Origin: Arthrobacter sp. H-02-3
Lineage (GTDB): Bacteria > Actinomycetota > Actinomycetes > Actinomycetales > Micrococcaceae
DNA length: 64,000 nucleotides
Assembly (NCBI RefSeq): GCF_003097355.1
Contig: NZ_PYUI01000004.1
Span: 124,001 to 188,000 of the forward strand
Direction: 5' to 3'
Shown piece by piece: positions 1 through 64,000 of the stretch. The notes below the pieces were generated by a model that saw nothing but the letters and a program-made list of their open reading frames with translations, searched no databases and was not told where the DNA came from. The position numbers were made by a program, and so were the translations under genes. Within the stretch, counting starts at the first letter, position 1; the number at the start of each line of letters is the position of its first letter.

Positions 1-2
1 GC

Positions 3-941
3 GACGTGACGGTGGTGTCCAAGGACCTGCCGATGCGCGTCAAAGCCTCGGCCATGGGGCTGATGGCCGACGAATACCGCAATGAACTCGTCAAGGACTC
101 CGGCTGGACCGGCGTCGCCGAGATCGACGCGGGCGAAGACGAGGTCGCCACCCTCTACGGGCACGAGCCGGTCTTCATCCCGGCCGCGGCCGAAATGCCG
201 ACCAACACGGGGCTTGTCCTGCTCTCCAGCCGCGGCTCGGCCCTCGGCCGGGTCGGGGCGGACAAGCAGGTCCGGCTCGTCAAGGGTGACCGCGACGTCT
301 TCGGCCTCCACGGCCGCTCGGCGGAGCAGCGGCTCGCGATCGATCTCCTCATGGACCCGTCCGTCGGGATCGTCTCCCTCGGCGGCCGCGCCGGCACCGG
401 CAAGTCCGCGCTGGCCCTGTGCGCCGGTCTCGAAGCCGTCCTGGAGCGCCGGGAACACCGCAAGGTGATCGTCTTCCGGCCCCTGTACGCCGTGGGCGGC
501 CAGGAACTGGGCTACCTGCCCGGATCCGAGGCGGAAAAGATGAACCCGTGGGCGCAGGCCGTCTTTGACACGCTGGGCGCGCTGGTCAGCCAGGAAGTCG
601 TCGAGGAAGTGATGGACCGGGGCATGCTCGAGGTCATGCCGCTGACCCACATCCGCGGCCGCTCGCTGCATGACGCGTTCGTGATCGTCGACGAGGCGCA
701 GTCCCTGGAGAAGAATGTGCTTCTGACGGTCATGAGCCGGATCGGCCAGAACTCGAAGATCGTCCTGACCCACGACGTCGCCCAGCGCGACAACCTGCGG
801 GTCGGACGGCACGACGGCGTGGCCGCGGTGGTCGAGACGCTGAAGGGCCACCCGCTGTTCGGCCACGTCACCCTCACCCGCTCCGAGCGCTCGCCGATCG
901 CTGCCCTGGTGACGGATCTGCTCGAGGGGGCGGAGATCTAG
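3..941 (+). CDS. PhoH family ATPase/ribonuclease, 5'-truncated by window
   Basis: The reading frame is open at the window edge, so the start lies upstream. A P-loop (GGRAGTGKS, about residue 127 counted from the GTG at position 6) and a Walker B segment (VIVDEAQ, about 226) with the following [10 protein letters not shown] are typical of the PhoH ATPase domain. The residues before it look like the end of a PIN nuclease domain, as in the two-domain PIN-PhoH (PhoH2) proteins of actinobacteria, which act as RNA helicase/ribonuclease. The PIN part is mostly off the window, so the PhoH2 assignment is an inference. A strong terminator follows directly. Confidence 0.9.
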
Positions 942-958
942 GCTCGCCCCTGGTTTGG

Positions 959-991
959 GGCCGTGGTCCGGTTCGCCGGACCACGGCCTTT
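959..991 (+). terminator. Rho-independent terminator of the phoH-like gene
   Basis: Perfect 13-bp GC-rich stem (959-971 with 976-988) closed by a TTCG tetraloop and followed by TTT, 17 bases after the stop codon. Confidence 0.9.
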
Positions 992-1272
992 CGCCGTCGC
1001 TTAGCGCAGAGGTCCCTTCCCAAGGCTCGCAAGCTCGCCTCGGGGCCCTCGGGACGCTGCTTACGGCGCATGGGGACCACCTGCGGTCGCTGGGCGACCT
1101 CCGCGGTCCGATGCGTCGCGATGCGCTCCTTTACGAAAGACCGCGTCCCGGCTGGTGGGCGTCTCACCTTCGGGGCTGCGGTGTCCCGCTAAGGAGCGCA
1201 TCGCCGACCAAAGCGAAGCGAAGGTCGCCCAGCGACCGCAGCGCAGCGACGGGAGGTGTCTAAGCGACGGCG
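992..1272. repeat. Nested inverted-repeat element, 281 bp, possibly MITE-like
   Basis: Three nested perfect inverted repeats lie in this gap: 13 bp at the very ends (992-1004 with 1260-1272, CGCCGTCGCTTAG), 20 bp (1081-1100 with 1222-1241) and 14 bp (1118-1131 with 1191-1204, GCGATGCGCTCCTT). The 1118-1204 part can fold alone. No credible gene is present; short open frames here have no ribosome binding site and no recognisable protein. No obvious target-site duplication flanks it. It could be a small non-autonomous mobile element or a structured RNA. Confidence 0.7.
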
Positions 1273-1302
1273 GGGCGCCGTAGCCACGACCCGGGAGACG
1301 GG

Positions 1303-1953
1303 TTATTTCTGAATACCCAGGTACTTTGCTGTTGCTTCGTGGCCGTTTACCTGCAGGGTCCAGTCGGGGCGCTTGAAGGTGGCCGGGGTCAGGCGGACCT
1401 TTTGGACTTCCTGGGGCTGGCCGCCCCAGACGGCGCGGGTGACTCCGTTGGGTTCGTAGCCGAGGGAGCGGGAGACGCCGAGGGACTGCTGGTTCCAGAC
1501 GGCGGCTTCGGATTCTGCGAGTTCGGCGCCGAGGTAGTCGAAGGCGTAGAGCGCGACGGCGGCACGCATTTCCGTGCCGAGGCCGCGGCCCTGGGCGCTT
1601 TGGCGGAGCCAGGATCCCGTGCTGACGGTCTTCAGGGTGCTGAAGGCCTTGGCCGCGACGTCCTGGCAGCCGACGAAGTCGCCGTCGTGCCAGATGCCGA
1701 GCAGGATGGTCCAGTCCCCGGGCGTCATGCTGCTGCGGCACCGCCAGTACCACTGCGCCATGTTGGTCCCGAGCTCGTGGGGCGGGGCGTCGGTCCACGG
1801 GGTGCTGAAGGGGCTCCGGCCCGGCTCGTGCACGCCGCTGAGGGCGGCCCCGATAGCGGCCGGAATGTCCTCGTCCCGGACAGGGCGCAGCGTCAGGCGC
1901 GGCGTGGTCAGGTTCAGTCCGAACGGGGGCCAGTAGTCGGCGGGCGAAGTCAT
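1303..1953 (-). CDS. GNAT family N-acetyltransferase (RimJ/RimL type)
   Basis: About 216 residues. It begins with the RimJ/RimL-style opening (TPRLTLRPVRDEDIPAAI) and carries the acetyl-CoA binding motif A (QGRGLGTEMRAAVALYAF), followed by WNQQSLGVSRSLGYEPNG, the usual alpha4/beta6 region. Such enzymes acetylate protein N-termini or small amines; the substrate cannot be read from the sequence. The ATG at 1953 is preferred over an upstream ATG at 2010 because homology starts just after it and the extra residues look like non-coding sequence. The neighbouring gene on the same strand ends 59 bp upstream. Confidence 0.85.
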   Translation of the reverse strand: MTSPADYWPPFGLNLTTPRLTLRPVRDEDIPAAIGAALSGVHEPGRSPFSTPWTDAPPHELGTNMAQWYWRCRSSMTPGDWTILLGIWHDGDFVGCQDVAAKAFSTLKTVSTGSWLRQSAQGRGLGTEMRAAVALYAFDYLGAELAESEAAVWNQQSLGVSRSLGYEPNGVTRAVWGGQPQEVQKVRLTPATFKRPDWTLQVNGHEATAKYLGIQK

Positions 1954-2012
1954 CGCAGGAAGCCTAACGGTACCGGGCCGGGGATGCCAGTCACGCCGCG
2001 GCGCTGGCACTG

Positions 2013-2837
2013 CTACTCTGCCGGAACGTCCCAGCTGATGTGGCGGCGGACGTCCGTGAGGTTCATGGATTCGGCGAGGAACAGGTCGTCGAGCATGTAT
2101 TCGTCCACGCCCAGGATCCTGAGCCAGTGCCCGTAGGCCGGCTCCGCGCCGGTTTCCGGTGCGTCCAGCCAGCGGCTTGCAACGCAGACGCCGGTGCCGG
2201 CGTCGACCCGTAATAGCGTGCGTCCCGGACGGCAGATCGGGGTTGCAGGGTCGGCCGGACGGTACGAGGGGTTCGGACTGACCGTGGTTTCGAGGGCGAG
2301 CCGGCCCTCGTGGTCGACCTCCGCGATGGGACCAAGCGCCACAGCGTTGAGGTTCGGGAACTCCAGCGGGACGGGGGAATTCCCCGCGAGCTCCACCGGG
2401 TCCAGGACGGCGGCGAAGCGGCCGTTCCCGAAGGACGGTTCGCCGTAGGCTGCCTCCGGGCGGCGGCGCACCAGCCCGTCGTCGTCGTACACCGGGGTGA
2501 CCAGATGCGGTGGCAGGAGCCAGGTCTTCCGCGTCGAACTGACGTAGAAGCCGCCGCGTGAATCATTGATGCCGGTGGTGCTGGCGATCACCAGTCCGTC
2601 GACGGTTTCCAGCCGCAGGGCGCCGGGCCTGCGCAGCCACGCCCGGACGAGGTCGTCGGGGACGGCGGCTGGCGCGGAGCCTGCGGCAGCCTTCACAGGC
2701 CGGTCCACGTACTCGAACCTCAGCGACTGCCACTTCCACGGCGAGGACCGGCACAGGTGCCGGAAGGCCGCAGCCTGGTCCGCCGGGCCCCGGGGCGCGA
2801 GCGGCCCGCGCCCGTTCCTGCTGTCCCATGCGGCCAT
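2013..2837 (-). CDS. Conserved hypothetical protein, about 274 aa
   Basis: I do not recognise a named domain. Codon usage and third-position GC fit a real gene. The protein is soluble, without signal peptide or membrane segment. It has an N-terminal region rich in basic and aromatic residues (PWKWQSLRFEYVDRPVK), several GxFYVSSTRKTW-like strand segments and an acidic C-terminus. The start is ATG at 2837; a GTG two codons upstream (2843) is equally possible. It is divergent from the prepilin peptidase, leaving about 58 bp for both promoters, and lies upstream of the GNAT gene on the same strand. Confidence 0.7.
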   Translation of the reverse strand: MAAWDSRNGRGPLAPRGPADQAAAFRHLCRSSPWKWQSLRFEYVDRPVKAAAGSAPAAVPDDLVRAWLRRPGALRLETVDGLVIASTTGINDSRGGFYVSSTRKTWLLPPHLVTPVYDDDGLVRRRPEAAYGEPSFGNGRFAAVLDPVELAGNSPVPLEFPNLNAVALGPIAEVDHEGRLALETTVSPNPSYRPADPATPICRPGRTLLRVDAGTGVCVASRWLDAPETGAEPAYGHWLRILGVDEYMLDDLFLAESMNLTDVRRHISWDVPAE

Positions 2838-2895
2838 ATCCACAGTTTACGCGCGGGGACCGGCGGGCCGGACGAATATCCAGTAGCATCCGAGA

Positions 2896-3453
2896 GTGAT
2901 CGAACGACTCGGCAACCTGGCCGCCGCCAACCCGCTGGCCTTCTGGCTGGCCCTGGCCGCGTGCGCCTACTTTTTCGTGATGGCCGTCCGGCTCACCGTG
3001 ATCGATGTCCGGCACCACCTGCTGCCGGACCGCATCGTTTTTCCCTCCTATGCCATCGCCGGACTTCTCCTGCTGGGCGCGGCCGCCAGCCAGCTTCTTC
3101 CCGCCGGGCAAGATGCTGCCGGCACACCGGATGCCGGGCTGTTCGGCGTGCCGGGGCTGCGTGTCCTCGCCGGCGGGGCATCCCTGTGGCTGTTTTATTT
3201 CGTCCTGCACGCGGTGTATCCGCCGGGCATGGGATTCGGTGACGTGAAGCTTGCAGGCGTCCTGGGAATGTACCTGGGATTCCTTGGCTGGGGGCACGTC
3301 TTTGCGGGGACCTTTGCCGCGTTCATCCTCGGCGGCCTGTGGAGCCTCGGATTGCTCGTCGCACGCCGCGGGACGCTGCAATCGGCCATTCCCTTCGGGC
3401 CGTTCATGCTCGCCGGAACAGCGGCAGCCATGCTGCTGATCCCCGCCACTTAG
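2896..3453 (+). CDS. Prepilin peptidase, A24 family (catalytic domain only)
   Basis: A 185-residue integral membrane protein with about five hydrophobic segments. Both catalytic aspartates of the type IV leader peptidase family are visible: D37 in VIDVRHHLLPDR and D116 in the GxGD motif (GMGFGDVKL). The N-terminal methyltransferase-like domain and zinc Cys pair of the longer PilD/TadV-type enzymes are absent, which is common for short actinobacterial forms. It would process type IV or Flp/Tad prepilins at the membrane, but no pilin genes lie nearby. The start is GTG. The NUDIX gene follows after 9 bp. Confidence 0.88.
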   Translation: MIERLGNLAAANPLAFWLALAACAYFFVMAVRLTVIDVRHHLLPDRIVFPSYAIAGLLLLGAAASQLLPAGQDAAGTPDAGLFGVPGLRVLAGGASLWLFYFVLHAVYPPGMGFGDVKLAGVLGMYLGFLGWGHVFAGTFAAFILGGLWSLGLLVARRGTLQSAIPFGPFMLAGTAAAMLLIPAT

Positions 3454-3462
3454 GCGGCCGGC

Positions 3463-3933
3463 ATGGCGACCCCGGAGTTCATCATGAGACTGCGCGAGAA
3501 GATCGGGCATGAGCCCCTCTGGCTGCCCGGAGTCAGGGGAGTGGTGTTCGACGACGACGGCAGGGTCCTGCTCGGCCGGAGGGCCGACAACGGACAGTGG
3601 GGACTGATCAGCGGGATCCTGGAACCGGGCGAGGAACCTGCGCCGGGCCTGCTGCGGGAGATCCTGGAGGAGACCGGTGTGGTTGCGGTTGTGGAGCGGC
3701 TGGTTTCTGTTGATGCCGTGGGCCCGACCCGGTATCCCAACGGCGACGTGTGCCATTTCCTGACCCTCGTGTTCCGGTGCCGCTTTGTCTCGGGCGAGGC
3801 CCGGGTCAACGACGACGAATCCCTCGACGTCGGCTGGTTCCTGCCGAAGGACTTCCCGGACCTCATGGCCGGACACCTGGAAACGATCCGCCGGGCCAGT
3901 GACCCCGCCGCCGACGTCCACTACCGGCGCTGA
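3463..3933 (+). CDS. NUDIX hydrolase
   Basis: 156 residues with a complete Nudix box at about residues 51-73: G, five residues, E, seven residues, REILEE then TGV. It hydrolyses a nucleoside diphosphate linked to another moiety; the substrate is not evident. The N-terminal PEFIMRLREKIGHEPLWLPG resembles the short NUDIX proteins annotated as ADP-ribose or (deoxy)nucleotide pyrophosphatases in actinobacteria. It is 9 bp downstream of the prepilin peptidase and probably cotranscribed with it, though no functional link is apparent. A terminator follows. Confidence 0.9.
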   Translation: MATPEFIMRLREKIGHEPLWLPGVRGVVFDDDGRVLLGRRADNGQWGLISGILEPGEEPAPGLLREILEETGVVAVVERLVSVDAVGPTRYPNGDVCHFLTLVFRCRFVSGEARVNDDESLDVGWFLPKDFPDLMAGHLETIRRASDPAADVHYRR

Positions 3934-3973
3934 CCCGGGCCAGGCTTACGGTACTGACTCGCATGGCATGCAG

Positions 3974-4011
3974 CAGGGGCGCCGCAACCCCCAAAGATTG
4001 CGGCGCCCCTG
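3974..4011. terminator. Bidirectional hairpin terminator
   Basis: Perfect 14-bp stem (3974-3987 with 3998-4011) and 10-nt loop between the convergent NUDIX and MFS genes. Confidence 0.75.
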
Positions 4012-4062
4012 GCTGGCGCCGGCCAGCGGATGCGGCCGGGTTCGGGAACGGAGTCCGGAAGA

Positions 4063-6479
<2,417 letters not shown>

Positions 6480-6488
6480 AGAGTGTAT

Positions 6489-6517
6489 TTTTGCACTTAA
6501 TTACAATTAGTGCAAAA
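6489..6517. promoter_or_regulatory. Probable operator of the TetR-MFS operon
   Basis: Inverted repeat TTTTGCACT (6489-6497) and AGTGCAAAA (6509-6517) with an AT-rich 11-bp centre that is itself nearly symmetric. It lies directly upstream of the TetR start and is the most AT-rich spot nearby. Confidence 0.75.
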
Positions 6518-6540
6518 GGTGGCGTGGTGCCGGGACACAA

Positions 6541-6580
6541 CGGCGGCCGGCGCCTTTCGCAGGAAAGGCGCCGGCCGCCG
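6541..6580 (-). terminator. Terminator between fumC and the TetR promoter
   Basis: Perfect 18-bp stem (6541-6558 with 6563-6580) with a 4-nt loop, downstream of fumC in its direction of transcription; TTGTGT follows on the minus strand. Confidence 0.8.
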
Positions 6581-6623
6581 GAGTTGGTTGCCGTGGTGAC
6601 CGGTGCGGCGCACCGGGTGTTGT

Positions 6624-8060
6624 TTAGGCTTTGTGCGGCGGGCGCGTCATGGACATGACGTCCAGTGCGGTGTCCAGCTGCTCTTCGGTCAGTTCGCCGC
6701 GCTCCAGGAAGCCCATGGAGACGACCGTCTCGCGGATGGTCAGGCCTTCGGCCACGGCCTTCTTGGCGATCTTGGCGGCGTTCTCGTAGCCGATGAACTT
6801 GTTCAGCGGGGTGACAATCGACGGTGAGGCCTCGGCGAGGAAGCGGGCGCGCTCGACGTTGGCCGTGATGCCGTCAATCATCTTGTCGGCCATGACGCGG
6901 CTGGTGTTGGCCAGCAGCCGCACGGATTCGAGGAGGTTGGCGGCCATGACCGGGATGCCGACGTTCAGTTCGAAGGCGCCGTTGGTGCCGGACCAGGCGA
7001 TGGCGGTGTCGTTGCCGATCACCTGGGCGCAGACCATGATGGACGCTTCGCAGATGACGGGGTTGACCTTGCCCGGCATGATCGAGGAGCCCGGCTGCAG
7101 GTCCGGGATGGCGATTTCGCCGAGGCCGGTGTTGGGGCCGGAACCCATCCAGCGGAGGTCGTTGTTGATCTTCATGAAGGAGATCGCGATGTTGCGCAGC
7201 TGGCTCGACGCCTCGATGAGGCCGTCACGGTTGGCCTGGGCTTCGAAGTGGTCGCGGGCCTCGGTCAGGGGCAGGCCGGTGTCGGCTGCCAGGAGTTCGA
7301 TCACGCGCTCCGGGAATCCGGCGGGGGTGTTGATGCCGGTGCCCACGGCGGTGCCGCCGAGCGGGACCTCGGCGACGCGGGGGAGGGAGGCGTTGATGCG
7401 CTCGATGCCGTAGCGGACCTGGGCGGCGTAGCCGCCGAATTCCTGGCCCAGGGTGACCGGGGTGGCGTCCATGAGGTGCGTGCGGCCGGACTTCACGACG
7501 TCCTTGAACTCCACGGCCTTGCGCTCCAGCGACTCTGCCAGGTAGCCGAGGGCCGGGATCAGGTCATTGATCAGCGCGGACGTGGCGGCCACGTGCACCG
7601 ACGTCGGGAAGACGTCGTTGGAGGACTGTGAGGCGTTGACGTGGTCGTTCGGGTGGACAACTTTGTCGCTTCCGGCGGACTTGAGGGCACGCGAGGCGAG
7701 CTCGGCGATGACCTCGTTGGTGTTCATGTTCGAGGACGTGCCCGATCCCGTCTGGAAGACGTCAATCGGGAAGTCGCCGTCGTACTTGCCGGCTGCAACG
7801 AGGTCGGCGGCGTCGGCGATCGCCTGGGCGAGCTCGCCGTCGAGCACCCCCAGTTCGGCGTTCGCCTGGGCGGCGGCCTTCTTCACCCGGGCCAGGGCTT
7901 CGATGTGGGCGCGCTCCAGCGTCTTGCCGGAGATCGGGAAGTTCTCCACTGCCCGCTGCGTCTGTGCGCGGTACAGGGCGTTCACGGGAACGCGGACTTC
8001 GCCCATCGTGTCGTGTTCAATGCGGAACTCTTCGGTGTTCAACTCATCTGTGGAAGTCAT
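6624..8060 (-). CDS. fumC: Class II fumarate hydratase
   Basis: 478 residues, the normal length. It reversibly hydrates fumarate to L-malate in the TCA cycle, as a cytoplasmic homotetramer without an iron-sulfur cluster. The superfamily signature [11 protein letters not shown] sits at about 324-334, with the active-site [11 protein letters not shown] near 191-201 and [14 protein letters not shown] near 104-117. The ATG start has family-typical residues right after it ([18 protein letters not shown]). It lies upstream of no other gene on its strand within this block, so it is probably monocistronic. Confidence 0.97.
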
Positions 8061-8106
8061 GGGGCTAGCTTATTGGGAGTTGGGGCCCCACCGAAAACCG
8101 TGAACG

Positions 8107-8135
8107 GACCCCGCCGCGGCTGCCGCGGCGGGGTC
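8107..8135 (-). terminator. Hairpin terminator after the carbonic anhydrase gene
   Basis: 14-nt arms 8107-8120 and 8122-8135 are perfectly complementary (the apex is tight, so 12-13 pairs form). It lies 8 bp past the carbonic anhydrase stop. Confidence 0.75.
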
Positions 8136-8142
8136 ATCGCAG

Positions 8143-8757
8143 CTAGAGCCGGCCGATGCTGGAGACGAGGTCGGCCCGGCCGTCAGCAAGGCTGTACGCC
8201 AGCCCGATCACGGCGGTGCGGCCGCTGTCGACTGCGCTGGAAATCACCCGGGAACTGTCCACCAGCCGCTGCGAGGTCTGCTTGACGTTCTCGACCACCA
8301 TGTCGTTGACCTCGGTCTGATTGTTACGCAGGGACGTCAGCACGGCCGGCGTGATCCGCTCCACCAAGCTGCGGATGAAACCGGCCGGCATCTGGCCGGT
8401 TTCGACGGCGGCCTTGGTGGCGGTGACGGCGCCGCAGCTGTCGTGTCCCAAGACAACGATCAGCGGAACGTCCAGCTCGCTGACGCTGTATTCGAGCGAG
8501 CCGAGCACGGCGTCGTCAATCACCTGGCCGGCGGTGCGGACAACAAAGGCGTCACCGAGGCCCAGATCGAAGATGATTTCGGCGGCGAGCCTCGAGTCGG
8601 CGCAGCCGAAAATTACCGCGAAGGGATTCTGATTTTCGACCAGCGACGAGCGTCGTGACGCATCCTGGTTGGGGTGCGAGGACGTGCCGGCGACAAAACG
8701 CTTGTTGCCTTCACGGAGACGTTGCCATGCGAGCTCGGGAGTCAGGTAAGTAGCCAC
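8143..8757 (-). CDS. Beta-class carbonic anhydrase
   Basis: 204 residues. It interconverts CO2 and bicarbonate, using a zinc ion. The ligands are visible: C52 in GCADSR (with the D54/R56 dyad), H105 and C108 in LGHDSCGA. The N-terminus TPELAWQRLREGNKRFVAG is typical of the family. The start is GTG. The DUF4245 gene ends 9 bp upstream on the same strand, so the two are likely cotranscribed. Confidence 0.95.
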   Translation of the reverse strand: MATYLTPELAWQRLREGNKRFVAGTSSHPNQDASRRSSLVENQNPFAVIFGCADSRLAAEIIFDLGLGDAFVVRTAGQVIDDAVLGSLEYSVSELDVPLIVVLGHDSCGAVTATKAAVETGQMPAGFIRSLVERITPAVLTSLRNNQTEVNDMVVENVKQTSQRLVDSSRVISSAVDSGRTAVIGLAYSLADGRADLVSSIGRL

Positions 8758-8766
8758 GGGGCTACT

Positions 8767-9483
8767 TTACGGTGAAGGGCTGGCCGAGGGGGAAACTGTT
8801 GCGCCCGGGGTGCTGGCCGGAGCCCCGGCAGGCGGGTTGCTCTCGAGCGACTTCACCACGGCCGCGGCCAGGGTGGAGAACTCCTCCAGGGTCGCGGATC
8901 CGGACAGGATGACGGTGGTGCCGCGTTCGGCCAGCACCATGGATTTCTCGCCCGTGCCGGTGTCGCGCAGCTCCCAGTCCCGGCCGCCCGCGTTCCGGGT
9001 GCCGGTCACCGGCGCGTTCTTGGTCTGCTGCAGGAGCCAGGTGGGGTTGGCCTGCCGGGTCTGCACCAGACCGATGAAGGACTCCTTGGGCGTCAGGTAG
9101 CCGACTTCCCAGGCCGGGACGCCGCTGCCCGCGCCGGACTCCCAGCGGGCGTAGTTGGGATGAAATGTGTCGCCGGTATCGGCTGCCACGGGTGTGAATC
9201 CCGCCACATCGGCGGCGTTCTGTGCGACGGCGCTGACGTTGATGTTCGGGTGGTACCCGTCGGTCTTGGGCGAGGGATTCATGAGGACGATCGGCAGGAA
9301 CGCTGCGATGCTCACTACCAGGGCGATGATCATGCCCATCACGGAGGCGTTGGCGCGTTTGGCTGCCGCGGCGGCGATGACGGGCCGGACCGGTGGCTGT
9401 CCGGAAGCGTCCGGGCCGGCCGTGGGGGCGCCGCCAGCCGGAGAACCGGGGGCTGCGGGGGAGGTGTCCTGCAATTCACTCAC
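8767..9483 (-). CDS. DUF4245 domain-containing membrane-anchored protein
   Basis: About 238 residues. A proline/glycine-rich cytoplasmic N-terminus is followed by one membrane anchor (SVMGMIIALVVSIAAFLPIV) and an extracytoplasmic DUF4245 domain, a family of unknown function common in actinobacteria. The start is taken as GTG at 9483; ATG at 9501 is an alternative. A longer frame reaching 9687 would overlap the divergent glpX start and is rejected. It is divergent from glpX, and this pairing is common in Micrococcales. Confidence 0.8.
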   Translation of the reverse strand: MSELQDTSPAAPGSPAGGAPTAGPDASGQPPVRPVIAAAAAKRANASVMGMIIALVVSIAAFLPIVLMNPSPKTDGYHPNINVSAVAQNAADVAGFTPVAADTGDTFHPNYARWESGAGSGVPAWEVGYLTPKESFIGLVQTRQANPTWLLQQTKNAPVTGTRNAGGRDWELRDTGTGEKSMVLAERGTTVILSGSATLEEFSTLAAAVVKSLESNPPAGAPASTPGATVSPSASPSP

Positions 9484-9572
9484 CCCTCTATAGTCGCCCA
9501 TGTCCGGGCCGATCTCACATTCGCGCCCCGGCGGCCGCCTGAGGGTGAAGTGCGTCACGCACCGGTCATCCC

Positions 9573-9602
9573 ATGACCTGGCTAGGTTGCCGCGACTATG
9601 AT
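9573..9602 (+). promoter_or_regulatory. Putative sigma-A promoter of glpX
   Basis: ATGACC (9573-9578), an 18-bp spacer and TATGAT (9597-9602), about 80 bp before the glpX start. Confidence 0.5.
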
Positions 9603-9680
9603 CAGTAGCAGACGAATCACCGCGACGGATCGATCCTGGCCGTACGGGTTCAACGACCGCCACTCGAAGAAGAGGTTCAC

Positions 9681-10718
9681 GTGACACCAGCGCCTATGTC
9701 CCAGAAGTACTCCACGCTTTCCCCCTCGCTCGCCGTCGGGATCGACGAGCCTGACCGCAACCTCGCACTGGAACTTGTCCGCGTCACCGAGGCCGCGGCC
9801 ATCGCCGGCGGTCACTGGGTGGGCTTCGGCGACAAGAACAAGGCCGACGGCGCCGCCGTCGACGCCATGCGCTCCTTCCTTCAGACGGTCCACTTCAACG
9901 GCGTTGTGGTCATTGGCGAAGGCGAGAAGGACGAAGCCCCGATGCTCTTCAACGGGGAACACGTCGGTGACGGCACCGGCCCCGAGTGTGACGTCGCCGT
10001 CGACCCCATCGACGGCACCCGCCTGACCGCGCTCGGCATCAACAACGCCCTGGCCGTGCTCGCCGTGGCCGAACGCGGGTCCATGTTCGATCCCTCCGCC
10101 GTGTTCTACATGGAAAAGCTCGTCACGGGTCCCGAAGCAGCCGACATGGTTGACCTGCGCCTGCCGGTCAAGCAGAACCTGCACCTCATCGCCAAGGCCA
10201 AGGGCGTCAAGGTCAACCAGCTCAACGTCATGATCCTGGACCGCGACCGGCACCGCCCCCTCGTGGAGGAAATCCGCGAAGCCGGCGCCCGCACGAAGTT
10301 CATCATGGACGGCGACGTCGCGGGCGCCATCGCCGCGGCACGTGCCGGCACCGGCGTCGACGCCCTCATGGGCATCGGCGGCACCCCGGAAGGCATCGTC
10401 GCAGCCTGCGCCATCAAGTCCCTCGGCGGCGTCATCCAGGGCCGGCTGTGGCCCACGAGCGACGACGAGAAGCAGAAGGCGATCGACGCCGGCCACGACC
10501 TCGAGCGCGTGCTGTCCACCAACGACCTCGTCTCCAGCGACAACTGCTACTTCGCGGCCACCGGTATCACCGACGGCGACCTCCTCAAGGGCGTCCGCTA
10601 CTCCAAGGACAAGGTCCTCACGCAGTCCATCGTGATGCGCTCCAAGTCCGGCACCATCCGCTTCGTGGACGGCGAGCACCAGGCCAGCAAGTGGGAAGGC
10701 TACGCCCGCAAGAGCTAG
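9681..10718 (+). CDS. glpX: Class II fructose-1,6-bisphosphatase
   Basis: 345 residues. It dephosphorylates fructose 1,6-bisphosphate in gluconeogenesis and is normally the sole essential FBPase of actinobacteria. GlpX metal-binding segments are visible: GEGEKDEAP (about 79-87) and DVAVDPIDGTRLT (about 104-116). The start is GTG, with AGAAGAGG 5-13 bp upstream. It is monocistronic, with a strong hairpin terminator about 35 bp downstream. Confidence 0.96.
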   Translation: MTPAPMSQKYSTLSPSLAVGIDEPDRNLALELVRVTEAAAIAGGHWVGFGDKNKADGAAVDAMRSFLQTVHFNGVVVIGEGEKDEAPMLFNGEHVGDGTGPECDVAVDPIDGTRLTALGINNALAVLAVAERGSMFDPSAVFYMEKLVTGPEAADMVDLRLPVKQNLHLIAKAKGVKVNQLNVMILDRDRHRPLVEEIREAGARTKFIMDGDVAGAIAAARAGTGVDALMGIGGTPEGIVAACAIKSLGGVIQGRLWPTSDDEKQKAIDAGHDLERVLSTNDLVSSDNCYFAATGITDGDLLKGVRYSKDKVLTQSIVMRSKSGTIRFVDGEHQASKWEGYARKS

Positions 10719-10753
10719 CACCTGCGCAGCCGCACTGCGCTGCACCAGCATTG

Positions 10754-10796
10754 ACGACGAATCCCGGGGCCGCATCCGCGCCCCGGGATTCGTCGT
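10754..10796 (+). terminator. glpX terminator
   Basis: Perfect 17-bp stem (10754-10770 with 10780-10796), 9-nt loop. Confidence 0.85.
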
Positions 10797-10841
10797 ATTC
10801 GGCCCCCAGCGTCTGGTGCCGGGGTTGCTGTTACCGCGGGG

Positions 10842-10901
10842 TCCATGACCGCCGTCTCCATGACCGCCGTGTCAATTGCCGCAGTGTCAATTACCGCAGG
10901 G
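10842..10901. repeat. 15-bp degenerate tandem repeat, four copies
   Basis: Copies 10842-10856, 10857-10871, 10872-10886 and 10887-10901 share the pattern TCMATKRCCGCMGTG. The first two are identical but for the last base. The array ends 36 bp before the galE start. It may be a fifth, more degenerate copy shorter than the original array (10827-10841). Confidence 0.7.
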
Positions 10902-10937
10902 CGGTGGCAGCGCCGGCGGATTCGGTAGGGTGGAGCC

Positions 10938-11912
10938 ATGACGTGGCTCGTAACTGGCGGTGCAGGATATATCGGTTCTCATGTGGTTTCCGCTTTGCGC
11001 GGCGCCCGGATCCAGCCGGTGGTGATTGACTCCCTCTCCAGCGGGCACCGTGAGTTCGTTCCGGCCGATGTGCCGTTCGTCCACGGCAGCATCCTCGACG
11101 CCGACCTCGTGGCCCACACCCTGCGGAACCACGCGGTGACCGGCGTGATCCACCTGGCCGGGTTCAAGTACGCCGGGGTGTCCGTCCAGGAGCCGCTGCT
11201 GACCTACGAACAAAACGTCACGGGCACCGCCCAGCTGCTCAAGGCCATGGAGCTCACCGGGGTCGACAAACTGGTCTTCTCCTCTTCCGCAGCCACGTAC
11301 GGCACGCCCACCGGCGACATCGTCACCGAGGCCACCCCCACCAACCCGGAATCCCCCTACGGCGAGAGCAAACTCATCGGCGAATGGCTCATCCGGGACC
11401 AGGGCCGGGCCCGGGACCTGAAGCACACCTCGCTGCGGTACTTCAACGTGGTCGGCTCAGGGGCGCCCGAGCTCTACGACACAAGCCCCCACAACCTCTT
11501 CCCGATCGTGCTGCGGGCGCTCACGGCGGGCAAGACGCCGCGCATCAACGGCATCGACTACAACACCCCGGACGGCACCTGTGTGCGCGACTACGTGCAC
11601 GTGGCCGATCTGGCGACCTCGCATGTGGCGGCCGCCCAGGCCCTCGCCGCCGGGACGCCGCTGGAGCGCGTCTACAACCTTGGATCGGGGGACGGGCTTT
11701 CCGTGCGCCAGATCATGACGGCGATGGCCAAGGTCACGGGAATCGATTTCGAACCGGAGATCGGCCCGCGCCGGGCGGGGGATCCGGACAGGATCGTGGC
11801 CGACGGCACGCTGGCCGCCCGCGATCTGAACTGGAAGATGCGGCACTCCGTGGAACAGATGGTGGCCAGCGCCTATGACGCCCAGCGGCACGCGATCACG
11901 GCTGCCGGCTGA
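10938..11912 (+). CDS. galE: UDP-glucose 4-epimerase
   Basis: 324 residues, an extended short-chain dehydrogenase. The Rossmann motif GGAGYIGSH is at 7-15, FSSSAATYG carries the catalytic Ser, and SPYGESK the Tyr and Lys. It interconverts UDP-glucose and UDP-galactose for galactose use and cell-wall glycans. GGTGGAG 6 bp before the ATG is a good ribosome binding site. It is convergent with the FemAB-like gene. Confidence 0.93.
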   Translation: MTWLVTGGAGYIGSHVVSALRGARIQPVVIDSLSSGHREFVPADVPFVHGSILDADLVAHTLRNHAVTGVIHLAGFKYAGVSVQEPLLTYEQNVTGTAQLLKAMELTGVDKLVFSSSAATYGTPTGDIVTEATPTNPESPYGESKLIGEWLIRDQGRARDLKHTSLRYFNVVGSGAPELYDTSPHNLFPIVLRALTAGKTPRINGIDYNTPDGTCVRDYVHVADLATSHVAAAQALAAGTPLERVYNLGSGDGLSVRQIMTAMAKVTGIDFEPEIGPRRAGDPDRIVADGTLAARDLNWKMRHSVEQMVASAYDAQRHAITAAG

Positions 11913-11974
11913 CGACGCCGGCCGGCGGCGCCAACTAGGGGGCGGTGCATTCTCCCGCCGTCGGCTGCTGCCGG

Positions 11975-12946
11975 CTAACTGTTCGTGAGGGCGCGGGACC
12001 GGGCGCGCAGCTTCTTCGCGAGCTGGGCACCCTTGCGGGCCAGCTGGTAGCTGCCGTAGCGGACCTTCCGGACCGGCAGGTCCCACGTTCCCGGATAGGC
12101 GATCTCGCGGCCGCCGAACGATTTCTTGAACGCCGTGAACCCGGCCCACTTGTGGTCGGGCTGGTCCGCGGGTGCCACGCCCCAGAGGTCCACGTGTTTC
12201 AGGCCCTTTGCCTGGGCGTCCGCGATCAGGGTGACCAGCAGGGGAATACCCGCGCTGAGCTTGCGGTGCGTGTCATCAAGGGCCGCATGGGCGTAGGTCC
12301 GGGTGTCGGCCGAATCGTAGGCCAGGGCGGCGGCGATGGGGTGGCCGTCGAGCTCGGCGATGAACAGCGTCGCGGCGCCGGCCGGCATCAGTGAGCGGGC
12401 CACCTGGCCCAGGTACTCGTCGCTTTGCGGCTTGAAGCCGTTCCGGGCTGCCGTCATGTGCAGGAACTCCAGGAGGACGGAGATTTCCGCCGGGTCCTGG
12501 CTGGAGCGGAAGGTCACGCCCTTTTTGTGGATGTTGCGGAACAGGTTGCGGTTCACCGGCTTCATGTCCGCCAGGACGTCCTTGAAGTCCCGGTCGAGGT
12601 CCACAATCCAGCTCAGCTCCGGTTGCTGGTTGACCGGAGCCGGCTGCAGGCCGCGGCTGCGGAGGACAGCGTCGGCCTCGGCGGCCTCAAACCCCGCGGT
12701 GACCGGCTCGACCCGGACAAACACTGCCCCGCTGCTCCGGGCGAGGTCCGTCAGGGCCGCCAGCGCGGCGTCGAACGCCGCCAGCGATTCGGCGACCGGA
12801 CCGTAGGGGGAGTACAGCAGCTTCCCGGCCGGGTTGGATTCCTCGACGGCGAGGAAGCGCCACCCGGGTCCGGACTGTTCGTGGACCGTGCGTCCCAGCG
12901 CACGCTGGAACTCCGCCCACTGCGGGCTCTGCAGGAAATAGTCCAT
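11975..12946 (-). CDS. FemAB/lipid II glycyltransferase-like GNAT protein
   Basis: About 323 residues. The double-GNAT Fem fold is suggested by NRNLFRNIHKKGVTFRSS and by the C-terminal half with DTRTYAHAALDDTHRKLSAG and KHVDLWGVAP, which match FemX/FemAB proteins that add amino acids from aminoacyl-tRNA to the peptidoglycan stem peptide. The start is ATG at 12946, 4 bp after the manA stop; a longer frame to 13306 lies inside manA and is rejected. Coupling to manA and nearness to the LCP gene support a role in envelope building. The amino acid transferred cannot be predicted. Confidence 0.85.
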   Translation of the reverse strand: MDYFLQSPQWAEFQRALGRTVHEQSGPGWRFLAVEESNPAGKLLYSPYGPVAESLAAFDAALAALTDLARSSGAVFVRVEPVTAGFEAAEADAVLRSRGLQPAPVNQQPELSWIVDLDRDFKDVLADMKPVNRNLFRNIHKKGVTFRSSQDPAEISVLLEFLHMTAARNGFKPQSDEYLGQVARSLMPAGAATLFIAELDGHPIAAALAYDSADTRTYAHAALDDTHRKLSAGIPLLVTLIADAQAKGLKHVDLWGVAPADQPDHKWAGFTAFKKSFGGREIAYPGTWDLPVRKVRYGSYQLARKGAQLAKKLRARSRALTNS

Positions 12947-12950
12947 GGTG

Positions 12951-14240
12951 TCAGGCTTCCAATCCGGTGGTGACGGCAAATGCGAGGGCGGTGCCGGTGG
13001 CCCCGGAGACGGCGTGGACGTTGACCGGGGCCTCGGCGGCGGCCAGGAAGGCGCTGCCGCCGCGGTCCAGCCGGAGCTCGCCCTTCGGGGAGTCGAGCCG
13101 GACGGAGCCGGCTGTGACGATGATGACGGCGGCACCGGACTGCGCCAGCGGCACGGGCTCCGCACCCGGCGCCAGTTCAATCCGCTGGAGCTGGAATTCC
13201 CGGAACGGCGGCCGGAAGAGTTCCTGGCCCAGCATGGTGGTCTCGGCGGAGAGCATGGGCACGGCGACTGCCTCGAACGCGACCGTCTTGAGCAGTTCCG
13301 GCACATCGATGAACTTCGGCGTGAGCCCGCCGCGGAGCACGTTGTCCGAGGACGCCATGACCTCGATCCCGAGGCCGTGGAGGTAGGCGTGGACGTTTCC
13401 GGCCGGCAAGTAGACGGCCTCGCCCGGCGCCAGCGAGATCCGGTTCAGCAGCAGCGAAATCAGGACCCCCGGGTCGCCCGGGTACTGGCCGTTCAGCGTG
13501 AGCACGGTAGACAGCCCGGCCTCGTGCTCCGCCATCGGAGCGCCGGAGGTCAGGACGGCGGCAATCCTGGCCGTCGTGTCGGAGACGTCCTCGCCGCCGG
13601 CGATCAGCCGTTCGAAGGCGGACCTGAGGGCCGTCGGCTCGTCCGGCTGCGCCAGGTCCTCGAGCAGTTGCGGGATCAACGGCGGCAGTTCCAGCCCCGC
13701 CAGCTCAAAGCAGGCCGCCAGGTGCACGTATACGGCCCGCGATTGAGCCGCAGGCCGGAATCCGCAGAGCGCCTCGAACGGCGTGAGCGCGAAGATCATC
13801 TCCGGCTTGTGGTTGTCGTCCTTGTAATTGCGCTCCGCGGCGGCATGGTCGACGCCGGCGGCCTCTTCCCGGGCGAAGCCTTCCCGCGCCTGTTCGAGCG
13901 TGGGGTGAACCTGCAGGGACAACGGCGTCGCGGCCGCGAGAACTTTGAGCAGGAAGGGCAGGCGCGGGCCGAACGCGGCCACGCTCCCGCTGCCCAGGCA
14001 GTGTTCGGGATCCTCGGCGATCAGCGCGTCCAGCGCCAGCCGTCCGCCGTCGCGCGATGCGGGGGCATGCCGGCCCTCACCGCCGGGCGCCGGCGTCAGG
14101 GCGACGGACGGGGAGTCCGGGTGGGCGCCGATCCAGAGCTCCGCTTCGGGACCGCCGGAGGCTGGCCGGCCCAGGAGGTCGGCGATGGCAGTCGGGGAGC
14201 CCCAGGCGTAGGGCCGGAGGACGTTCTCAAGTTCGTACAT
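12951..14240 (-). CDS. manA: Mannose-6-phosphate isomerase, class I
   Basis: 429 residues, a cupin metalloenzyme that converts mannose-6-phosphate to fructose-6-phosphate and so feeds GDP-mannose for glycans. YAWGSPTAIADLLG at the N-terminus, LQVHPTLEQAREGF and GEAVYLPAGNVHAYLHG (metal-binding His and Glu) are diagnostic. The start is ATG at 14240. It is followed by the FemAB-like gene after 4 bp. The PMT-type mannosyltransferase elsewhere in the window is a plausible consumer of the mannose pool. Confidence 0.94.
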   Translation of the reverse strand: MYELENVLRPYAWGSPTAIADLLGRPASGGPEAELWIGAHPDSPSVALTPAPGGEGRHAPASRDGGRLALDALIAEDPEHCLGSGSVAAFGPRLPFLLKVLAAATPLSLQVHPTLEQAREGFAREEAAGVDHAAAERNYKDDNHKPEMIFALTPFEALCGFRPAAQSRAVYVHLAACFELAGLELPPLIPQLLEDLAQPDEPTALRSAFERLIAGGEDVSDTTARIAAVLTSGAPMAEHEAGLSTVLTLNGQYPGDPGVLISLLLNRISLAPGEAVYLPAGNVHAYLHGLGIEVMASSDNVLRGGLTPKFIDVPELLKTVAFEAVAVPMLSAETTMLGQELFRPPFREFQLQRIELAPGAEPVPLAQSGAAVIIVTAGSVRLDSPKGELRLDRGGSAFLAAAEAPVNVHAVSGATGTALAFAVTTGLEA

Positions 14241-14360
14241 GGCCTGGAACCTATCTGGTCAATGAAGGGTTGTCACTCTGATCTGGTCGCTCTGATCTGC
14301 TCGCCTCCGGCGCGGGCAGCAGTCGCGGGCAGCCGGCATGAGCCGCCGTGCGGCCGGGCC

Positions 14361-16028
14361 CTAGAGCGGCGTGCACTGGCCGTTGGTGGCGACGAGGTCG
14401 CGGATGGACTGTTCGTCGCCGTTGCGCTTGAACTGGTTGAGCATCTCTTCGGTGATCGGCTGGCCGTCCGGGGTCGTGGTGACCGGGGTGAAATCCGACG
14501 GCGAGGGCTGGGCGGCCGGCGCTGCTCCGGCGGGCGCTGGTGCGGCCGGTGCTGCTCCGGCGGGCGCTGCTGCGGCGGAGGGCGGCCCGGCGGCCGTCCC
14601 GTGCTTCGCGGCGCTGCCATCCGCGGCTCCGGCCGACGTCCCGGCGAGCAGTTTGGCGACCCGCGCGTGGATGACGTCGAAGTCCGGGGTCGTTGAGAAC
14701 GCCGCGTCGAAGTCGGGCGGACCGATAGTCAGGCGGCTGACGTTCTGGCCCTTGGCCTTCATGGCCAGGTCCACGAAGCTGCCGAGCTGGCCGGAGGAGA
14801 TGTTCGATTCGACCACTTTGGTGCCGGCCTTGGCGATGTCCTCGAACTTGGTCAGCAGGGTTGCCGGGTCGAGCTGTTTGAGCATCGCCTGCTGCACGCA
14901 CTGCTGGCGCTGGATGCGGGCGTAGTCGTCCACGAACTCCCGGGACCGGCCGTACCAGAGCGCGTGGAAGCCGTCCAGCGTCTGGTCGCCGGCCGGAATC
15001 CAGCCGTCCGGCATGCCATGGATGCCGTTGGCCTCATCCACCACGGGGCCGCTGATGGGGACCCAGCCGCCGGCCTTGATCCGGATGCCGCCCATGGCGT
15101 CGATGAGTTTGGAAAAGCCGTCCATGTCCACCAGCACGTAGGCCTGGACCTTGATGCCGAGCGTGCCGGAGACCGCCTCCAGCGTTGCCTGTGCCCCGGG
15201 GTCCGCCACTCCGGGATAGAGGTCCTGGTGTTCGTTGGTGACCTCGGTGTTGATCGCGTTGATCAGGCATTCGTCGCCGCAGTTGTACCCGTCCGGGTAC
15301 ACCTTGCGCATGGGGGATTCCGCGCTGAACTGGGCGTTCTGGAGGTTGCGGGGAACGGAGATGATCGCCGTGCCGCCGGTCTTGGCGTCGACGCTGATGA
15401 CCGAGAGGCTGTCCGGCCTGCGGCCCGTGCGGTCCGCCCCGGCATCGCCGCCCATCATGAGGAAGTTGTACCGGCCGTCGGAGGGCTCCAGGGTGGGGCC
15501 GGAGCCGGAGAAGATACTGCCGATGGCGTCCCGGCTGACGTTGAGCAGATAGGCCGCGTATCCCAGGGAACCGCTGCTGAGGATCATGGCCAGCACGAGC
15601 GTCAGCACCACCGCGGGGCGGATCCGGGGGGTGAGCAGGCCGGGCCGGATCAGCCGCAAAGTGTTCAGGAACAGGGCGGCCCAGCCGAGGGCCAGCAACG
15701 CCAGGCCGAGCACCAGCAGAAGCGAGGGGACCGGGCCGGTGAGGATGTTGATCAGCGTGGATCGGGAGACGAACAAGAGCAGCACGGCAAGCAGGGCCAG
15801 TGCCCACAGCGTCACGGTCACGCGCAGCGCGGCCCGTCCCAGCCGGCGGTTGCCCGCGACGATCTGGGCGCTGCCGGGAACCAGCAGCGTCATGATGATC
15901 AGCACGAACGCCCGCTTGGTCAGCACCGGGGCCGGGGCGCCGGAAGGATTCCGGACCGGGTCGCTCGGTGCCTGCCGGGGCTGCCCGGGGCTCTCGGTGC
16001 CGCGCGCGGGGGCGTAGCCGTTGCTCAT
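14361..16028 (-). CDS. LytR-CpsA-Psr (LCP) family glycopolymer transferase
   Basis: 555 residues. Four N-terminal membrane segments (about residues 35-190) precede an extracellular LCP domain that begins near LEPSDGRYNFLMMGGDAG. The domain shows the phosphate/lipid-binding arginines of the family (RTGRRPDSLSVISVD, SVPRNL, YARIQRQQ). LCP proteins attach wall glycopolymers to peptidoglycan. A low-complexity Ala/Pro linker (about 465-510) separates a short C-terminal tail. The gene starts 10 bp after the purE stop, so it may be the last member of a purK-purE-LCP operon. Confidence 0.92.
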   Translation of the reverse strand: MSNGYAPARGTESPGQPRQAPSDPVRNPSGAPAPVLTKRAFVLIIMTLLVPGSAQIVAGNRRLGRAALRVTVTLWALALLAVLLLFVSRSTLINILTGPVPSLLLVLGLALLALGWAALFLNTLRLIRPGLLTPRIRPAVVLTLVLAMILSSGSLGYAAYLLNVSRDAIGSIFSGSGPTLEPSDGRYNFLMMGGDAGADRTGRRPDSLSVISVDAKTGGTAIISVPRNLQNAQFSAESPMRKVYPDGYNCGDECLINAINTEVTNEHQDLYPGVADPGAQATLEAVSGTLGIKVQAYVLVDMDGFSKLIDAMGGIRIKAGGWVPISGPVVDEANGIHGMPDGWIPAGDQTLDGFHALWYGRSREFVDDYARIQRQQCVQQAMLKQLDPATLLTKFEDIAKAGTKVVESNISSGQLGSFVDLAMKAKGQNVSRLTIGPPDFDAAFSTTPDFDVIHARVAKLLAGTSAGAADGSAAKHGTAAGPPSAAAAPAGAAPAAPAPAGAAPAAQPSPSDFTPVTTTPDGQPITEEMLNQFKRNGDEQSIRDLVATNGQCTPL

Positions 16029-16038
16029 GTGGAGATCC

Positions 16039-16650
16039 CTAATGGCTGCCTTTTTGGCTGCTACGCGGGGCGACGTTTCCTTCGGCGAACACTTCGCTGA
16101 CCTTCTCCCGCAGGCTCGCGCCCTTCCGGGTGGCGACGTCGTTGAGCTCCTGGGCGAAGTCGATAAGGTCAGCCCGCAGCTGGAGCGCGAGCTCGTCCGT
16201 GCCCGAGGCCAGCATCCGCACGGCCAGGAGGCCGGCGTTGCGCGCCCCGCCGATCGAAACGGTGGCGACCGGGACGCCGGCGGGCATCTGCACGATGGAC
16301 AGCAGCGAATCCATGCCGTCGAGCGTCTTCAAAGGCACGGGGACGCCGATCACAGGCAACGGCGTGACCGAGGCGAGCATGCCGGGCAGGTGCGCCGCAC
16401 CGCCCGCACCGGCGATGATGAGGCGAAGGCCGCGCTCGTGGGCACTCTGGCCGTAGCGGATCATCTCCGTGGGCATCCGGTGCGCGGAGACGACGTCGGC
16501 CTCGAACGGGATCCCGAACTCCGACAGGGCTTCCGCGGCGGCTTCCATCACCGGCCAGTCCGAGTCCGAGCCCATGACGAGGCCCACGATCGGGGTGACC
16601 GAACCGGCGCCTGCGAGTGGGGCTGCTGCGTTATCGGGTGCGGTGCTCAT
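16039..16650 (-). CDS. purE: N5-carboxyaminoimidazole ribonucleotide mutase
   Basis: 203 residues. It carries out the mutase step of purine synthesis, N5-CAIR to CAIR. The class I PurE fingerprint is clear: [30 protein letters not shown] and [24 protein letters not shown]. The N-terminus has a non-conserved 25-residue extension. It overlaps the purK stop by 4 bp (ATGA), so the two are coupled. Confidence 0.96.
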
Positions 16651-17843
16651 GCGGTCTCCTCGGGGGTTGGCGCGCTTGTGCCGGCGTGGGCCCGGCCGTT
16701 CCGGATGATGTCGGCCACGGTGGTGGCCCGCTGCCGCACGGAGTCGACGTCGGCGGCGGAGGTCCCGACAAGGTTGACGTGGCCGATCTTCCGCCCGGGC
16801 CGGACGGCCTTGCCGTAGCAGTGCACCTTCGCGGCCGGTTCGCTCGCGAGGGCCGCCGGGTAGGCCGAAAAGAGGTCCTGGTTGGCCCCGCCGAGGAAGT
16901 TCTTCATGACGACGACGGGCCCCAGCAGGTCCGTCGCACCCAGCGGCAGGTTCAGGATGGCCCGCAGGTGCTGCTCGAACTGGCTCGTCACCGAGCCGTC
17001 CTGGGTCCAGTGTCCGGTGTTGTGCGGGCGCATGGCGAGCTCGTTGATCAGGAAGCCCGCACCCACGCCCGGCGTCTCGAAGAGCTCGACAGCCATGACA
17101 CCTGTCACGCCGAGTTCGTTGGCGATCCGGATGGCGGCGTTCTCGGCGGCCGCGGCCACATCGAGGGAAATATCCAAGGCGGGGGCAATCACTTCATCGC
17201 ACACCCCGTCCACCTGGATGGTGTGCACCACCGGCCACGCGCGTGATTCACCGTCCGGGGTCCTGGCGACCATGGCCGAGAGCTCGCGGCTGAATTCCAC
17301 CTTGGCCTCGGCCAGCAGTGGAGACATGGCCTCGAACCAGTCGGCGGAGCCGCCCGCGTCCTCGGCCGACGACACGATCCGCACGCCCTTGCCGTCATAA
17401 CCGCCGCGGGGCATTTTCAACACCACCGGCCAGCCGGTCTCCTCACCGAAGGCGACGAGGTCCGCGACATTGGCGACGGCGGCCCACCGGGGGTTGGGCA
17501 GTTCCAGCCGGTCGATCGCGGCCCGCATCACCAGCTTGTCCTGGGCATTGACCAGGGCATCCGGACCGGGATGGACGTTGACTCCGGCCGCGATCAGGGA
17601 CCGCAGATGGGCCGTGGGGACGTGTTCGTGGTCGAAGGTCAGCACATCCAGGCCGCGGGAGAACTCGAGCAGGTGGTCGAGGTCCTTGTAGTCACCGACC
17701 GGGGCGTTGGCCACGGCAGAGACGGCAGAGACGTCCTCGCCTTCGGCGAGAACACGGAGCTCGAAGCCCAGGGCGGTGGCGGCAGGGGCCATCATGCGGG
17801 CAAGCTGGCCGCCGCCAACAACACCGATTACAGGAAAAGTCAC
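16647..17843 (-). CDS. purK: N5-carboxyaminoimidazole ribonucleotide synthase
   Basis: About 398 residues, an ATP-grasp enzyme making N5-CAIR from AIR, ATP and bicarbonate. [14 protein letters not shown] at the start, [13 protein letters not shown] (ATP binding) and [14 protein letters not shown] (metal/ATP site) are typical. The GTG at 17843 gives the usual PurK N-terminus; the open frame extends to 18188, but the extra residues are not PurK-like. It is divergent from the gtrA gene. Confidence 0.95.
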
Positions 17844-18084
17844 AAGTCCCAGCCTACCGAAAACCTCGCGGGAACCCGGCTTTTGGCCACCGGAAGCCTG
17901 GGAAGAGCCCCGGAAGAGTGCGGGAGCAGCGCCGATTCGATGCTTCGGGGCCCGCCGGGACTCAGTCCGGCGTCGGGTGCGCAGGCCGCCGTCGCGACGG
18001 TCCGCGAGGGCGGTCTCCCGGGAAACGGCGCTAAAATGGGCGTTTGGCCCAAAGGCCGACAGTTCCAAAAGGCCATGGAGGGTC

Positions 18085-18672
18085 ATGATTACTACACTTA
18101 CAGAGCGCATGCGCGGACTGGCCTCGCTGTTCTGGCGCGAAGTGGCCAAGTTCGGCGCCGTCGGCGGCATCGCGTTCGTCATCGACAACGGACTGACGTA
18201 TTACCTGATGCACGGTCCCATGACCGACAGCGAAGCCAAGGCCCGTTTCTTCGGTGCCAGCGTCGCGACGGTCTTTTCCTGGGTTGCCAACCGATTTTGG
18301 ACCTTCCGGCACCGCCGGCAGGCCAACGTGCTGCGTGAATTCGTGATGTTCATCATCATTAACGGGATCGGCATCGGCATCTCCACCGGCCTGACGGCGC
18401 TCGCGAAGTACGGCATGGGTATTACCGACAAGAACATGTTGTTCCTGGCCGGCGTCGTCGGCATTCTGGTCGCGACCGTGGTCCGGTTCTTCGCGTACCG
18501 CTTCCTCGTGTTCAACCAGGAACTCGACGAAGAGCCGGAGTTTTCGCACGACCACGAGATCATTGAGCGGCATCCGCACATGCAGCATGGCCTGGAGCCC
18601 GGAGCCAGTGTTTCCAGGACAGCCGTAAAAGAGGCCGTCAAAGATCCCGAGCTGCCCGGCCCGGCGGCCTGA
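18085..18672 (+). CDS. GtrA family membrane protein
   Basis: 195 residues with four membrane helices. GAVGGIAFVIDNGLTYYLM, FSWVANRFWTFRHRRQ and the final RFFAYRFLVFNQE are typical of GtrA, a family that flips polyprenyl-linked sugars across the membrane for glycosylation of wall polymers. The ATG at 18085 has GGAGG 3 bp upstream; longer frames are out of register or lack the family start. The same purE/purK/GtrA grouping occurs in Mycobacterium. The last 45 residues are charged and not conserved. A TAAAAT box lies at 18032-18037, a possible -10. Confidence 0.9.
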   Translation: MITTLTERMRGLASLFWREVAKFGAVGGIAFVIDNGLTYYLMHGPMTDSEAKARFFGASVATVFSWVANRFWTFRHRRQANVLREFVMFIIINGIGIGISTGLTALAKYGMGITDKNMLFLAGVVGILVATVVRFFAYRFLVFNQELDEEPEFSHDHEIIERHPHMQHGLEPGASVSRTAVKEAVKDPELPGPAA

Positions 18673-18734
18673 CGCGCCGGCCTGATGCCTAGGCCAGGCA
18701 GGCCGCCTGGCGCCTACTTTCCGCTGAGGCGCGC

Positions 18735-19439
18735 TCAGATTCCGCTGATGCGCTCGGCGGAACGCAGTTTGCCGGTCACCTCGACGTCGGGGTGCACCAG
18801 GACCACGGAGCCGTCAGCCTTCCAGCTCCCCAGCGACTGCGCAAGGGCCATCTCGAGGCCGTCCTCGGCCGGAACGAGCAGCCGCAGGCCGGCCTCGTGC
18901 TCGGCAGCGAAATCGTCCAGGAGCGCCCCGTGTGCGTGGGTTGTCCCGTCCGCGGTGCGGACCGCGGGGCGTTGGGCTTCCGGGTCAATGTGGGGCATAA
19001 AGAAGTCTCCGTGGGAGCGGACCTCGGCGGCGTAGTCGAGGACGCCGGTGGGCAGCTCGCCCGGCCACCGCATCGCCAGTGCCGGCAGCGACACCGCGAG
19101 GACGGCGTCGAACCCGCCTGCCGCGGCGCCGGGGCCGGGATCCGCAGTGGCCAGCAACTCCGCCTCCGCGTCGTCGAAGACCACCTCCATGCCGAGCTGC
19201 CAGGCCGCCAGGGCCAGGATCATGGACTTCCAGTGGGCGGGCAGGTCCAGCCGCAGCCGCATGCCGGGTTCGGCATCGAGTTCGTCCTGCAACAGGTTGG
19301 ACGTCTTCGCCACCCAGTTGTCCAGCACGCGGCCGGACAGTTCCACCCGCTCGGAATCGGGGCCGTACCAGGTCAGCCGGGGCGCCGTGGACTGGCCGGA
19401 CCGCAACGCTGTCATCAGTTCGATTGCCGGAATGCTCAT
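18735..19439 (-). CDS. TIGR03089 family protein (truncated AMP-ligase-like)
   Basis: 234 residues. It matches the small actinobacterial TIGR03089 family, which resembles the N-terminal part of acyl-adenylate-forming enzymes (TAPRLTWYGPDSERVELSGRVLDNWVAKTSNLLQ) but lacks the ATP-binding P-loop and catalytic lysine domains, so it is unlikely to be a complete ligase. Its function is unknown. It is convergent with gtrA and divergent from whiB2 across a 360-bp gap. Confidence 0.82.
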   Translation of the reverse strand: MSIPAIELMTALRSGQSTAPRLTWYGPDSERVELSGRVLDNWVAKTSNLLQDELDAEPGMRLRLDLPAHWKSMILALAAWQLGMEVVFDDAEAELLATADPGPGAAAGGFDAVLAVSLPALAMRWPGELPTGVLDYAAEVRSHGDFFMPHIDPEAQRPAVRTADGTTHAHGALLDDFAAEHEAGLRLLVPAEDGLEMALAQSLGSWKADGSVVLVHPDVEVTGKLRSAERISGI

Positions 19440-19799
19440 GCCTTCATCTTGCCACGGCCCCTCCGGCCGCCCGCGGTGTGATGTCCGTCATGCCCGGGAT
19501 CCTGCCGCCGGCTACCCCTCGGGCTGCGGCACGGAAAATTTCCCGAAAATTCAAGGAATACCCCCAAAAGTGCTCAGTACCCTGACTATTCCGCGGGTTT
19601 CTGCGGGCGGGGCGGGAAAAATACCGGGCGTGGCGTGCCTCCCTTTTGTGTCTCAAGTTGATTATTATCTCCGCCGTGGCTTGACTCCCGGATACTTACA
19701 CACGTGTAATTAGTTATCTATAGCCACTGCGCATAAACCGGCACTCAACCGAGTGTCCAAGGGGGTCTTGCAGTGGCTGCAAATCAGGAGGGGGACGCC
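19440..19799. promoter_or_regulatory. Long divergent regulatory region upstream of whiB2
   Basis: About 360 bp without a gene, distinctly AT-richer than its surroundings (for example 19536-19575 and 19640-19730). It holds the whiB2 promoter listed separately and the palindrome ACACGTGT (19700-19707) overlapping its -10 side. Short open frames here have no support. Confidence 0.6.
19681..19710 (+). promoter_or_regulatory. Sigma-A-like promoter of whiB2
   Basis: TTGACT (19681-19686), 18-bp spacer, TGTAAT (19705-19710). The transcript would have a leader of about 80 nt. Confidence 0.65.
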
Positions 19800-20342
19800 A
19801 TGGGGCTAGCAGAGCGTATCCATGAAGATGCCGTAGTTGCCGGCCAGGCCACGGCGAAATACCGTTCACGAGGTGTGCCGAGTGACTGGTATGTAGATCC
19901 GGCTGATCCGGACGCAGCTGACCGCTACAACGAACACACCAAAGATTCCCTGCAGGACGCGGCGACCGCCTTCCTCGCAGCGCACGATGAACTCCTTGCC
20001 GGCCCGGACCAGGACCACGATCCCCTCGACCCGCCCATGGAGCTCCATTCGCCCGGCGCCGGCACCATCGCGCAGCCGGTCTGGATCGGGCTGCCGTCCC
20101 GGCAGGACTTCGACGATGAGGGCGAGCTCGGCTGGCAGACCGACGCCCTGTGTGCCCAGACAGATCCCGAAGCCTTCTTCCCGGAAAAGGGCGGCTCCAC
20201 CCGCGACGCCAAGAAAGTCTGCGGCGCCTGCAACGTGCGTTCCCAGTGCCTCGAATACGCCTTGTCCAACGACGAGCGCTTCGGGATCTGGGGAGGCCTC
20301 TCCGAGCGCGAGCGGCGCCGGCTTAGGAAGCGAGCAGTCTAA
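19800..20342 (+). CDS. whiB2: WhiB-family iron-sulfur regulator, WhiB2/WhmD type
   Basis: 180 residues from the ATG at 19800. The four cluster cysteines (118, 141, 144 and 150 in this numbering; C-X22-C-X2-C-X5-C), the turn GIWGG and the basic C-terminus RERRRLRKRAV are all present. WhiB2 proteins control septation and growth. The N-terminal 100 residues are much longer than in the mycobacterial protein and are acidic and disordered. Two starts are plausible: ATG 19800 with AGGAGGGGG just upstream, or GTG 19773 with AAGGGGG 8 bp upstream. The type is assigned from synteny with the GT2-to-ahcY block. Confidence 0.87.
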   Translation: MGLAERIHEDAVVAGQATAKYRSRGVPSDWYVDPADPDAADRYNEHTKDSLQDAATAFLAAHDELLAGPDQDHDPLDPPMELHSPGAGTIAQPVWIGLPSRQDFDDEGELGWQTDALCAQTDPEAFFPEKGGSTRDAKKVCGACNVRSQCLEYALSNDERFGIWGGLSERERRRLRKRAV

Positions 20343-20371
20343 TTCTTCAAGAAGTACGAGTCACCGCCGTC

Positions 20372-23300
20372 GTGGTCTCCCACGACGGCGGTGATTTTCT
20401 CCCCAGGACCCTGGCGGCGCTGGCGGCCCAAACACGGCCCGCCGACGCCGTCATTGGTGTCGACACCGGTTCCCGCGACCACTCCGCAACCCTTCTCGAG
20501 CAGGCTCTGGGCAAAGCCAACGTCACCGTGTTCGACCGCCCCAAATCCGGCATGGGCGGGGCCGTCATGGCCGGGCTCAAGGCCCTCGCGCCGTGGCCTT
20601 CGACCGGCGCGGCCGGCGTGGCAGGGGCCGCCGGGACAGGCAGTACGGCCGGCGGAACCACCGACGGCGACGCCGGCCGTGCGCCGTGCGCCGACTGGAT
20701 CTGGCTGCTGCATGACGACGCCGCACCGGCGCCCGAGGCCCTCGCCGAACTCCTCCATGCCGTCGAGCGCGCGCCGTCGGTCACGGTGGCAGGCTGCAAG
20801 CAACTGGACTGGCACGCCGAGCGGCGGCTGATCGACGTCGGACTCTCCACGAGCCGCTGGGCCGAGCGCCTGACGCTGATCGACGCCGACGAACTCGACC
20901 AGGGCCAGTACGACGGCCGCAGCGACACGTTTGCGGTGAATTCCGCGGGCATGCTGGTCCGCCGCGACATCTGGGAGGAACTCCGCGGCTTTGATCCGGC
21001 GCTTCCCGGCAGCGGCGACGACGTCGACTTCTGCTGGCGCAACCGCCTCGCCGGACATCGCGTCGTGGTGGTCCCCAGCGCGAGGATGTTCCATGTGGCG
21101 CACCGTCCCCATGCCCTGGGCAACGCGACCGCCGCACGCAAGGCGCAGGTCTATTTGCGGCTCAAGCACGCTGCCGGCTGGAAAGTCCCGCTGCACGCCG
21201 CCGGCGCCCTCCTGGGCAGCCTCTTCAAACTCGTCCTGAGCATCGCCGTCAAGGACCCGGGGTACGGGTTCTCCCAACTTCTTGCCACCTTTGCCGGTCT
21301 GGGGCGCCCTGCCGCGGTCATCCGCGGGCGGCGCACCGCAGCGCGCACCCGCAGGATCCGGCGCTCCGTCATGAAAGGGCTGCAGACGCCGCGCCGTGAA
21401 GTCTGGGCGCACCGGCGCTCGCTCATCGAAGCGCTGGGCGCGGATGACCTCGGCGACGGTCTCACCGGCCCCGACCCGCTGGCCGACCAGCCCACCGGCG
21501 ACGCCGACGACTTCGCCGCGATCGCCACCCCTGAGCGCGGCTGGGTGGGCAACGGCGCCCTGCTCGCCGTCCTCATTACGACCGCGGTCTCCCTGGCCGG
21601 GCTGCTCAGCCTGTTCCGGGCTCCGGCAGTTTCCGGCGGCGCGCTGATCCCCGTCTCCGTGCACCTCTCTGAGATCTGGAACCACGCCTCCACCTGGTGG
21701 ATCAGCCTCGGTGCGGGCCTGCCGGGCCACGGCGATCCCTTCGGCTACCTCCTGTGGGTGCTGGGTGTGCTCGGCGCCGGGGACGCCAACGGTGCCGTTG
21801 GCTGGCTGTTGATCCTTGCCATGCCGCTGTCCGCGCTTGGCGCCTGGTTCGCTGCCGGCGCCCTCACCCGGCGCCGCCGGCTGCGCCTGGCGGCCGCCCT
21901 GGTCTGGGCCGGGGCGCCGGCACTCCAAGTGGCCCTCAACCAAGGCCGGCTGGGTGCCTTGCTGGCGCACGTCATGATCCCGGTCCTCGTCCTGGCGCTG
22001 CTCCGGGCAACCGGCACGGCGGCAGGCCACGGCGTCCACGCCGTCCCGGCGCCGGGCCAGCGGCGGCTCACGCCCGCGCCAGCCGCCCGCCCCGGCGTCA
22101 ACGGAACCCCCTCATGGACGGCCGCGGCCGCCGCAGGCCTCGCCCTGGCGGTGGTCACAGCCGCGGCGCCGTCCCTGCTGGTGCCATCGGTGGTCATCAT
22201 TGCCTTGTGCGGCATGCTCCTGGGCCGCCGCGGCCGCACGGTGTGGTGGGCGCTGCTGCCCAGCCTTGCACTGTTCCTGCCGTTCGCCTTCTCTGTCCTG
22301 GACCGGCCGCGGGCGCTCCTGGCCGATCCCGGCATGCCGCTCGGGTTTGACGCCGCTCCGCTCTGGCAGCAGGCCCTGGGCCAGCCGCTGAGTTTCGACG
22401 CAGGCGCCGGGCTCACCGGACTGAGCGCTTTCGGCGGGTCCGCCACGGGCTCTGCCGGTCTCGCCGGCGCTCCCTGGGCCCTGCTTTTAGCCGTGCTGCT
22501 TGGGCTGCCGGTGCTGCTCCTGGCTCTCGCCGCCTTGTTCATGCCGCGCAGGGTTGTCCTGGCGGGACGCACCTGGACTGCCCGCGGCTTGTGGGCGGCG
22601 GCGCTCCTGATGCTGGGCGGCGGCTGGCTCGCCGGGCATGTGGCCTCCGGTGCCAGTGCCGACGTCCTGGTCACGCCGTTCCCCGGTCCCGCCGTTTCGG
22701 CTGCGGCCTTCGCGCTGCTTGGGGCGGCTCTCATCGCGGCAGAAGGACTTCTGGACGCCGCGGACCGCGCGGCCGGTACCGGACTGGCCCGGAGGATTCT
22801 GCTTCGCGGCACCGCGGTGGCCGCGATGACCCTGCTGCTGGCTTCGCCGCTTGCGGGGTTGGCCGTGTGGACCGCGCAGAACCTGCTGCAGTCCACGACA
22901 TTGTCGCCTGCACCGGCAGCCACCCCGGCTGCCGCCGGCCTCGGCACTCCCAGGCTCATCCAGCCGGCCCCGGCCCGCACCCTTCCCGCCACGGCGGTGG
23001 ACCGCGGCGAGGGGCCGGAGCAGGCCAAGACGCTGATCATTGCCAGCAACGAGGACGGAAGCTTCGATGCGTCCCTCATGCGCGGTGCCGGCACCACCCT
23101 GGACGGACTGTCCACCATCGCGGCGGCCCGCAACATCATGGGGGAGCCGGGCAAGGAAACAGTCCGCGACGACGACGCCGTGGCCGGGTCGCTCCGGAAC
23201 GTCGTGGCCACCATCGTGGCCGGCGAGGGCGTGGACCCGCGGGCGGACCTCGAAGGACTCGGCGTCGGCTTTGTGGTGCTCCGTGTCGCGGATTCTGCCT

Positions 23301-23812
23301 CTGAACTGACGGCCAGCCGTATGGACGCCGTTCCCGGTCTGGTCGCCGTCGGCCAGACCGGCGCGGGCTGGCTCTGGCGGGTCACCCCGCTGGGCGGACC
23401 CGGGGTCAAGGACTCCGACGTCGCGCACCGGGTCCGCGTGGTGGACGGCACCGGGGCGGTGGTCGGACTGCTCCCTTCGGAGGAAGTTTCGGCAACCGGC
23501 ACCGTACCGGCCGGCCCGGAGGGCCGCCTGGTGGTCCTCGCCGACCGCGCCGATCCGGGCTGGAGCGCGTGGCTCGACGGCCGCCGCCTGACCTCGACGA
23601 CGTCGGGATGGGCCCAGGCGTTTACGCTGCCCGCCCAGGGCGGTCAGCTGAGCATCCGCTACGAAGCGCCCTGGGCTGTCCTGGCCGGAGTCGTGCAGGC
23701 CGTTGTCATCGGCCTGACCATTCTCCTGGCCGTGCCCATGCCTGCCCGCCGGTCCAACACCGGCCTGTCCAGGGACGAAGCCTCCCTGCGTAAGGAACAT
23801 CAGCATGTCTAA
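20372..23812 (+). CDS. Large membrane GT2 glycosyltransferase, 1146+ aa
   Basis: The N-terminal GT-A domain starts with AVVVSHDGGDFLPRTLAALAAQ and has a metal-binding WIWLLHDDAAPAPEAL segment. It is followed by about a dozen membrane helices (roughly residues 390-850) and a long extracytoplasmic C-terminal domain with one last helix. Proteins like this sit next to whiB2 in many actinobacteria and are thought to build wall or membrane glycans; the sugar is unknown. GTG 20372 is the first standard start in frame but cuts the first beta strand (RVTAVVV). Translation may begin upstream at a non-standard codon such as ATT 20342. It overlaps DUF5719 by 8 bp. Confidence 0.88.
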   Translation: MVSHDGGDFLPRTLAALAAQTRPADAVIGVDTGSRDHSATLLEQALGKANVTVFDRPKSGMGGAVMAGLKALAPWPSTGAAGVAGAAGTGSTAGGTTDGDAGRAPCADWIWLLHDDAAPAPEALAELLHAVERAPSVTVAGCKQLDWHAERRLIDVGLSTSRWAERLTLIDADELDQGQYDGRSDTFAVNSAGMLVRRDIWEELRGFDPALPGSGDDVDFCWRNRLAGHRVVVVPSARMFHVAHRPHALGNATAARKAQVYLRLKHAAGWKVPLHAAGALLGSLFKLVLSIAVKDPGYGFSQLLATFAGLGRPAAVIRGRRTAARTRRIRRSVMKGLQTPRREVWAHRRSLIEALGADDLGDGLTGPDPLADQPTGDADDFAAIATPERGWVGNGALLAVLITTAVSLAGLLSLFRAPAVSGGALIPVSVHLSEIWNHASTWWISLGAGLPGHGDPFGYLLWVLGVLGAGDANGAVGWLLILAMPLSALGAWFAAGALTRRRRLRLAAALVWAGAPALQVALNQGRLGALLAHVMIPVLVLALLRATGTAAGHGVHAVPAPGQRRLTPAPAARPGVNGTPSWTAAAAAGLALAVVTAAAPSLLVPSVVIIALCGMLLGRRGRTVWWALLPSLALFLPFAFSVLDRPRALLADPGMPLGFDAAPLWQQALGQPLSFDAGAGLTGLSAFGGSATGSAGLAGAPWALLLAVLLGLPVLLLALAALFMPRRVVLAGRTWTARGLWAAALLMLGGGWLAGHVASGASADVLVTPFPGPAVSAAAFALLGAALIAAEGLLDAADRAAGTGLARRILLRGTAVAAMTLLLASPLAGLAVWTAQNLLQSTTLSPAPAATPAAAGLGTPRLIQPAPARTLPATAVDRGEGPEQAKTLIIASNEDGSFDASLMRGAGTTLDGLSTIAAARNIMGEPGKETVRDDDAVAGSLRNVVATIVAGEGVDPRADLEGLGVGFVVLRVADSASELTASRMDAVPGLVAVGQTGAGWLWRVTPLGGPGVKDSDVAHRVRVVDGTGAVVGLLPSEEVSATGTVPAGPEGRLVVLADRADPGWSAWLDGRRLTSTTSGWAQAFTLPAQGGQLSIRYEAPWAVLAGVVQAVVIGLTILLAVPMPARRSNTGLSRDEASLRKEHQHV

Positions 23813-25559
23813 GGGCGACACCCCGACCGGCCCGGCCACCGACACCATCGCCGCCGAACCTTCCACGGCCGAAGGCCCGGCCGCCGGCACGTCTGCGGCT
23901 GGTCCGGCCGCTGCCTACCCGGCCACTTCTGGTCCGGCCACTGCTGGTCCGGCTGTCGCCGGGGCGAGGCTGCGGAAAAAAGGCGGGCCGCGCGGCGGGG
24001 TGATTGGCGGTATCCTCTCCGCCGTCGCCCTCGTGGCCGCGGGCGCAGGCCTGGTATCGGCGGCATCGCTGACACCGCAAAGCCCCGCCAGCCGGCAACT
24101 TGCGGCCCCGGTTGCCTCCGTGCCGGCCGGCAGCAGCGTCGGGGTCTGCCCCGGCCCTGCCCGGCTGCTTGAGGGAACCCCCGTGGGCACCGACCCCCAG
24201 TTCAGCCCGGAATCCGCCACCGCGAAGACCACCGTCAGCGCCGCCGTACTTGGCTCGAGCGCGGGCGTCATTCCCGGCAGCCGGCTCGCCCGGCTCACGG
24301 GGACCCCCCTCGTGGAGATCGCCAAGGGCACCGCGCCCGGAGCCTCCGCGCCCGCATCCCGCACTCCCGTGCTGCTCGCCGGCGTCGTGGCCCAGCGTGA
24401 GGTGGACAACGTCAGCGTCCTCAGCGCCGATGCGCAGGACAACCGCCAGGCGGCTGCCGGCGCGGTCCTGAGCTACGCTGCCGAAGACGGAGACCTGCAG
24501 GGCTCCGCGGCCGCCGCCTGCCAGCAACCGGGCAACGATCTCTGGCTCGTCGGTGCCAACACGGCCCTGGGCCGCTCGGCGGTCCTGAACCTCACCAATG
24601 CCTCCAGCACGCCGGCCACGGTGAGCCTGGACCTCTTCGGCACCGAGGGCCAGATCCAAGCCCCCGGAAGCCGCGGGCTGCTGGTAGCGCCCGGCAGCAC
24701 CCGGTCCATAGTCCTGGCCGGCCTCGCGCCGGGACAGGAACGCCTCGGCGTGCGGGTCCGCAGCGCCGGCGGCCCGGTGGCTGCCGTCATCCAGCAAAGC
24801 GTGCTCCGCGGCCTCACGCCCGGCGGCGTCGACTTCATCACCCCGGGCGCCGGGCCGTCCGACCGCCAGGTGGTCTCCGGCCTCGACATTCAGGATCCGG
24901 CAGGCCTGGCCGCGCTCACGGCGAAGCCCGGTTTCGCCGACGCCGGGCCGGCCCTGGAGATCACGGTCCCCGGGGCGGCAGACGCCGTGGTCGAGATCAA
25001 GTTGTACGGGCGCGACGGCCAGAAGGCCCTGCCCGGCGGCGGAGTGGTCACGGCGAAGGCGGGCGCGGTCACGGAAGTCTCCCTGGCCGGGGTCCCGGCC
25101 GGGACGTACACCTTGGCGGCCACCTCGGATATCTCCTTCGCGGCCGCAACCCGGCTCACGCGGGGGCTGCAGCCGGAGGACGCCGCGGACATCGCGTTCT
25201 CCGCCGCGTCGGCCCGGCTGGGCAGCCAGCACATCGTGCCGGTTCCCCGCGTGGGCGACCGGCAGCTCGTGTTCGGCGCGCCCGACGGCAACGCGAGTGT
25301 CTCCTATACTCCCGTCACCGCGGACGGCAAGATCCGGACCGCAGCCACCGCCGAGATTGCCGGCGGAACGACCGTGTCCATCAAGATCCCCTCGGACGTC
25401 GGCGGTTCGCCGCTGGTGGGCTATGTTGTGTCCGCGGCCGGGGACCCGGCTTACGGGGCACTGCTCCTGGGCCGCGACGGCCGGCAGGACATTTCCACGG
25501 TAGCCGTGGCCCCGGAAGCGGCAGGACAGCGGCAAGTCCCCGTCACGCTCGGGTACTAG
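23805..25559 (+). CDS. DUF5719 family protein
   Basis: 584 residues. A low-complexity cytoplasmic N-terminus is followed by one membrane anchor (GVIGGILSAVALVAAGAGLV) and a large extracytoplasmic domain rich in beta strands. It matches DUF5719, an actinobacterial family that consistently follows the whiB2-linked glycosyltransferase. Its function is unknown; the coupling (ATG inside the end of the GT gene) suggests a partner role in the same envelope process. Confidence 0.83.
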   Translation: MSKGDTPTGPATDTIAAEPSTAEGPAAGTSAAGPAAAYPATSGPATAGPAVAGARLRKKGGPRGGVIGGILSAVALVAAGAGLVSAASLTPQSPASRQLAAPVASVPAGSSVGVCPGPARLLEGTPVGTDPQFSPESATAKTTVSAAVLGSSAGVIPGSRLARLTGTPLVEIAKGTAPGASAPASRTPVLLAGVVAQREVDNVSVLSADAQDNRQAAAGAVLSYAAEDGDLQGSAAAACQQPGNDLWLVGANTALGRSAVLNLTNASSTPATVSLDLFGTEGQIQAPGSRGLLVAPGSTRSIVLAGLAPGQERLGVRVRSAGGPVAAVIQQSVLRGLTPGGVDFITPGAGPSDRQVVSGLDIQDPAGLAALTAKPGFADAGPALEITVPGAADAVVEIKLYGRDGQKALPGGGVVTAKAGAVTEVSLAGVPAGTYTLAATSDISFAAATRLTRGLQPEDAADIAFSAASARLGSQHIVPVPRVGDRQLVFGAPDGNASVSYTPVTADGKIRTAATAEIAGGTTVSIKIPSDVGGSPLVGYVVSAAGDPAYGALLLGRDGRQDISTVAVAPEAAGQRQVPVTLGY

Positions 25560-25561
25560 GA

Positions 25562-25586
25562 CCGCTCGGGTACCAAGACCGAGCGG
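25562..25586. terminator. Hairpin between convergent DUF5719 and zincin-like genes
   Basis: 8-bp perfect stem CCGCTCGG (25562-25569) with CCGAGCGG (25579-25586), 9-nt loop, right after the DUF5719 stop. Confidence 0.5.
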
Positions 25587-25632
25587 GTGCACGGTGCCGG
25601 GCGGATCGGCGGCGTCCGGTCCCGGGGCGCGG

Positions 25633-26184
25633 CTAGTACCGGCGGCGGTAGACCGGGTCGAGGGACTCGGGAGGCACGCCGAGCATCTCGGCCGTGTATT
25701 CCACGACGACGTCGTGCACCAGGTCCTGGAGTTCATCCCGGGTTCCGCACGCCTGCTCCACCACCCGGCGGTACAGCGTGATGACCGGTCCCTCCTCGGC
25801 CGTCGCGGCCGTGAAGGCGCCCATCGGAGCCGGGGTGCGGTCCGCCACGAGCTGTTCCAAGCCCGGAGGGATCTCGTCGACGGCAAAGCGGACGCCGTCG
25901 AGGGGTTTGCCCCAGATGTCGTGTAGCCGCTGGGCCGAGTCCAGGACGAAATCGTCGAAGCGGTCGGAGCGGGTCCGGTAGCCGGGCAACGTCGGGAGCA
26001 TGAGCTCACCGCGAAGCCCCCGGCCGTGCCGGTTTCTGCGGCGCTGCCGGAAGCTCTTTCCCCGGACAGCGGGAGGCGACCCGGTCGCGGGTGCGCCAGC
26101 GGGGGCGGAACCGGCGCCTGTGTCTCCGGCGTCGGGGTCAGCCAACCGGACCGTGAAACCCGAATCGTGGTGCGATGACTGCAT
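25633..26184 (-). CDS. Metallopeptidase (zincin-like) family protein, motif degenerate
   Basis: 183 residues. The C-terminal 110 residues match the small 'metallopeptidase family' (Zincin_1-like): DFVLDSAQRLHDIWGKPLDGVRFAVDEIP and ITLYRRVVEQACGTRDELQDLVHDVVVEYTAEMLGV. Where active members carry HExxH, this protein reads VEYTAE, so zinc-dependent catalysis is doubtful. The N-terminal 60 residues are basic and low complexity. It is divergent from DUF3499, part of the conserved whiB2 neighbourhood. Confidence 0.78.
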   Translation of the reverse strand: MQSSHHDSGFTVRLADPDAGDTGAGSAPAGAPATGSPPAVRGKSFRQRRRNRHGRGLRGELMLPTLPGYRTRSDRFDDFVLDSAQRLHDIWGKPLDGVRFAVDEIPPGLEQLVADRTPAPMGAFTAATAEEGPVITLYRRVVEQACGTRDELQDLVHDVVVEYTAEMLGVPPESLDPVYRRRY

Positions 26185-26371
26185 ATCTTGACTCTAAACC
26201 CGCGGAATGATTTACGCGATATGGGCCCATCGGCGAGCCGCCACCGCCGCCCAAAGCACTCCCGGGACAGCCCTACGGCACTCCCGCGGCATTGCTGCGG
26301 CACACTTGCGGCACTCCGAAGGGTGGTTCAATGCGCGGCCCCCGGCGTCAGGGGGAGTAGTCTGTGATGTC

Positions 26372-26761
26372 GTGGGTGCTATTCGTCTTTGTTCGAGGTC
26401 TGCCTGCCGCAATTCTGCGGTGGCCACTTTGACGTACGTCTACGCCGACTCCACGGCAGTCCTGGGCCCGCTTGCCACCTACGCCGAACCGCACTGCTAC
26501 GACCTGTGCGAACAGCACGCGGACTCGCTAACGGTCCCGCGCGGCTGGGAAGTCATGCGCCTGGCGATGCCGGCGACGCCGGCCGGCCCCGGACCGGACG
26601 ACCTCCTGGCCCTCGCCAACGCCGTCCGCGAGGCCGCCTCCCGTCCGGCCGCGGCGGAACCGGCAAAGGGGCAGCGCACCCTGCATCCGGCCCTGGAAGC
26701 CCCGGCCCCTGCCGAAGGCACCCGGCGCGGGCATCTGCGCGTCCTGCGAGAACCTTCCTAA
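26372..26761 (+). CDS. DUF3499 family protein, putative zinc ribbon
   Basis: 129 residues from the GTG at 26372. The opening VGAIRLCSRSACRNSAVATLTYVYADSTAVLGPL and later EPHCYDLCEQHADSLTVPRGWE contain four cysteines arranged as a zinc ribbon. DUF3499 has no known function and is restricted to actinobacteria. The ORF can be extended to 26207, but the added residues are unlike the family. A good ribosome binding site is not visible, so the start is tentative. The last 50 residues are low complexity. Confidence 0.83.
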   Translation: MGAIRLCSRSACRNSAVATLTYVYADSTAVLGPLATYAEPHCYDLCEQHADSLTVPRGWEVMRLAMPATPAGPGPDDLLALANAVREAASRPAAAEPAKGQRTLHPALEAPAPAEGTRRGHLRVLREPS

Positions 26762-26845
26762 CGCCCCAACTGGCGGTAGGGTGGAAACTGCAAAAAGCCG
26801 TAAGCCACCGGCGCCTTCCGCGGCGCCCTTCAGGGAGCGTCCACT

Positions 26846-27088
26846 ATGCCCAAGCTCAGTCCCGAACTCTTGTCTGTCCTGCGATGCCCGGTCGCCGGGT
26901 CCGCCTTGGAGCAGGAAGGCGACGAGCTCGTCACGGTCGGCGGGCCCGGGGACAAGCTGCGGTACCGGATTGAGGACGGTATCCCGCTGCTGCTGCCTCC
27001 GGAACTCCTGCCCGCCGCCGCGGCGGCGCCCGCTGATCAGCACGACGCAGGCCAGCACGGCGCGGCCCCGCGCCACGCCGCCGAATAG
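26846..27088 (+). CDS. Trm112 family protein
   Basis: 80 residues. LSPELLSVLRCPVAGSALEQ and RYRIEDGIPLLLPPE are the Trm112/UPF0434 fingerprint. Eukaryotic Trm112 activates methyltransferases; bacterial members are small and mostly uncharacterised. Only one of the possible zinc cysteines is present, as usual for the bacterial form. The C-terminal 25 residues are Ala/His-rich and variable. CAGGGAG about 6 bp upstream is the ribosome binding site. It sits between DUF3499 and ahcY. Confidence 0.87.
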   Translation: MPKLSPELLSVLRCPVAGSALEQEGDELVTVGGPGDKLRYRIEDGIPLLLPPELLPAAAAAPADQHDAGQHGAAPRHAAE

Positions 27089-27246
27089 CCAATCCGCACG
27101 AAACGGCCCGCACCAGCAGAGGACTAAAGACCTGCCGGACACCCATCGGGGACGCCTCCGGCCGCGAATGACTGCTTAGGGCCAGAACTGCCCGGAATTA
27201 CCCAGCTTCAGATACGCAACGTCACCGGCCACAACAAAGGATTCAC

Positions 27247-28734
<1,488 letters not shown>

Positions 28735-28743
28735 GAACCCCTC

Positions 28744-28777
28744 CGAAGGGTCCCGGACAACGGTCCGGGGCCCTTCG
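28744..28777 (+). terminator. ahcY terminator
   Basis: 15-bp stem with one G-U pair (28744-28758 with 28763-28777), 4-nt loop, then a T-rich tract. Confidence 0.85.
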
Positions 28778-28891
28778 TTGTGACCGTTTTGGGGGCCCTT
28801 TTGTAACCGGATCGTGGTGTAACCGGACAAGGGTTCCAAGGTAACTCCCTTATGCTGGCAGGATGACGTGTGGAAACGCCCGGGTCCTGTG

Positions 28892-30118
28892 ATGGCCCTG
28901 AAAACCTGGAGTACCGGCCGAAAAATCGCCCTGGTGGGGGTGGTCTGCGCCCTGGCAGCCGGCGGCGGGGCCTTCGCCGCAGCCGCCCCAGGGCTGGCCC
29001 AGTCGGGGATTTACTCCGAGGCCGGATCGCCGGCACGGACGACGCCGGGCCTTGCAGATCCGGTAGTGGCTCCCGCGGAACTCGCCGTCGCTCCCGATGA
29101 CGGCGCCAAGCAGGTCAACCCCGCGGCGCCGGTGTCCCTGAAGGTGACGAACGGCCGGATTGACCGGGTGGCCCTCACGAGCGACGACGGCGAGACCATT
29201 GACGGGACCCAGAGCGCGGACGGTACCGCCTGGACCTCCGCCGGCAACCTGAAGTTCAACACCCGGTACAACTACACGTACTCCGTGCTGGACGGCGCCG
29301 GACGCACCACCCACAACACCCGCTCGTTCACGACCGTCTCCACGGCCAACGAGGCCGACGCCGCCATCTACCCGCTGGACGGGATGAAGGTGGGCGTGGC
29401 CCAGCCCCTGCAGATCACCTTCAGCGAGCCGGTCCTCAACCGGGACGCCGTCGAAAAAGCCATCAAGATCACCTCCACCTCCGGCCAGGTGGGCGCTTTC
29501 CACTGGTACAACAACAACACCGTCAGGTACCGGCCGGAGGCCTTCTGGACCGCCAACAGCACCATCACGATGGACATGAAGCTCTTCGGCGTCGAACTGG
29601 GCAACGGGCAGGTCGGCAACTTCAACAAGACGGTCACCGTCCACATCGGGGACAAGAAGGTGGCGGTCGCCGACGCCAAGGCCCACACGTTCTCGGTCAG
29701 CATCAACGACAAGCCGGCAGGGCAGTGGCCGGCGACCATGGGCGACACACGTTTCCCCTCGGCCCGCGGCTACCTCGTCCTGATGGAAAAGCACCGGGTG
29801 GAGCACATGGACGCCTCCACCATCGGACTCAAACCGGGGGACCCGGCCTACTACGGCCAGCTGGACGTCAACTACGCCACGCGCCTGACGCCCAGCGGGG
29901 AGTTCATCCACCAGGCCACGGACTCCGCATTGCCCTTCATCGGCAAGACGAACCTCTCCCACGGCTGCATCGGCCTGGGCCCGGACGGCGCGCAGTGGGT
30001 CTTCGACAACATGACCACGGGCGACGTCGTCCAGGTGGTCAACACCGAGGGCGACTTTGCCAACTTCGACGACGGCTTCGGGGACTGGAACATCCCGTGG
30101 GCCCAATACGCCAACTGA
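28892..30118 (+). CDS. L,D-transpeptidase (YkuD) with Ig-like domains
   Basis: About 408 residues. A signal anchor (IALVVCALAAGGG-type segment) is followed by two Ig-like beta domains and a YkuD catalytic domain ending with the motif GEFIHQATDS then SHGCIGLGPDGAQW, containing the catalytic Cys and His. It makes 3-3 cross-links in peptidoglycan outside the membrane; it is of the mycobacterial LdtMt type. There is no lipobox. The start is uncertain: ATG 28892, or GTG 28868 with CAGGA close upstream. Two direct repeats of GTAACCGGA (28803 and 28819) lie in its promoter region. Confidence 0.9.
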   Translation: MALKTWSTGRKIALVGVVCALAAGGGAFAAAAPGLAQSGIYSEAGSPARTTPGLADPVVAPAELAVAPDDGAKQVNPAAPVSLKVTNGRIDRVALTSDDGETIDGTQSADGTAWTSAGNLKFNTRYNYTYSVLDGAGRTTHNTRSFTTVSTANEADAAIYPLDGMKVGVAQPLQITFSEPVLNRDAVEKAIKITSTSGQVGAFHWYNNNTVRYRPEAFWTANSTITMDMKLFGVELGNGQVGNFNKTVTVHIGDKKVAVADAKAHTFSVSINDKPAGQWPATMGDTRFPSARGYLVLMEKHRVEHMDASTIGLKPGDPAYYGQLDVNYATRLTPSGEFIHQATDSALPFIGKTNLSHGCIGLGPDGAQWVFDNMTTGDVVQVVNTEGDFANFDDGFGDWNIPWAQYAN

Positions 30119-30230
30119 CGGGGTGGCATCTCGCCGAGCCTCATCCCCTGACGGTAGGCTCGGAGCCAGATAAGTTGCGCAGCCGGGCGCAGGCCGGGCG
30201 GCGCGGAAGCCTACGGAAGCGAAGCTCCAC

Positions 30231-31451
30231 GTGACTGACACAAGTCCTACCCCTCCCGACCGGCCGGATCCGAACCTGGATCCGACGGATGACACCGACG
30301 AGCCGGCTTTTGACTGGATGAAACCGGCCGCTGCCACCAAGCCCGCCGGAGGCACTGCAACCACGCCCGCCGCCACGGCTGCGGCCGCGGGCACGTCCGC
30401 CGCGAAGAAGGACGACGTCGGCGGGGGAGCGGCCGCCGGGGCGGCAGCGCCGTCCACAACAAGCCAGCCGGAGAGCCGCGCCGACCGCAAGGCGGCCGAG
30501 GCCGCCGTCGTCCGCCCGGGCGCCGCGTCCGATGAGCTGCTGCAGACCTCGGCCCTGCAGATCCGTCCTCCGCAGGAGGAGGTTGAGCGCCGCAATGCCG
30601 AACGCGAACAGGCGGCCAAGGCCAAGCCTGTCCTCCCGCGGGTGATGCAGGTGATGCTCGCCGTGTTCTACCCGGTTATCCTGCTGGTGCTGGCCGTCCG
30701 CGCCGTCACCAGCCCCTTGTTCCTCTGGGTGGAATACAACCGCCCGGGCTTCCCCGGGGACGGCTACGGCTTCAGCACCGATGACCGCATGACCTACGGC
30801 TCCTACGCCGTGGACTACCTCAGCAACTGGTCGGGCCCGCGCTATCTCGGCGATCTGGTGGGCCAAAGCGGCGACCGTCTGTTCAAGGACGGCGAAGTCA
30901 GCCACATGGCCGACGTCAAGACCGTCATCCTGTCGACGTTCAGTGCAGGCACCCTGTTGATCCTGCTGAGCCTGGTCGCCGTGATTTACCTGAAGCGGCG
31001 CCACAACGGGGGAGTCCGCCGCGGCCTGTTCGCCGGCTCGATCATTTCGCTCGCGATCATCATCGGCCTCGGAACCCTCGCCGTGCTCGGCTGGGAGCAG
31101 TTCTTCACCGACTTTCACCGTATTTTCTTCGCCAACGGGACGTGGACCTTTACGCTCCAGGACACCCTGATCCGGTTGTTCCCGGGTCAGTTCTGGATGG
31201 ACGCCGGGATGGTGATCGGCGGCCTGGTCCTGCTCGCTTCCCTGGTGACCCTGATCCTGACCTGGCCCACACGCCGGCGCCGCGGCCTTGGCCGGAAAGC
31301 AGCCGCCGGGTCCAAAGACACCGGCGTCGCGGCCTCAGGCAGCACGGCAGACAGCCCCGCCGGCAGTCCGGCGGACGCCCCGGCCGGCAGCGACGGCGAC
31401 AGTTCGGGCGGCGGGGCATCGGAGACGGAGCGCACCCGCCACACCGTCTGA
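30231..31451 (+). CDS. TIGR01906 (DUF1461) membrane protein, Lit-like
   Basis: 406 residues. A 130-residue disordered N-terminus rich in Ala/Pro/Asp precedes four membrane helices. The core shows RPGFPGDGYGFSTDDR, AVDYLSNW and LFKDGEVSHMADVKTVI, the conserved TIGR01906 signature with its invariant His-Met-x-Asp-Val. Firmicute Lit, which moves an acyl chain on lipoproteins, belongs to this family; whether the actinobacterial protein does the same is unknown. The C-terminus is a 60-residue low-complexity tail. The start is GTG. A strong terminator follows. Confidence 0.82.
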   Translation: MTDTSPTPPDRPDPNLDPTDDTDEPAFDWMKPAAATKPAGGTATTPAATAAAAGTSAAKKDDVGGGAAAGAAAPSTTSQPESRADRKAAEAAVVRPGAASDELLQTSALQIRPPQEEVERRNAEREQAAKAKPVLPRVMQVMLAVFYPVILLVLAVRAVTSPLFLWVEYNRPGFPGDGYGFSTDDRMTYGSYAVDYLSNWSGPRYLGDLVGQSGDRLFKDGEVSHMADVKTVILSTFSAGTLLILLSLVAVIYLKRRHNGGVRRGLFAGSIISLAIIIGLGTLAVLGWEQFFTDFHRIFFANGTWTFTLQDTLIRLFPGQFWMDAGMVIGGLVLLASLVTLILTWPTRRRRGLGRKAAAGSKDTGVAASGSTADSPAGSPADAPAGSDGDSSGGGASETERTRHTV

Positions 31452-31457
31452 GCAGCA

Positions 31458-31489
31458 GAAACGGCCGGCACCTTTGTGCCGGCCGTTTC
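31458..31489. terminator. Bidirectional terminator
   Basis: Perfect 14-bp stem (31458-31471 with 31476-31489) and CTTT loop between convergent genes; A-rich and T-rich flanks fit both directions. Confidence 0.85.
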
Positions 31490-31528
31490 GCTGTCCCGGC
31501 TGGTTAGGGGCGGCGCGTGTATGGGGGC

Positions 31529-33358
31529 TCAGCCGTAGATGCGGTTGATGTGCTCCTCGTAGTCCCGCACGACGGCGGCCCGCTTGAGTTTGAGCGAGGG
31601 TGTCAGGTGCCCTGATTCGACCGTGAAGTCGGCGTCCAGGATGACGAAGCTGCGGATGGATTCAGCCTTGGAGACCAGCAGGTTCGCCTCATCGATGGCG
31701 CCCTGGATCGAGGCCCGCACCATCCCGTCCGCAGCGGCCTCGGCCGGAGTCATGACGGGCACCTTCCGGGCGGTGCACCAGTTGTGGAGCCCTTCCGGGT
31801 CCAGGTTGATCAGGGCTGACACGAACGGCCTGCCGTCACCGATCACGACGGCCTGGCCTACCAGCTGGTGCTCGCGGATCTTCTCCTCGAGTGGGCCGGG
31901 GGCCACGTTCTTGCCGCCGGCCGTCACCAGCAGGTCCTTCTTGCGCCCGGTGATGGTCAGGAAGCCGTCCTCATCGAGGGAGCCGAGGTCCCCGGTGCGG
32001 AAAAAGCCGTCCACGAAGGCTTCCGCGTTGGCGGCCTCGTTGGCGTGGTAGCCCTTGAAGACCCCGATGCCCTTGACCAGGATCTCGCCGTCGTCGGCCA
32101 CCCGGATAGTGGTTCCCGGCACCGGGATACCGACCGTCCCCACCTTGGTCCGTGCCGGCGTGTTGGCCGTGCACGGCGCCGTGGTTTCGGTCAGGCCGTA
32201 GCCTTCCAGGACGGGGATGCCGGCGCCGCGGAAGAAATGGGCGTCACTGGAGCTCAGCGGACTGGCCCCGGAGACCGTGTACCGCAGCTGGCCGCCGAAG
32301 GCCTCCCGGAGCCTGGGGTAGAACAGCCGCTCAAAGAGTCCGTGCCGGACCCTCAGGATCCGTCCGGGGCCCTTCCCGTCGCCCCGGGAGGCGGCGTCCA
32401 GCGCCCTGGAGTAGTCGACCGCGGCCGCCGCTGCGGCTGTGAACACCCGCCCCTTGCCGGCCGCGGCGGCCTTTTGCGCGGCGCCGGCGTAGACCTTTTC
32501 GAAGATCCGGGGGACCACCAGCAAGAACGTGGGTTTGAAACTGGCCAGGTCCTCCAGGAGTTCCTTGGCGCTTGCGGTGTGGCCGACGGTGGCGCCGGCG
32601 CTCAGGCAGATCACCTGGACCGCACGGGCCAGGACGTGCGCGAGGGGCAGGAACATCAAGGTCCGGGAACGCGGTTGCATGAGGATCTCGGGAAGGAAGA
32701 GGACGATGTTCTTGGCGACAAGGGCGAAGTTGGCGTGCGTGATCTCGCAGCCCTTGGGCCTGCCCGTGGTGCCCGAGGTGTAGACCAGCGACGCAACGTC
32801 GGCGAGGGACGCGGCGCTCCGGTGTCGCTCGAGTTCGGCGTCGGTCACCCCGGTGCCGGCTGCGGCGAGACTCGCCAGGTTCGGTGCGGCGCCGTCGTTC
32901 TCCATCCGGACGACGGCGACAAGCCGGTCGCCGAGGACTGTGGACGCGTCCAGAACGCCCTGGACCAGGGCCGCCTTGGCCTGGTCTTCAACGAACACGC
33001 GCCGTGCCCCCGAGTCGTGGAGGATCCACTCGACCTGGCTGGCGGAGGAGGTCTCGTAGACCGGAACCGTGACGCCGCCGGCAAACCAGATGGCAAAATC
33101 CACCACTGTCCACTCATACCGGGTCGCTGACATGACCGCCACAGTGTCGCCCGGGGTGAGTCCGCCGGCAATCAGGCCCTTGGCCAGGGCGGTGACCTGG
33201 TCCAGGAAGTGCTGGACCGGGACGTCGGTCCAGCCGCCGGGACCCTTGCGGGAGTAGAGGGCGTGCACGGGGTCGTTCGCGTGCTGCTCCAGGAGCAGGT
33301 CGGTCACGTTGCTCTCCGGGTCCAGCTCCACGAGCAGTCCGGTGCTTGCTTCTCTCAC
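31529..33358 (-). CDS. Long-chain fatty acyl-CoA synthetase (FadD15 type)
   Basis: 609 residues, an AMP-forming ligase that activates fatty acids with CoA. The P-loop YTSGTTGRPKGCEITHAN, the GYGLTETTAPCTAN motif and the FRTGDLGSLDEDGFLTITGRKKDLLVTAGGKNVAPGP segment are intact. Length and order match mycobacterial FadD15. The start is GTG at 33358. The PMT gene ends 60 bp upstream on the same strand, with a short hairpin (33378-33399) between, so transcription may be partly separate. Confidence 0.92.
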   Translation of the reverse strand: MREASTGLLVELDPESNVTDLLLEQHANDPVHALYSRKGPGGWTDVPVQHFLDQVTALAKGLIAGGLTPGDTVAVMSATRYEWTVVDFAIWFAGGVTVPVYETSSASQVEWILHDSGARRVFVEDQAKAALVQGVLDASTVLGDRLVAVVRMENDGAAPNLASLAAAGTGVTDAELERHRSAASLADVASLVYTSGTTGRPKGCEITHANFALVAKNIVLFLPEILMQPRSRTLMFLPLAHVLARAVQVICLSAGATVGHTASAKELLEDLASFKPTFLLVVPRIFEKVYAGAAQKAAAAGKGRVFTAAAAAAVDYSRALDAASRGDGKGPGRILRVRHGLFERLFYPRLREAFGGQLRYTVSGASPLSSSDAHFFRGAGIPVLEGYGLTETTAPCTANTPARTKVGTVGIPVPGTTIRVADDGEILVKGIGVFKGYHANEAANAEAFVDGFFRTGDLGSLDEDGFLTITGRKKDLLVTAGGKNVAPGPLEEKIREHQLVGQAVVIGDGRPFVSALINLDPEGLHNWCTARKVPVMTPAEAAADGMVRASIQGAIDEANLLVSKAESIRSFVILDADFTVESGHLTPSLKLKRAAVVRDYEEHINRIYG

Positions 33359-33418
33359 AGCCGAGTCTCCATTCCTGGTCCGCCCGGAGTTCGGCGGACT
33401 TTCCCCTGCAATCCTGCC

Positions 33419-35170
33419 TTAGATCCAGGAAGGCATCCACATCCGCAGGCGCCATTCCTGGTACGGGATAACCTCGCCGGTCCAGACCGGGTAGAAGAAC
33501 GCGGACACCAGTACGGCGGCCACCACAAACAGCGCAACGAGGCAGAACCCGGATCGCCGCCGCCAGAGGGGGTCGCTGCGCTGGCCAAGGACCAGGCCCA
33601 GGCAATAGACCAGCGCCAGCACCAGGAACGGTTCGAAGGACACGGCGTAGAAGAAGAAGGTGGTGCGCTCCGGGTACATGAACCAGGGGAGGTAGCCGGC
33701 CGCCACCCCGGCCAGGACCGCGCCGGCGCGCCAGTCGCGGCGCCCCGCCCACCAGAACAGCAGGATGACCAGAGAGACGGCCGCGCCCCACCAGATCAGC
33801 GGGTTGCCTACCGAGAGGATGGCGGAGGTGCAGTTGCTGAGGTCGCAGCCGGGGGTGCCCTTGGCGGGGGATTCGTAGAAGAAGGACGTCGGCCGGCCCA
33901 TGACCAGCCAGGTCCAGGCACTGGCCTCGTAGGGGTGGTCGGAGCTCAGGCCCTGATGGAACTTGTACGCCTCCAGGTGGTAGTGCGCCAGGGACCGTAC
34001 GGCGTTCGGCAGCCAGCCCCACTCGGCCGAGGGGTTGGCCTCGGCCCAGTGCCGGAAGTACGCGTCCTTGGACAGGAACCAGCCCGTCCATGTGAAGCCA
34101 TAGACCACCGCAGCCACCGGGACGATGGTCAGGAAGGCCGGGACGCCGTCTTTGAGGATGCCGCCGCTGATCCAGGCATGCACGCCGGCGATGCGCCGCG
34201 CGCTGAGGTCCCAGAACACGGTCAGCAGGCCGAAACCGGCCAGGAAGAACAGCCCGGACCATTTCGTCCCCACGGCCAGGCCCAGGCAGACGCCGGCCGC
34301 GAGGCGCCACCAGCGGATGCCGAGCCAGGGTCCGGACGTGAGCTGCAGCGCCGAGGGGCGTCCCGTGGGAGAGGCTGCGGCCTGCCGGCCGAGCCGGGCC
34401 GCCAGACGCCGCCGGCCGTCGTCGCGGTCCATCAGCAGGGCACCGAACGCGGCAAGGAGCCAGAACATGAGGAAGATGTCCAGCAGCGAGGTCCGGGACA
34501 TCACGAGGTGGTGGCCGTCCACGGCAAGCAGGACGCCGGCAACCGCGCCCAGCGTCAGGGATCGGAAGAGTTTCTGCGCGATCAAAGCCAGCAGGAAGAT
34601 GGAGAGGGTCCCCGTCAGGGCCGCACCGAACCGCCAGCCGAAGGGGTTGTCCGCACCGAACAGCCACATGCCCGCGGCAATCATCCACTTGCCGACCGGC
34701 GGGTGCACCACATACTCCGGGGAGTTCAGGAGCACGCCGGGGTTGCCTGCAATGAAGGAGTCGTTCGCCCGGTCGGGCCAGCTGCGCTCGTAGCCGCTGA
34801 CCAGCAACGAATACGCGTCTTTGACGTAGTAGGTTTCGTCAAAGACCAGGTTGCGGGGTGTGTCCAGCCGGACGAACCGCAGGATGCCGCCCAGCGCCGC
34901 CGTGAGGGCGGGAATGAGCCAGTACCAGAGCCGCAGCGACGCCGGGTAGTCCCGCCAGCTTTGGATGCTGCCGATCAGGCGTTCCTTGAGGGCCTCCGTG
35001 GTGAAAGCCTCGGCGGGGCGGCCGATCCAGCGGTGCCCCTCAAGATTGCGGCCGGTGCGGACGCGGCCGCGGGCCTGGCTGCCGGCGCTGCCGTTGTTTG
35101 GCCCTGTTGACGGCGATGCGGCGGCGCCGGCCTCGGGCGGGAGCGTGGGGGTCTGGGTCACGTTGCCCAT
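33419..35170 (-). CDS. Dolichyl-phosphate-mannose protein mannosyltransferase (PMT, GT39)
   Basis: About 583 residues with some eleven membrane helices. The GT39 aspartate-glutamate motif is visible in FDETYYVKDAYSLLVSGYE, then HPPVGKWMIAAGMWLFG, RTSLLDIFLMFWLLAAFG and YPERTTFFFYAVSFEPFLVLAL. It transfers mannose from polyprenyl-phosphate-mannose to secreted proteins. ATG 35170 has AAAGG 5 bp upstream; the 955-residue open frame that runs to 36286 is antisense to rsmI and is rejected beyond this start. It is divergent from rsmI, an arrangement shared with mycobacteria. Confidence 0.93.
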   Translation of the reverse strand: MGNVTQTPTLPPEAGAAASPSTGPNNGSAGSQARGRVRTGRNLEGHRWIGRPAEAFTTEALKERLIGSIQSWRDYPASLRLWYWLIPALTAALGGILRFVRLDTPRNLVFDETYYVKDAYSLLVSGYERSWPDRANDSFIAGNPGVLLNSPEYVVHPPVGKWMIAAGMWLFGADNPFGWRFGAALTGTLSIFLLALIAQKLFRSLTLGAVAGVLLAVDGHHLVMSRTSLLDIFLMFWLLAAFGALLMDRDDGRRRLAARLGRQAAASPTGRPSALQLTSGPWLGIRWWRLAAGVCLGLAVGTKWSGLFFLAGFGLLTVFWDLSARRIAGVHAWISGGILKDGVPAFLTIVPVAAVVYGFTWTGWFLSKDAYFRHWAEANPSAEWGWLPNAVRSLAHYHLEAYKFHQGLSSDHPYEASAWTWLVMGRPTSFFYESPAKGTPGCDLSNCTSAILSVGNPLIWWGAAVSLVILLFWWAGRRDWRAGAVLAGVAAGYLPWFMYPERTTFFFYAVSFEPFLVLALVYCLGLVLGQRSDPLWRRRSGFCLVALFVVAAVLVSAFFYPVWTGEVIPYQEWRLRMWMPSWI

Positions 35171-35227
35171 GCTACCTTTCGCGGCTGTGCTCGTCGGGCC
35201 GTGCCGCGGCGGCAGTAGGCTGGTCAT

Positions 35228-36172
35228 GTGGACCACGAACCGAGTACTTCCCCCCATCTTGATCTTCGCTCCGAAGACAGCGCCGACGGCGCCCTTCCCG
35301 TTGACGAAGCCGCGCCCGGCAGTGTTCCGGCCGCTGGCGGACCCGGCCGCATCGTCCTCGCGGCGACGCCGATCGGAAACACCGGCGATGCTTCGGCGCG
35401 GCTCGTGGAGCTGCTCACGACGGCGGACATCGTCGCCGCCGAGGATACGCGGCGGCTGCACCGGCTCGTGCAGACCCTGGGCATCACGGTGGGCGGCCGG
35501 ATCATCAGCTATCACGAGCACAATGAGGCCGCCAAGACGGCTGACCTGCTGGACCAGGTCCGGTCCGGCAAGACCCTGGTCATGGTGACCGACGCCGGCA
35601 TGCCGTCCGTCTCGGACCCGGGGTTCCGGCTGGTTGAAGGCGCTGTGGCGGCCGGGCTCACCGTCACCGCCGCCCCCGGGCCCTCCGCCGTGCTGACCGC
35701 CTTGGCCCTGTCCGGCCTGCCGACCGACCGCTTCTGCTTCGAAGGATTCCTGCCCCGCAAGGCAGGCGAACGCTCCTCGCGGCTGGCGGACCTCGACGCG
35801 GAGCGGCGCACTATGGTGTTTTTCGAGGCGCCGCACCGGCTGGAGCCGATGCTGAGGGCGCTGCGGGAACGCTTCGGCGCCGACCGCCGGGCCGCCGTCT
35901 GCCGTGAACTCACGAAAACGTATGAAGAAGTCATCCGCGGCACCCTGCGCGAACTGCTCGAATGGGCGGAGACCAACGAGGTGCGCGGCGAAATCGCCGT
36001 GGTGGTTGGGGGCGCTCCTGAACGCGAACCGGGCCGCCCCGAGGACCACGTGGCCGCCGTCAACGGCCTGATCGCCCAGGGCATCCGGCTCAAGGAAGCC
36101 GTCGCCGCGGTGGCCGAGGACGCGAAAGTCAGCAAGCGCGAACTCTACTCCGCGGTGCTCGCCGCGCGGTGA
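35228..36172 (+). CDS. rsmI: 16S rRNA (cytidine(1402)-2'-O)-methyltransferase
   Basis: 314 residues. Tetrapyrrole-methylase fold with the motifs IVLAATPIGNTGDASARL, AAEDTRRLHRL, ISYHEHNE, TDAGMPSVSDPGFRLV and KTYEEVIRGTLRELLEW. It 2'-O-methylates C1402 in the decoding centre of 16S rRNA. The N-terminal 35 residues are a non-conserved extension. The start is GTG at 35228, 57 bp from the divergent PMT start. Confidence 0.95.
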   Translation: MDHEPSTSPHLDLRSEDSADGALPVDEAAPGSVPAAGGPGRIVLAATPIGNTGDASARLVELLTTADIVAAEDTRRLHRLVQTLGITVGGRIISYHEHNEAAKTADLLDQVRSGKTLVMVTDAGMPSVSDPGFRLVEGAVAAGLTVTAAPGPSAVLTALALSGLPTDRFCFEGFLPRKAGERSSRLADLDAERRTMVFFEAPHRLEPMLRALRERFGADRRAAVCRELTKTYEEVIRGTLRELLEWAETNEVRGEIAVVVGGAPEREPGRPEDHVAAVNGLIAQGIRLKEAVAAVAEDAKVSKRELYSAVLAAR

Positions 36173-36368
36173 TCGCGTGGGCGGGTTCCGGGGCGACCCG
36201 GGGCCTCGCCGGCCGCAGCGGGCACGGTTCGCCACGGGTTGTGCAGCTGCACAGCATTTTCCGGATCGCGTAGTGCGCGCATGCATAGACTTGCCTGTGA
36301 GCGCGGCAGTACCGTGGCAGTAATCCAGGCGGCCGGCCCTACGGGAACGAGCGCCTTAACCGGCACGC

Positions 36369-36438
36369 AGTGCCAATAAATCAGTGCCAACAAACTAGAG
36401 CCAAAAAGCTAGTGCCAACAAACTAGTGCCAACCGAAT
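36369..36438. repeat. 14-bp tandem repeat, five copies
   Basis: Consensus AGTGCCAACAAACT at exact 14-bp period: 36369-36382, 36383-36396, 36397-36410, 36411-36424 and 36425-36438. Copies 2 and 4 are identical. The array ends 19 bp before the gabD start codon and just 5' of its ribosome binding site. Apart from this array, the 285-bp gap after rsmI holds nothing I can name. Confidence 0.9.
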
Positions 36439-36457
36439 TGCTGACGAGGGAGTCGTT

Positions 36458-37957
36458 GTGACTGTAACTGCCCAGCCTATTGTTTCCGCGGAGCGGGAGA
36501 AGGCCCTGCTGGCCTCGGTCCCGACGGGCCTGCTGATCAACGGCGAATGGCGTCCGGCCGCGTCCGGGAAGACCTTCCAGGTCGAGGACCCCGCCACCGG
36601 CCAGGTGCTGCTGAGCATCGCCGACGCCGGCCCCGAGGACGGCAAAGCGGCCCTGGACGCCGCCGCCGCCGCGCAGGAGTCCTGGGCCAAGGTCCCGTCC
36701 CGGGAGCGCGGGGAAATCCTGCGCCGCGCCTTCGAGATGGTCACCGAGCGGGCCGAGGACTTCGCGCTGCTGATGACCCTGGAGATGGGCAAGCCGCTGG
36801 CCGAGGCCCGCGGCGAGGTCACCTACGGCGCGGAATTCCTGCGCTGGTTCTCCGAGGAAGCCGTCCGCGCGTTCGGCCGCTACTCGGTCTCTCCGGACGG
36901 CAAGTCCCGGCTGCTGGTGACCAAGAAGCCGGTGGGCCCGTGCCTGCTGATCACGCCGTGGAACTTCCCGCTGGCCATGGCCACCCGCAAGATCGCCCCG
37001 GCCGTCGCCGCCGGCTGCACGATGGTGCTCAAGTCCGCAAATCTGACCCCGCTGACTTCCCAGCTGTTCGCTGCCGTGATGCAGGAGGCCGGCCTGCCCG
37101 CCGGTGTCCTGAACGTCATCCCGACCTCCACGGCCGGCGCCACCACGGGTCCGCTGATCAAGGATTCCCGGCTCCGGAAGCTGTCCTTCACCGGCTCCAC
37201 GGAGGTCGGCCGCCGGCTGCTCGCCGACGCCTCCGAGACGGTCCTGCGGACCTCGATGGAGCTGGGCGGGAACGCCCCGTTCGTTGTGTTCGAGGACGCC
37301 GACGTCGATGCCGCCGTCGCCGGTGCCATGCTGGCGAAGCTGCGGAACATGGGTGAGGCCTGCACCGCGGCCAACCGGTTCATCGTGCACGAGTCCGTCG
37401 CGGACGAGTTCGCGGAGAAGTTCGCCGCGAAGATGAAGGACATGACCACGGCCCGCGGCACCGAGGCCGAGTCCAAGGTCGGCCCGCTCATCGATGCCAA
37501 GAGCCGGGACAAGGTCCACGAACTCGTGACCGACGCCGTGAACTCCGGTGCGGTCGCGGTGACCGGCGGCTCCGCCGTCGAGGGCCCGGGCTACTTCTAC
37601 CAGCCGACCATCCTCAAGGGCGTCACCGAGGGCACCCGGATCCTGTCCGAGGAAATCTTCGGCCCCGTCGCCCCGATCATCACCTTCGACACCGAGGACG
37701 AGGCCGTCCGGCTCGCGAACAACACCGAATACGGCCTCGTGGCCTACGTTTTCACCCGGGACCTGAACCGGGGCATTCGGATGGGCGAACGCCTCGAAAC
37801 CGGCATGCTCGGCCTGAACGCCGGCGTCGTCTCCAACGCCGCAGCCCCGTTCGGCGGCGTCAAGCAGTCCGGCCTGGGCCGTGAAGGCGGCCTCGAGGGC
37901 ATCGAGGAGTACCTCTACACCCAGTACATCGGCATCGCCGACCCCTACGCCGGCTAG
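36458..37957 (+). CDS. gabD: Succinate-semialdehyde dehydrogenase
   Basis: 499 residues. NAD(P)-dependent oxidation of succinate semialdehyde to succinate, the last step of the GABA shunt. Aldehyde dehydrogenase motifs are complete: TPWNFPLAMATRKIAPAVAAG, FTGSTEVGRRL, MELGGNAPFVVFEDAD with the catalytic Glu, and GEACTAANRF with the catalytic Cys. Length and sequence fit GabD. GAGGGAG 5-12 bp before the GTG start is the ribosome binding site. A five-copy tandem repeat lies in its leader. It is convergent with the transglutaminase gene. Confidence 0.92.
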   Translation: MTVTAQPIVSAEREKALLASVPTGLLINGEWRPAASGKTFQVEDPATGQVLLSIADAGPEDGKAALDAAAAAQESWAKVPSRERGEILRRAFEMVTERAEDFALLMTLEMGKPLAEARGEVTYGAEFLRWFSEEAVRAFGRYSVSPDGKSRLLVTKKPVGPCLLITPWNFPLAMATRKIAPAVAAGCTMVLKSANLTPLTSQLFAAVMQEAGLPAGVLNVIPTSTAGATTGPLIKDSRLRKLSFTGSTEVGRRLLADASETVLRTSMELGGNAPFVVFEDADVDAAVAGAMLAKLRNMGEACTAANRFIVHESVADEFAEKFAAKMKDMTTARGTEAESKVGPLIDAKSRDKVHELVTDAVNSGAVAVTGGSAVEGPGYFYQPTILKGVTEGTRILSEEIFGPVAPIITFDTEDEAVRLANNTEYGLVAYVFTRDLNRGIRMGERLETGMLGLNAGVVSNAAAPFGGVKQSGLGREGGLEGIEEYLYTQYIGIADPYAG

Positions 37958-38026
37958 GCACAGGGAACAGCCGGGCCGGATCCGCTGACGCGGGACGGCT
38001 GACGCGGGCCCGATGACGGCGGCAGG

Positions 38027-40600
38027 CTAGCCGCGACGCACCCGGCGGACGGTATTGCGGATCTTCCCCCAGGATCCCGCGATGCCCCGCCGGGTGCTTT
38101 CTGCTGTCCGGGACAAGACCCGTCGGGGCAGCGGGAGGGCCCGCCGCCACCCGGACAGGACCGACGGCGGCAGCCAGTCCGCACGCAACCGCACCAGGAG
38201 CTTCGCGTTGGCCCGCAGCGCGGCCTGCACCAGTGCAATCCTGGCCGCGGCGCCCGCGGCGCCCGCGGCGCCCGCGGCGCCCGCGGCGCCCGCGGGTCCC
38301 GCGTTGCCCGCGGATGCGGCGGCGTCCGCAGGTCCGGCGGCTCCGGCCGGGCGGCCGTACCGCTCCCGTTCAAAGTCCTCCGTCAGGGCGGCCGCTGCCC
38401 GCTGGCCGGGCGTCTCCGCTCCGCCGGGCTGTCCCAATGCCGCCGAGGCGCGCAGCCGCTCGGAGAAATGCCGCGGCGTCTCGCTGGCTCCCGGCGCCAT
38501 GCCGTAGTCCGTGGCCAGGTCCCTCAGTTCGGCCCAGGCCGGAACGGCCGTTCCTGCCGGCGCGCCGCTCCTGCCGCGGGCCGCCGTCGTTAGCCTGCGG
38601 CGCCGCACCCCGCTGCGCGCCAGCCGCGGGGAGGCCGCCAACAGTGCGAGCAGCAGCACCGCTCCCAGGCCGTAGAGCGCCTGTGCCGGGTGGGCGTCCG
38701 CGGGGGTCCGCGCCCCGGCCGCCGGAAGGGGAACAGGGGCCAGGGTGGGGACCGGCGCCGGCGTGGAACGGTCCCCGGGGGTCAAGGCATCGTTGCGTTC
38801 ATTGGTGCTGGCGCCGCTGGGCGTGGCGGCTGCCGTGGCGTACGCCGGAACGACGCCGCGGGAGGGCGTCGGCTCAAACGGGACCCAGCCGATGCCCTGG
38901 AAGAAGAGCTCCGGCCACGCATGGGCGTCCCGGGAATCGACCTCGTACTCGGGCAGCGGGCCCTGGCCCGCGACGGACACGGAGGCGCCGGTGGAGCGGC
39001 CCGGGGCGTAGCCCACGGCGATTCTGCTGGGAATGCCCTCCAGCCTGGCCATCACGGCCATGGCCGAGGCGAAATGAATGCAGTAGCCGCTCTTCTGGGT
39101 CAGGAAGTCCGCCAGTACGGACAGGCCGTTGCCGTCGTAGCCGCCCTGCACAGGGGACTGCAGGGAATACGTGAACTGGAGTGAACGCAGGTACGTCTGG
39201 ATGGCCATGGCGCGCGCATACGGCGTGGCGGCTCCGGCAGTTACGGTATCGGCCGTGGTGCGCACGATCTCCGGAACGTTCGAGGGCTGGCGGAGGAACA
39301 GCTCGGGGATCCCGCCGGCCGGCTGTGAGGCCTCTGCCAGTACCCCGGCGGTGAGCTGCGGGCTGACGGAGGTGACCACGTACTGCTGGTCGCGGGAGTT
39401 TGTGTCGACCCCCTTGATGCTGAGCGTGGCCGGATCCCAGCTCCAGCGCCCTGTGAGCCCGCTGACCGACTCCGGCGCGTAGGGTGCGGGGAGGTAGGGA
39501 CTAGTGAACTGGCCGGTGTTGACCGCGGTGATTACGCGAAGTTCCGTTGCGGCGCTCTCAAGCCCGGAGTCGACCCTGCCGGTACCCAGCTGGCGGGTGG
39601 ACTCCCGGTCATCCGGTGCCCAGGTGTCGCCGTCGAAGTTATCCACTGTGACCGAGCGCAGGTACGGCGTCGTCGGCGCGTTCGTGGCAAAGGTGATCCG
39701 GCCCTCGCCCGAGGGGCTGCGCAGGCTGCTGCCGAGGCTGATCATCGGATTCAGGCCGGTTGCGCTGCCGAACGGGTTCAGCCGCGAGCCCTGCGGAAAC
39801 GTGCCCTGGTCGAAACCCGGGATGATCGGCTGCAGCAGCAACGTCAGGGTCAGCGCCATGCCGGCCGTGACCGCGCCGCGCCGGATTTGTCCGGGGTCCC
39901 GGGCAGTATCGGCGCCGGTGCGGGCATCCGGTGTGAACCAGTGGCTGCAACCCAGGATCAGCAGATAGCCGACGGCGGCCCCGAGGAACCCGAGCACGCC
40001 GACGCTCTGCGGCTTGACCATGGCGGGCACCACGAGGATGGCCAGGATCCCGAGCCCGCTCGTGGCCGGCAGCGCCAGCGGGAACGCGAGGGCATCCACG
40101 AGGATCACCAGCAGTCCGAGCACGGCGCAGATCAGCATGACGATTCCGGCGTTGGGAGCCACCGGCGTGCTCTCGGCGAGCACGGTTTCGCCGGCCCGGC
40201 GGAGGAACCTTCCCAGGTAGTCCATGGTCTGGGCCGACGGGATGAACCCGGCAATGCTGTGCTGCCTGAAGAAGGTGAAGGTCAGCACCAGGATGAGCGC
40301 CGCCAGCCCGCCGGCAGCCACGAACCACGTCCGCGCGCGCAGTGACCGCAGCGTCGCCATGCTGAAGGCGACGGCAAGGACGGTGGTGAACACCGGGGAG
40401 TACCAGGCCCACCCGCGCAGGACGCCGTTGAAGCCGAGGGCGGCACCCGCGACGGCCACCGCGACGGCGGTCCCCATCACCCAGGGTTGGGCGCCGGGTC
40501 CGGCCCTGCGGGACGCCGTGCCGGGGGACAGGACCGTCGGGTCTTCTGTGCCGGAGGGGCCGGCGTCGGATCCGGTGCGGCGCTGCGGTGCCAGGGTCAT
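38027..40600 (-). CDS. Transglutaminase-like membrane protein (DUF3488/TgpA type)
   Basis: About 857 residues. Five or six N-terminal membrane helices (DUF3488), an extracytoplasmic transglutaminase core with Cys, His and Asp in QKSGYCIHFASAMAVMARLEG and SRDAHAWPELFFQGIGW, one more helix and a cytoplasmic DUF4129-like tail. This architecture occurs with moxR and DUF58 genes across bacteria; the substrate is unknown. The ATG overlaps the DUF58 stop by 4 bp. The tail includes a Gly-Ala-Ala repeat encoded by five 9-bp copies. Confidence 0.92.
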   Translation of the reverse strand: MTLAPQRRTGSDAGPSGTEDPTVLSPGTASRRAGPGAQPWVMGTAVAVAVAGAALGFNGVLRGWAWYSPVFTTVLAVAFSMATLRSLRARTWFVAAGGLAALILVLTFTFFRQHSIAGFIPSAQTMDYLGRFLRRAGETVLAESTPVAPNAGIVMLICAVLGLLVILVDALAFPLALPATSGLGILAILVVPAMVKPQSVGVLGFLGAAVGYLLILGCSHWFTPDARTGADTARDPGQIRRGAVTAGMALTLTLLLQPIIPGFDQGTFPQGSRLNPFGSATGLNPMISLGSSLRSPSGEGRITFATNAPTTPYLRSVTVDNFDGDTWAPDDRESTRQLGTGRVDSGLESAATELRVITAVNTGQFTSPYLPAPYAPESVSGLTGRWSWDPATLSIKGVDTNSRDQQYVVTSVSPQLTAGVLAEASQPAGGIPELFLRQPSNVPEIVRTTADTVTAGAATPYARAMAIQTYLRSLQFTYSLQSPVQGGYDGNGLSVLADFLTQKSGYCIHFASAMAVMARLEGIPSRIAVGYAPGRSTGASVSVAGQGPLPEYEVDSRDAHAWPELFFQGIGWVPFEPTPSRGVVPAYATAAATPSGASTNERNDALTPGDRSTPAPVPTLAPVPLPAAGARTPADAHPAQALYGLGAVLLLALLAASPRLARSGVRRRRLTTAARGRSGAPAGTAVPAWAELRDLATDYGMAPGASETPRHFSERLRASAALGQPGGAETPGQRAAAALTEDFERERYGRPAGAAGPADAAASAGNAGPAGAAGAAGAAGAAGAAARIALVQAALRANAKLLVRLRADWLPPSVLSGWRRALPLPRRVLSRTAESTRRGIAGSWGKIRNTVRRVRRG
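38251..38295. repeat. Five exact 9-bp tandem copies in the transglutaminase gene
   Basis: CGCCCGCGG repeated five times without change (38251-38259 through 38287-38295), encoding a Gly-Ala-Ala run near the C-terminus; 9 bp keeps the frame. Confidence 0.95.
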
Positions 40601-42108
40601 GGCCTGCCCCCTGCGCCGCGGCGGACGTCGGCGGCAGTGGCCATGGCCGGGTCTGTCTGGTCGAAGGCCGCCCATGCGTCGGGCAACGATGTCCGGGCCG
40701 ATACCGCGACGGCCCGCCATCCGCCCAGCCGCAGTGCCTCCAGTGCCCCGGACACTTCGCCGGAGTCGTCGGACTGGTCCGTGACCAGCAGCGCGAAGGC
40801 GTTCGCGCCGAACGCTGCCGCCGGGGACAGCGCCCGGGCCTCGGCAGGCGTCAGGCTGCCCAGAACGGCCAGGATCGGACCCCGTAGCCGGTGGGCGGAG
40901 AGCTTGTCCAACAGGGCGTCACCGAAGGCCTGTGGCACGGACCCTGAGGGTTCCCCGGTGCGGGCTGCCTCCTGCCCGGGGATGCCGCCGGGCAGCGGGC
41001 GGGGGCCGTGGGCGCGGTTGCGGTGCAGGTGGGTGTGGTGCGGGCCGGAGAGTTGGATGGCGGCCAGGCTTTCCGCGATGGACTGCAGTCCGGATGCTCC
41101 CGTGTACTCTTCGGCCTCGGGATCGGGAGCGGACGGCGACTGCCGGAAGGCGGGAGCGCCCGCGCTGTCCAGGAACCGCAGGGAGTAGTTGCGGTCGGCG
41201 AGGTGCGCGCCGATCGACATTGCCGCTGTGACGGCCCATTCGAAGGCATCGCAGGTCAGCAGCTCATGGCTGGACCCGTCCCCGCCTCCGGGGTGCCCGG
41301 AGTGGGAGCGGCCGGCCGCAGAAAAGCCGCCGTGACCCAATACTCCGTGCGGGTAGGCCGAGAGGCGCTGGTCCAGGATGATGGTCGCCTCGGGGGTCGT
41401 GACGGATTCCTCCTGCCGCACCATGAGGGCCCCGTGGCGGGCGGTCGCGGCCCAGTGCACCCGGCGCATCGGATCCCCGTGACGGTATTCGCGGGTCATG
41501 ACGTCGTCGTCGCTCGGATTGGCCCGGACCCGGGTGGCCGTAACGCCGTCGTGTCCGCGGGCACCGGCGAGCCCCGTCGCGGGAAGCTCGACCGCGGCGG
41601 GCGTCACGGTGAGGAGGTCGCCGTCGTCGATTGCGTGGCGGTGGACGGACAGGCCGAAGGGGTCGCTGAACTCTGCCGTGACGGGCCCGATCCGGAACTG
41701 GCCCCGCTTGGTCGAGCGAAGGTGGTATTCATAGCGGCTGGTGCCCCCGGCCGCCGTGCGGGCGGGGAAGTGGAAGACGGGGGACTCGCCGAACCGGGCC
41801 GGCAGGTGTTCCTCCATGATCGCGTGGCCCGCTCCCGGCCCGCTCCGTGCCACGGCCAGACGCACCGTGGCGCGCGCGGACGTCTCGACCGGCGACGGAC
41901 TGAACTCGCGGTAGACGCGAAACCTCGGCTTCAACACTCGGGTTCCGGCCAGCGACAGGAGCGGCAGGATCAGCAGCAGCACGGCCAGGGCCAGCAAATC
42001 CCGGCGCCCCATGATCTGCGCGGCCAGCAGGAAGATCGCACCCGCGCCGAGCAGTCCCCAGCCGCGGGTGCTGAAGATATGTCCCGGGAACCGATCCCTC
42101 CACGCCAC
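40597..42108 (-). CDS. DUF58 domain-containing protein
   Basis: 503 residues. Two N-terminal membrane helices (WGLLGAGAIFLLAAQIMG, ALAVLLLILPLLSLAG) precede a domain with the DUF58 signature VRANPSDDDVMTREYRHGDPMRRVHWAATARHGALMVRQEE and a von Willebrand-like C-terminus. It is a standard partner of MoxR ATPases, probably assembling or activating a membrane protein complex. The start is GTG at 42108, 14 bp after the moxR stop. Confidence 0.92.
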   Translation of the reverse strand: MAWRDRFPGHIFSTRGWGLLGAGAIFLLAAQIMGRRDLLALAVLLLILPLLSLAGTRVLKPRFRVYREFSPSPVETSARATVRLAVARSGPGAGHAIMEEHLPARFGESPVFHFPARTAAGGTSRYEYHLRSTKRGQFRIGPVTAEFSDPFGLSVHRHAIDDGDLLTVTPAAVELPATGLAGARGHDGVTATRVRANPSDDDVMTREYRHGDPMRRVHWAATARHGALMVRQEESVTTPEATIILDQRLSAYPHGVLGHGGFSAAGRSHSGHPGGGDGSSHELLTCDAFEWAVTAAMSIGAHLADRNYSLRFLDSAGAPAFRQSPSAPDPEAEEYTGASGLQSIAESLAAIQLSGPHHTHLHRNRAHGPRPLPGGIPGQEAARTGEPSGSVPQAFGDALLDKLSAHRLRGPILAVLGSLTPAEARALSPAAAFGANAFALLVTDQSDDSGEVSGALEALRLGGWRAVAVSARTSLPDAWAAFDQTDPAMATAADVRRGAGGRP

Positions 42109-42122
42109 GGCGGAACCGTTGC

Positions 42123-43295
42123 CTAGCGCGGATTCGGCTGTTGGGGCGGCGGCGCGGCTGCCATGGCCGAGGCCTTGTTCCGGCCGGGGCGTCCGGTGCC
42201 GGTGGCTGCGGCCGTCACCTCCGGGGTGACGGGGATTTTGCCGATGATGGCACGGATGACGCTTTGCGGCGTCTCGCCCGTGCTGGCGGCCTTGCGGTCG
42301 AGGATGATCCGGTGGGCGAGCACGGCCTCGGCGACGCTGATGATGTCGTCCGGCAGGACGAAGTCCCGGCCATCGAGTGCGGCCGTGGCCTTTGCCGCGC
42401 GCAGGAGCTGCAGCATGGAGCGGGGGCTGGCGCCGAGCCGGAGCAGACCGCTTTCACGCGTGGCCCGTCCCAGGGCCACTGTGTACTCCTTGATGGGCCG
42501 GGACACGTAGACCTGCTGCACGGTGGCAATCATGGCGGCCACTTCCGCGGCGGTGACCACCGCCGTCACGCGGGCCAGCGGGGAGGACGCCTGATGGGTT
42601 TCCAGCATCTCCATCTCGGACTCCCGGTCCGGGTAGCCCATCGAGATCCGGGCCATGAATCGGTCCCGCTGCGCTTCGGGAAGCGGGTAGGTGCCCTCCA
42701 TCTCGATGGGGTTCTGCGTCGCCACCACCATGAATGGCTCATCCAGCCGGTAGGACGTGCCGTCCACCGTGACCTGGTGCTCCTCCATGCACTCCAGCAG
42801 GGCGGACTGGGTTTTGGCGGAGGCGCGGTTGATTTCGTCCCCGATCACGATGTTCGCGAACACGGCGCCGTGCCGGAATTCGAAGGACCGGGTCGCCTGG
42901 TTGTAGATGGATACGCCCGTGACGTCGGACGGAAGCAGGTCCGGAGTGAACTGGATACGGCTGACGGAACAGTCGATGCTGCGGGCCAGGGTCTTGGCCA
43001 GCAGGGTCTTGCCGACCCCCGGGACGTCTTCCAGGAGCAGGTGGCCCTGGGCCAGGAGCACCGTGAGCGCCAGCTTTGCCGCTTCGGCCTTGCCGTCGAT
43101 AACCGTATTGATGGCAGCGAGGATCCGGGTGCTGGCGGAGTGGAAGTCGCCGGCATCCATGGCTGCCGGCACCTGCGGGGAGGAGCGGTGTCCGGCCGGC
43201 GCTGCGTCAACGGCGTCGGCATCCACGGCGGGGCGGCCCGGGAAGCTCCGTCCTTCGGGGAGAGCGTCGTCTAGGGAAGTGCGGTGGTAATCCAT
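42123..43295 (-). CDS. MoxR family AAA+ ATPase
   Basis: 390 residues. Walker A is LLEDVPGVGKTLLAKTLAR and the Walker B region is IVIGDEINRASAKTQSALLECMEEHQVTVDG, followed by sensor 1 (MVVATQNPIEMEGTYPLPEAQRDRF). MoxR proteins act as chaperones for their neighbours. The N-terminal 45 residues are not conserved. It is first in the moxR-DUF58-transglutaminase operon. The 177-bp gap to the divergent tatD holds both promoters. Confidence 0.94.
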   Translation of the reverse strand: MDYHRTSLDDALPEGRSFPGRPAVDADAVDAAPAGHRSSPQVPAAMDAGDFHSASTRILAAINTVIDGKAEAAKLALTVLLAQGHLLLEDVPGVGKTLLAKTLARSIDCSVSRIQFTPDLLPSDVTGVSIYNQATRSFEFRHGAVFANIVIGDEINRASAKTQSALLECMEEHQVTVDGTSYRLDEPFMVVATQNPIEMEGTYPLPEAQRDRFMARISMGYPDRESEMEMLETHQASSPLARVTAVVTAAEVAAMIATVQQVYVSRPIKEYTVALGRATRESGLLRLGASPRSMLQLLRAAKATAALDGRDFVLPDDIISVAEAVLAHRIILDRKAASTGETPQSVIRAIIGKIPVTPEVTAAATGTGRPGRNKASAMAAAPPPQQPNPR

Positions 43296-43472
43296 CGGCA
43301 GCCTTTCAGCCCTGGTGGGTCCCGGAACGGACCGGCAACGGCCGCCGGGCCCCGCATTGGGGTTCGCCTGTTTCCTTACGGTGAAATAACAGAGTACTTA
43401 CAGACTACTAACACAACTGCCGGGCCTGACAGAGAGTTCCGGGTAATTCCGGGCGCCCGTTAGGGTGGAAGA

Positions 43473-44360
43473 ATGCTCAATCCCCTCACCCCCGTCCCGT
43501 TCCGGTCGCCCGGAAATGACGGCACCGGACGCAGCGGCTATCCGCCGGCACCGGAACCGCTGCCCGTCCCGGTCATGGACAACCACACCCATCTGGACTT
43601 TCCCGACGCGGAGCTGTCCGTGAGCATCACGGACGCCCTCGACGCCGCGGCTGCCGTGGGCGTCCAAGGGGCGGTGCAGGTGGGGTGCGACCTCGAATCG
43701 TCACGGTTCACAGTCAAAGCCGTCGAACTCGATGCGCGGCTCCTGGGCGCAGTCGCGCTCCACCCCAACGATGCCCCCGACTACGCCCGCCGCGGCGAAC
43801 TGGACAGCGCACTGGCCGAAATCGAGGCCCTGGCCGCCCACCCGCGGGTCCGGGCGATTGGTGAGACAGGGCTGGACTTCTTCCGGACCGAGGGGGAGGG
43901 CCTGGCCCACCAGCGCTATTCGTTCCGCCGCCACATCGACATCGCCAAACGGCTCGGACTGACGCTGCAGATCCACGACCGCGACGCCCACGACGACGTC
44001 GTCCAGGTGCTGCGCGAAGAAGGAGCGCCGGAGCGTGTGGTGTTCCATTGTTTCTCCGGCGACGAGGAGCTCGCCAGGACGTGCAACGCGGAGGGCTGGT
44101 ACATGTCCTTTGCCGGGACCGTGACCTTCAAAAACGCGTCCAACCTGCGGGCCGCCCTGGCCATCGCGGAGCCGACCCGGATCCTGGTCGAGACGGACGC
44201 GCCGTTCCTCACGCCGCACCCGCACCGCGGGCGCCCGAATGCGAGTTACATGGTTCCGTACACGGTTCGGGCGATGGCCGATGTGACTGGATCGGAGCTT
44301 TCCGGACTGTGCGCGCAGATCGCCGAAAATTCCCTGCGGGCATACGGATCCTGGGCCTAA
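43473..44360 (+). CDS. TatD family metal-dependent hydrolase
   Basis: 295 residues. The metal ligands of the TatD deoxyribonuclease/amidohydrolase family are visible: DNHTHLDF, GETGLDFFR, IHDRDAHDD, HCFSGDEE and ETDAPFLTPHPHRGRPN. TatD proteins have 3'-5' exonuclease or D-aminoacyl-tRNA deacylase-like activities; which applies is unknown. The N-terminal 30 residues are an extension. It is first in the tatD-rpfB-rsmA-ispE order known from Mycobacterium (Rv1008-Rv1011). Confidence 0.92.
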   Translation: MLNPLTPVPFRSPGNDGTGRSGYPPAPEPLPVPVMDNHTHLDFPDAELSVSITDALDAAAAVGVQGAVQVGCDLESSRFTVKAVELDARLLGAVALHPNDAPDYARRGELDSALAEIEALAAHPRVRAIGETGLDFFRTEGEGLAHQRYSFRRHIDIAKRLGLTLQIHDRDAHDDVVQVLREEGAPERVVFHCFSGDEELARTCNAEGWYMSFAGTVTFKNASNLRAALAIAEPTRILVETDAPFLTPHPHRGRPNASYMVPYTVRAMADVTGSELSGLCAQIAENSLRAYGSWA

Positions 44361-44566
44361 AACGGTCACTTTCGGCCTCCGCCGAAGCATACCCGGTATG
44401 CACAAATTCTTGGCTGCTTTATAACGCTACGGTTACAGTGGTCAACTATTAGCCGGGGTCGGGGAAGGCCTACGGATAATTTCACTGAAGCAGGGCGTGC
44501 ATCGTGGCAAACAAACCACATGTGCGCTCTCGTTTTGGGTGAGGCAGTGCACGCATCTTCCGTGAC

Positions 44567-44587
44567 GCTCCGGACCCTGTCCGGAGC
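44567..44587 (+). promoter_or_regulatory. Hairpin in the rpfB leader
   Basis: Perfect 9-bp stem GCTCCGGAC/GTCCGGAGC (44567-44575 with 44579-44587), 3-nt loop, without a T-tract. It lies in the 250-304-nt gap after tatD, a region that in several actinobacteria carries RNA control of rpf genes. It may be an expression platform or a simple structure. Confidence 0.4.
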
Positions 44588-44664
44588 CGCCCCTGGCGCG
44601 CTCACGGCGGGTGGTCGCGTGCATTTATCCCCGTGCCCGGAAGGTCCAAGAGATTCGGGCAATC

Positions 44665-45810
44665 GTGGTCAAGTTCTTCACATCGGACGGCAAGATCAGC
44701 TTCGTCAAAGTTGGCTCACAGCTCGTAGTGCTGGTGGCACTGGTGCTGGGCCTCGTGGCCTTCGTCGGCAACAACAAGACGATCACACTCAACGTGGACG
44801 GCAAGGTTAGCTCCGTCCAGACCTTCGGCGGAACCGTCGCAGAGGTCGTCAAGGGTGCCAAGGTTGAACTGCAGCCAGCCGACCGGGTGTCGCCTTCGGC
44901 GGACTCCCACGTGCAGGACGGATCAGTCATCAACGTCAACCTCGCCAAGGCCGTTAAGGTCAGCCTCGACGGCGCCGAACGGACCATCAACACCACATCG
45001 CCCACCGTCGAGGGGCTCGTGACCGAACTCGGCGTGGCCAGCGCCTCCCAGGTGTCTGTGCCCAAGGACGCCCAGCTGGCCGTCTCCGGTTCCTTCGTTT
45101 CGATCTCGACGCCGAAGACCGTGAGCATCGTCGCGGACGGCAAGGCGGCCAAGACCACCACGACGGAGGCCACCGTGGCCAAGGTGCTCGAGGACGCCGG
45201 GCTGTCGCTCGGAGCCAGCGACCGCGTCTCCCAGCCCGGGAACGCGCCGGTGGTCAACGACATGGTCATCAAGGTCTCCCGCGTCGATGTCAGCAAGACG
45301 GCCAACACCACCGAGCCTGTCGCATTCGAAACGCTCACCACCGAAAGCGCCGACATGTTCAAGGGTGAGAAGACCGTCACCCAGGCCGGCGTCGCCGGTA
45401 CCACCACCAAGAGCTTCAAGCTGGTCCTCGTAGACGGCCGCGAAGCCGCCCGGACCCTGGTCTCCGAGACCGTGAGTGCTCAGCCGGTCACCGAGAAGGT
45501 CACTGTGGGCACCAAGGAAAAGCCCCAGCCCGCAGCCAACACCGGTGCCGGCGCGCCCGCGATGATGAACCAGGGCATGTGGGACAAGATCGCGCAGTGC
45601 GAGTCCGGCGGCAACTGGTCCATCAACACCGGCAACGGCTACTACGGCGGCCTGCAGTTCGACGTCCGAACCTGGCTCGGCGCCGGCGGCGGCGCCTACG
45701 CCCCCAACGCCGCTGCGGCCACCAAGGCCCAGCAGATCGACATTGCCAACCGCGTCTACGCGCAGCGCGGCCTTGGCCCCTGGGGCTGCGGCTGGGCCGC
45801 CTCCAGCTAA
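44665..45810 (+). CDS. rpfB: Resuscitation-promoting factor RpfB
   Basis: About 381 residues. A short N-terminus and one membrane anchor ([18 protein letters not shown]) lead into three DUF348 repeats (each with TVAEVV- or TVEGLV-type helices), a G5 domain ([20 protein letters not shown]) and the C-terminal Rpf transglycosylase domain: [19 protein letters not shown] with the catalytic Glu, and GLQFDVRTW. It cleaves peptidoglycan to revive dormant cells. The start is uncertain: GTG 44665, or GTG 44611 adding 18 residues. Same neighbours as in M. tuberculosis. Confidence 0.95.
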
Positions 45811-45914
45811 GACGCCAAAAGCTGGCCTTCCCTGCCAGCACGCCCAGCCGGCTCGTGACTGCCGGCTGATGACCGCCCGATCCCGCGGCGGCTGACCACG
45901 GCCGCGGTGAGACG

Positions 45915-45952
45915 CACAGGCCGGGTCCGGATCCCTCCGGGCCCGGCCTGTG
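45915..45952 (+). terminator. rpfB terminator
   Basis: 17-bp stem with one G-U pair (45915-45931 with 45936-45952), 4-nt loop, 104 bp after the rpfB stop. Confidence 0.75.
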
Positions 45953-45981
45953 GCGTGCCGGCGCCGGGATAGGATACCTAG

Positions 45982-46881
45982 GTGACTGAACCGAGCCCCT
46001 CCGCCCCCGAAAGCCTGCCGTCAGCGGCGCCCGCACCGCTGATGGGCGCCTCCGATATCCGCCGGCTGGCTGAGGAAATCGGCGTGCGGCCCACGAAGAC
46101 CCTGGGCCAGAACTTCGTCATCGACGGCAACACCATCCGGCGCATCGTGGCCGCCGCGGACATCCGGGCCGATGAGACGGTCCTCGAAGTGGGTCCCGGT
46201 CTCGGGTCGCTGACCCTGGGCCTGCTGGACGCCGCCCGGACCGTGGTCGCCGTCGAAATCGATCCGGTCCTGGCCGGGCGGCTGCCGGCCACCGTGAACC
46301 AGTGGCGGCCGAACGCCGTCGGAAATTTCCACCTCGTCCTGGCTGATGCCATGAGGGTCACGGAACTGCCCGCGGAACCGACCGCGCTCGTGGCGAATCT
46401 TCCCTACAACGTCGCCGTTCCCGTGGTCCTGCACCTCCTGCAGCACTTCCCGAGCCTGCAGCACGGCCTCGTCATGGTCCAGGACGAGGTCGCCGACCGC
46501 CTTGCGGCGGGGCCCGGTTCCAAAACTTACGGCGTACCCTCGGTCAAGGCCGCCTGGTACAGCAGCATGCGCAAGGCCGGCGTGATCGGCATGAACGTCT
46601 TCTGGCCCGCCCCCAAGATCCATTCCGGGCTGGTTGCTTTCACGCGCCGCGAACCCCCTGTCACGACTGCCACGAGGGAACAGGTCTTCGCCGTGATCGA
46701 CGCCGCCTTCGCGCAGCGGCGCAAGACGCTCCGAGCGGCACTGGCCGGCTGGGCCGGCAGCGCCGCCGAGGCCGAACGCTGCCTGCGGGCCGCCGGCGTC
46801 GACCCCTCCGCCCGCGGTGAAGTGATCGATATTGCGGCGTTCGCGAGGATCGCCGAAGCCCACGCGCAGCCGGAGTCCTGA
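45982..46881 (+). CDS. rsmA: 16S rRNA (adenine(1518)-N6/adenine(1519)-N6)-dimethyltransferase
   Basis: 299 residues. KsgA/RsmA methylates two adjacent adenines near the 3' end of 16S rRNA; its loss causes kasugamycin resistance. [35 protein letters not shown] (SAM site) and [15 protein letters not shown] (catalytic NLPY) are diagnostic. The start is GTG at 45982, 30 bp after the rpfB terminator. ispE follows after 102 bp. Confidence 0.96.
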
Positions 46882-46983
46882 GTTCCCGCTGAGTTCCTTT
46901 GGAGTCCTTTGTGAGTCGCTTGTGAGTCTCAGGGGAGCCGTCCCGTGCTTGGAGCCGGGGCCGGGATGCCATAGCGTGGAGCC

Positions 46984-47946
46984 ATGAACGCAGTGAGAGG
47001 GCGCTTTGCCGCGAGGACTGTCCGGGTCAAGGCTCCAGGCAAGGTCAATGTCTCACTGGACGTCGGACCCCTGCGGCCGGACGGCTACCACTCGGTGGCC
47101 AGCGTCTACCTGGCCGTTTCGCTCTACGAGGAAGTGGCCGCCACCAGCACCGATACCGGCGGGATCACCGTCAGCATAAGCGACGCCAGCACCCTGGACC
47201 TGGATGGCGTGGACATCCCGCTGGATCACCGCAACCTGGCTTACAAGGCGGCAGCGATCATGGCCGATGTCTCCGAGCACGCCACCGGGGTCCACCTGGA
47301 GATCACCAAACGCGTGCCCGTGGCCGGCGGCATGGGCGGCGGGTCCGCCGACGCCGCGGCCACGCTGCTGGCCTGCGACGCGTTGTGGAACAGCGGGCTG
47401 TCCCGCGATGAGCTGGCCCACCTGGCCGCCGAACTCGGCGCCGACGTCCCGTTCTCGCTCCTGGGCGGCACCGCCGTCGGGTTGGGACTGGGCGACGACC
47501 TCTCACCGGCCCTCGTCAAGGCCCAGACCGACTGGGTCCTGGTCGCGGCCGACTTCGGCCTGTCCACCCCGGAGGTCTACCGGACCCTGGACCGGCTGCG
47601 CTCGGCGGAGGGCGTCACGGTGGAGGAGCCGGTCGCCGTCGACCCCGGCGTCCTCACAGCCCTGCGCAGCGGCGACGCCGACGCCCTGAGCCGCGTCCTG
47701 GTCAACGATCTCCAGCGCGCCTCGATCGAACTGGCTCCGGGCCTGCGCGACACATTGGGGCGGGGCGAAGCATGCGGCGCGATCGCGGGAATCGTCTCGG
47801 GCTCCGGACCCACCGTCGCCTTTCTCGCGCACAGCCCCGCCGCCGCGGCCGGGCTCGCCGAGGACCTGCGCCACCATGGCCTGGATGCGATGGCGGTCCA
47901 CGGCCCGGTGCACGGCGCCCGCATCATCTCCGATACGCTCCTTTAG
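46984..47946 (+). CDS. ispE: 4-(cytidine 5'-diphospho)-2-C-methyl-D-erythritol kinase
   Basis: 320 residues, a GHMP kinase of the non-mevalonate isoprenoid pathway. VKAPGKVNVSLDVGPLRPDGYH at the N-terminus and the ATP loop KRVPVAGGMGGGSADAAATL match IspE. It phosphorylates CDP-methylerythritol in the cytosol. It is essential in bacteria using this route. The ATG start is at 46984. Order rsmA-ispE-ABC-F is conserved in actinobacteria. Confidence 0.95.
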   Translation: MNAVRGRFAARTVRVKAPGKVNVSLDVGPLRPDGYHSVASVYLAVSLYEEVAATSTDTGGITVSISDASTLDLDGVDIPLDHRNLAYKAAAIMADVSEHATGVHLEITKRVPVAGGMGGGSADAAATLLACDALWNSGLSRDELAHLAAELGADVPFSLLGGTAVGLGLGDDLSPALVKAQTDWVLVAADFGLSTPEVYRTLDRLRSAEGVTVEEPVAVDPGVLTALRSGDADALSRVLVNDLQRASIELAPGLRDTLGRGEACGAIAGIVSGSGPTVAFLAHSPAAAAGLAEDLRHHGLDAMAVHGPVHGARIISDTLL

Positions 47947-48018
47947 GAGCTTTTGACGCACGGCATCTCTTGACTTCACCGCAACACTTCACCGATACAC
48001 CTAAGAAAGCAGTTCCCA

Positions 48019-49866
48019 GTGGCACACCTGCTCGGCGGCGAGAACCTCACGGTCTCGTATGCAACCCGCACCGTCCTCGACGGCGTAACCCTAGGCCTGG
48101 AAGAGGGCGACCGGATCGGCATGGTGGGCCGCAACGGCGACGGCAAGTCGACGCTCATGCGCCTGCTGGCCATGCGCGCCACCCCGGATTCGGGCCGGGT
48201 GACCAAGCGCAGTGAAGTCAATATCGGCTACCTCGACCAAAGTGACGTCCTCGACGGCGACCTCACCGTCGGTGCGGCAATTGTCGGCGACAAGGCCGAC
48301 TACGAATGGGCCCGTAATCCGCAGATCCGCGAGGTGATGGGCGGACTCGTTTCCGACGTCGACTGGCACGCCAACGTGCATGCTCTCTCCGGCGGGCAGA
48401 AGCGGCGGGTGGCCCTGGCCAAGCTGCTGATCGAGGACCACGACGTCATCATGCTCGACGAGCCCACCAACCATCTCGACGTCGAAGGGGTCGCCTGGTT
48501 GTCCCGGCACCTGAAGACCCGCTGGCGGCCCAACCAGGGCGCCTTCCTCGTGGTCACCCACGACCGCTGGTTCCTCGACGAAGTGTGCAACAAGACCTGG
48601 GAAATCCACGACGGCATCATGGATCCGTTCGAGGGCGGCTACGCCGCGTACGTCCTGGCCCGGGCCGAACGCGACCGCTCCGCCTCCGTGATGGAAGGCA
48701 AACGCCAGCAGCTGGTCAAGAAGGAACTCGCCTGGCTGCGCCGCGGCGCCCCGGCCCGCACCGCCAAGCCCAAGTTCCGGATCGAGGCCGCCAACGCCCT
48801 GATCGCCGACGTCCCCGAACCGCGTGACTCGATGGCGCTGAGCAAGATGGCCACCGCCCGGCTCGGCAAGGACGTCCTGGACCTGGAAAACGTGTCTCTC
48901 GACTTCCTCGGCGGCGAACCCGGGCAGAAGCTCTTCGACAACATCACCCTGCGCCTCGCTCCCGGCGAGCGGCTGGGCCTGGTGGGCGTCAACGGCGCCG
49001 GCAAAACCACACTGCTTAAACTGCTCAATGGCGAAATTCAGCCCACCTCGGGCAAGGTCAAGCGCGGCAAGACCGTGGTCACCGCCGTCCTGACCCAGGA
49101 GGTCAAGGAGCTCGACGACGTCGCCGACCTGCGCGTCATCGAAGTGATCGAGCGGGAGAAGCGCTCCTTCAACGTCGGCGGCAAGGAGTTCACCGCCGGC
49201 CAGCTCGTCGAGCAGCTCGGTTTCACGAACCAGAAGCAGTGGACCCCGGTCAAGGACCTCTCCGGTGGCGAACGCCGGCGTCTGCAGCTCCTCCGGCTCC
49301 TCGTGGGCGAACCCAATGTGCTCATGCTTGACGAACCCACCAACGACCTCGACACCGACACCCTGGCCGCCGTCGAAGACGTCCTGGACGGCTGGCCCGG
49401 CACCCTTGTGGTGGTCAGCCACGACCGCTACCTGCTCGAACGCGTCACGGACCACCAGATGGCGCTCCTGGGCGACGGCAAGATCCGCGCCCTGCCGCGG
49501 GGCGTGGACCAGTACCTCGAGCTGCGCGAGTCGGCGCTGGCCGGCTCCACCATCACCGGCGGCGGAAACCCCGTCACGGCGGCCGGCGGGGGCTCCGGTG
49601 CGGGCTCCGGCTCCGCGCCGGCTGCCGGTGGCGCCTCCGAAGCGGAGAAGCGCGATGCCCGCAAGGCCAAGAACCGGATCGACCGGCAGTTGGGCAAGCT
49701 CAAGCAGCAGGAAGACAAGATCCACGCCCAGATGACGGCCGGGGCCGGGGACGCCAGCAAGTTCGATGAGCTTGCCGAGCTCAACAAGAAACTCCAGGAG
49801 CTCGCCGGCGAACGCGAAGCCCTCGAACACGAATGGCTCGAAGCCCTCGAGGTGCTGGGGGAGTAG
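48019..49866 (+). CDS. ABC-F family ATP-binding protein (Uup-like)
   Basis: 615 residues, two ABC domains and no membrane helices, with the linker typical of ribosome-acting ABC-F proteins. Walker A motifs are GRNGDGKSTLMRLLA and GVNGAGKTTLLKLL. The signature motifs are LSGGQKRRVALAKLL and LSGGERRRLQLLRLL, and Walker B is DVIMLDEPTNHLDVEG. A C-terminal coiled coil (about 545-615) after a Gly-rich linker resembles Uup. The start is GTG. It ends the ispE cluster. Its 3' flank is the unusual repeat array. Confidence 0.93.
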   Translation: MAHLLGGENLTVSYATRTVLDGVTLGLEEGDRIGMVGRNGDGKSTLMRLLAMRATPDSGRVTKRSEVNIGYLDQSDVLDGDLTVGAAIVGDKADYEWARNPQIREVMGGLVSDVDWHANVHALSGGQKRRVALAKLLIEDHDVIMLDEPTNHLDVEGVAWLSRHLKTRWRPNQGAFLVVTHDRWFLDEVCNKTWEIHDGIMDPFEGGYAAYVLARAERDRSASVMEGKRQQLVKKELAWLRRGAPARTAKPKFRIEAANALIADVPEPRDSMALSKMATARLGKDVLDLENVSLDFLGGEPGQKLFDNITLRLAPGERLGLVGVNGAGKTTLLKLLNGEIQPTSGKVKRGKTVVTAVLTQEVKELDDVADLRVIEVIEREKRSFNVGGKEFTAGQLVEQLGFTNQKQWTPVKDLSGGERRRLQLLRLLVGEPNVLMLDEPTNDLDTDTLAAVEDVLDGWPGTLVVVSHDRYLLERVTDHQMALLGDGKIRALPRGVDQYLELRESALAGSTITGGGNPVTAAGGGSGAGSGSAPAAGGASEAEKRDARKAKNRIDRQLGKLKQQEDKIHAQMTAGAGDASKFDELAELNKKLQELAGEREALEHEWLEALEVLGE

Positions 49867-50227
49867 TTCCTGACGGCCCGGGGGACATGCCCAGTGTGTT
49901 GGTGCTCAGCGGGTTCCGGCACGGCTGGACATGTCCCTCGGGTCACGACAAACCCTGAGGACATGCCCCTTGGCGCAGGCCAGGGATGGACATGCTCTCC
50001 GGTGCGCTCAGAGCCCTCGGGACATGCCCCGTGGTCCAGGCCAAGGCTGGGCATGTTCTCTCGTGTGCTCGGAACTCTCAGGACATGCCCCTTGCTGTCG
50101 GCCAGGGCTGGGCATGTTCCCCGGTGTGCCATGAACTCTCAGGACATGCCCCTTGCTGTCGGCCAGGGCTGGGCATGTTCCCCGGTGTGCTCGGAACCCT
50201 CAGGACATGCCCCTTGGTTTCGGCAAG

Positions 50228-50288
50228 GAATGGACATATTGGCCTCATGTCCACTCCTCGGGGCCGGCGGAGGGCATGTCCCAAGGAG
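50228..50288. repeat. Cap module A of the array
   Basis: 61-bp module with an inverted repeat TGGACAT (50231-50237), 9-nt loop, ATGTCCA (50247-50253), then CTCCTCGGGGCC and a decamer at 50272. It is nearly the same as module B 318 bp downstream. Confidence 0.9.
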
Positions 50289-50545
50289 CATTCGACGGCA
50301 TCGGCGCATTTCCCGTGAAGTGCTCAGTTGCTTCGCAGCCAGCTTGAATTGGCCATATCGCTAAATCCTGGGCACGCGGCTGGATAGGTCCCTTGTGAGG
50401 GCCAAGTCCGGTGTGAAGGCCACGGCCGGACGTGTTCCCCGGTGCGCTCATGACAGTCACGACATGTCCCGCGGTGCAGGCCAAGGCTGGACATATTCCC
50501 CGGTGCGCGCACAACCGTCAGGACACGCCCCTTGCTGCAGGCCAG

Positions 50546-50606
50546 AAATGGACATCTTGGCCTCATGTCCACTCCTCGGGGCCGAGGGAGGGCATATCCA
50601 GTGGAG
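50546..50606. repeat. Cap module B of the array
   Basis: Near-copy of module A: TGGACAT (50549-50555), 9-nt loop, ATGTCCA (50565-50571), then CTCCTCGGGGCC and the decamer GGGCATATCC at 50590. Confidence 0.9.
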
Positions 50607-50652
50607 TGGTCGATGGCCTGCTACCAGCCGGGTGGGCAAGACCTTGGGTCCT

Positions 50653-50852
50653 GCCCGGACTGGACATGTCCCGCGGAGCGCAGAGAACCCGCAGGACATG
50701 CTCCGTGGTGTAGGCCAAGGATGGACATGCTGGTGTTATGTCCATTTTCCGGGCCCGGACTGGACATGTCCCGCGGAGCGCTGAGAACCCGCAGGACATG
50801 CTCCGTGGTGTAGGCCAAGGATGGGCATGCTGGTGTTTTGTCCATTTCTCGG
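50653..50852. repeat. 100-bp direct duplication inside the array
   Basis: 50653-50752 is repeated at 50753-50852, about 95 percent identical (differences at 50682, 50725, 50738, 50748 and 50749, and near the end). Each copy has two decamers 32 bp apart and a hairpin module (50722-50744; the second copy at 50822-50844 has a decayed arm). Confidence 0.95.
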
Positions 50853-50942
50853 GGCCAGGGCTGGGCATGTCCCGTGGCGGCCAGCGAGCAGGGGCGATCC
50901 CGGACCTCAATCCAGCGCCGGACCTCACTCCACCCCGAGCCC

Positions 50943-51629
50943 TCACTCCTGGCTTCGGAGCTCAGGGTCCTTCTGCAGCCCGGTGAGCCCGTTCCAGGCC
51001 AGGTTTACCAGGTGCGCGGCGACTTCGCGTTTGTCCGGCGTGCGGCTGTCCTGCCACCACTGTCCGGTCATCGCGACCATTCCCACGAGCATCTGCGCAT
51101 ACATGGCCCCGTCCGCCGGGCTGAAACCGCGGCGGGCGAGTTCGTCCTCGAGGATGTGCTCCACGCGGGCCGTCACATGCGATAGCAGCGTGGAGAAGGC
51201 GCCCTCCGGCTGGGACGGCGGGGCGTCGCGCATGAGGATCCGGAAGCCGTCCGTCCGGTCCTCGATGTAGGTCAGCAGGGCCAGGGCCGCCCGCTCCACG
51301 AGGACGCGCGGCTTGGCGTCCTCGGACAGGGCATCGTTGACCGAGGTCAGCAGGATGTGGAACTCGCAGTCCACCACCTGGGTGTAGAGGCCTTCCTTGG
51401 AGCCGAAGTGCTCGTAGATCACCGGCTTGGAGACGCCCGCGGTGGCTGCGATTTCCTCGATGGTGGTGCCGTCCAGGCCGCGGAGTGCGAAAAGGCCCCG
51501 GCCGATGCCGATCAGCTGCGTGCGGCGCTGCGGGCCCGTCATACGGGGGCGGGGAACGTAGCCGGGCGCGCGGACAGGCCTGCCGCTACCGCCGTCCGCC
51601 CCGCCGGATGGGCCTGCACTCTTGCTCAC
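50943..51629 (-). CDS. TetR family transcriptional regulator
   Basis: 228 residues from the GTG at 51629. The N-terminal helix-turn-helix is RTQLIGIGRGLFALRGLDGTTIEEIAATAGVSKPVIYEHFGS, followed by KEGLYTQVVDCEFHILL and a C-terminal domain (ALLTYIEDRTDGFRILMRD) typical of actinobacterial TetR proteins of unknown ligand. The open frame extends to 51740, but the extension overlaps the tRNA promoter region and is not TetR-like. It reads toward the repeat array, which lies at its 3' end. A target is not evident. Confidence 0.9.
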   Translation of the reverse strand: MSKSAGPSGGADGGSGRPVRAPGYVPRPRMTGPQRRTQLIGIGRGLFALRGLDGTTIEEIAATAGVSKPVIYEHFGSKEGLYTQVVDCEFHILLTSVNDALSEDAKPRVLVERAALALLTYIEDRTDGFRILMRDAPPSQPEGAFSTLLSHVTARVEHILEDELARRGFSPADGAMYAQMLVGMVAMTGQWWQDSRTPDKREVAAHLVNLAWNGLTGLQKDPELRSQE

Positions 51630-51759
51630 AGCACCATCATGCCCTACCGCGAGCCCGTACCAGCCCGCAGGACCGCCCGTGCTTCGGACCCTGAGTCGCA
51701 CGAGCATCAACCTTCGTGGCAGAATTGGTTCTCGTGCCACAGGTCAAGCCCGGGCACGG

Positions 51760-51831
51760 TCCGCTCTGGTGTAATGGCAGCACCCCGGCCTTTGGAGCCG
51801 TGGAGTATAGGTTCGAGTCCTATGGGCGGAA
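51760..51831 (+). tRNA. tRNA-Gln(TTG)
   Basis: Cloverleaf read by eye: acceptor TCCGCTC (51760-51766) pairs with GGGCGGA (51824-51830, one G-U), anticodon loop CTTTGGA at 51790-51796 with anticodon TTG (51792-51794), T loop GGTTCGAGTCC, discriminator A at 51831. CCA is not encoded. It lies 42 bp before glmU. Confidence 0.93.
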
Positions 51832-51873
51832 CTGGCGAGACACACTGCGCAACCAAGCAAGGAGAGCCAACAC

Positions 51874-53388
51874 GTGAGCCCCGAGAACACTGGCCCAGCC
51901 GCCGTGATCGTCCTAGCTGCAGGGGCCGGTACCCGGATGAAATCCCGTACGCCGAAGATCCTCCATGAGATCGGCGGCCGCTCGCTGGTGGGCCACGCCC
52001 TCAACGCCGCCCGCAGTGTCCACCCGCGCGACTTGGCCCTCGTGGTCCGTCATGAACGCGACCTCGTGGCCGCCCACGTCGCAGCCCTCGACCCGGACGC
52101 CCTGATCGTGGACCAGGACGACGTCCCGGGCACAGGCCGTGCGGTCGAAGCTGCGCTGGAAGCCCTCGATGCCCTTCACCCCCAGGGACCGCTCAGCGGA
52201 ACCGTGGTTGTGACCTACGGCGATGTCCCGTTGCTCACCGGCGGCTTGCTCGCAGAACTCGTCGCCACCCACGAATCCGAGGGCAATGCCGTCACGGTCC
52301 TCACGGCCGTCCTCGATGACGCCACCGGCTACGGACGGATCCTCCGGGCAACGGACGGAACCGTCACTGGCATCCGCGAGCACAAGGACGCCACCGAGGC
52401 CGAACGCGGAATCCGCGAAATCAACTCCGGCATCTACGCCTTTGACGCCGCCGTGCTGCGCGACGCGCTGGTCCACGTCACTACCGACAACGCCCAGGGC
52501 GAGAAGTACCTCACCGACGTCCTGGCCCTGGCCCGCGCCGCAGGCGGCCGCGTCGCCGCCGTCGTCACCGAAGACCGCTGGCAGGTCGAAGGCGCCAACG
52601 ACCGCGTCCAGCTCTCCGCCCTCGGCGCCGAACACAACCGCCGCACCGTCGAGGCTTGGATGCGCGCCGGCGTGACGGTCGTCGATCCCGCCACCACCTG
52701 GATCGACTCCACCGTGACGCTCGACGAGGACGTCCGCCTCCTGCCCAACACCCAGCTGCACGGTGCCACCACGGTGGCGCGCGACGCCGTCGTCGGCCCC
52801 GACACCACCCTCACCGATGTCATGGTGGGGGAGGGCGCCACGGTGATCCGCACCCACGGCTCCGGCTCCACGATCGGTGCACGCGCCAGCGTCGGCCCCT
52901 TCACCTACCTGCGCCCCGGCACCGTCTTGGGCGAAACCGGCAAGATCGGCGCGTTCTATGAGACCAAGAACGTCACGATCGGCCGCGGCTCGAAGCTGTC
53001 GCACCTCGGCTACGCCGGAGACGCGGAAATCGGCGAGGACACCAACATCGGCTGCGGCAACATCACCGCCAACTACGACGGCGAGAAGAAGCACCGCACG
53101 GTGATCGGCTCCGGCGTCCGGACCGGCTCCAACACGGTCTTCGTCGCTCCGGTCCGGGTGGGCGACGGCGCCTACAGCGGCGCTGGCGCGATCATCCGCC
53201 AGGACGTCCCGGCCGGCGCCCTTGCCCTCTCCATCGCCAGGCAGCGGAACTCGGACGGCTGGGTTGCGGCCAACCGCCCCGGGTCCGTTTCCGCCGCCCT
53301 GGCCCAGTCCGCCGCCGCGGTCGAAACAGCCGCTGCGGGCGCCGCCCCAACTTCCTCCACTACTCCGGCACCGACAGAAGAGGGCTAG
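51874..53388 (+). CDS. glmU: Bifunctional UDP-N-acetylglucosamine diphosphorylase/glucosamine-1-phosphate acetyltransferase
   Basis: 504 residues. The N-terminal uridyltransferase has VLAAGAGTRMKSRTPKILHEIGG; the C-terminal half is a left-handed beta helix with GRGSKLSHLGYAGDAEIG and GCGNITANYDG, the acetyltransferase site. It makes UDP-GlcNAc for peptidoglycan and other glycans. AAGGAGAG 8 bp before the GTG start is a strong ribosome binding site. A Ala/Pro/Thr-rich tail of 40 residues follows the helix. prs starts 5 bp downstream. Confidence 0.96.
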   Translation: MSPENTGPAAVIVLAAGAGTRMKSRTPKILHEIGGRSLVGHALNAARSVHPRDLALVVRHERDLVAAHVAALDPDALIVDQDDVPGTGRAVEAALEALDALHPQGPLSGTVVVTYGDVPLLTGGLLAELVATHESEGNAVTVLTAVLDDATGYGRILRATDGTVTGIREHKDATEAERGIREINSGIYAFDAAVLRDALVHVTTDNAQGEKYLTDVLALARAAGGRVAAVVTEDRWQVEGANDRVQLSALGAEHNRRTVEAWMRAGVTVVDPATTWIDSTVTLDEDVRLLPNTQLHGATTVARDAVVGPDTTLTDVMVGEGATVIRTHGSGSTIGARASVGPFTYLRPGTVLGETGKIGAFYETKNVTIGRGSKLSHLGYAGDAEIGEDTNIGCGNITANYDGEKKHRTVIGSGVRTGSNTVFVAPVRVGDGAYSGAGAIIRQDVPAGALALSIARQRNSDGWVAANRPGSVSAALAQSAAAVETAAAGAAPTSSTTPAPTEEG

Positions 53389-53393
53389 CAATC

Positions 53394-54374
53394 ATGAGCG
53401 AAATTACGGCACACGGCGAAAAGAAGCTGGTGCTGGCCGCGGGGCGCGCGCACCCTGAGCTGGCGAAAGAGATCGCTAAGGAGCTGGGCACCGAGCTGCT
53501 GCCGCTGGACGCCTACGACTTCGCCAACGGCGAGATCTATGTGCGCGCCGGCGAAAGCGTCCGCGGCACCGACGCCTTCGTGATCCAGGCCCACCCCGCC
53601 CCGCTGAACAACTGGCTCATGGAACAGCTGATCATGATCGATTCGCTCAAGCGGGCGTCCGCCAAGCGCATCACGGTCGTGTCCCCGTTCTACCCCTACG
53701 CCCGGCAGGACAAGAAGGGCCGCGGCCGCGAGCCCATCTCGGCGCGCCTCGTTGCCGATCTGTACAAGACCGCCGGCGCCGACCGCATCATGAGCGTGGA
53801 CCTGCACACCTCGCAGATCCAGGGCTTCTTCGACGGCCCCGTGGACCACCTCATGGCCATTCCGCTCCTGGCCGACTACATCCGCACCCGCGTCGGCTCG
53901 GACAAGGTTACGGTCGTCTCCCCGGACACCGGCCGCGTCCGCGTTGCCGAGCAGTGGGCCGAGCGCCTCGGCGGCGCGCCGCTGGCCTTCGTGCACAAGA
54001 GCCGCGACCTCACCGTGCCCAACCAGGCCGTCTCCAAGACCGTCGTGGGCCAGATCGAAGGCCGCACCTGCGTCCTCATCGATGACATGATCGACACCGG
54101 CGGAACCATCTCCGGCGCCGTCCAGGTGCTCAAGAACGCCGGCGCCAAGGATGTCATCATCGCCGCGACCCACGCCGTGTTCTCCGACCCGGCAGCCCGC
54201 CGGCTGTCCGAGTCCGGCGCCCGCGAGGTGGTGGTCACCAACACGCTGCCGATCACCGCGGACAAGCGCTTCCCGCAGTTGACAGTGCTGTCGATCGCGC
54301 CGCTGATCGCGCGCGCCATCCGTGAAGTGTTCGACGACGGCTCCGTCACCAGCCTGTTCGACGGACAGGCCTAA
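53394..54374 (+). CDS. prs: Ribose-phosphate pyrophosphokinase
   Basis: 326 residues. It makes PRPP from ribose-5-phosphate and ATP for nucleotide, His and Trp synthesis. The PRPP motif CVLIDDMIDTGGTISGAV, the regulatory loop SVDLHTSQIQGFFD and the ATP region FYPYARQDKKGRGREPISARL are intact. It lies 5 bp after glmU, as in most actinobacteria, so it is cotranscribed. A terminator hairpin is 15 bp downstream. Confidence 0.97.
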   Translation: MSEITAHGEKKLVLAAGRAHPELAKEIAKELGTELLPLDAYDFANGEIYVRAGESVRGTDAFVIQAHPAPLNNWLMEQLIMIDSLKRASAKRITVVSPFYPYARQDKKGRGREPISARLVADLYKTAGADRIMSVDLHTSQIQGFFDGPVDHLMAIPLLADYIRTRVGSDKVTVVSPDTGRVRVAEQWAERLGGAPLAFVHKSRDLTVPNQAVSKTVVGQIEGRTCVLIDDMIDTGGTISGAVQVLKNAGAKDVIIAATHAVFSDPAARRLSESGAREVVVTNTLPITADKRFPQLTVLSIAPLIARAIREVFDDGSVTSLFDGQA

Positions 54375-54388
54375 GCCGGCCGGCGGCG

Positions 54389-54411
54389 GGCCCGGTTTCA
54401 GAAACCGGGCC
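54389..54411 (+). terminator. Hairpin after prs
   Basis: Perfect 10-bp stem GGCCCGGTTT/AAACCGGGCC (54389-54398 with 54402-54411), 3-nt loop, no T-run. Confidence 0.6.
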
Positions 54412-54628
54412 AGCCGCTGGTAGCCTTGTACCGAAACCTTGGCGAGGGAGAGCGCCGGTCAACCGTATACACGGAGAGCCGGAGTGCTGGTCTCCGTTAT
54501 CGACTGGGTCTGAATCTCCTTCTGAAGGTCAGCTGCACGGCAGCCCGGCGTTGAAGGTCGCAAACAGACCTCCGCCCTTGCTGAACACCGTTTAGTCCCA
54601 CAGCTTGAAATCCCACGAGGAGATATCC
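54412..54628 (+). promoter_or_regulatory. Probable structured leader upstream of rplY
   Basis: A 217-bp stretch between the prs hairpin and rplY, without a gene. It contains ACGGAGA (54471-54477) paired with TCTCCGT (54491-54497) and other local stems (for example GGAGATTC-like pairing near 54510-54525). The ribosome binding site AGGAGA is at 54618-54623. The length and structure suggest a leader RNA, perhaps for autogenous control of L25, but no known motif was recognised. Confidence 0.4.
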
Positions 54629-55225
54629 ATGTCTGAGCAGAAGCTCGCAGCAGAAGTACGCACCGAATTCGGCAAGGGCTTCGCCCGCCGCGCCCGCATG
54701 GCCAACCTGATCCCGGCCGTCATCTACGGCCACGGCGCCGAGCCGATCCACATCACCCTGCCGGCGAAGGCCACCACCCTGGCCGTCCGCAAGGCTAACG
54801 CCCTGCTGACCCTGGACATCGACGGCGAGCAGCACCTGGCCCTGGTCAAGGACATCCAGCGCAACCCGATCAAGCAGATCATCGAGCACCTCGACCTGCT
54901 GACCGTCCGCACCGGCGAGAAGGTCACCGTCGACGTCCCCGTCCACCTGACCGGCGAACTGGCTCCGGGCAACGTGTACAACCAGGAAATGACCACCGTC
55001 TCCCTCGAGGCCGAGGCAACCCACCTGCCGACCGCCATCGAGGTCAGCATTGAGGGCCGCAGCGCCGGCGAGCACATCCACGCTTCCGACCTCGTTCTGC
55101 CGAAGGGCTCCGTCCTGCTGGCCGACGTCGAGGCTCTCGTCGTTCACATCTCCGAGGCCACCGAGGTCTCCGAAGAAGAGGCTTCGGCCGACACCACCGA
55201 AGGATCCTCGGTCGCCGCCGAGTAA
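54629..55225 (+). CDS. rplY: 50S ribosomal protein L25/general stress protein Ctc
   Basis: 198 residues, the long TL5/CTC form. The N-terminal 5S-rRNA-binding domain is EVRTEFGKGFARRARMANLIPAVIYGHG, with FKTDIQRNPIKQIIEHLDLL-like motifs (here LVKDIQRNPIKQIIEHLDLL), and a C-terminal beta domain GRSAGEHIHASDLVLPKG. The C-terminus is acidic and Ser/Thr-rich. The start ATG 54629 is set by AGGAGA; an upstream ATG at 54605 would be weaker. pth is downstream after a terminator. Confidence 0.95.
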   Translation: MSEQKLAAEVRTEFGKGFARRARMANLIPAVIYGHGAEPIHITLPAKATTLAVRKANALLTLDIDGEQHLALVKDIQRNPIKQIIEHLDLLTVRTGEKVTVDVPVHLTGELAPGNVYNQEMTTVSLEAEATHLPTAIEVSIEGRSAGEHIHASDLVLPKGSVLLADVEALVVHISEATEVSEEEASADTTEGSSVAAE

Positions 55226-55241
55226 TTCCGGCGATTTCACC

Positions 55242-55272
55242 GGCGGCCGGGTCCCTCAGGGGCCCGGCCGCC
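55242..55272 (+). terminator. rplY terminator
   Basis: 14-bp stem with one G-U pair (55242-55255 with 55259-55272), 3-nt TCA loop, then GTCGTCTC. Confidence 0.8.
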
Positions 55273-55347
55273 GTCGTCTCTGAACCCGTCGTATTCCGCG
55301 CCGGAGCCGGCACTCCCGCCTGACCTGGCCCACCGAAGGACTGATCC

Positions 55348-55935
55348 ATGACCGACACCTGGCTGATTGTAGGCCTTGGCAACCCCGGACCCGAGTACAG
55401 CCACAACCGCCACAACGTCGGCCAGATGGTCCTGGACGAACTCGCCTCGCGCGCCGGCGGCGGCTTCAAGTCCCACAAGGCCCGTGCCCAGGTCCTCGAA
55501 GGGCGCCTTGGCATTGGCGGCCCCCGGATCGTGCTGGCCAAGCCGCTGTCATATATGAACGTCTCCGGCGGCCCGGTCTCGGCCCTGGCACAGTTCTACG
55601 GGATCGACCCCGCCCACGTCATTGCCGTCCACGATGAGATCGATATTCCCTTCGATACCGTGAAGCTGAAGCTCGGCGGCGGCGAAGGCGGCCACAACGG
55701 ACTGCGGGACATCTCGAAGGCCCTGGCCACCAAGGACTACCTGCGCGTGCGGGTGGGCGTCGGGCGTCCGCCGGGCCGGATGGACACCGCGGACTTCGTC
55801 CTGCGTGACTTTTCCGCGCCGGAGAAGAAGGACCTGCCCTTCCTCATCGATACCGCGGCCGACGCCGTCGAAGTCCTGGTCAAGGACGGCCTGCCCGCCG
55901 CCCAGCAAAAATTCCACCCGGCCAAGGCCCCATAA
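55348..55935 (+). CDS. pth: Peptidyl-tRNA hydrolase
   Basis: 195 residues. It recycles peptidyl-tRNAs dropped by the ribosome. The motifs WLIVGLGNPGPEYSHNRHNVGQ (catalytic His and Asn), KPLSYMNVSGGPV and GGGEGGHNGLRDI are complete. The ATG is at 55348, with GAAGGA upstream. This gene normally precedes mfd in actinobacteria; here three regulator genes follow instead. Confidence 0.96.
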   Translation: MTDTWLIVGLGNPGPEYSHNRHNVGQMVLDELASRAGGGFKSHKARAQVLEGRLGIGGPRIVLAKPLSYMNVSGGPVSALAQFYGIDPAHVIAVHDEIDIPFDTVKLKLGGGEGGHNGLRDISKALATKDYLRVRVGVGRPPGRMDTADFVLRDFSAPEKKDLPFLIDTAADAVEVLVKDGLPAAQQKFHPAKAP

Positions 55936-56132
55936 ATCAGGCTTAAACACGCACCAGCCCGGCCCCGTATCAGGGGCGGGCGGGCCGCGAGTATCCGAAT
56001 AGTGGGTTTTCTTCCCAAGCTTTCGGCATTCCAGCTATGATCTGTCTACTCTCATGTCGGGGGATAGGGATACGCTACTTCTAAGTGGGCAGTCTGGGGT
56101 TGCTGTCTACAAAGCGGTACGAAGGAAACTAC

Positions 56133-58877
56133 ATGTCGAGGGATTCGCTGGGCTGGGGGAATGTTTCCACTACATTGGCACCCGCCGAAGAAGAACATGC
56201 CGCCGGTCCGGTCGCGAGGCACGGATGGTCCGGTTTGGCGCGGAACGCCGATGCCGAGCGCGTCCGGACGGAACTGCTTGCGCAGGACCGGATGGGCGTT
56301 GTTATCACCGGCGACCGCGGCGTAGGCAAGACCCTCGTCGGCAGGACTGCCCTCGCGGGGTTCGGCCCCGAGGTGTACACCATCCAGCTCCGCAGCACAG
56401 GACCGGGGTCGGCAACGCCGTACGGCTGCCTCGCCTTCACCCTGGCTCGGCTCCCGCAGAGCTCCCTTGGCTCGCCGACTGCCATCCTGCACGGAATTAC
56501 GTCCCTGATCCGCGACGACGCCGCCGGCCGCCAGTGCGTGATCCTGCTGGACAACGCCGGCGCCCTCGATGAACTCAGTACCGGGGTCCTGCTGAACCTG
56601 CTGCAGACCCGCACCGCCCGGCTGATCGCCACGGCCCAGCGCACCACGGACCTTCCGCCTGACTTCTACTGGCTCATCACCTCGGGCCAGCTTGCCGAGG
56701 TCCGGCTCGCCAACCTGACCGAGCTCGAAACGCTGGAGGTCCTGCAGTCAGCCCTGGGCCACCGGGTCTCGACGGCCCTGGCAAGCCAGCTGCACCAACT
56801 GGTCGGCGGCAGCCCCACGCTCCTGCAGGCCGTCGTATCAGAACAGATCGAACGCGGAAACCTTGTCCTGTCCGGATCCGTCTGGACCCTGGTCGATGAG
56901 GTCGTGCTCGACGGCCGGACGGCGCTGGAGGACATTGTCCGGGCCAGATACGCCAGGGAAACACCCGAAGCGCGGGAGGTCATCGACGTCCTCTCCTGCG
57001 CCCGGACGCTGCCCCTGTCACGGCTCGCCCGGATGTACAGCCCCGGTATCATCGCCGACATGGAAGAGGCCGGCCAGATCGTCGTGGACCGCACGGACCG
57101 GCACCTCGTCACCCTGGGCGACCGCTACCTCGGCGACATCGTCCGGAACTGGCTCAGTGTGGAGCGCCGGCTGGAGCTGCGGGACAAAGTCCCCGGACAC
57201 CAGGAACAGGAACTCGACGAACTCACCGTCGAGGACCTGCTCGCCTATGCGGCCTGGACCCACGACTGCCACGCCCAGCTGGCACCCGCGCACGCGCTGG
57301 CGGCCGCCAGCGCCGCCGTCAAGCTCTTTGACCCGAAGTTTGCCCTCAAATGCGCCGGGAGCCTCTCTCCCTCGGACCCTGAATGGGCCGAGGGACAGCT
57401 CCAGAAATCGGCGGCCTACCTCCAGCTCGGCCTGCCCCTTCAGGCCATGTCGGCGCTGGACGATGTCTCGGAGCGGCAGGTCAACGACCTCGAGGCCGAG
57501 ACCTTCGCCGAATTCATTGCGGCGAAAGCCGACTGCATGGCCTGGCTGGAAGACCGCTCCGGCAAGGTCCCCGAACTCCTCCGGCAGGCCCGGGTCCGGC
57601 TACAGGACTTGAGCCTGGACGAGCCAGCCGCCAGCCCCGCCGCACTCTCGCGGGCCGCGCTGCGCCTGGATCTGTGCGAGTTCAACTACTTCTCTTTCAT
57701 CGGGGATTTCGAGCCCATGATGGCCCGCCTCACCGCCGCGGCCACCACCGACGTCCCGGGCGCGGACCCCGTGCACCGGCTCCGCTCGGCCATCATCCTG
57801 ATGGAAGCCTTGTCCATGACGGGCCGGGAACTCGACGCCAAAAAACTCATGCGGGAACTCGGCGGCCAGCTGGGCGAGTGGTCCAACGTGCCGCGCATCC
57901 GCGAAAACTTCGCCTGGCGCTCCTACAACGTCCTGCTCCTGTCCGGCCTGTGGCGCCAGGCCATCGACATGCTCAAGGACGCGAGCGGCCGGGCCGGGCA
58001 CGGACTCCATTCCGGCAGCGCCGCCACCGACCTCGCCGTCGGTCTCGCGTACGTCTATGCCGGCCGCGGCTACATGGCGCTGGACCCGCTGCTGGCCGCA
58101 ATCGCCCAGCTTGAGGTCCGGGCGAGCCTGCAGTCCCTGCGCCAGGCCTACGCCGCAACCGCCTTTGCCTACGCCCAGACCGGCAACTCGGTCCAGGCAA
58201 CCATCTACCTGGACCGCGCCCGCTCGGCTGACGGACCGGCCCGCTTCGCCGTCAGCAGCTCCACGGAGTTCTGCATGGACATGGCCTCGCGGTGGCTCGG
58301 CGACCCGGAGGCCAAGGACCGGCTGGTCCGGTCCGCAGAGGCACATTTCCGGAAAGGCCGCTACACCCTCGCCGGCATCTGCATGCTCGGGGCCACCGTC
58401 AACGGAACCGTCAAGGATTATCTCTACATGGAGGAAATCGCCGGGCTGAGGCAGGGGCCGCTGGCCGAACTGTCCCGTACGGTCGCCGTCGGCAGCCGGA
58501 AGAAGGATGCCGCGATCATGCTCCAAGCCGCCGAGCAGGCCGCGGCCCTGGAGCTGGACGCCGTCCAGGCCAGGTGCGCGGCGCTCGCGTTCGATTTCGC
58601 CAAGGGCGCCGGACTGACCGCCAGCGCCAACACCGCCTACAGCATGCTCGAGAGCCTCTCGGAGTCGGTACCGGCGCTGCCGATCATGCCCCGCAACAAA
58701 GGCCCTCTGCTCACGGAACGGGAGCGGCAGATCGCCACCCTTGCCGGGAACGGGGTTTCGAACAAGGACATCGCCCTAGAAGTGGGCATTTCCGTCAGAA
58801 CAGTGGAGGGCCACCTGTACCAGGTGTTCACGAAGCTCGGCGTTTCTTCGCGAAGTGATCTGCTTGGACTCATCTAG
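56133..58877 (+). CDS. LuxR family regulator with STAND ATPase domain (first of three)
   Basis: 914 residues. Walker A is TGDRGVGKT (about 59-67), Walker B CVILLDNAGALD (about 135-146), then a winged-helix region and a long helical repeat segment like MalT or LAL regulators. The C-terminal LuxR helix-turn-helix is LTERERQIATLAGNGVSNKDIALEVGISVRTVEGHLYQVF, near residues 858-897. Such proteins bind a ligand through ATP-dependent assembly and activate transcription; no ligand can be named. GAAGGA 6 bp before ATG 56133 fixes the start. The last 23 bp overlap the next gene. Confidence 0.88.
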   Translation: MSRDSLGWGNVSTTLAPAEEEHAAGPVARHGWSGLARNADAERVRTELLAQDRMGVVITGDRGVGKTLVGRTALAGFGPEVYTIQLRSTGPGSATPYGCLAFTLARLPQSSLGSPTAILHGITSLIRDDAAGRQCVILLDNAGALDELSTGVLLNLLQTRTARLIATAQRTTDLPPDFYWLITSGQLAEVRLANLTELETLEVLQSALGHRVSTALASQLHQLVGGSPTLLQAVVSEQIERGNLVLSGSVWTLVDEVVLDGRTALEDIVRARYARETPEAREVIDVLSCARTLPLSRLARMYSPGIIADMEEAGQIVVDRTDRHLVTLGDRYLGDIVRNWLSVERRLELRDKVPGHQEQELDELTVEDLLAYAAWTHDCHAQLAPAHALAAASAAVKLFDPKFALKCAGSLSPSDPEWAEGQLQKSAAYLQLGLPLQAMSALDDVSERQVNDLEAETFAEFIAAKADCMAWLEDRSGKVPELLRQARVRLQDLSLDEPAASPAALSRAALRLDLCEFNYFSFIGDFEPMMARLTAAATTDVPGADPVHRLRSAIILMEALSMTGRELDAKKLMRELGGQLGEWSNVPRIRENFAWRSYNVLLLSGLWRQAIDMLKDASGRAGHGLHSGSAATDLAVGLAYVYAGRGYMALDPLLAAIAQLEVRASLQSLRQAYAATAFAYAQTGNSVQATIYLDRARSADGPARFAVSSSTEFCMDMASRWLGDPEAKDRLVRSAEAHFRKGRYTLAGICMLGATVNGTVKDYLYMEEIAGLRQGPLAELSRTVAVGSRKKDAAIMLQAAEQAAALELDAVQARCAALAFDFAKGAGLTASANTAYSMLESLSESVPALPIMPRNKGPLLTERERQIATLAGNGVSNKDIALEVGISVRTVEGHLYQVFTKLGVSSRSDLLGLI

Positions 58878-61566
58878 GGGCACGGCGGGAGCCCCCGGCA
58901 CCGAGGCGTCCCGCGCCTTGACCGGGAGGTCGGAAGATTTGATGTCGGCCGTGGAGTCCCTTCAGGGCGGCAGCCATGTGGCGGTATTCGTCCTCGGCGA
59001 AAGCGGGATGGGCAAGTCCAGGCTCATCGAAGCCGTGGTCGCGGAGCTGGGCCCGGACGTGACGCCGGTGCGGATTCACGGCAGTGCGTCGCTGACGAAG
59101 GTTCCCTACGGTGTCCTTGGCCCCTTCATCGTCGAACTCCCGGTCCAGGAGGCGACATCGCAGCTGGCCGTGCTGAGGACGCTGTGGTCGCACCTGGAAG
59201 AAGAGAAGCGCGCCACCCAGAAGCCCCTGCTGCTCATCGTCGACGACGCCCACGACCTCGATGAGGCGACGGCGGGAATCCTGGCCGAGCTGGCCGCGGC
59301 AGGCTGGGCGAAACTGCTGGTGGGCGCCGCCGCCCGGCCCGGACTGCCGGAGCCGCTCCTGCAGCTGTGGTTTGAAGGCATCGCCGAGCGGCATGACCTG
59401 CGGCCCCTCACCCTGGCTCAGACCACAGAAATGCTGGAGGGCGAGCTCGGCTCGCAGGTGCTGCCCAACGTCGCGGAGATCCTCTGGGAGGCCTCCGGCG
59501 GCAACCCGATGCTCCTCAACGGGCTCCTCGACGACGCCAAAAAGGACGGGACGCTGCTGCGCCGCAACGGTGTCTGGTTGTTCACCCGGCATCTGAACAG
59601 CCACGGGGACCGGCTGACCGACGTCGTGCGCCGCCAGCTGCTGCTGCGCTCGCCGGAAGAGCGGCAGGCACTGAACCTGGTGGCCCTGGCCGAACCCGTG
59701 TCCCGTGAACTGATCGAGTCCGTGGCCGGGGAAGAGGCCGTGGGGTCGCTGATCGAAAGCGAACTGATTCGTGTCACGGGCTCCGCCGGCGGTGAGCTGC
59801 GGCTGTGGCACACCGTGTACGGGGACACCCTGCGAAACCTGATCTCGCCGGCCAGGAGCCTCCAGCTGCGCCAGAGCCTGCTGCGCCGCATGGACAGCGA
59901 GCCGACGTCGGCCGAAGGACTGTTGCGCCACGTGAGCTGGTCGATCGAATGCGGCGCGGAGGTCGAGGACCGCCAGCTCCTGAGGGCCGCCGTCCTGGCC
60001 AGCCGGCTCTACGAGGACGATCTCGCCCGCAAGGCGGCCGCTCTCGTCAAGGACCCGGACCTGCAGATGGCGGCCCGCGCCGTGATAGCTCGGACCCGCT
60101 ACAACGCCTCCGACTACGTTGCTGCCTGGGAAATCCTCGACGCCGATTTCGGCCAGGGCGGCAACCTCACCAGCCTGCTGACCGGATCCCTCCTGTGGGC
60201 CGCGGTGATGTGCGCACTGGGGTACACGCCTGCCGAGATCATGCAACGGGCACAGGCGCTGCAGCCTGCCGGTGAACACCTGGCCGAGGCCCAGCCGGAG
60301 AACGCCGAAGCCATTCGCGCCGCGATAACGGAGCGACTGAACACCATGGAAGCCATGGTCCTGGCACTGGCAGGCGAGTACCCGCAGACTCCTGCCACGG
60401 CGGACGCGGCCGCTACCCGGCCGGCGGCCAACAACCTCGAGGCGGCGTTCCGGCTCTCCCTCGACGCGGAGCGGCTCCTGGCCACCGGCAAAGGACTGAG
60501 CGCCTTTGCCGTGATGTCGCAGGCAGTCGAGGCCGCCGGAGCCGACCACGATGAGCTGTACTTCCTCACGGATTTCCTCGTGGTCCGGTCGGCCGCCGCC
60601 GCGATCCAGGCCGGGGACTGGCAGGCCGCGGAAAACCTCCTGGCCGCCTTTGTCGCCGGGTCGGGGCCAAGCTTGATTTCGTTCGGCGGGGGAGTCCACG
60701 CGGCCCACGGCATCATCCTCCTGTACCAGGGCAAGGCCGCGCAGGCGCTGAACACCCTCAGCGCCGCGCTCGAAGCGCTGCGGCTCACCGATCCCCAGCA
60801 GCTGTTCGCCCTCACGGCGGCCATGGCTTTCGCGGCGGCCGCCGAAGTCGGTGCGCAGACGAAAGCGGAGCTTTTCCTTGCCGACTTCGAGGCCGCCCCG
60901 GCGGCGCTGCCGCGGTACATGCACTCCCTGGCCATGATGGCCGTGGTCTATGGAAAAGCCCGGCTCGGGAACTACCCCGGCGCCATCGCCGAACTGAAGC
61001 GCCTCGGCCGCCCGCACCCGGAGATGAACACAGCCGGCCTCGAACTCGAGGCTCTGGCCCTTTGCCTGGCCTTAGGGGACACCGACTCGGCGCCCCAGCT
61101 ACTGGAACTGCAGGCCGGGCTCGAGGGCCCCCGGCCGGCCGCGATCTGCGCCTATGCCGCAGCCATCAGCACGGACAACGCCGCAGACCACCTGGAGGCC
61201 GCGAAGACCTGTGAGGCTGCGGAACTGTGGACCTTCGCCGCCCTTGCCTACGACGCGGCGGCGCACGCCTACCGGGCCGCGGGCGATACCCTCAGGGAGC
61301 GCATGGCGAACTCGCAGCGGAAGCGGTGCCTGGACCGGGCCGACGACCTTCCCGGTGAGGAAACGGCCAAGAACGACGACTCGCTGGGCATCCTGACCCG
61401 CCGGGAACGCGACATTGTGGCGCTCGCAGTACGCGGCCTGACCGACCGCCAGATCGCCGCCGAACTCCAGGTTTCCGTCCGGACGGTTGAGGGCCACCTC
61501 TACCGCAGCTACGCTAAGCTCAACGTCAAGGGCCGTGAACAGCTCCCCGGAATTGGCGGTCGCTAA
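58855..61566 (+). CDS. LuxR family regulator with STAND ATPase domain (second of three)
   Basis: 903 residues. ALTGRSEDLMSAVESLQGGS then Walker A LGESGMGKSRLI (about 47-58) and Walker B LLLIVDDAHDLDEAT. A long helical repeat region and a C-terminal helix-turn-helix LTRRERDIVALAVRGLTDRQIAAELQVSVRTVEGHLYRSY follow. It is a paralogue of its neighbour; both share a PYGxL motif after the P-loop and SVRTVEGHLY in the recognition helix. GTG 58855 overlaps the upstream stop by 23 bp, so the genes are coupled. The next start lies 237 bp downstream. Confidence 0.87.
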   Translation: MICLDSSRGTAGAPGTEASRALTGRSEDLMSAVESLQGGSHVAVFVLGESGMGKSRLIEAVVAELGPDVTPVRIHGSASLTKVPYGVLGPFIVELPVQEATSQLAVLRTLWSHLEEEKRATQKPLLLIVDDAHDLDEATAGILAELAAAGWAKLLVGAAARPGLPEPLLQLWFEGIAERHDLRPLTLAQTTEMLEGELGSQVLPNVAEILWEASGGNPMLLNGLLDDAKKDGTLLRRNGVWLFTRHLNSHGDRLTDVVRRQLLLRSPEERQALNLVALAEPVSRELIESVAGEEAVGSLIESELIRVTGSAGGELRLWHTVYGDTLRNLISPARSLQLRQSLLRRMDSEPTSAEGLLRHVSWSIECGAEVEDRQLLRAAVLASRLYEDDLARKAAALVKDPDLQMAARAVIARTRYNASDYVAAWEILDADFGQGGNLTSLLTGSLLWAAVMCALGYTPAEIMQRAQALQPAGEHLAEAQPENAEAIRAAITERLNTMEAMVLALAGEYPQTPATADAAATRPAANNLEAAFRLSLDAERLLATGKGLSAFAVMSQAVEAAGADHDELYFLTDFLVVRSAAAAIQAGDWQAAENLLAAFVAGSGPSLISFGGGVHAAHGIILLYQGKAAQALNTLSAALEALRLTDPQQLFALTAAMAFAAAAEVGAQTKAELFLADFEAAPAALPRYMHSLAMMAVVYGKARLGNYPGAIAELKRLGRPHPEMNTAGLELEALALCLALGDTDSAPQLLELQAGLEGPRPAAICAYAAAISTDNAADHLEAAKTCEAAELWTFAALAYDAAAHAYRAAGDTLRERMANSQRKRCLDRADDLPGEETAKNDDSLGILTRRERDIVALAVRGLTDRQIAAELQVSVRTVEGHLYRSYAKLNVKGREQLPGIGGR

Positions 61567-61700
61567 GCCCGGAGGCAGCCACTGGTCCGGGGCTCCGGGA
61601 GACTACGCTCAGGGACACGTGAGGCGGCGTTCCGACTACTTGGTTTGGACCCGGCAGCCGTGTGGCCGCAACTGAGTACAGCTACGTAGAGCCGGCCGAA

Positions 61701-61732
61701 TACTCGCTGCGTAATCGAGTACTACTTACGCA
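61701..61732. promoter_or_regulatory. Palindromes upstream of the third LuxR gene
   Basis: TGCGTAA (61708-61714) and TTACGCA (61726-61732), 11-bp spacer, overlap TACTCG (61701-61706) and CGAGTA (61716-61721), 9-bp spacer. A CTACGTAG palindrome lies at 61682-61689. The region is AT-richer than its flanks and looks like a regulated promoter. Confidence 0.55.
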
Positions 61733-61803
61733 TACCGAAAATACGCGTAGTCAATACGGTGGAGGTATCACCGCTCAAAACTTTGATTGCGAAGGTCTCT
61801 CAT

Positions 61804-64000
61804 ATGTTCCAGCAAGACGCCGGCTTGCCTGCGGGCAGCGGCCAGACAGAAGCAATGTTTCCGGCGCAACGAAACGGCCACGGCCGGAACAAAGACAGAC
61901 CCTTCACCCGCCAACAGCTCGTTGCCGACGTCGTGCAAACCCTGACGTCGGGTTCCGGGTGCGGCATAGTCCTCGTGGGCGACCACGGGGCCGGCAAATC
62001 CTTTATCGCCCAGCGCGCCATTGAGCAGCTCGGCGACGAGTACCTGGTGGTCCAGGTCAGGGGCAGCTCGATCTCCTCCAAACTTCCCTACGGTGCCCTG
62101 AGCGTCCTCCTGAACGACCTCGACGCCTCCCACCTCGAGCACCCACTGATGGTGCTGCGCGGGCTGACCCAGCTGCTGCACAACAAGTCCGAGGGGCGGC
62201 AGATCGTCCTTTTCGTGGACAACGCCCATGACCTCGACGAGCTCTCGAGCATGATGGTGGCTCAGCTGAGCGCAGGTGCCCATGTCACGCTGCTGGCGGC
62301 GTGCGTGGACATGCCTCACGTCGGCGGCGACATCATGGGCCTGTGGAAGGATGACCTGCTCCGGCGGGTGGACCTTGGCCCGTTTGACTTCGCCGAGACG
62401 GCCGCAACACTGCACCACGAATACGGCGGCAGGTTCTCTTTGACGGCCGCCCGTGCGCTCTGGAGCGCGAGCGGGGGCAACGCCCTGTTCCTCCACTCCC
62501 TGGCCCGCGAACAGATCAAGCTGGGCACAGTGGTCCGCCAGGACGGCGTATGGTTCCTGGGCAACGGCCCGATCGCCTTGACGGGCGAGATCCGGGACGT
62601 CGTGAAGGCCCGCCTGAACCGGCTCGGCACCGGCCAGCGCGACGTCTTTGAACTGCTGGCCCTTGCCGGGGCGGTCCCGCTGCAGACCCTCATGCTCATC
62701 GCCAACCCCCAGGATATGGACGCGCTCCAGGAGCGGACCCTGATCCGGGTGACCCATGACCATCCGCCGATGGTCAGCGTCGCCAACCCGGTGACGGCCG
62801 GAATCGTCGCGAGCGTTGTCCCGCCCGGACGCAGCGCCGAACTCCGCCGCCGGCTCACCGCCGTGCTCCAGGAGTCCGACGCCCTGGACGCCGGTGGCTC
62901 CACCGGCGTCGCCTGGGCGCTGGACTGCGGGGAGCAGGTGAGCGCGGAGGTCGCCCTGGCGGCGGCCCGCGCAGCCAACAGCGCGTCCGACCCCGCAGCC
63001 GCCCTGCGGTTCGTCCAGGAGATCGACGGCGGCGAGCCCGCCGTCCCCCTGGCCATCGAATCGGTGACCGCCCACATCTCGGTAAACAACGATGAGTCCG
63101 CACACCGGGTCCTGGAGTCGCTGGACGAAGAAGCCCGCGGGGAGCTTCCGCTGGCCGAATGGACGGCCCTGCAGCTGCTGCGCGCAGAGCTGGAAAAACG
63201 CAGCACTGCCCCGGGAACCGATCCCCGGGCACGGCTGCGGGAACTCGCGGAGCGGCTCGCTGCCGAGCCTGCGGAGCGCGGCTCCGCCGTCAGCGCGGCG
63301 CGGGAGCAGCTGCGCCTGGCCGAGGCCGAGCTCGCCGCGTTCCAGGGACGCTACGCCGATGTCCTTGCCACGACCGACAGCATGGACACGGCGGACCTGG
63401 GCAGCGAACCGCGGCTTGTGACCGCCAGCGTGCGCTGCGAGGCCCTGGCTGTCAGCGGCAACGTCGTGCACGCGATGGTCCTGGGCAAGCAGATCCTGGC
63501 GGCCACCGCGAACGTGCGGCTCACGGACCGCGCGGTCCGCGAGATCCGCGGCAGGTTCCTGCTCCTGCTGCTGCTCTCGGCCAAGTTCAGGGAGGCATCC
63601 GCCTACCTCGAGGAGACGTATGGCGGCGGAGAGCCCCAGACCCGGCTCGGGGGGATGTTCGAGATCGGGCAGGGCGTCATTGACCTGCACTCCGGACATC
63701 TCGACGATGCCCTGTCCAGGCTTCAAGCGGGCAGGTGGCAGCTCCTGGCCCAGGACCCCGACGCCTTGGCGGGCCTGGCTACCGCGGTCTGTGCCTATGC
63801 CGCCGCCCTGCAGGGCGAGGAGGAAACGGCTGCCGTCCTGCTGGGCGACCTTGCCCAGCCCGGGACACCAGCGGCGTGGCTGGTTGGACGGCTCACCCGT
63901 TACTTCGAACTCTCGGCCCAAGCCGAGCTCGGGCAGAGGGCCATGTCCATCCGCGCCCTCACGGCCGAGGCAGACAGCGACACGGAATCCTCGGCCCTGG
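61804..64000 (+). CDS. LuxR-type STAND ATPase, third of three, 3' end off the window
   Basis: The frame is open to the last base, 732 residues so far, so no stop is visible. Walker A is VGDHGAGKS (about 58-66), Walker B IVLFVDNAHDLDELS (about 134-148), and PYGALSVLL follows the P-loop region as in the two upstream paralogues. A C-terminal helix-turn-helix is expected but not seen. ATG 61804 has GAAGGT 7 bp upstream. The gene is separated from the second by 237 bp with palindromes, so it has its own promoter. Confidence 0.85.
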   Translation, partial: MFQQDAGLPAGSGQTEAMFPAQRNGHGRNKDRPFTRQQLVADVVQTLTSGSGCGIVLVGDHGAGKSFIAQRAIEQLGDEYLVVQVRGSSISSKLPYGALSVLLNDLDASHLEHPLMVLRGLTQLLHNKSEGRQIVLFVDNAHDLDELSSMMVAQLSAGAHVTLLAACVDMPHVGGDIMGLWKDDLLRRVDLGPFDFAETAATLHHEYGGRFSLTAARALWSASGGNALFLHSLAREQIKLGTVVRQDGVWFLGNGPIALTGEIRDVVKARLNRLGTGQRDVFELLALAGAVPLQTLMLIANPQDMDALQERTLIRVTHDHPPMVSVANPVTAGIVASVVPPGRSAELRRRLTAVLQESDALDAGGSTGVAWALDCGEQVSAEVALAAARAANSASDPAAALRFVQEIDGGEPAVPLAIESVTAHISVNNDESAHRVLESLDEEARGELPLAEWTALQLLRAELEKRSTAPGTDPRARLRELAERLAAEPAERGSAVSAAREQLRLAEAELAAFQGRYADVLATTDSMDTADLGSEPRLVTASVRCEALAVSGNVVHAMVLGKQILAATANVRLTDRAVREIRGRFLLLLLLSAKFREASAYLEETYGGGEPQTRLGGMFEIGQGVIDLHSGHLDDALSRLQAGRWQLLAQDPDALAGLATAVCAYAAALQGEEETAAVLLGDLAQPGTPAAWLVGRLTRYFELSAQAELGQRAMSIRALTAEADSDTESSAL

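Follow-up and report, generated by a model that had tools for sequence, protein, structure and literature searches.

A 79-bp composite dyad element and its intergenic array in Arthrobacter sp. H-02-3: candidate binding sites of a putative dimeric protein

Described repeat families and the array in the window

REPINs, one of the closest described systems, are thought to spread and persist by means of the RAYT transposase. They consist of REP doublets which form hairpins, and in the GI type of P. fluorescens the doublet is inverted, with a fixed distance and a variable spacer (PMC3116915). BIMEs are likewise extragenic and are built of palindromic units placed at regular spacing in alternating orientation (PMC2817692). 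The GTAG- and CGTC-tagged REP superfamilies are found mostly between convergent or co-directional genes, downstream of coding regions, and the main text of the study describing them does not contain the name Arthrobacter (PMC3733652). In the main text of the RepRanger paper the genus occurs in one table row, for A. livingstonensis, and nowhere else (PMC12306157). Our literature search for the sequence and for Arthrobacter repeats, with supplementary files and most subscription papers outside its scope, found no description, and the family presented here is apparently undescribed. Among the matches listed, the decamer of this family led mostly to work on p53 and otherwise to unrelated subjects. 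The decamer is the consensus half-site of the p53 response element; this likeness is taken as a coincidence, the host being a bacterium with no shared biology.

The window analysed here is a stretch of 64,000 nucleotides of contig NZ_PYUI01000004.1. It carries 26 decamer or near-decamer sites, arranged in three blocks across 49883..50872, and all the 26 start coordinates given by an earlier sequence-only reading are correct. The motif GGRCATGYYC given in that reading fits 17 of the 26 sites exactly (11 fit the tighter GGRCATGYCC), and the remaining nine deviate from it by 1 or 2 positions, e.g. GGACATATTG at 50232 and GGACATCTTG at 50550; adjacent sites, described there as reverse complements of each other, are so only approximately. 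When one mismatch is allowed, GGRCATGYCC occurs 43 times in the window against 16.3 +/- 3.6 expected, a count reached in 0 of 100 shuffles, and 20 of these 43 matches fall inside the ~1.1 kb of 49867-50960. Block A (49951..50228) contains ~4.6 tandem copies of a 61-bp unit at 83% matches, with decamers alternately 32 and 29 bp apart, and block B (50413..50544) contains ~2.2 degenerate copies of the 61-bp unit at 78% matches. Block C (50653..50874) is formed by ~2.2 copies of a ~100-bp unit at 93% matches, with one composite element in each. The 61-bp period claimed for the whole array was found by Tandem Repeats Finder in the first two blocks only, the period of the third being 100 bp, and a larger 79-bp unit had been missed. 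The proposal that all sites lie near one face of the helix is weak by the arithmetic at 10.5 bp per turn, since 32 bp makes 3.05 turns but 29 bp makes 2.76 and 61 bp makes 5.8.

The flanking genes converge on the array, as had been noted earlier. The plus-strand gene at 48019..49866 ends 16 bp ahead of the array and encodes a protein with two ABC ATPase domains, presumably ABC-F-like. The minus-strand gene at 50943..51629 (its start being that of the earlier reading) encodes a TetR-family regulator and ends at 50943. By eye, some three short near-repeats of the type GGACCTCAATCC / GGACCTCACTCC / GCCCTCACTCC can be made out at window positions 50900-50950, in the space that separates the array from the TetR stop. 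A repeat protein encoded by the array is unlikely because the unit lengths of 61 and 100 bp are not multiples of 3. CRISPR was rejected from the sequence, as spacer diversity is absent, in agreement with the earlier reading. The copy number within the array is explained by local tandem duplication.

The composite element, its carriers and its positions

The larger unit was recognised from copies elsewhere in the same genome. It is a 79-bp composite whose outer decamers start 69 bp apart and enclose two half-sites, GGACATA-N7-TATGTCC, so that the consensus reads GGACATGYCC-N19-GGACATA-N7-TATGTCC-N19-GGRCATGTCC. In the middle site the two halves of the same pair are moved apart by 11 bp, roughly one turn of the helix, and a weaker CCRCG is found in the outward flanks. 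Profile R1, which is sequence-only and built from 28 copies, found four full copies in the window, plus looser and partial ones. Element 1 (50203..50281; outer decamers at 50203 and 50272, inner half-sites at 50232-50252) scored 61.5 bits and is itself one of the 28 rows of R1. Element 2 (50521..50599), with altered outer decamers, scored 49.9 bits, element 3 (50694..50771, 78 bp) 43.3 bits and element 4 (50794..50872) 49.5 bits, and a looser match of 36.7 bits at 49959..50056 spans two 61-bp units.

The inverted doublet stands at a fixed distance, as in REPs and REPINs. In a pattern search of collected loci with length limits of 77-81 bp, 175 of 186 distinct matches were exactly 79 bp long, nine were 78 and two were 80, chance loci such as L173 being still included in this count, as also in the counts of 152 clusters, of 605 decamers and of linker pairing. 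The 605 intergenic decamers matching GGRCATGYCC in the fetched loci comprise 482 of the GGACATGCCC type, 111 of GGACATGTCC and 12 of GGGCATGCCC; hence at least one perfect GGACA half-site is almost always present. One subgroup (L091:2185-2263, G373:C1:456933-457011 and G367:C1:182076-182153) differs from most copies in having a long, near-perfect inner stem, e.g. CGAACAGTGGACAGAAT-N3-ATTCTGTCCACTGTTCG. Further, L139:14-92, lying at the end of a contig, is perfectly palindromic over its 79 bp and may be an assembly fold-back.

In the genome of the window, the pattern gave 26 forward and 26 reverse matches (52 strand matches) against 0 for the reversed-pattern control, and these represent 43 places at ~26 intergenic loci, counted by eye. 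In the family scan, the exact pattern was positive in 16 of 395 genomes, all of them among the 77 of the same genus, and in 0 of 318 genomes from 31 other genera. The order scan (396 genomes, 386 outside the genus) gave a single outside match, in G779, which is without the inner core. The scan of named genomes found at least 115 loci; among the matches listed, 105 are Arthrobacter by title, 7 Pseudarthrobacter and 3 others, and 108 of the 115 passed a strict core test. In five of the seven failures among these listed matches, which belong to Arthrobacter or Pseudarthrobacter, about one base of the core is altered (by eye); the Caulobacter and Nannocystis matches lack the inner core and were taken as chance. 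The third outsider, a Ramlibacter MAG contig, has the true element, and the contig may be mis-binned.

Profile R1 was run on 33 chosen genomes of the genus (15 pattern-positive with several matches, G164, and 17 pattern-negative). Counting both strands and scoring at most 143 candidates per genome, 15 genomes had 32 to at least 142 matches, G282 had 30, G164 had 2 and 16 had none. G164, with one weak match by the exact pattern, was classed as a non-carrier. G282 is negative by the exact pattern and a carrier by the profile, which means that the exact pattern misses carriers. When the matches are halved for the two strands, with partial matches included, a carrier genome has ~15 to at least 70 elements. 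A virus, plasmid or phage origin was rejected, as viral contigs gave no match to the one exact pattern and plasmids and phages none to the window's array by blastn. Macrodomain clustering was set aside since copies are spread across three one-contig genomes (judged by eye), and replication polarity since the sampled skew in one genome was too weak for use.

The presence of the element follows descent. On a tree of 32 genomes, built from two genes of the window locus plus dnaX, carrier status (16 of 32) requires 3 changes, where shuffling gives a mean of 11. The carriers are found in the clade of the window, in another group (G282, G364, G390 and G394) and in G106. Upstream of the SRP RNA and dnaX genes, in a region fetched by DnaX and hence independently of the repeat, 13 of 15 carriers, as assigned by R1, have strict decamers within 1.4 kb, against 0 of 15 others. 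The two carriers without them are G106 and G282; the full element is present by pattern in 11 carriers, and four of the 15 non-carriers have 1-2 sites with one mismatch. In G364, G390 and G394 the array of this region sits behind an extra gene, so its arrival there may have been parallel. In the window's own intergenic region, strict decamers are found in 3 of 12 other carriers (G363, G367 and G372) and in 0 of 16 others. Sites of the element are common to several species, yet individual sites turn over.

The same locus bears on whether the array could be the operator array of the neighbouring TetR regulator, the protein which the earlier reading had named for a binding check. The gene adjoins the array and the 10-bp sites are palindromic, but close TetR orthologues are kept in 28 of 32 genomes, 16 of which are non-carriers (G164 included), there is no strict decamer at the locus in those 16 and in 9 of 12 other carriers, and most copies lie elsewhere in the genome. 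We consider this explanation very improbable. The ABC-protein/TetR intergenic region of some relatives holds other repeats. In L209, L216 and L217, for example, it has a different imperfect palindrome of ~100 nt. Of 121 genomes of the genus, 32 have 1-3 copies of its pattern GTCGCTTAGACACGNCGCA, and in several of them another copy, or else the TetR locus, is ~50 kb distant. In L223 and L226 the region has short direct-repeat arrays built on GATGTGAGAGA / CTCTCACATCCC, the orientation at one end being opposite to that at the other.

With respect to genes, 149 of 152 clusters (chance loci included) are free of overlap with a predicted protein gene, and an unbiased 400-kb sample of one carrier genome, at 83% coding, held 6 intergenic and 3 genic decamers. 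The 132 clusters with both neighbours known were convergent, co-directional and divergent in 59, 56 and 17 cases, against 24, 99 and 55 in the background, i.e. gaps of at least 100 bp in the same sample (p ~1e-9). In co-directional gaps the element is closer to the 3' end of the upstream gene in 51 of 56 cases. Gene positions came from a simple gene caller that ignores RNA genes. The dnaX copies of the window's own genome were thus entered as co-directional; they have a tRNA gene on the minus strand to one side and the SRP RNA gene on the plus strand to the other, and their setting is divergent. A search for a trans-acting gene beside the arrays, covering 392 flanking proteins in 106 clusters, pointed to no candidate among the largest clusters, which resemble ordinary housekeeping or metabolic genes (by eye).

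Constraint between species, duplex DNA and RNA hairpin

The inner half-sites lie outside the search patterns used to find copies and could be compared with the letters around them. In 45 cross-genome orthologous pairs, in which each element was used once, pairs were picked for low linker divergence and flanks were 87% identical, inner half-sites differ at 43 of 540 positions (8%) and linkers at 496 of 1710 (29%), the figure for the central seven bases being 86 of 315. The pair set including within-array pairs gave 55 of 720 for inner half-sites and 551 of 2280 for linkers. Moreover, at the dnaX locus of five genomes, pairwise differences were 6% in outer decamers, 12% in inner half-sites, 36% in linkers and 37-47% in flanks. 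The motif positions are held while the intervening letters drift at nearly fixed length. Recent neutral slippage without function, with the unit absent from relatives, had been named earlier as the outcome that would undo a functional reading. Tandem duplications inside the array are plain, but dispersed copies in 16 of 33 genus genomes, copies at shared sites in other species and the constrained site positions make it scarcely credible.

The invariant columns fit DNA and RNA recognition alike. The linker columns show mirror-symmetric preferences between the two sides, and linker covariation was not found, either as pairing within a linker (z -1.5) or between linker 1 and linker 2 (z +1.0). 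In alignment A2, which is A1 minus the chance row L173 and the odd row L138, the whole hairpin is 71.2% paired against 71.2% in shuffles and the linkers alone 52.3% against 52.4%. Variable decamer positions tolerate mismatch: C8 stands opposite A72, a mismatch, in 15 of the 93 elements, and T8-A72 is seen in 2. The predicted transcript fold pairs the outer stem in 85 of 88 elements and the inner stem in 63 of 88, with an MFE of -40.0 against -36.3 when linkers are shuffled; one linker swapped between elements gives -40.1.

Compensatory changes are thus not general, and the exceptions are weak. Inner stems are longer than expected in 8 of 89 elements (~1 expected), one of these being L139 at its contig end and maybe an artefact. 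On A1, two pairing measures weakly beat the shuffle control (16/500 and 7/500); the first signal was gone on the cleaned A2 (254/500), and the second measure is for A1 only. The A2 covariation score was higher in register than slid (0.168 vs 0.075-0.120), an excess which symmetric columns alone would yield. Column preferences that are symmetric and free of covariation are the trace expected of a dimeric protein reading double-stranded DNA, and recognition of the element as double-stranded DNA is favoured over a conserved hairpin.

These results weigh against the structured convergent RNA offered in the sequence-only reading, and against a bidirectional transcription terminator or mRNA 3'-end stabiliser acting as an RNA hairpin. 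The position of the elements, beyond stop codons and in convergent gaps, and their stable predicted fold would suit such a role. On the other hand, general covariation is absent, the count of terminator-like sites with a T-run in 49700-51100 is one for an expectation of 0.7, all 15 non-carriers have no element at the same dnaX site, and the dnaX copies of the window's own genome stand between divergent tRNA and SRP RNA genes. A terminator or stabiliser is hence improbable in our view. An Rfam RNA family was also rejected: in window positions 49000-52000, searched to E 1, only tRNA rose above its gathering score, two microRNA families on the array staying far below theirs, and the loci of six relatives gave tRNA only. 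Near dnaX, SRP RNA was also above its gathering score. No described repeat family was found by the Rfam and literature searches, in keeping with what the sequence-only reading had said.

Explanations and comparison with known repeats

Our study points to an array of binding sites for a putative dimeric or oligomeric protein at the borders of transcription units, a reading to which we give a probability of about 0.45. Sites of a dimeric DNA-binding protein, which had been one of the two earlier suggestions, fit best because the columns are dyad-symmetric without covariation and the site positions are constrained between species. The array is a locally expanded cluster of the 79-bp composite dyad element, whose copies are spread over intergenic sites in a part of the genus and follow descent. 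Each GGACA/TGTCC pair may be bound as double-stranded DNA by the putative dimer or oligomer, and the rigid 29-11-29 bp layout would let bound dimers touch. Arrays at convergent ends and beside promoters may insulate neighbouring transcription units, through supercoiling, read-through or local nucleoid structure; this role is suggested by the placement and by what has been proposed for REPs and BIMEs (PMC2817692, PMC3733652). The arrays grow as segments, for example the 61- and 100-bp units in the window, are duplicated in tandem.

The strongest rival to a binding-site array is a REPIN-like miniature mobile element, copied by a putative non-Y1 transposase or nuclease that recognises a long imperfect hairpin, with the 3'-end placement reflecting tolerated insertions. 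The inverted doublet with fixed distance and variable spacer is REPIN anatomy (PMC3116915), the predicted fold is a hairpin, other repeats fill the window's intergenic region in relatives, and there is one presence/absence case, in which ~110 bp between convergent stop codons (by eye) are present in two genomes and missing in a third, with flanks 87-89% identical. Of the two marks of a MITE, terminal inverted repeats and a target-site duplication, the element has inverted ends, and this one site shows no clear duplication of the target; the third genome may also have lost the element by deletion. Further, PF01797, the Y1/RAYT transposase domain, was found in 0 of 33 genus genomes, the control being positive in 5 of 14 with E. 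coli among them. Positions common to different species, compensatory changes that are not general and the lack of matches in viral contigs (exact pattern), plasmids or phages (blastn, window's array only) also speak against it. We regard a mobile element as possible, though on the unlikely side.

The binding-site reading can be extended to the whole chromosome, and this extension is tentative. Three-dyad elements, ~15 to at least 70 per carrier genome, would form a clade-inherited site system, kept at shared transcription-unit borders by a putative dedicated oligomeric DNA-binding protein missing in the non-carrier clades, i.e. a REPIN-like population without RAYT. A REPIN-like population persists here at positions shared across species, with no Y1 transposase found in 33 genomes. 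Either such repeats depend on some other protein family for their upkeep, or the host keeps them for a chromosomal function of the sites. Carriage within one genus is nearly all-or-none (16 carriers, 16 genomes without a match and one with a single weak match), which makes the partner findable by gene-content comparison and lets the question of whether such repeats are parasites or parts of the chromosome be tested in soil bacteria.

In comparison with REPs and REPINs, the Arthrobacter element is likewise extragenic and present in tens to hundreds of copies per genome. Its conserved ends are inverted and keep a fixed distance (71 bp in the REPIN, 69 bp here), its spacer is variable and tandem clusters occur; compensatory changes, which are called common in REPINs, are not general in it (PMC3116915). 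It differs also in its extra inner half-site pair. The tagged REP superfamilies share its placement, whereas neither the GTAG/GTGG nor the CGTC tag is present in its consensus, as judged by the column frequencies of the elements and their outward flanks (PMC3733652). It is not filed as a REPIN or BIME member because the RAYT, tag and compensatory-change features are lacking, the last apart from the weak exceptions of long inner stems and two A1 measures. The BIME sequence is unrelated, and binding of gyrase, IHF and Pol I is a feature of BIMEs; the array resembles them in its regularly spaced, extragenic palindromic units of alternating orientation (PMC2817692). Hence, the family is REPIN/BIME-like in build, without RAYT.
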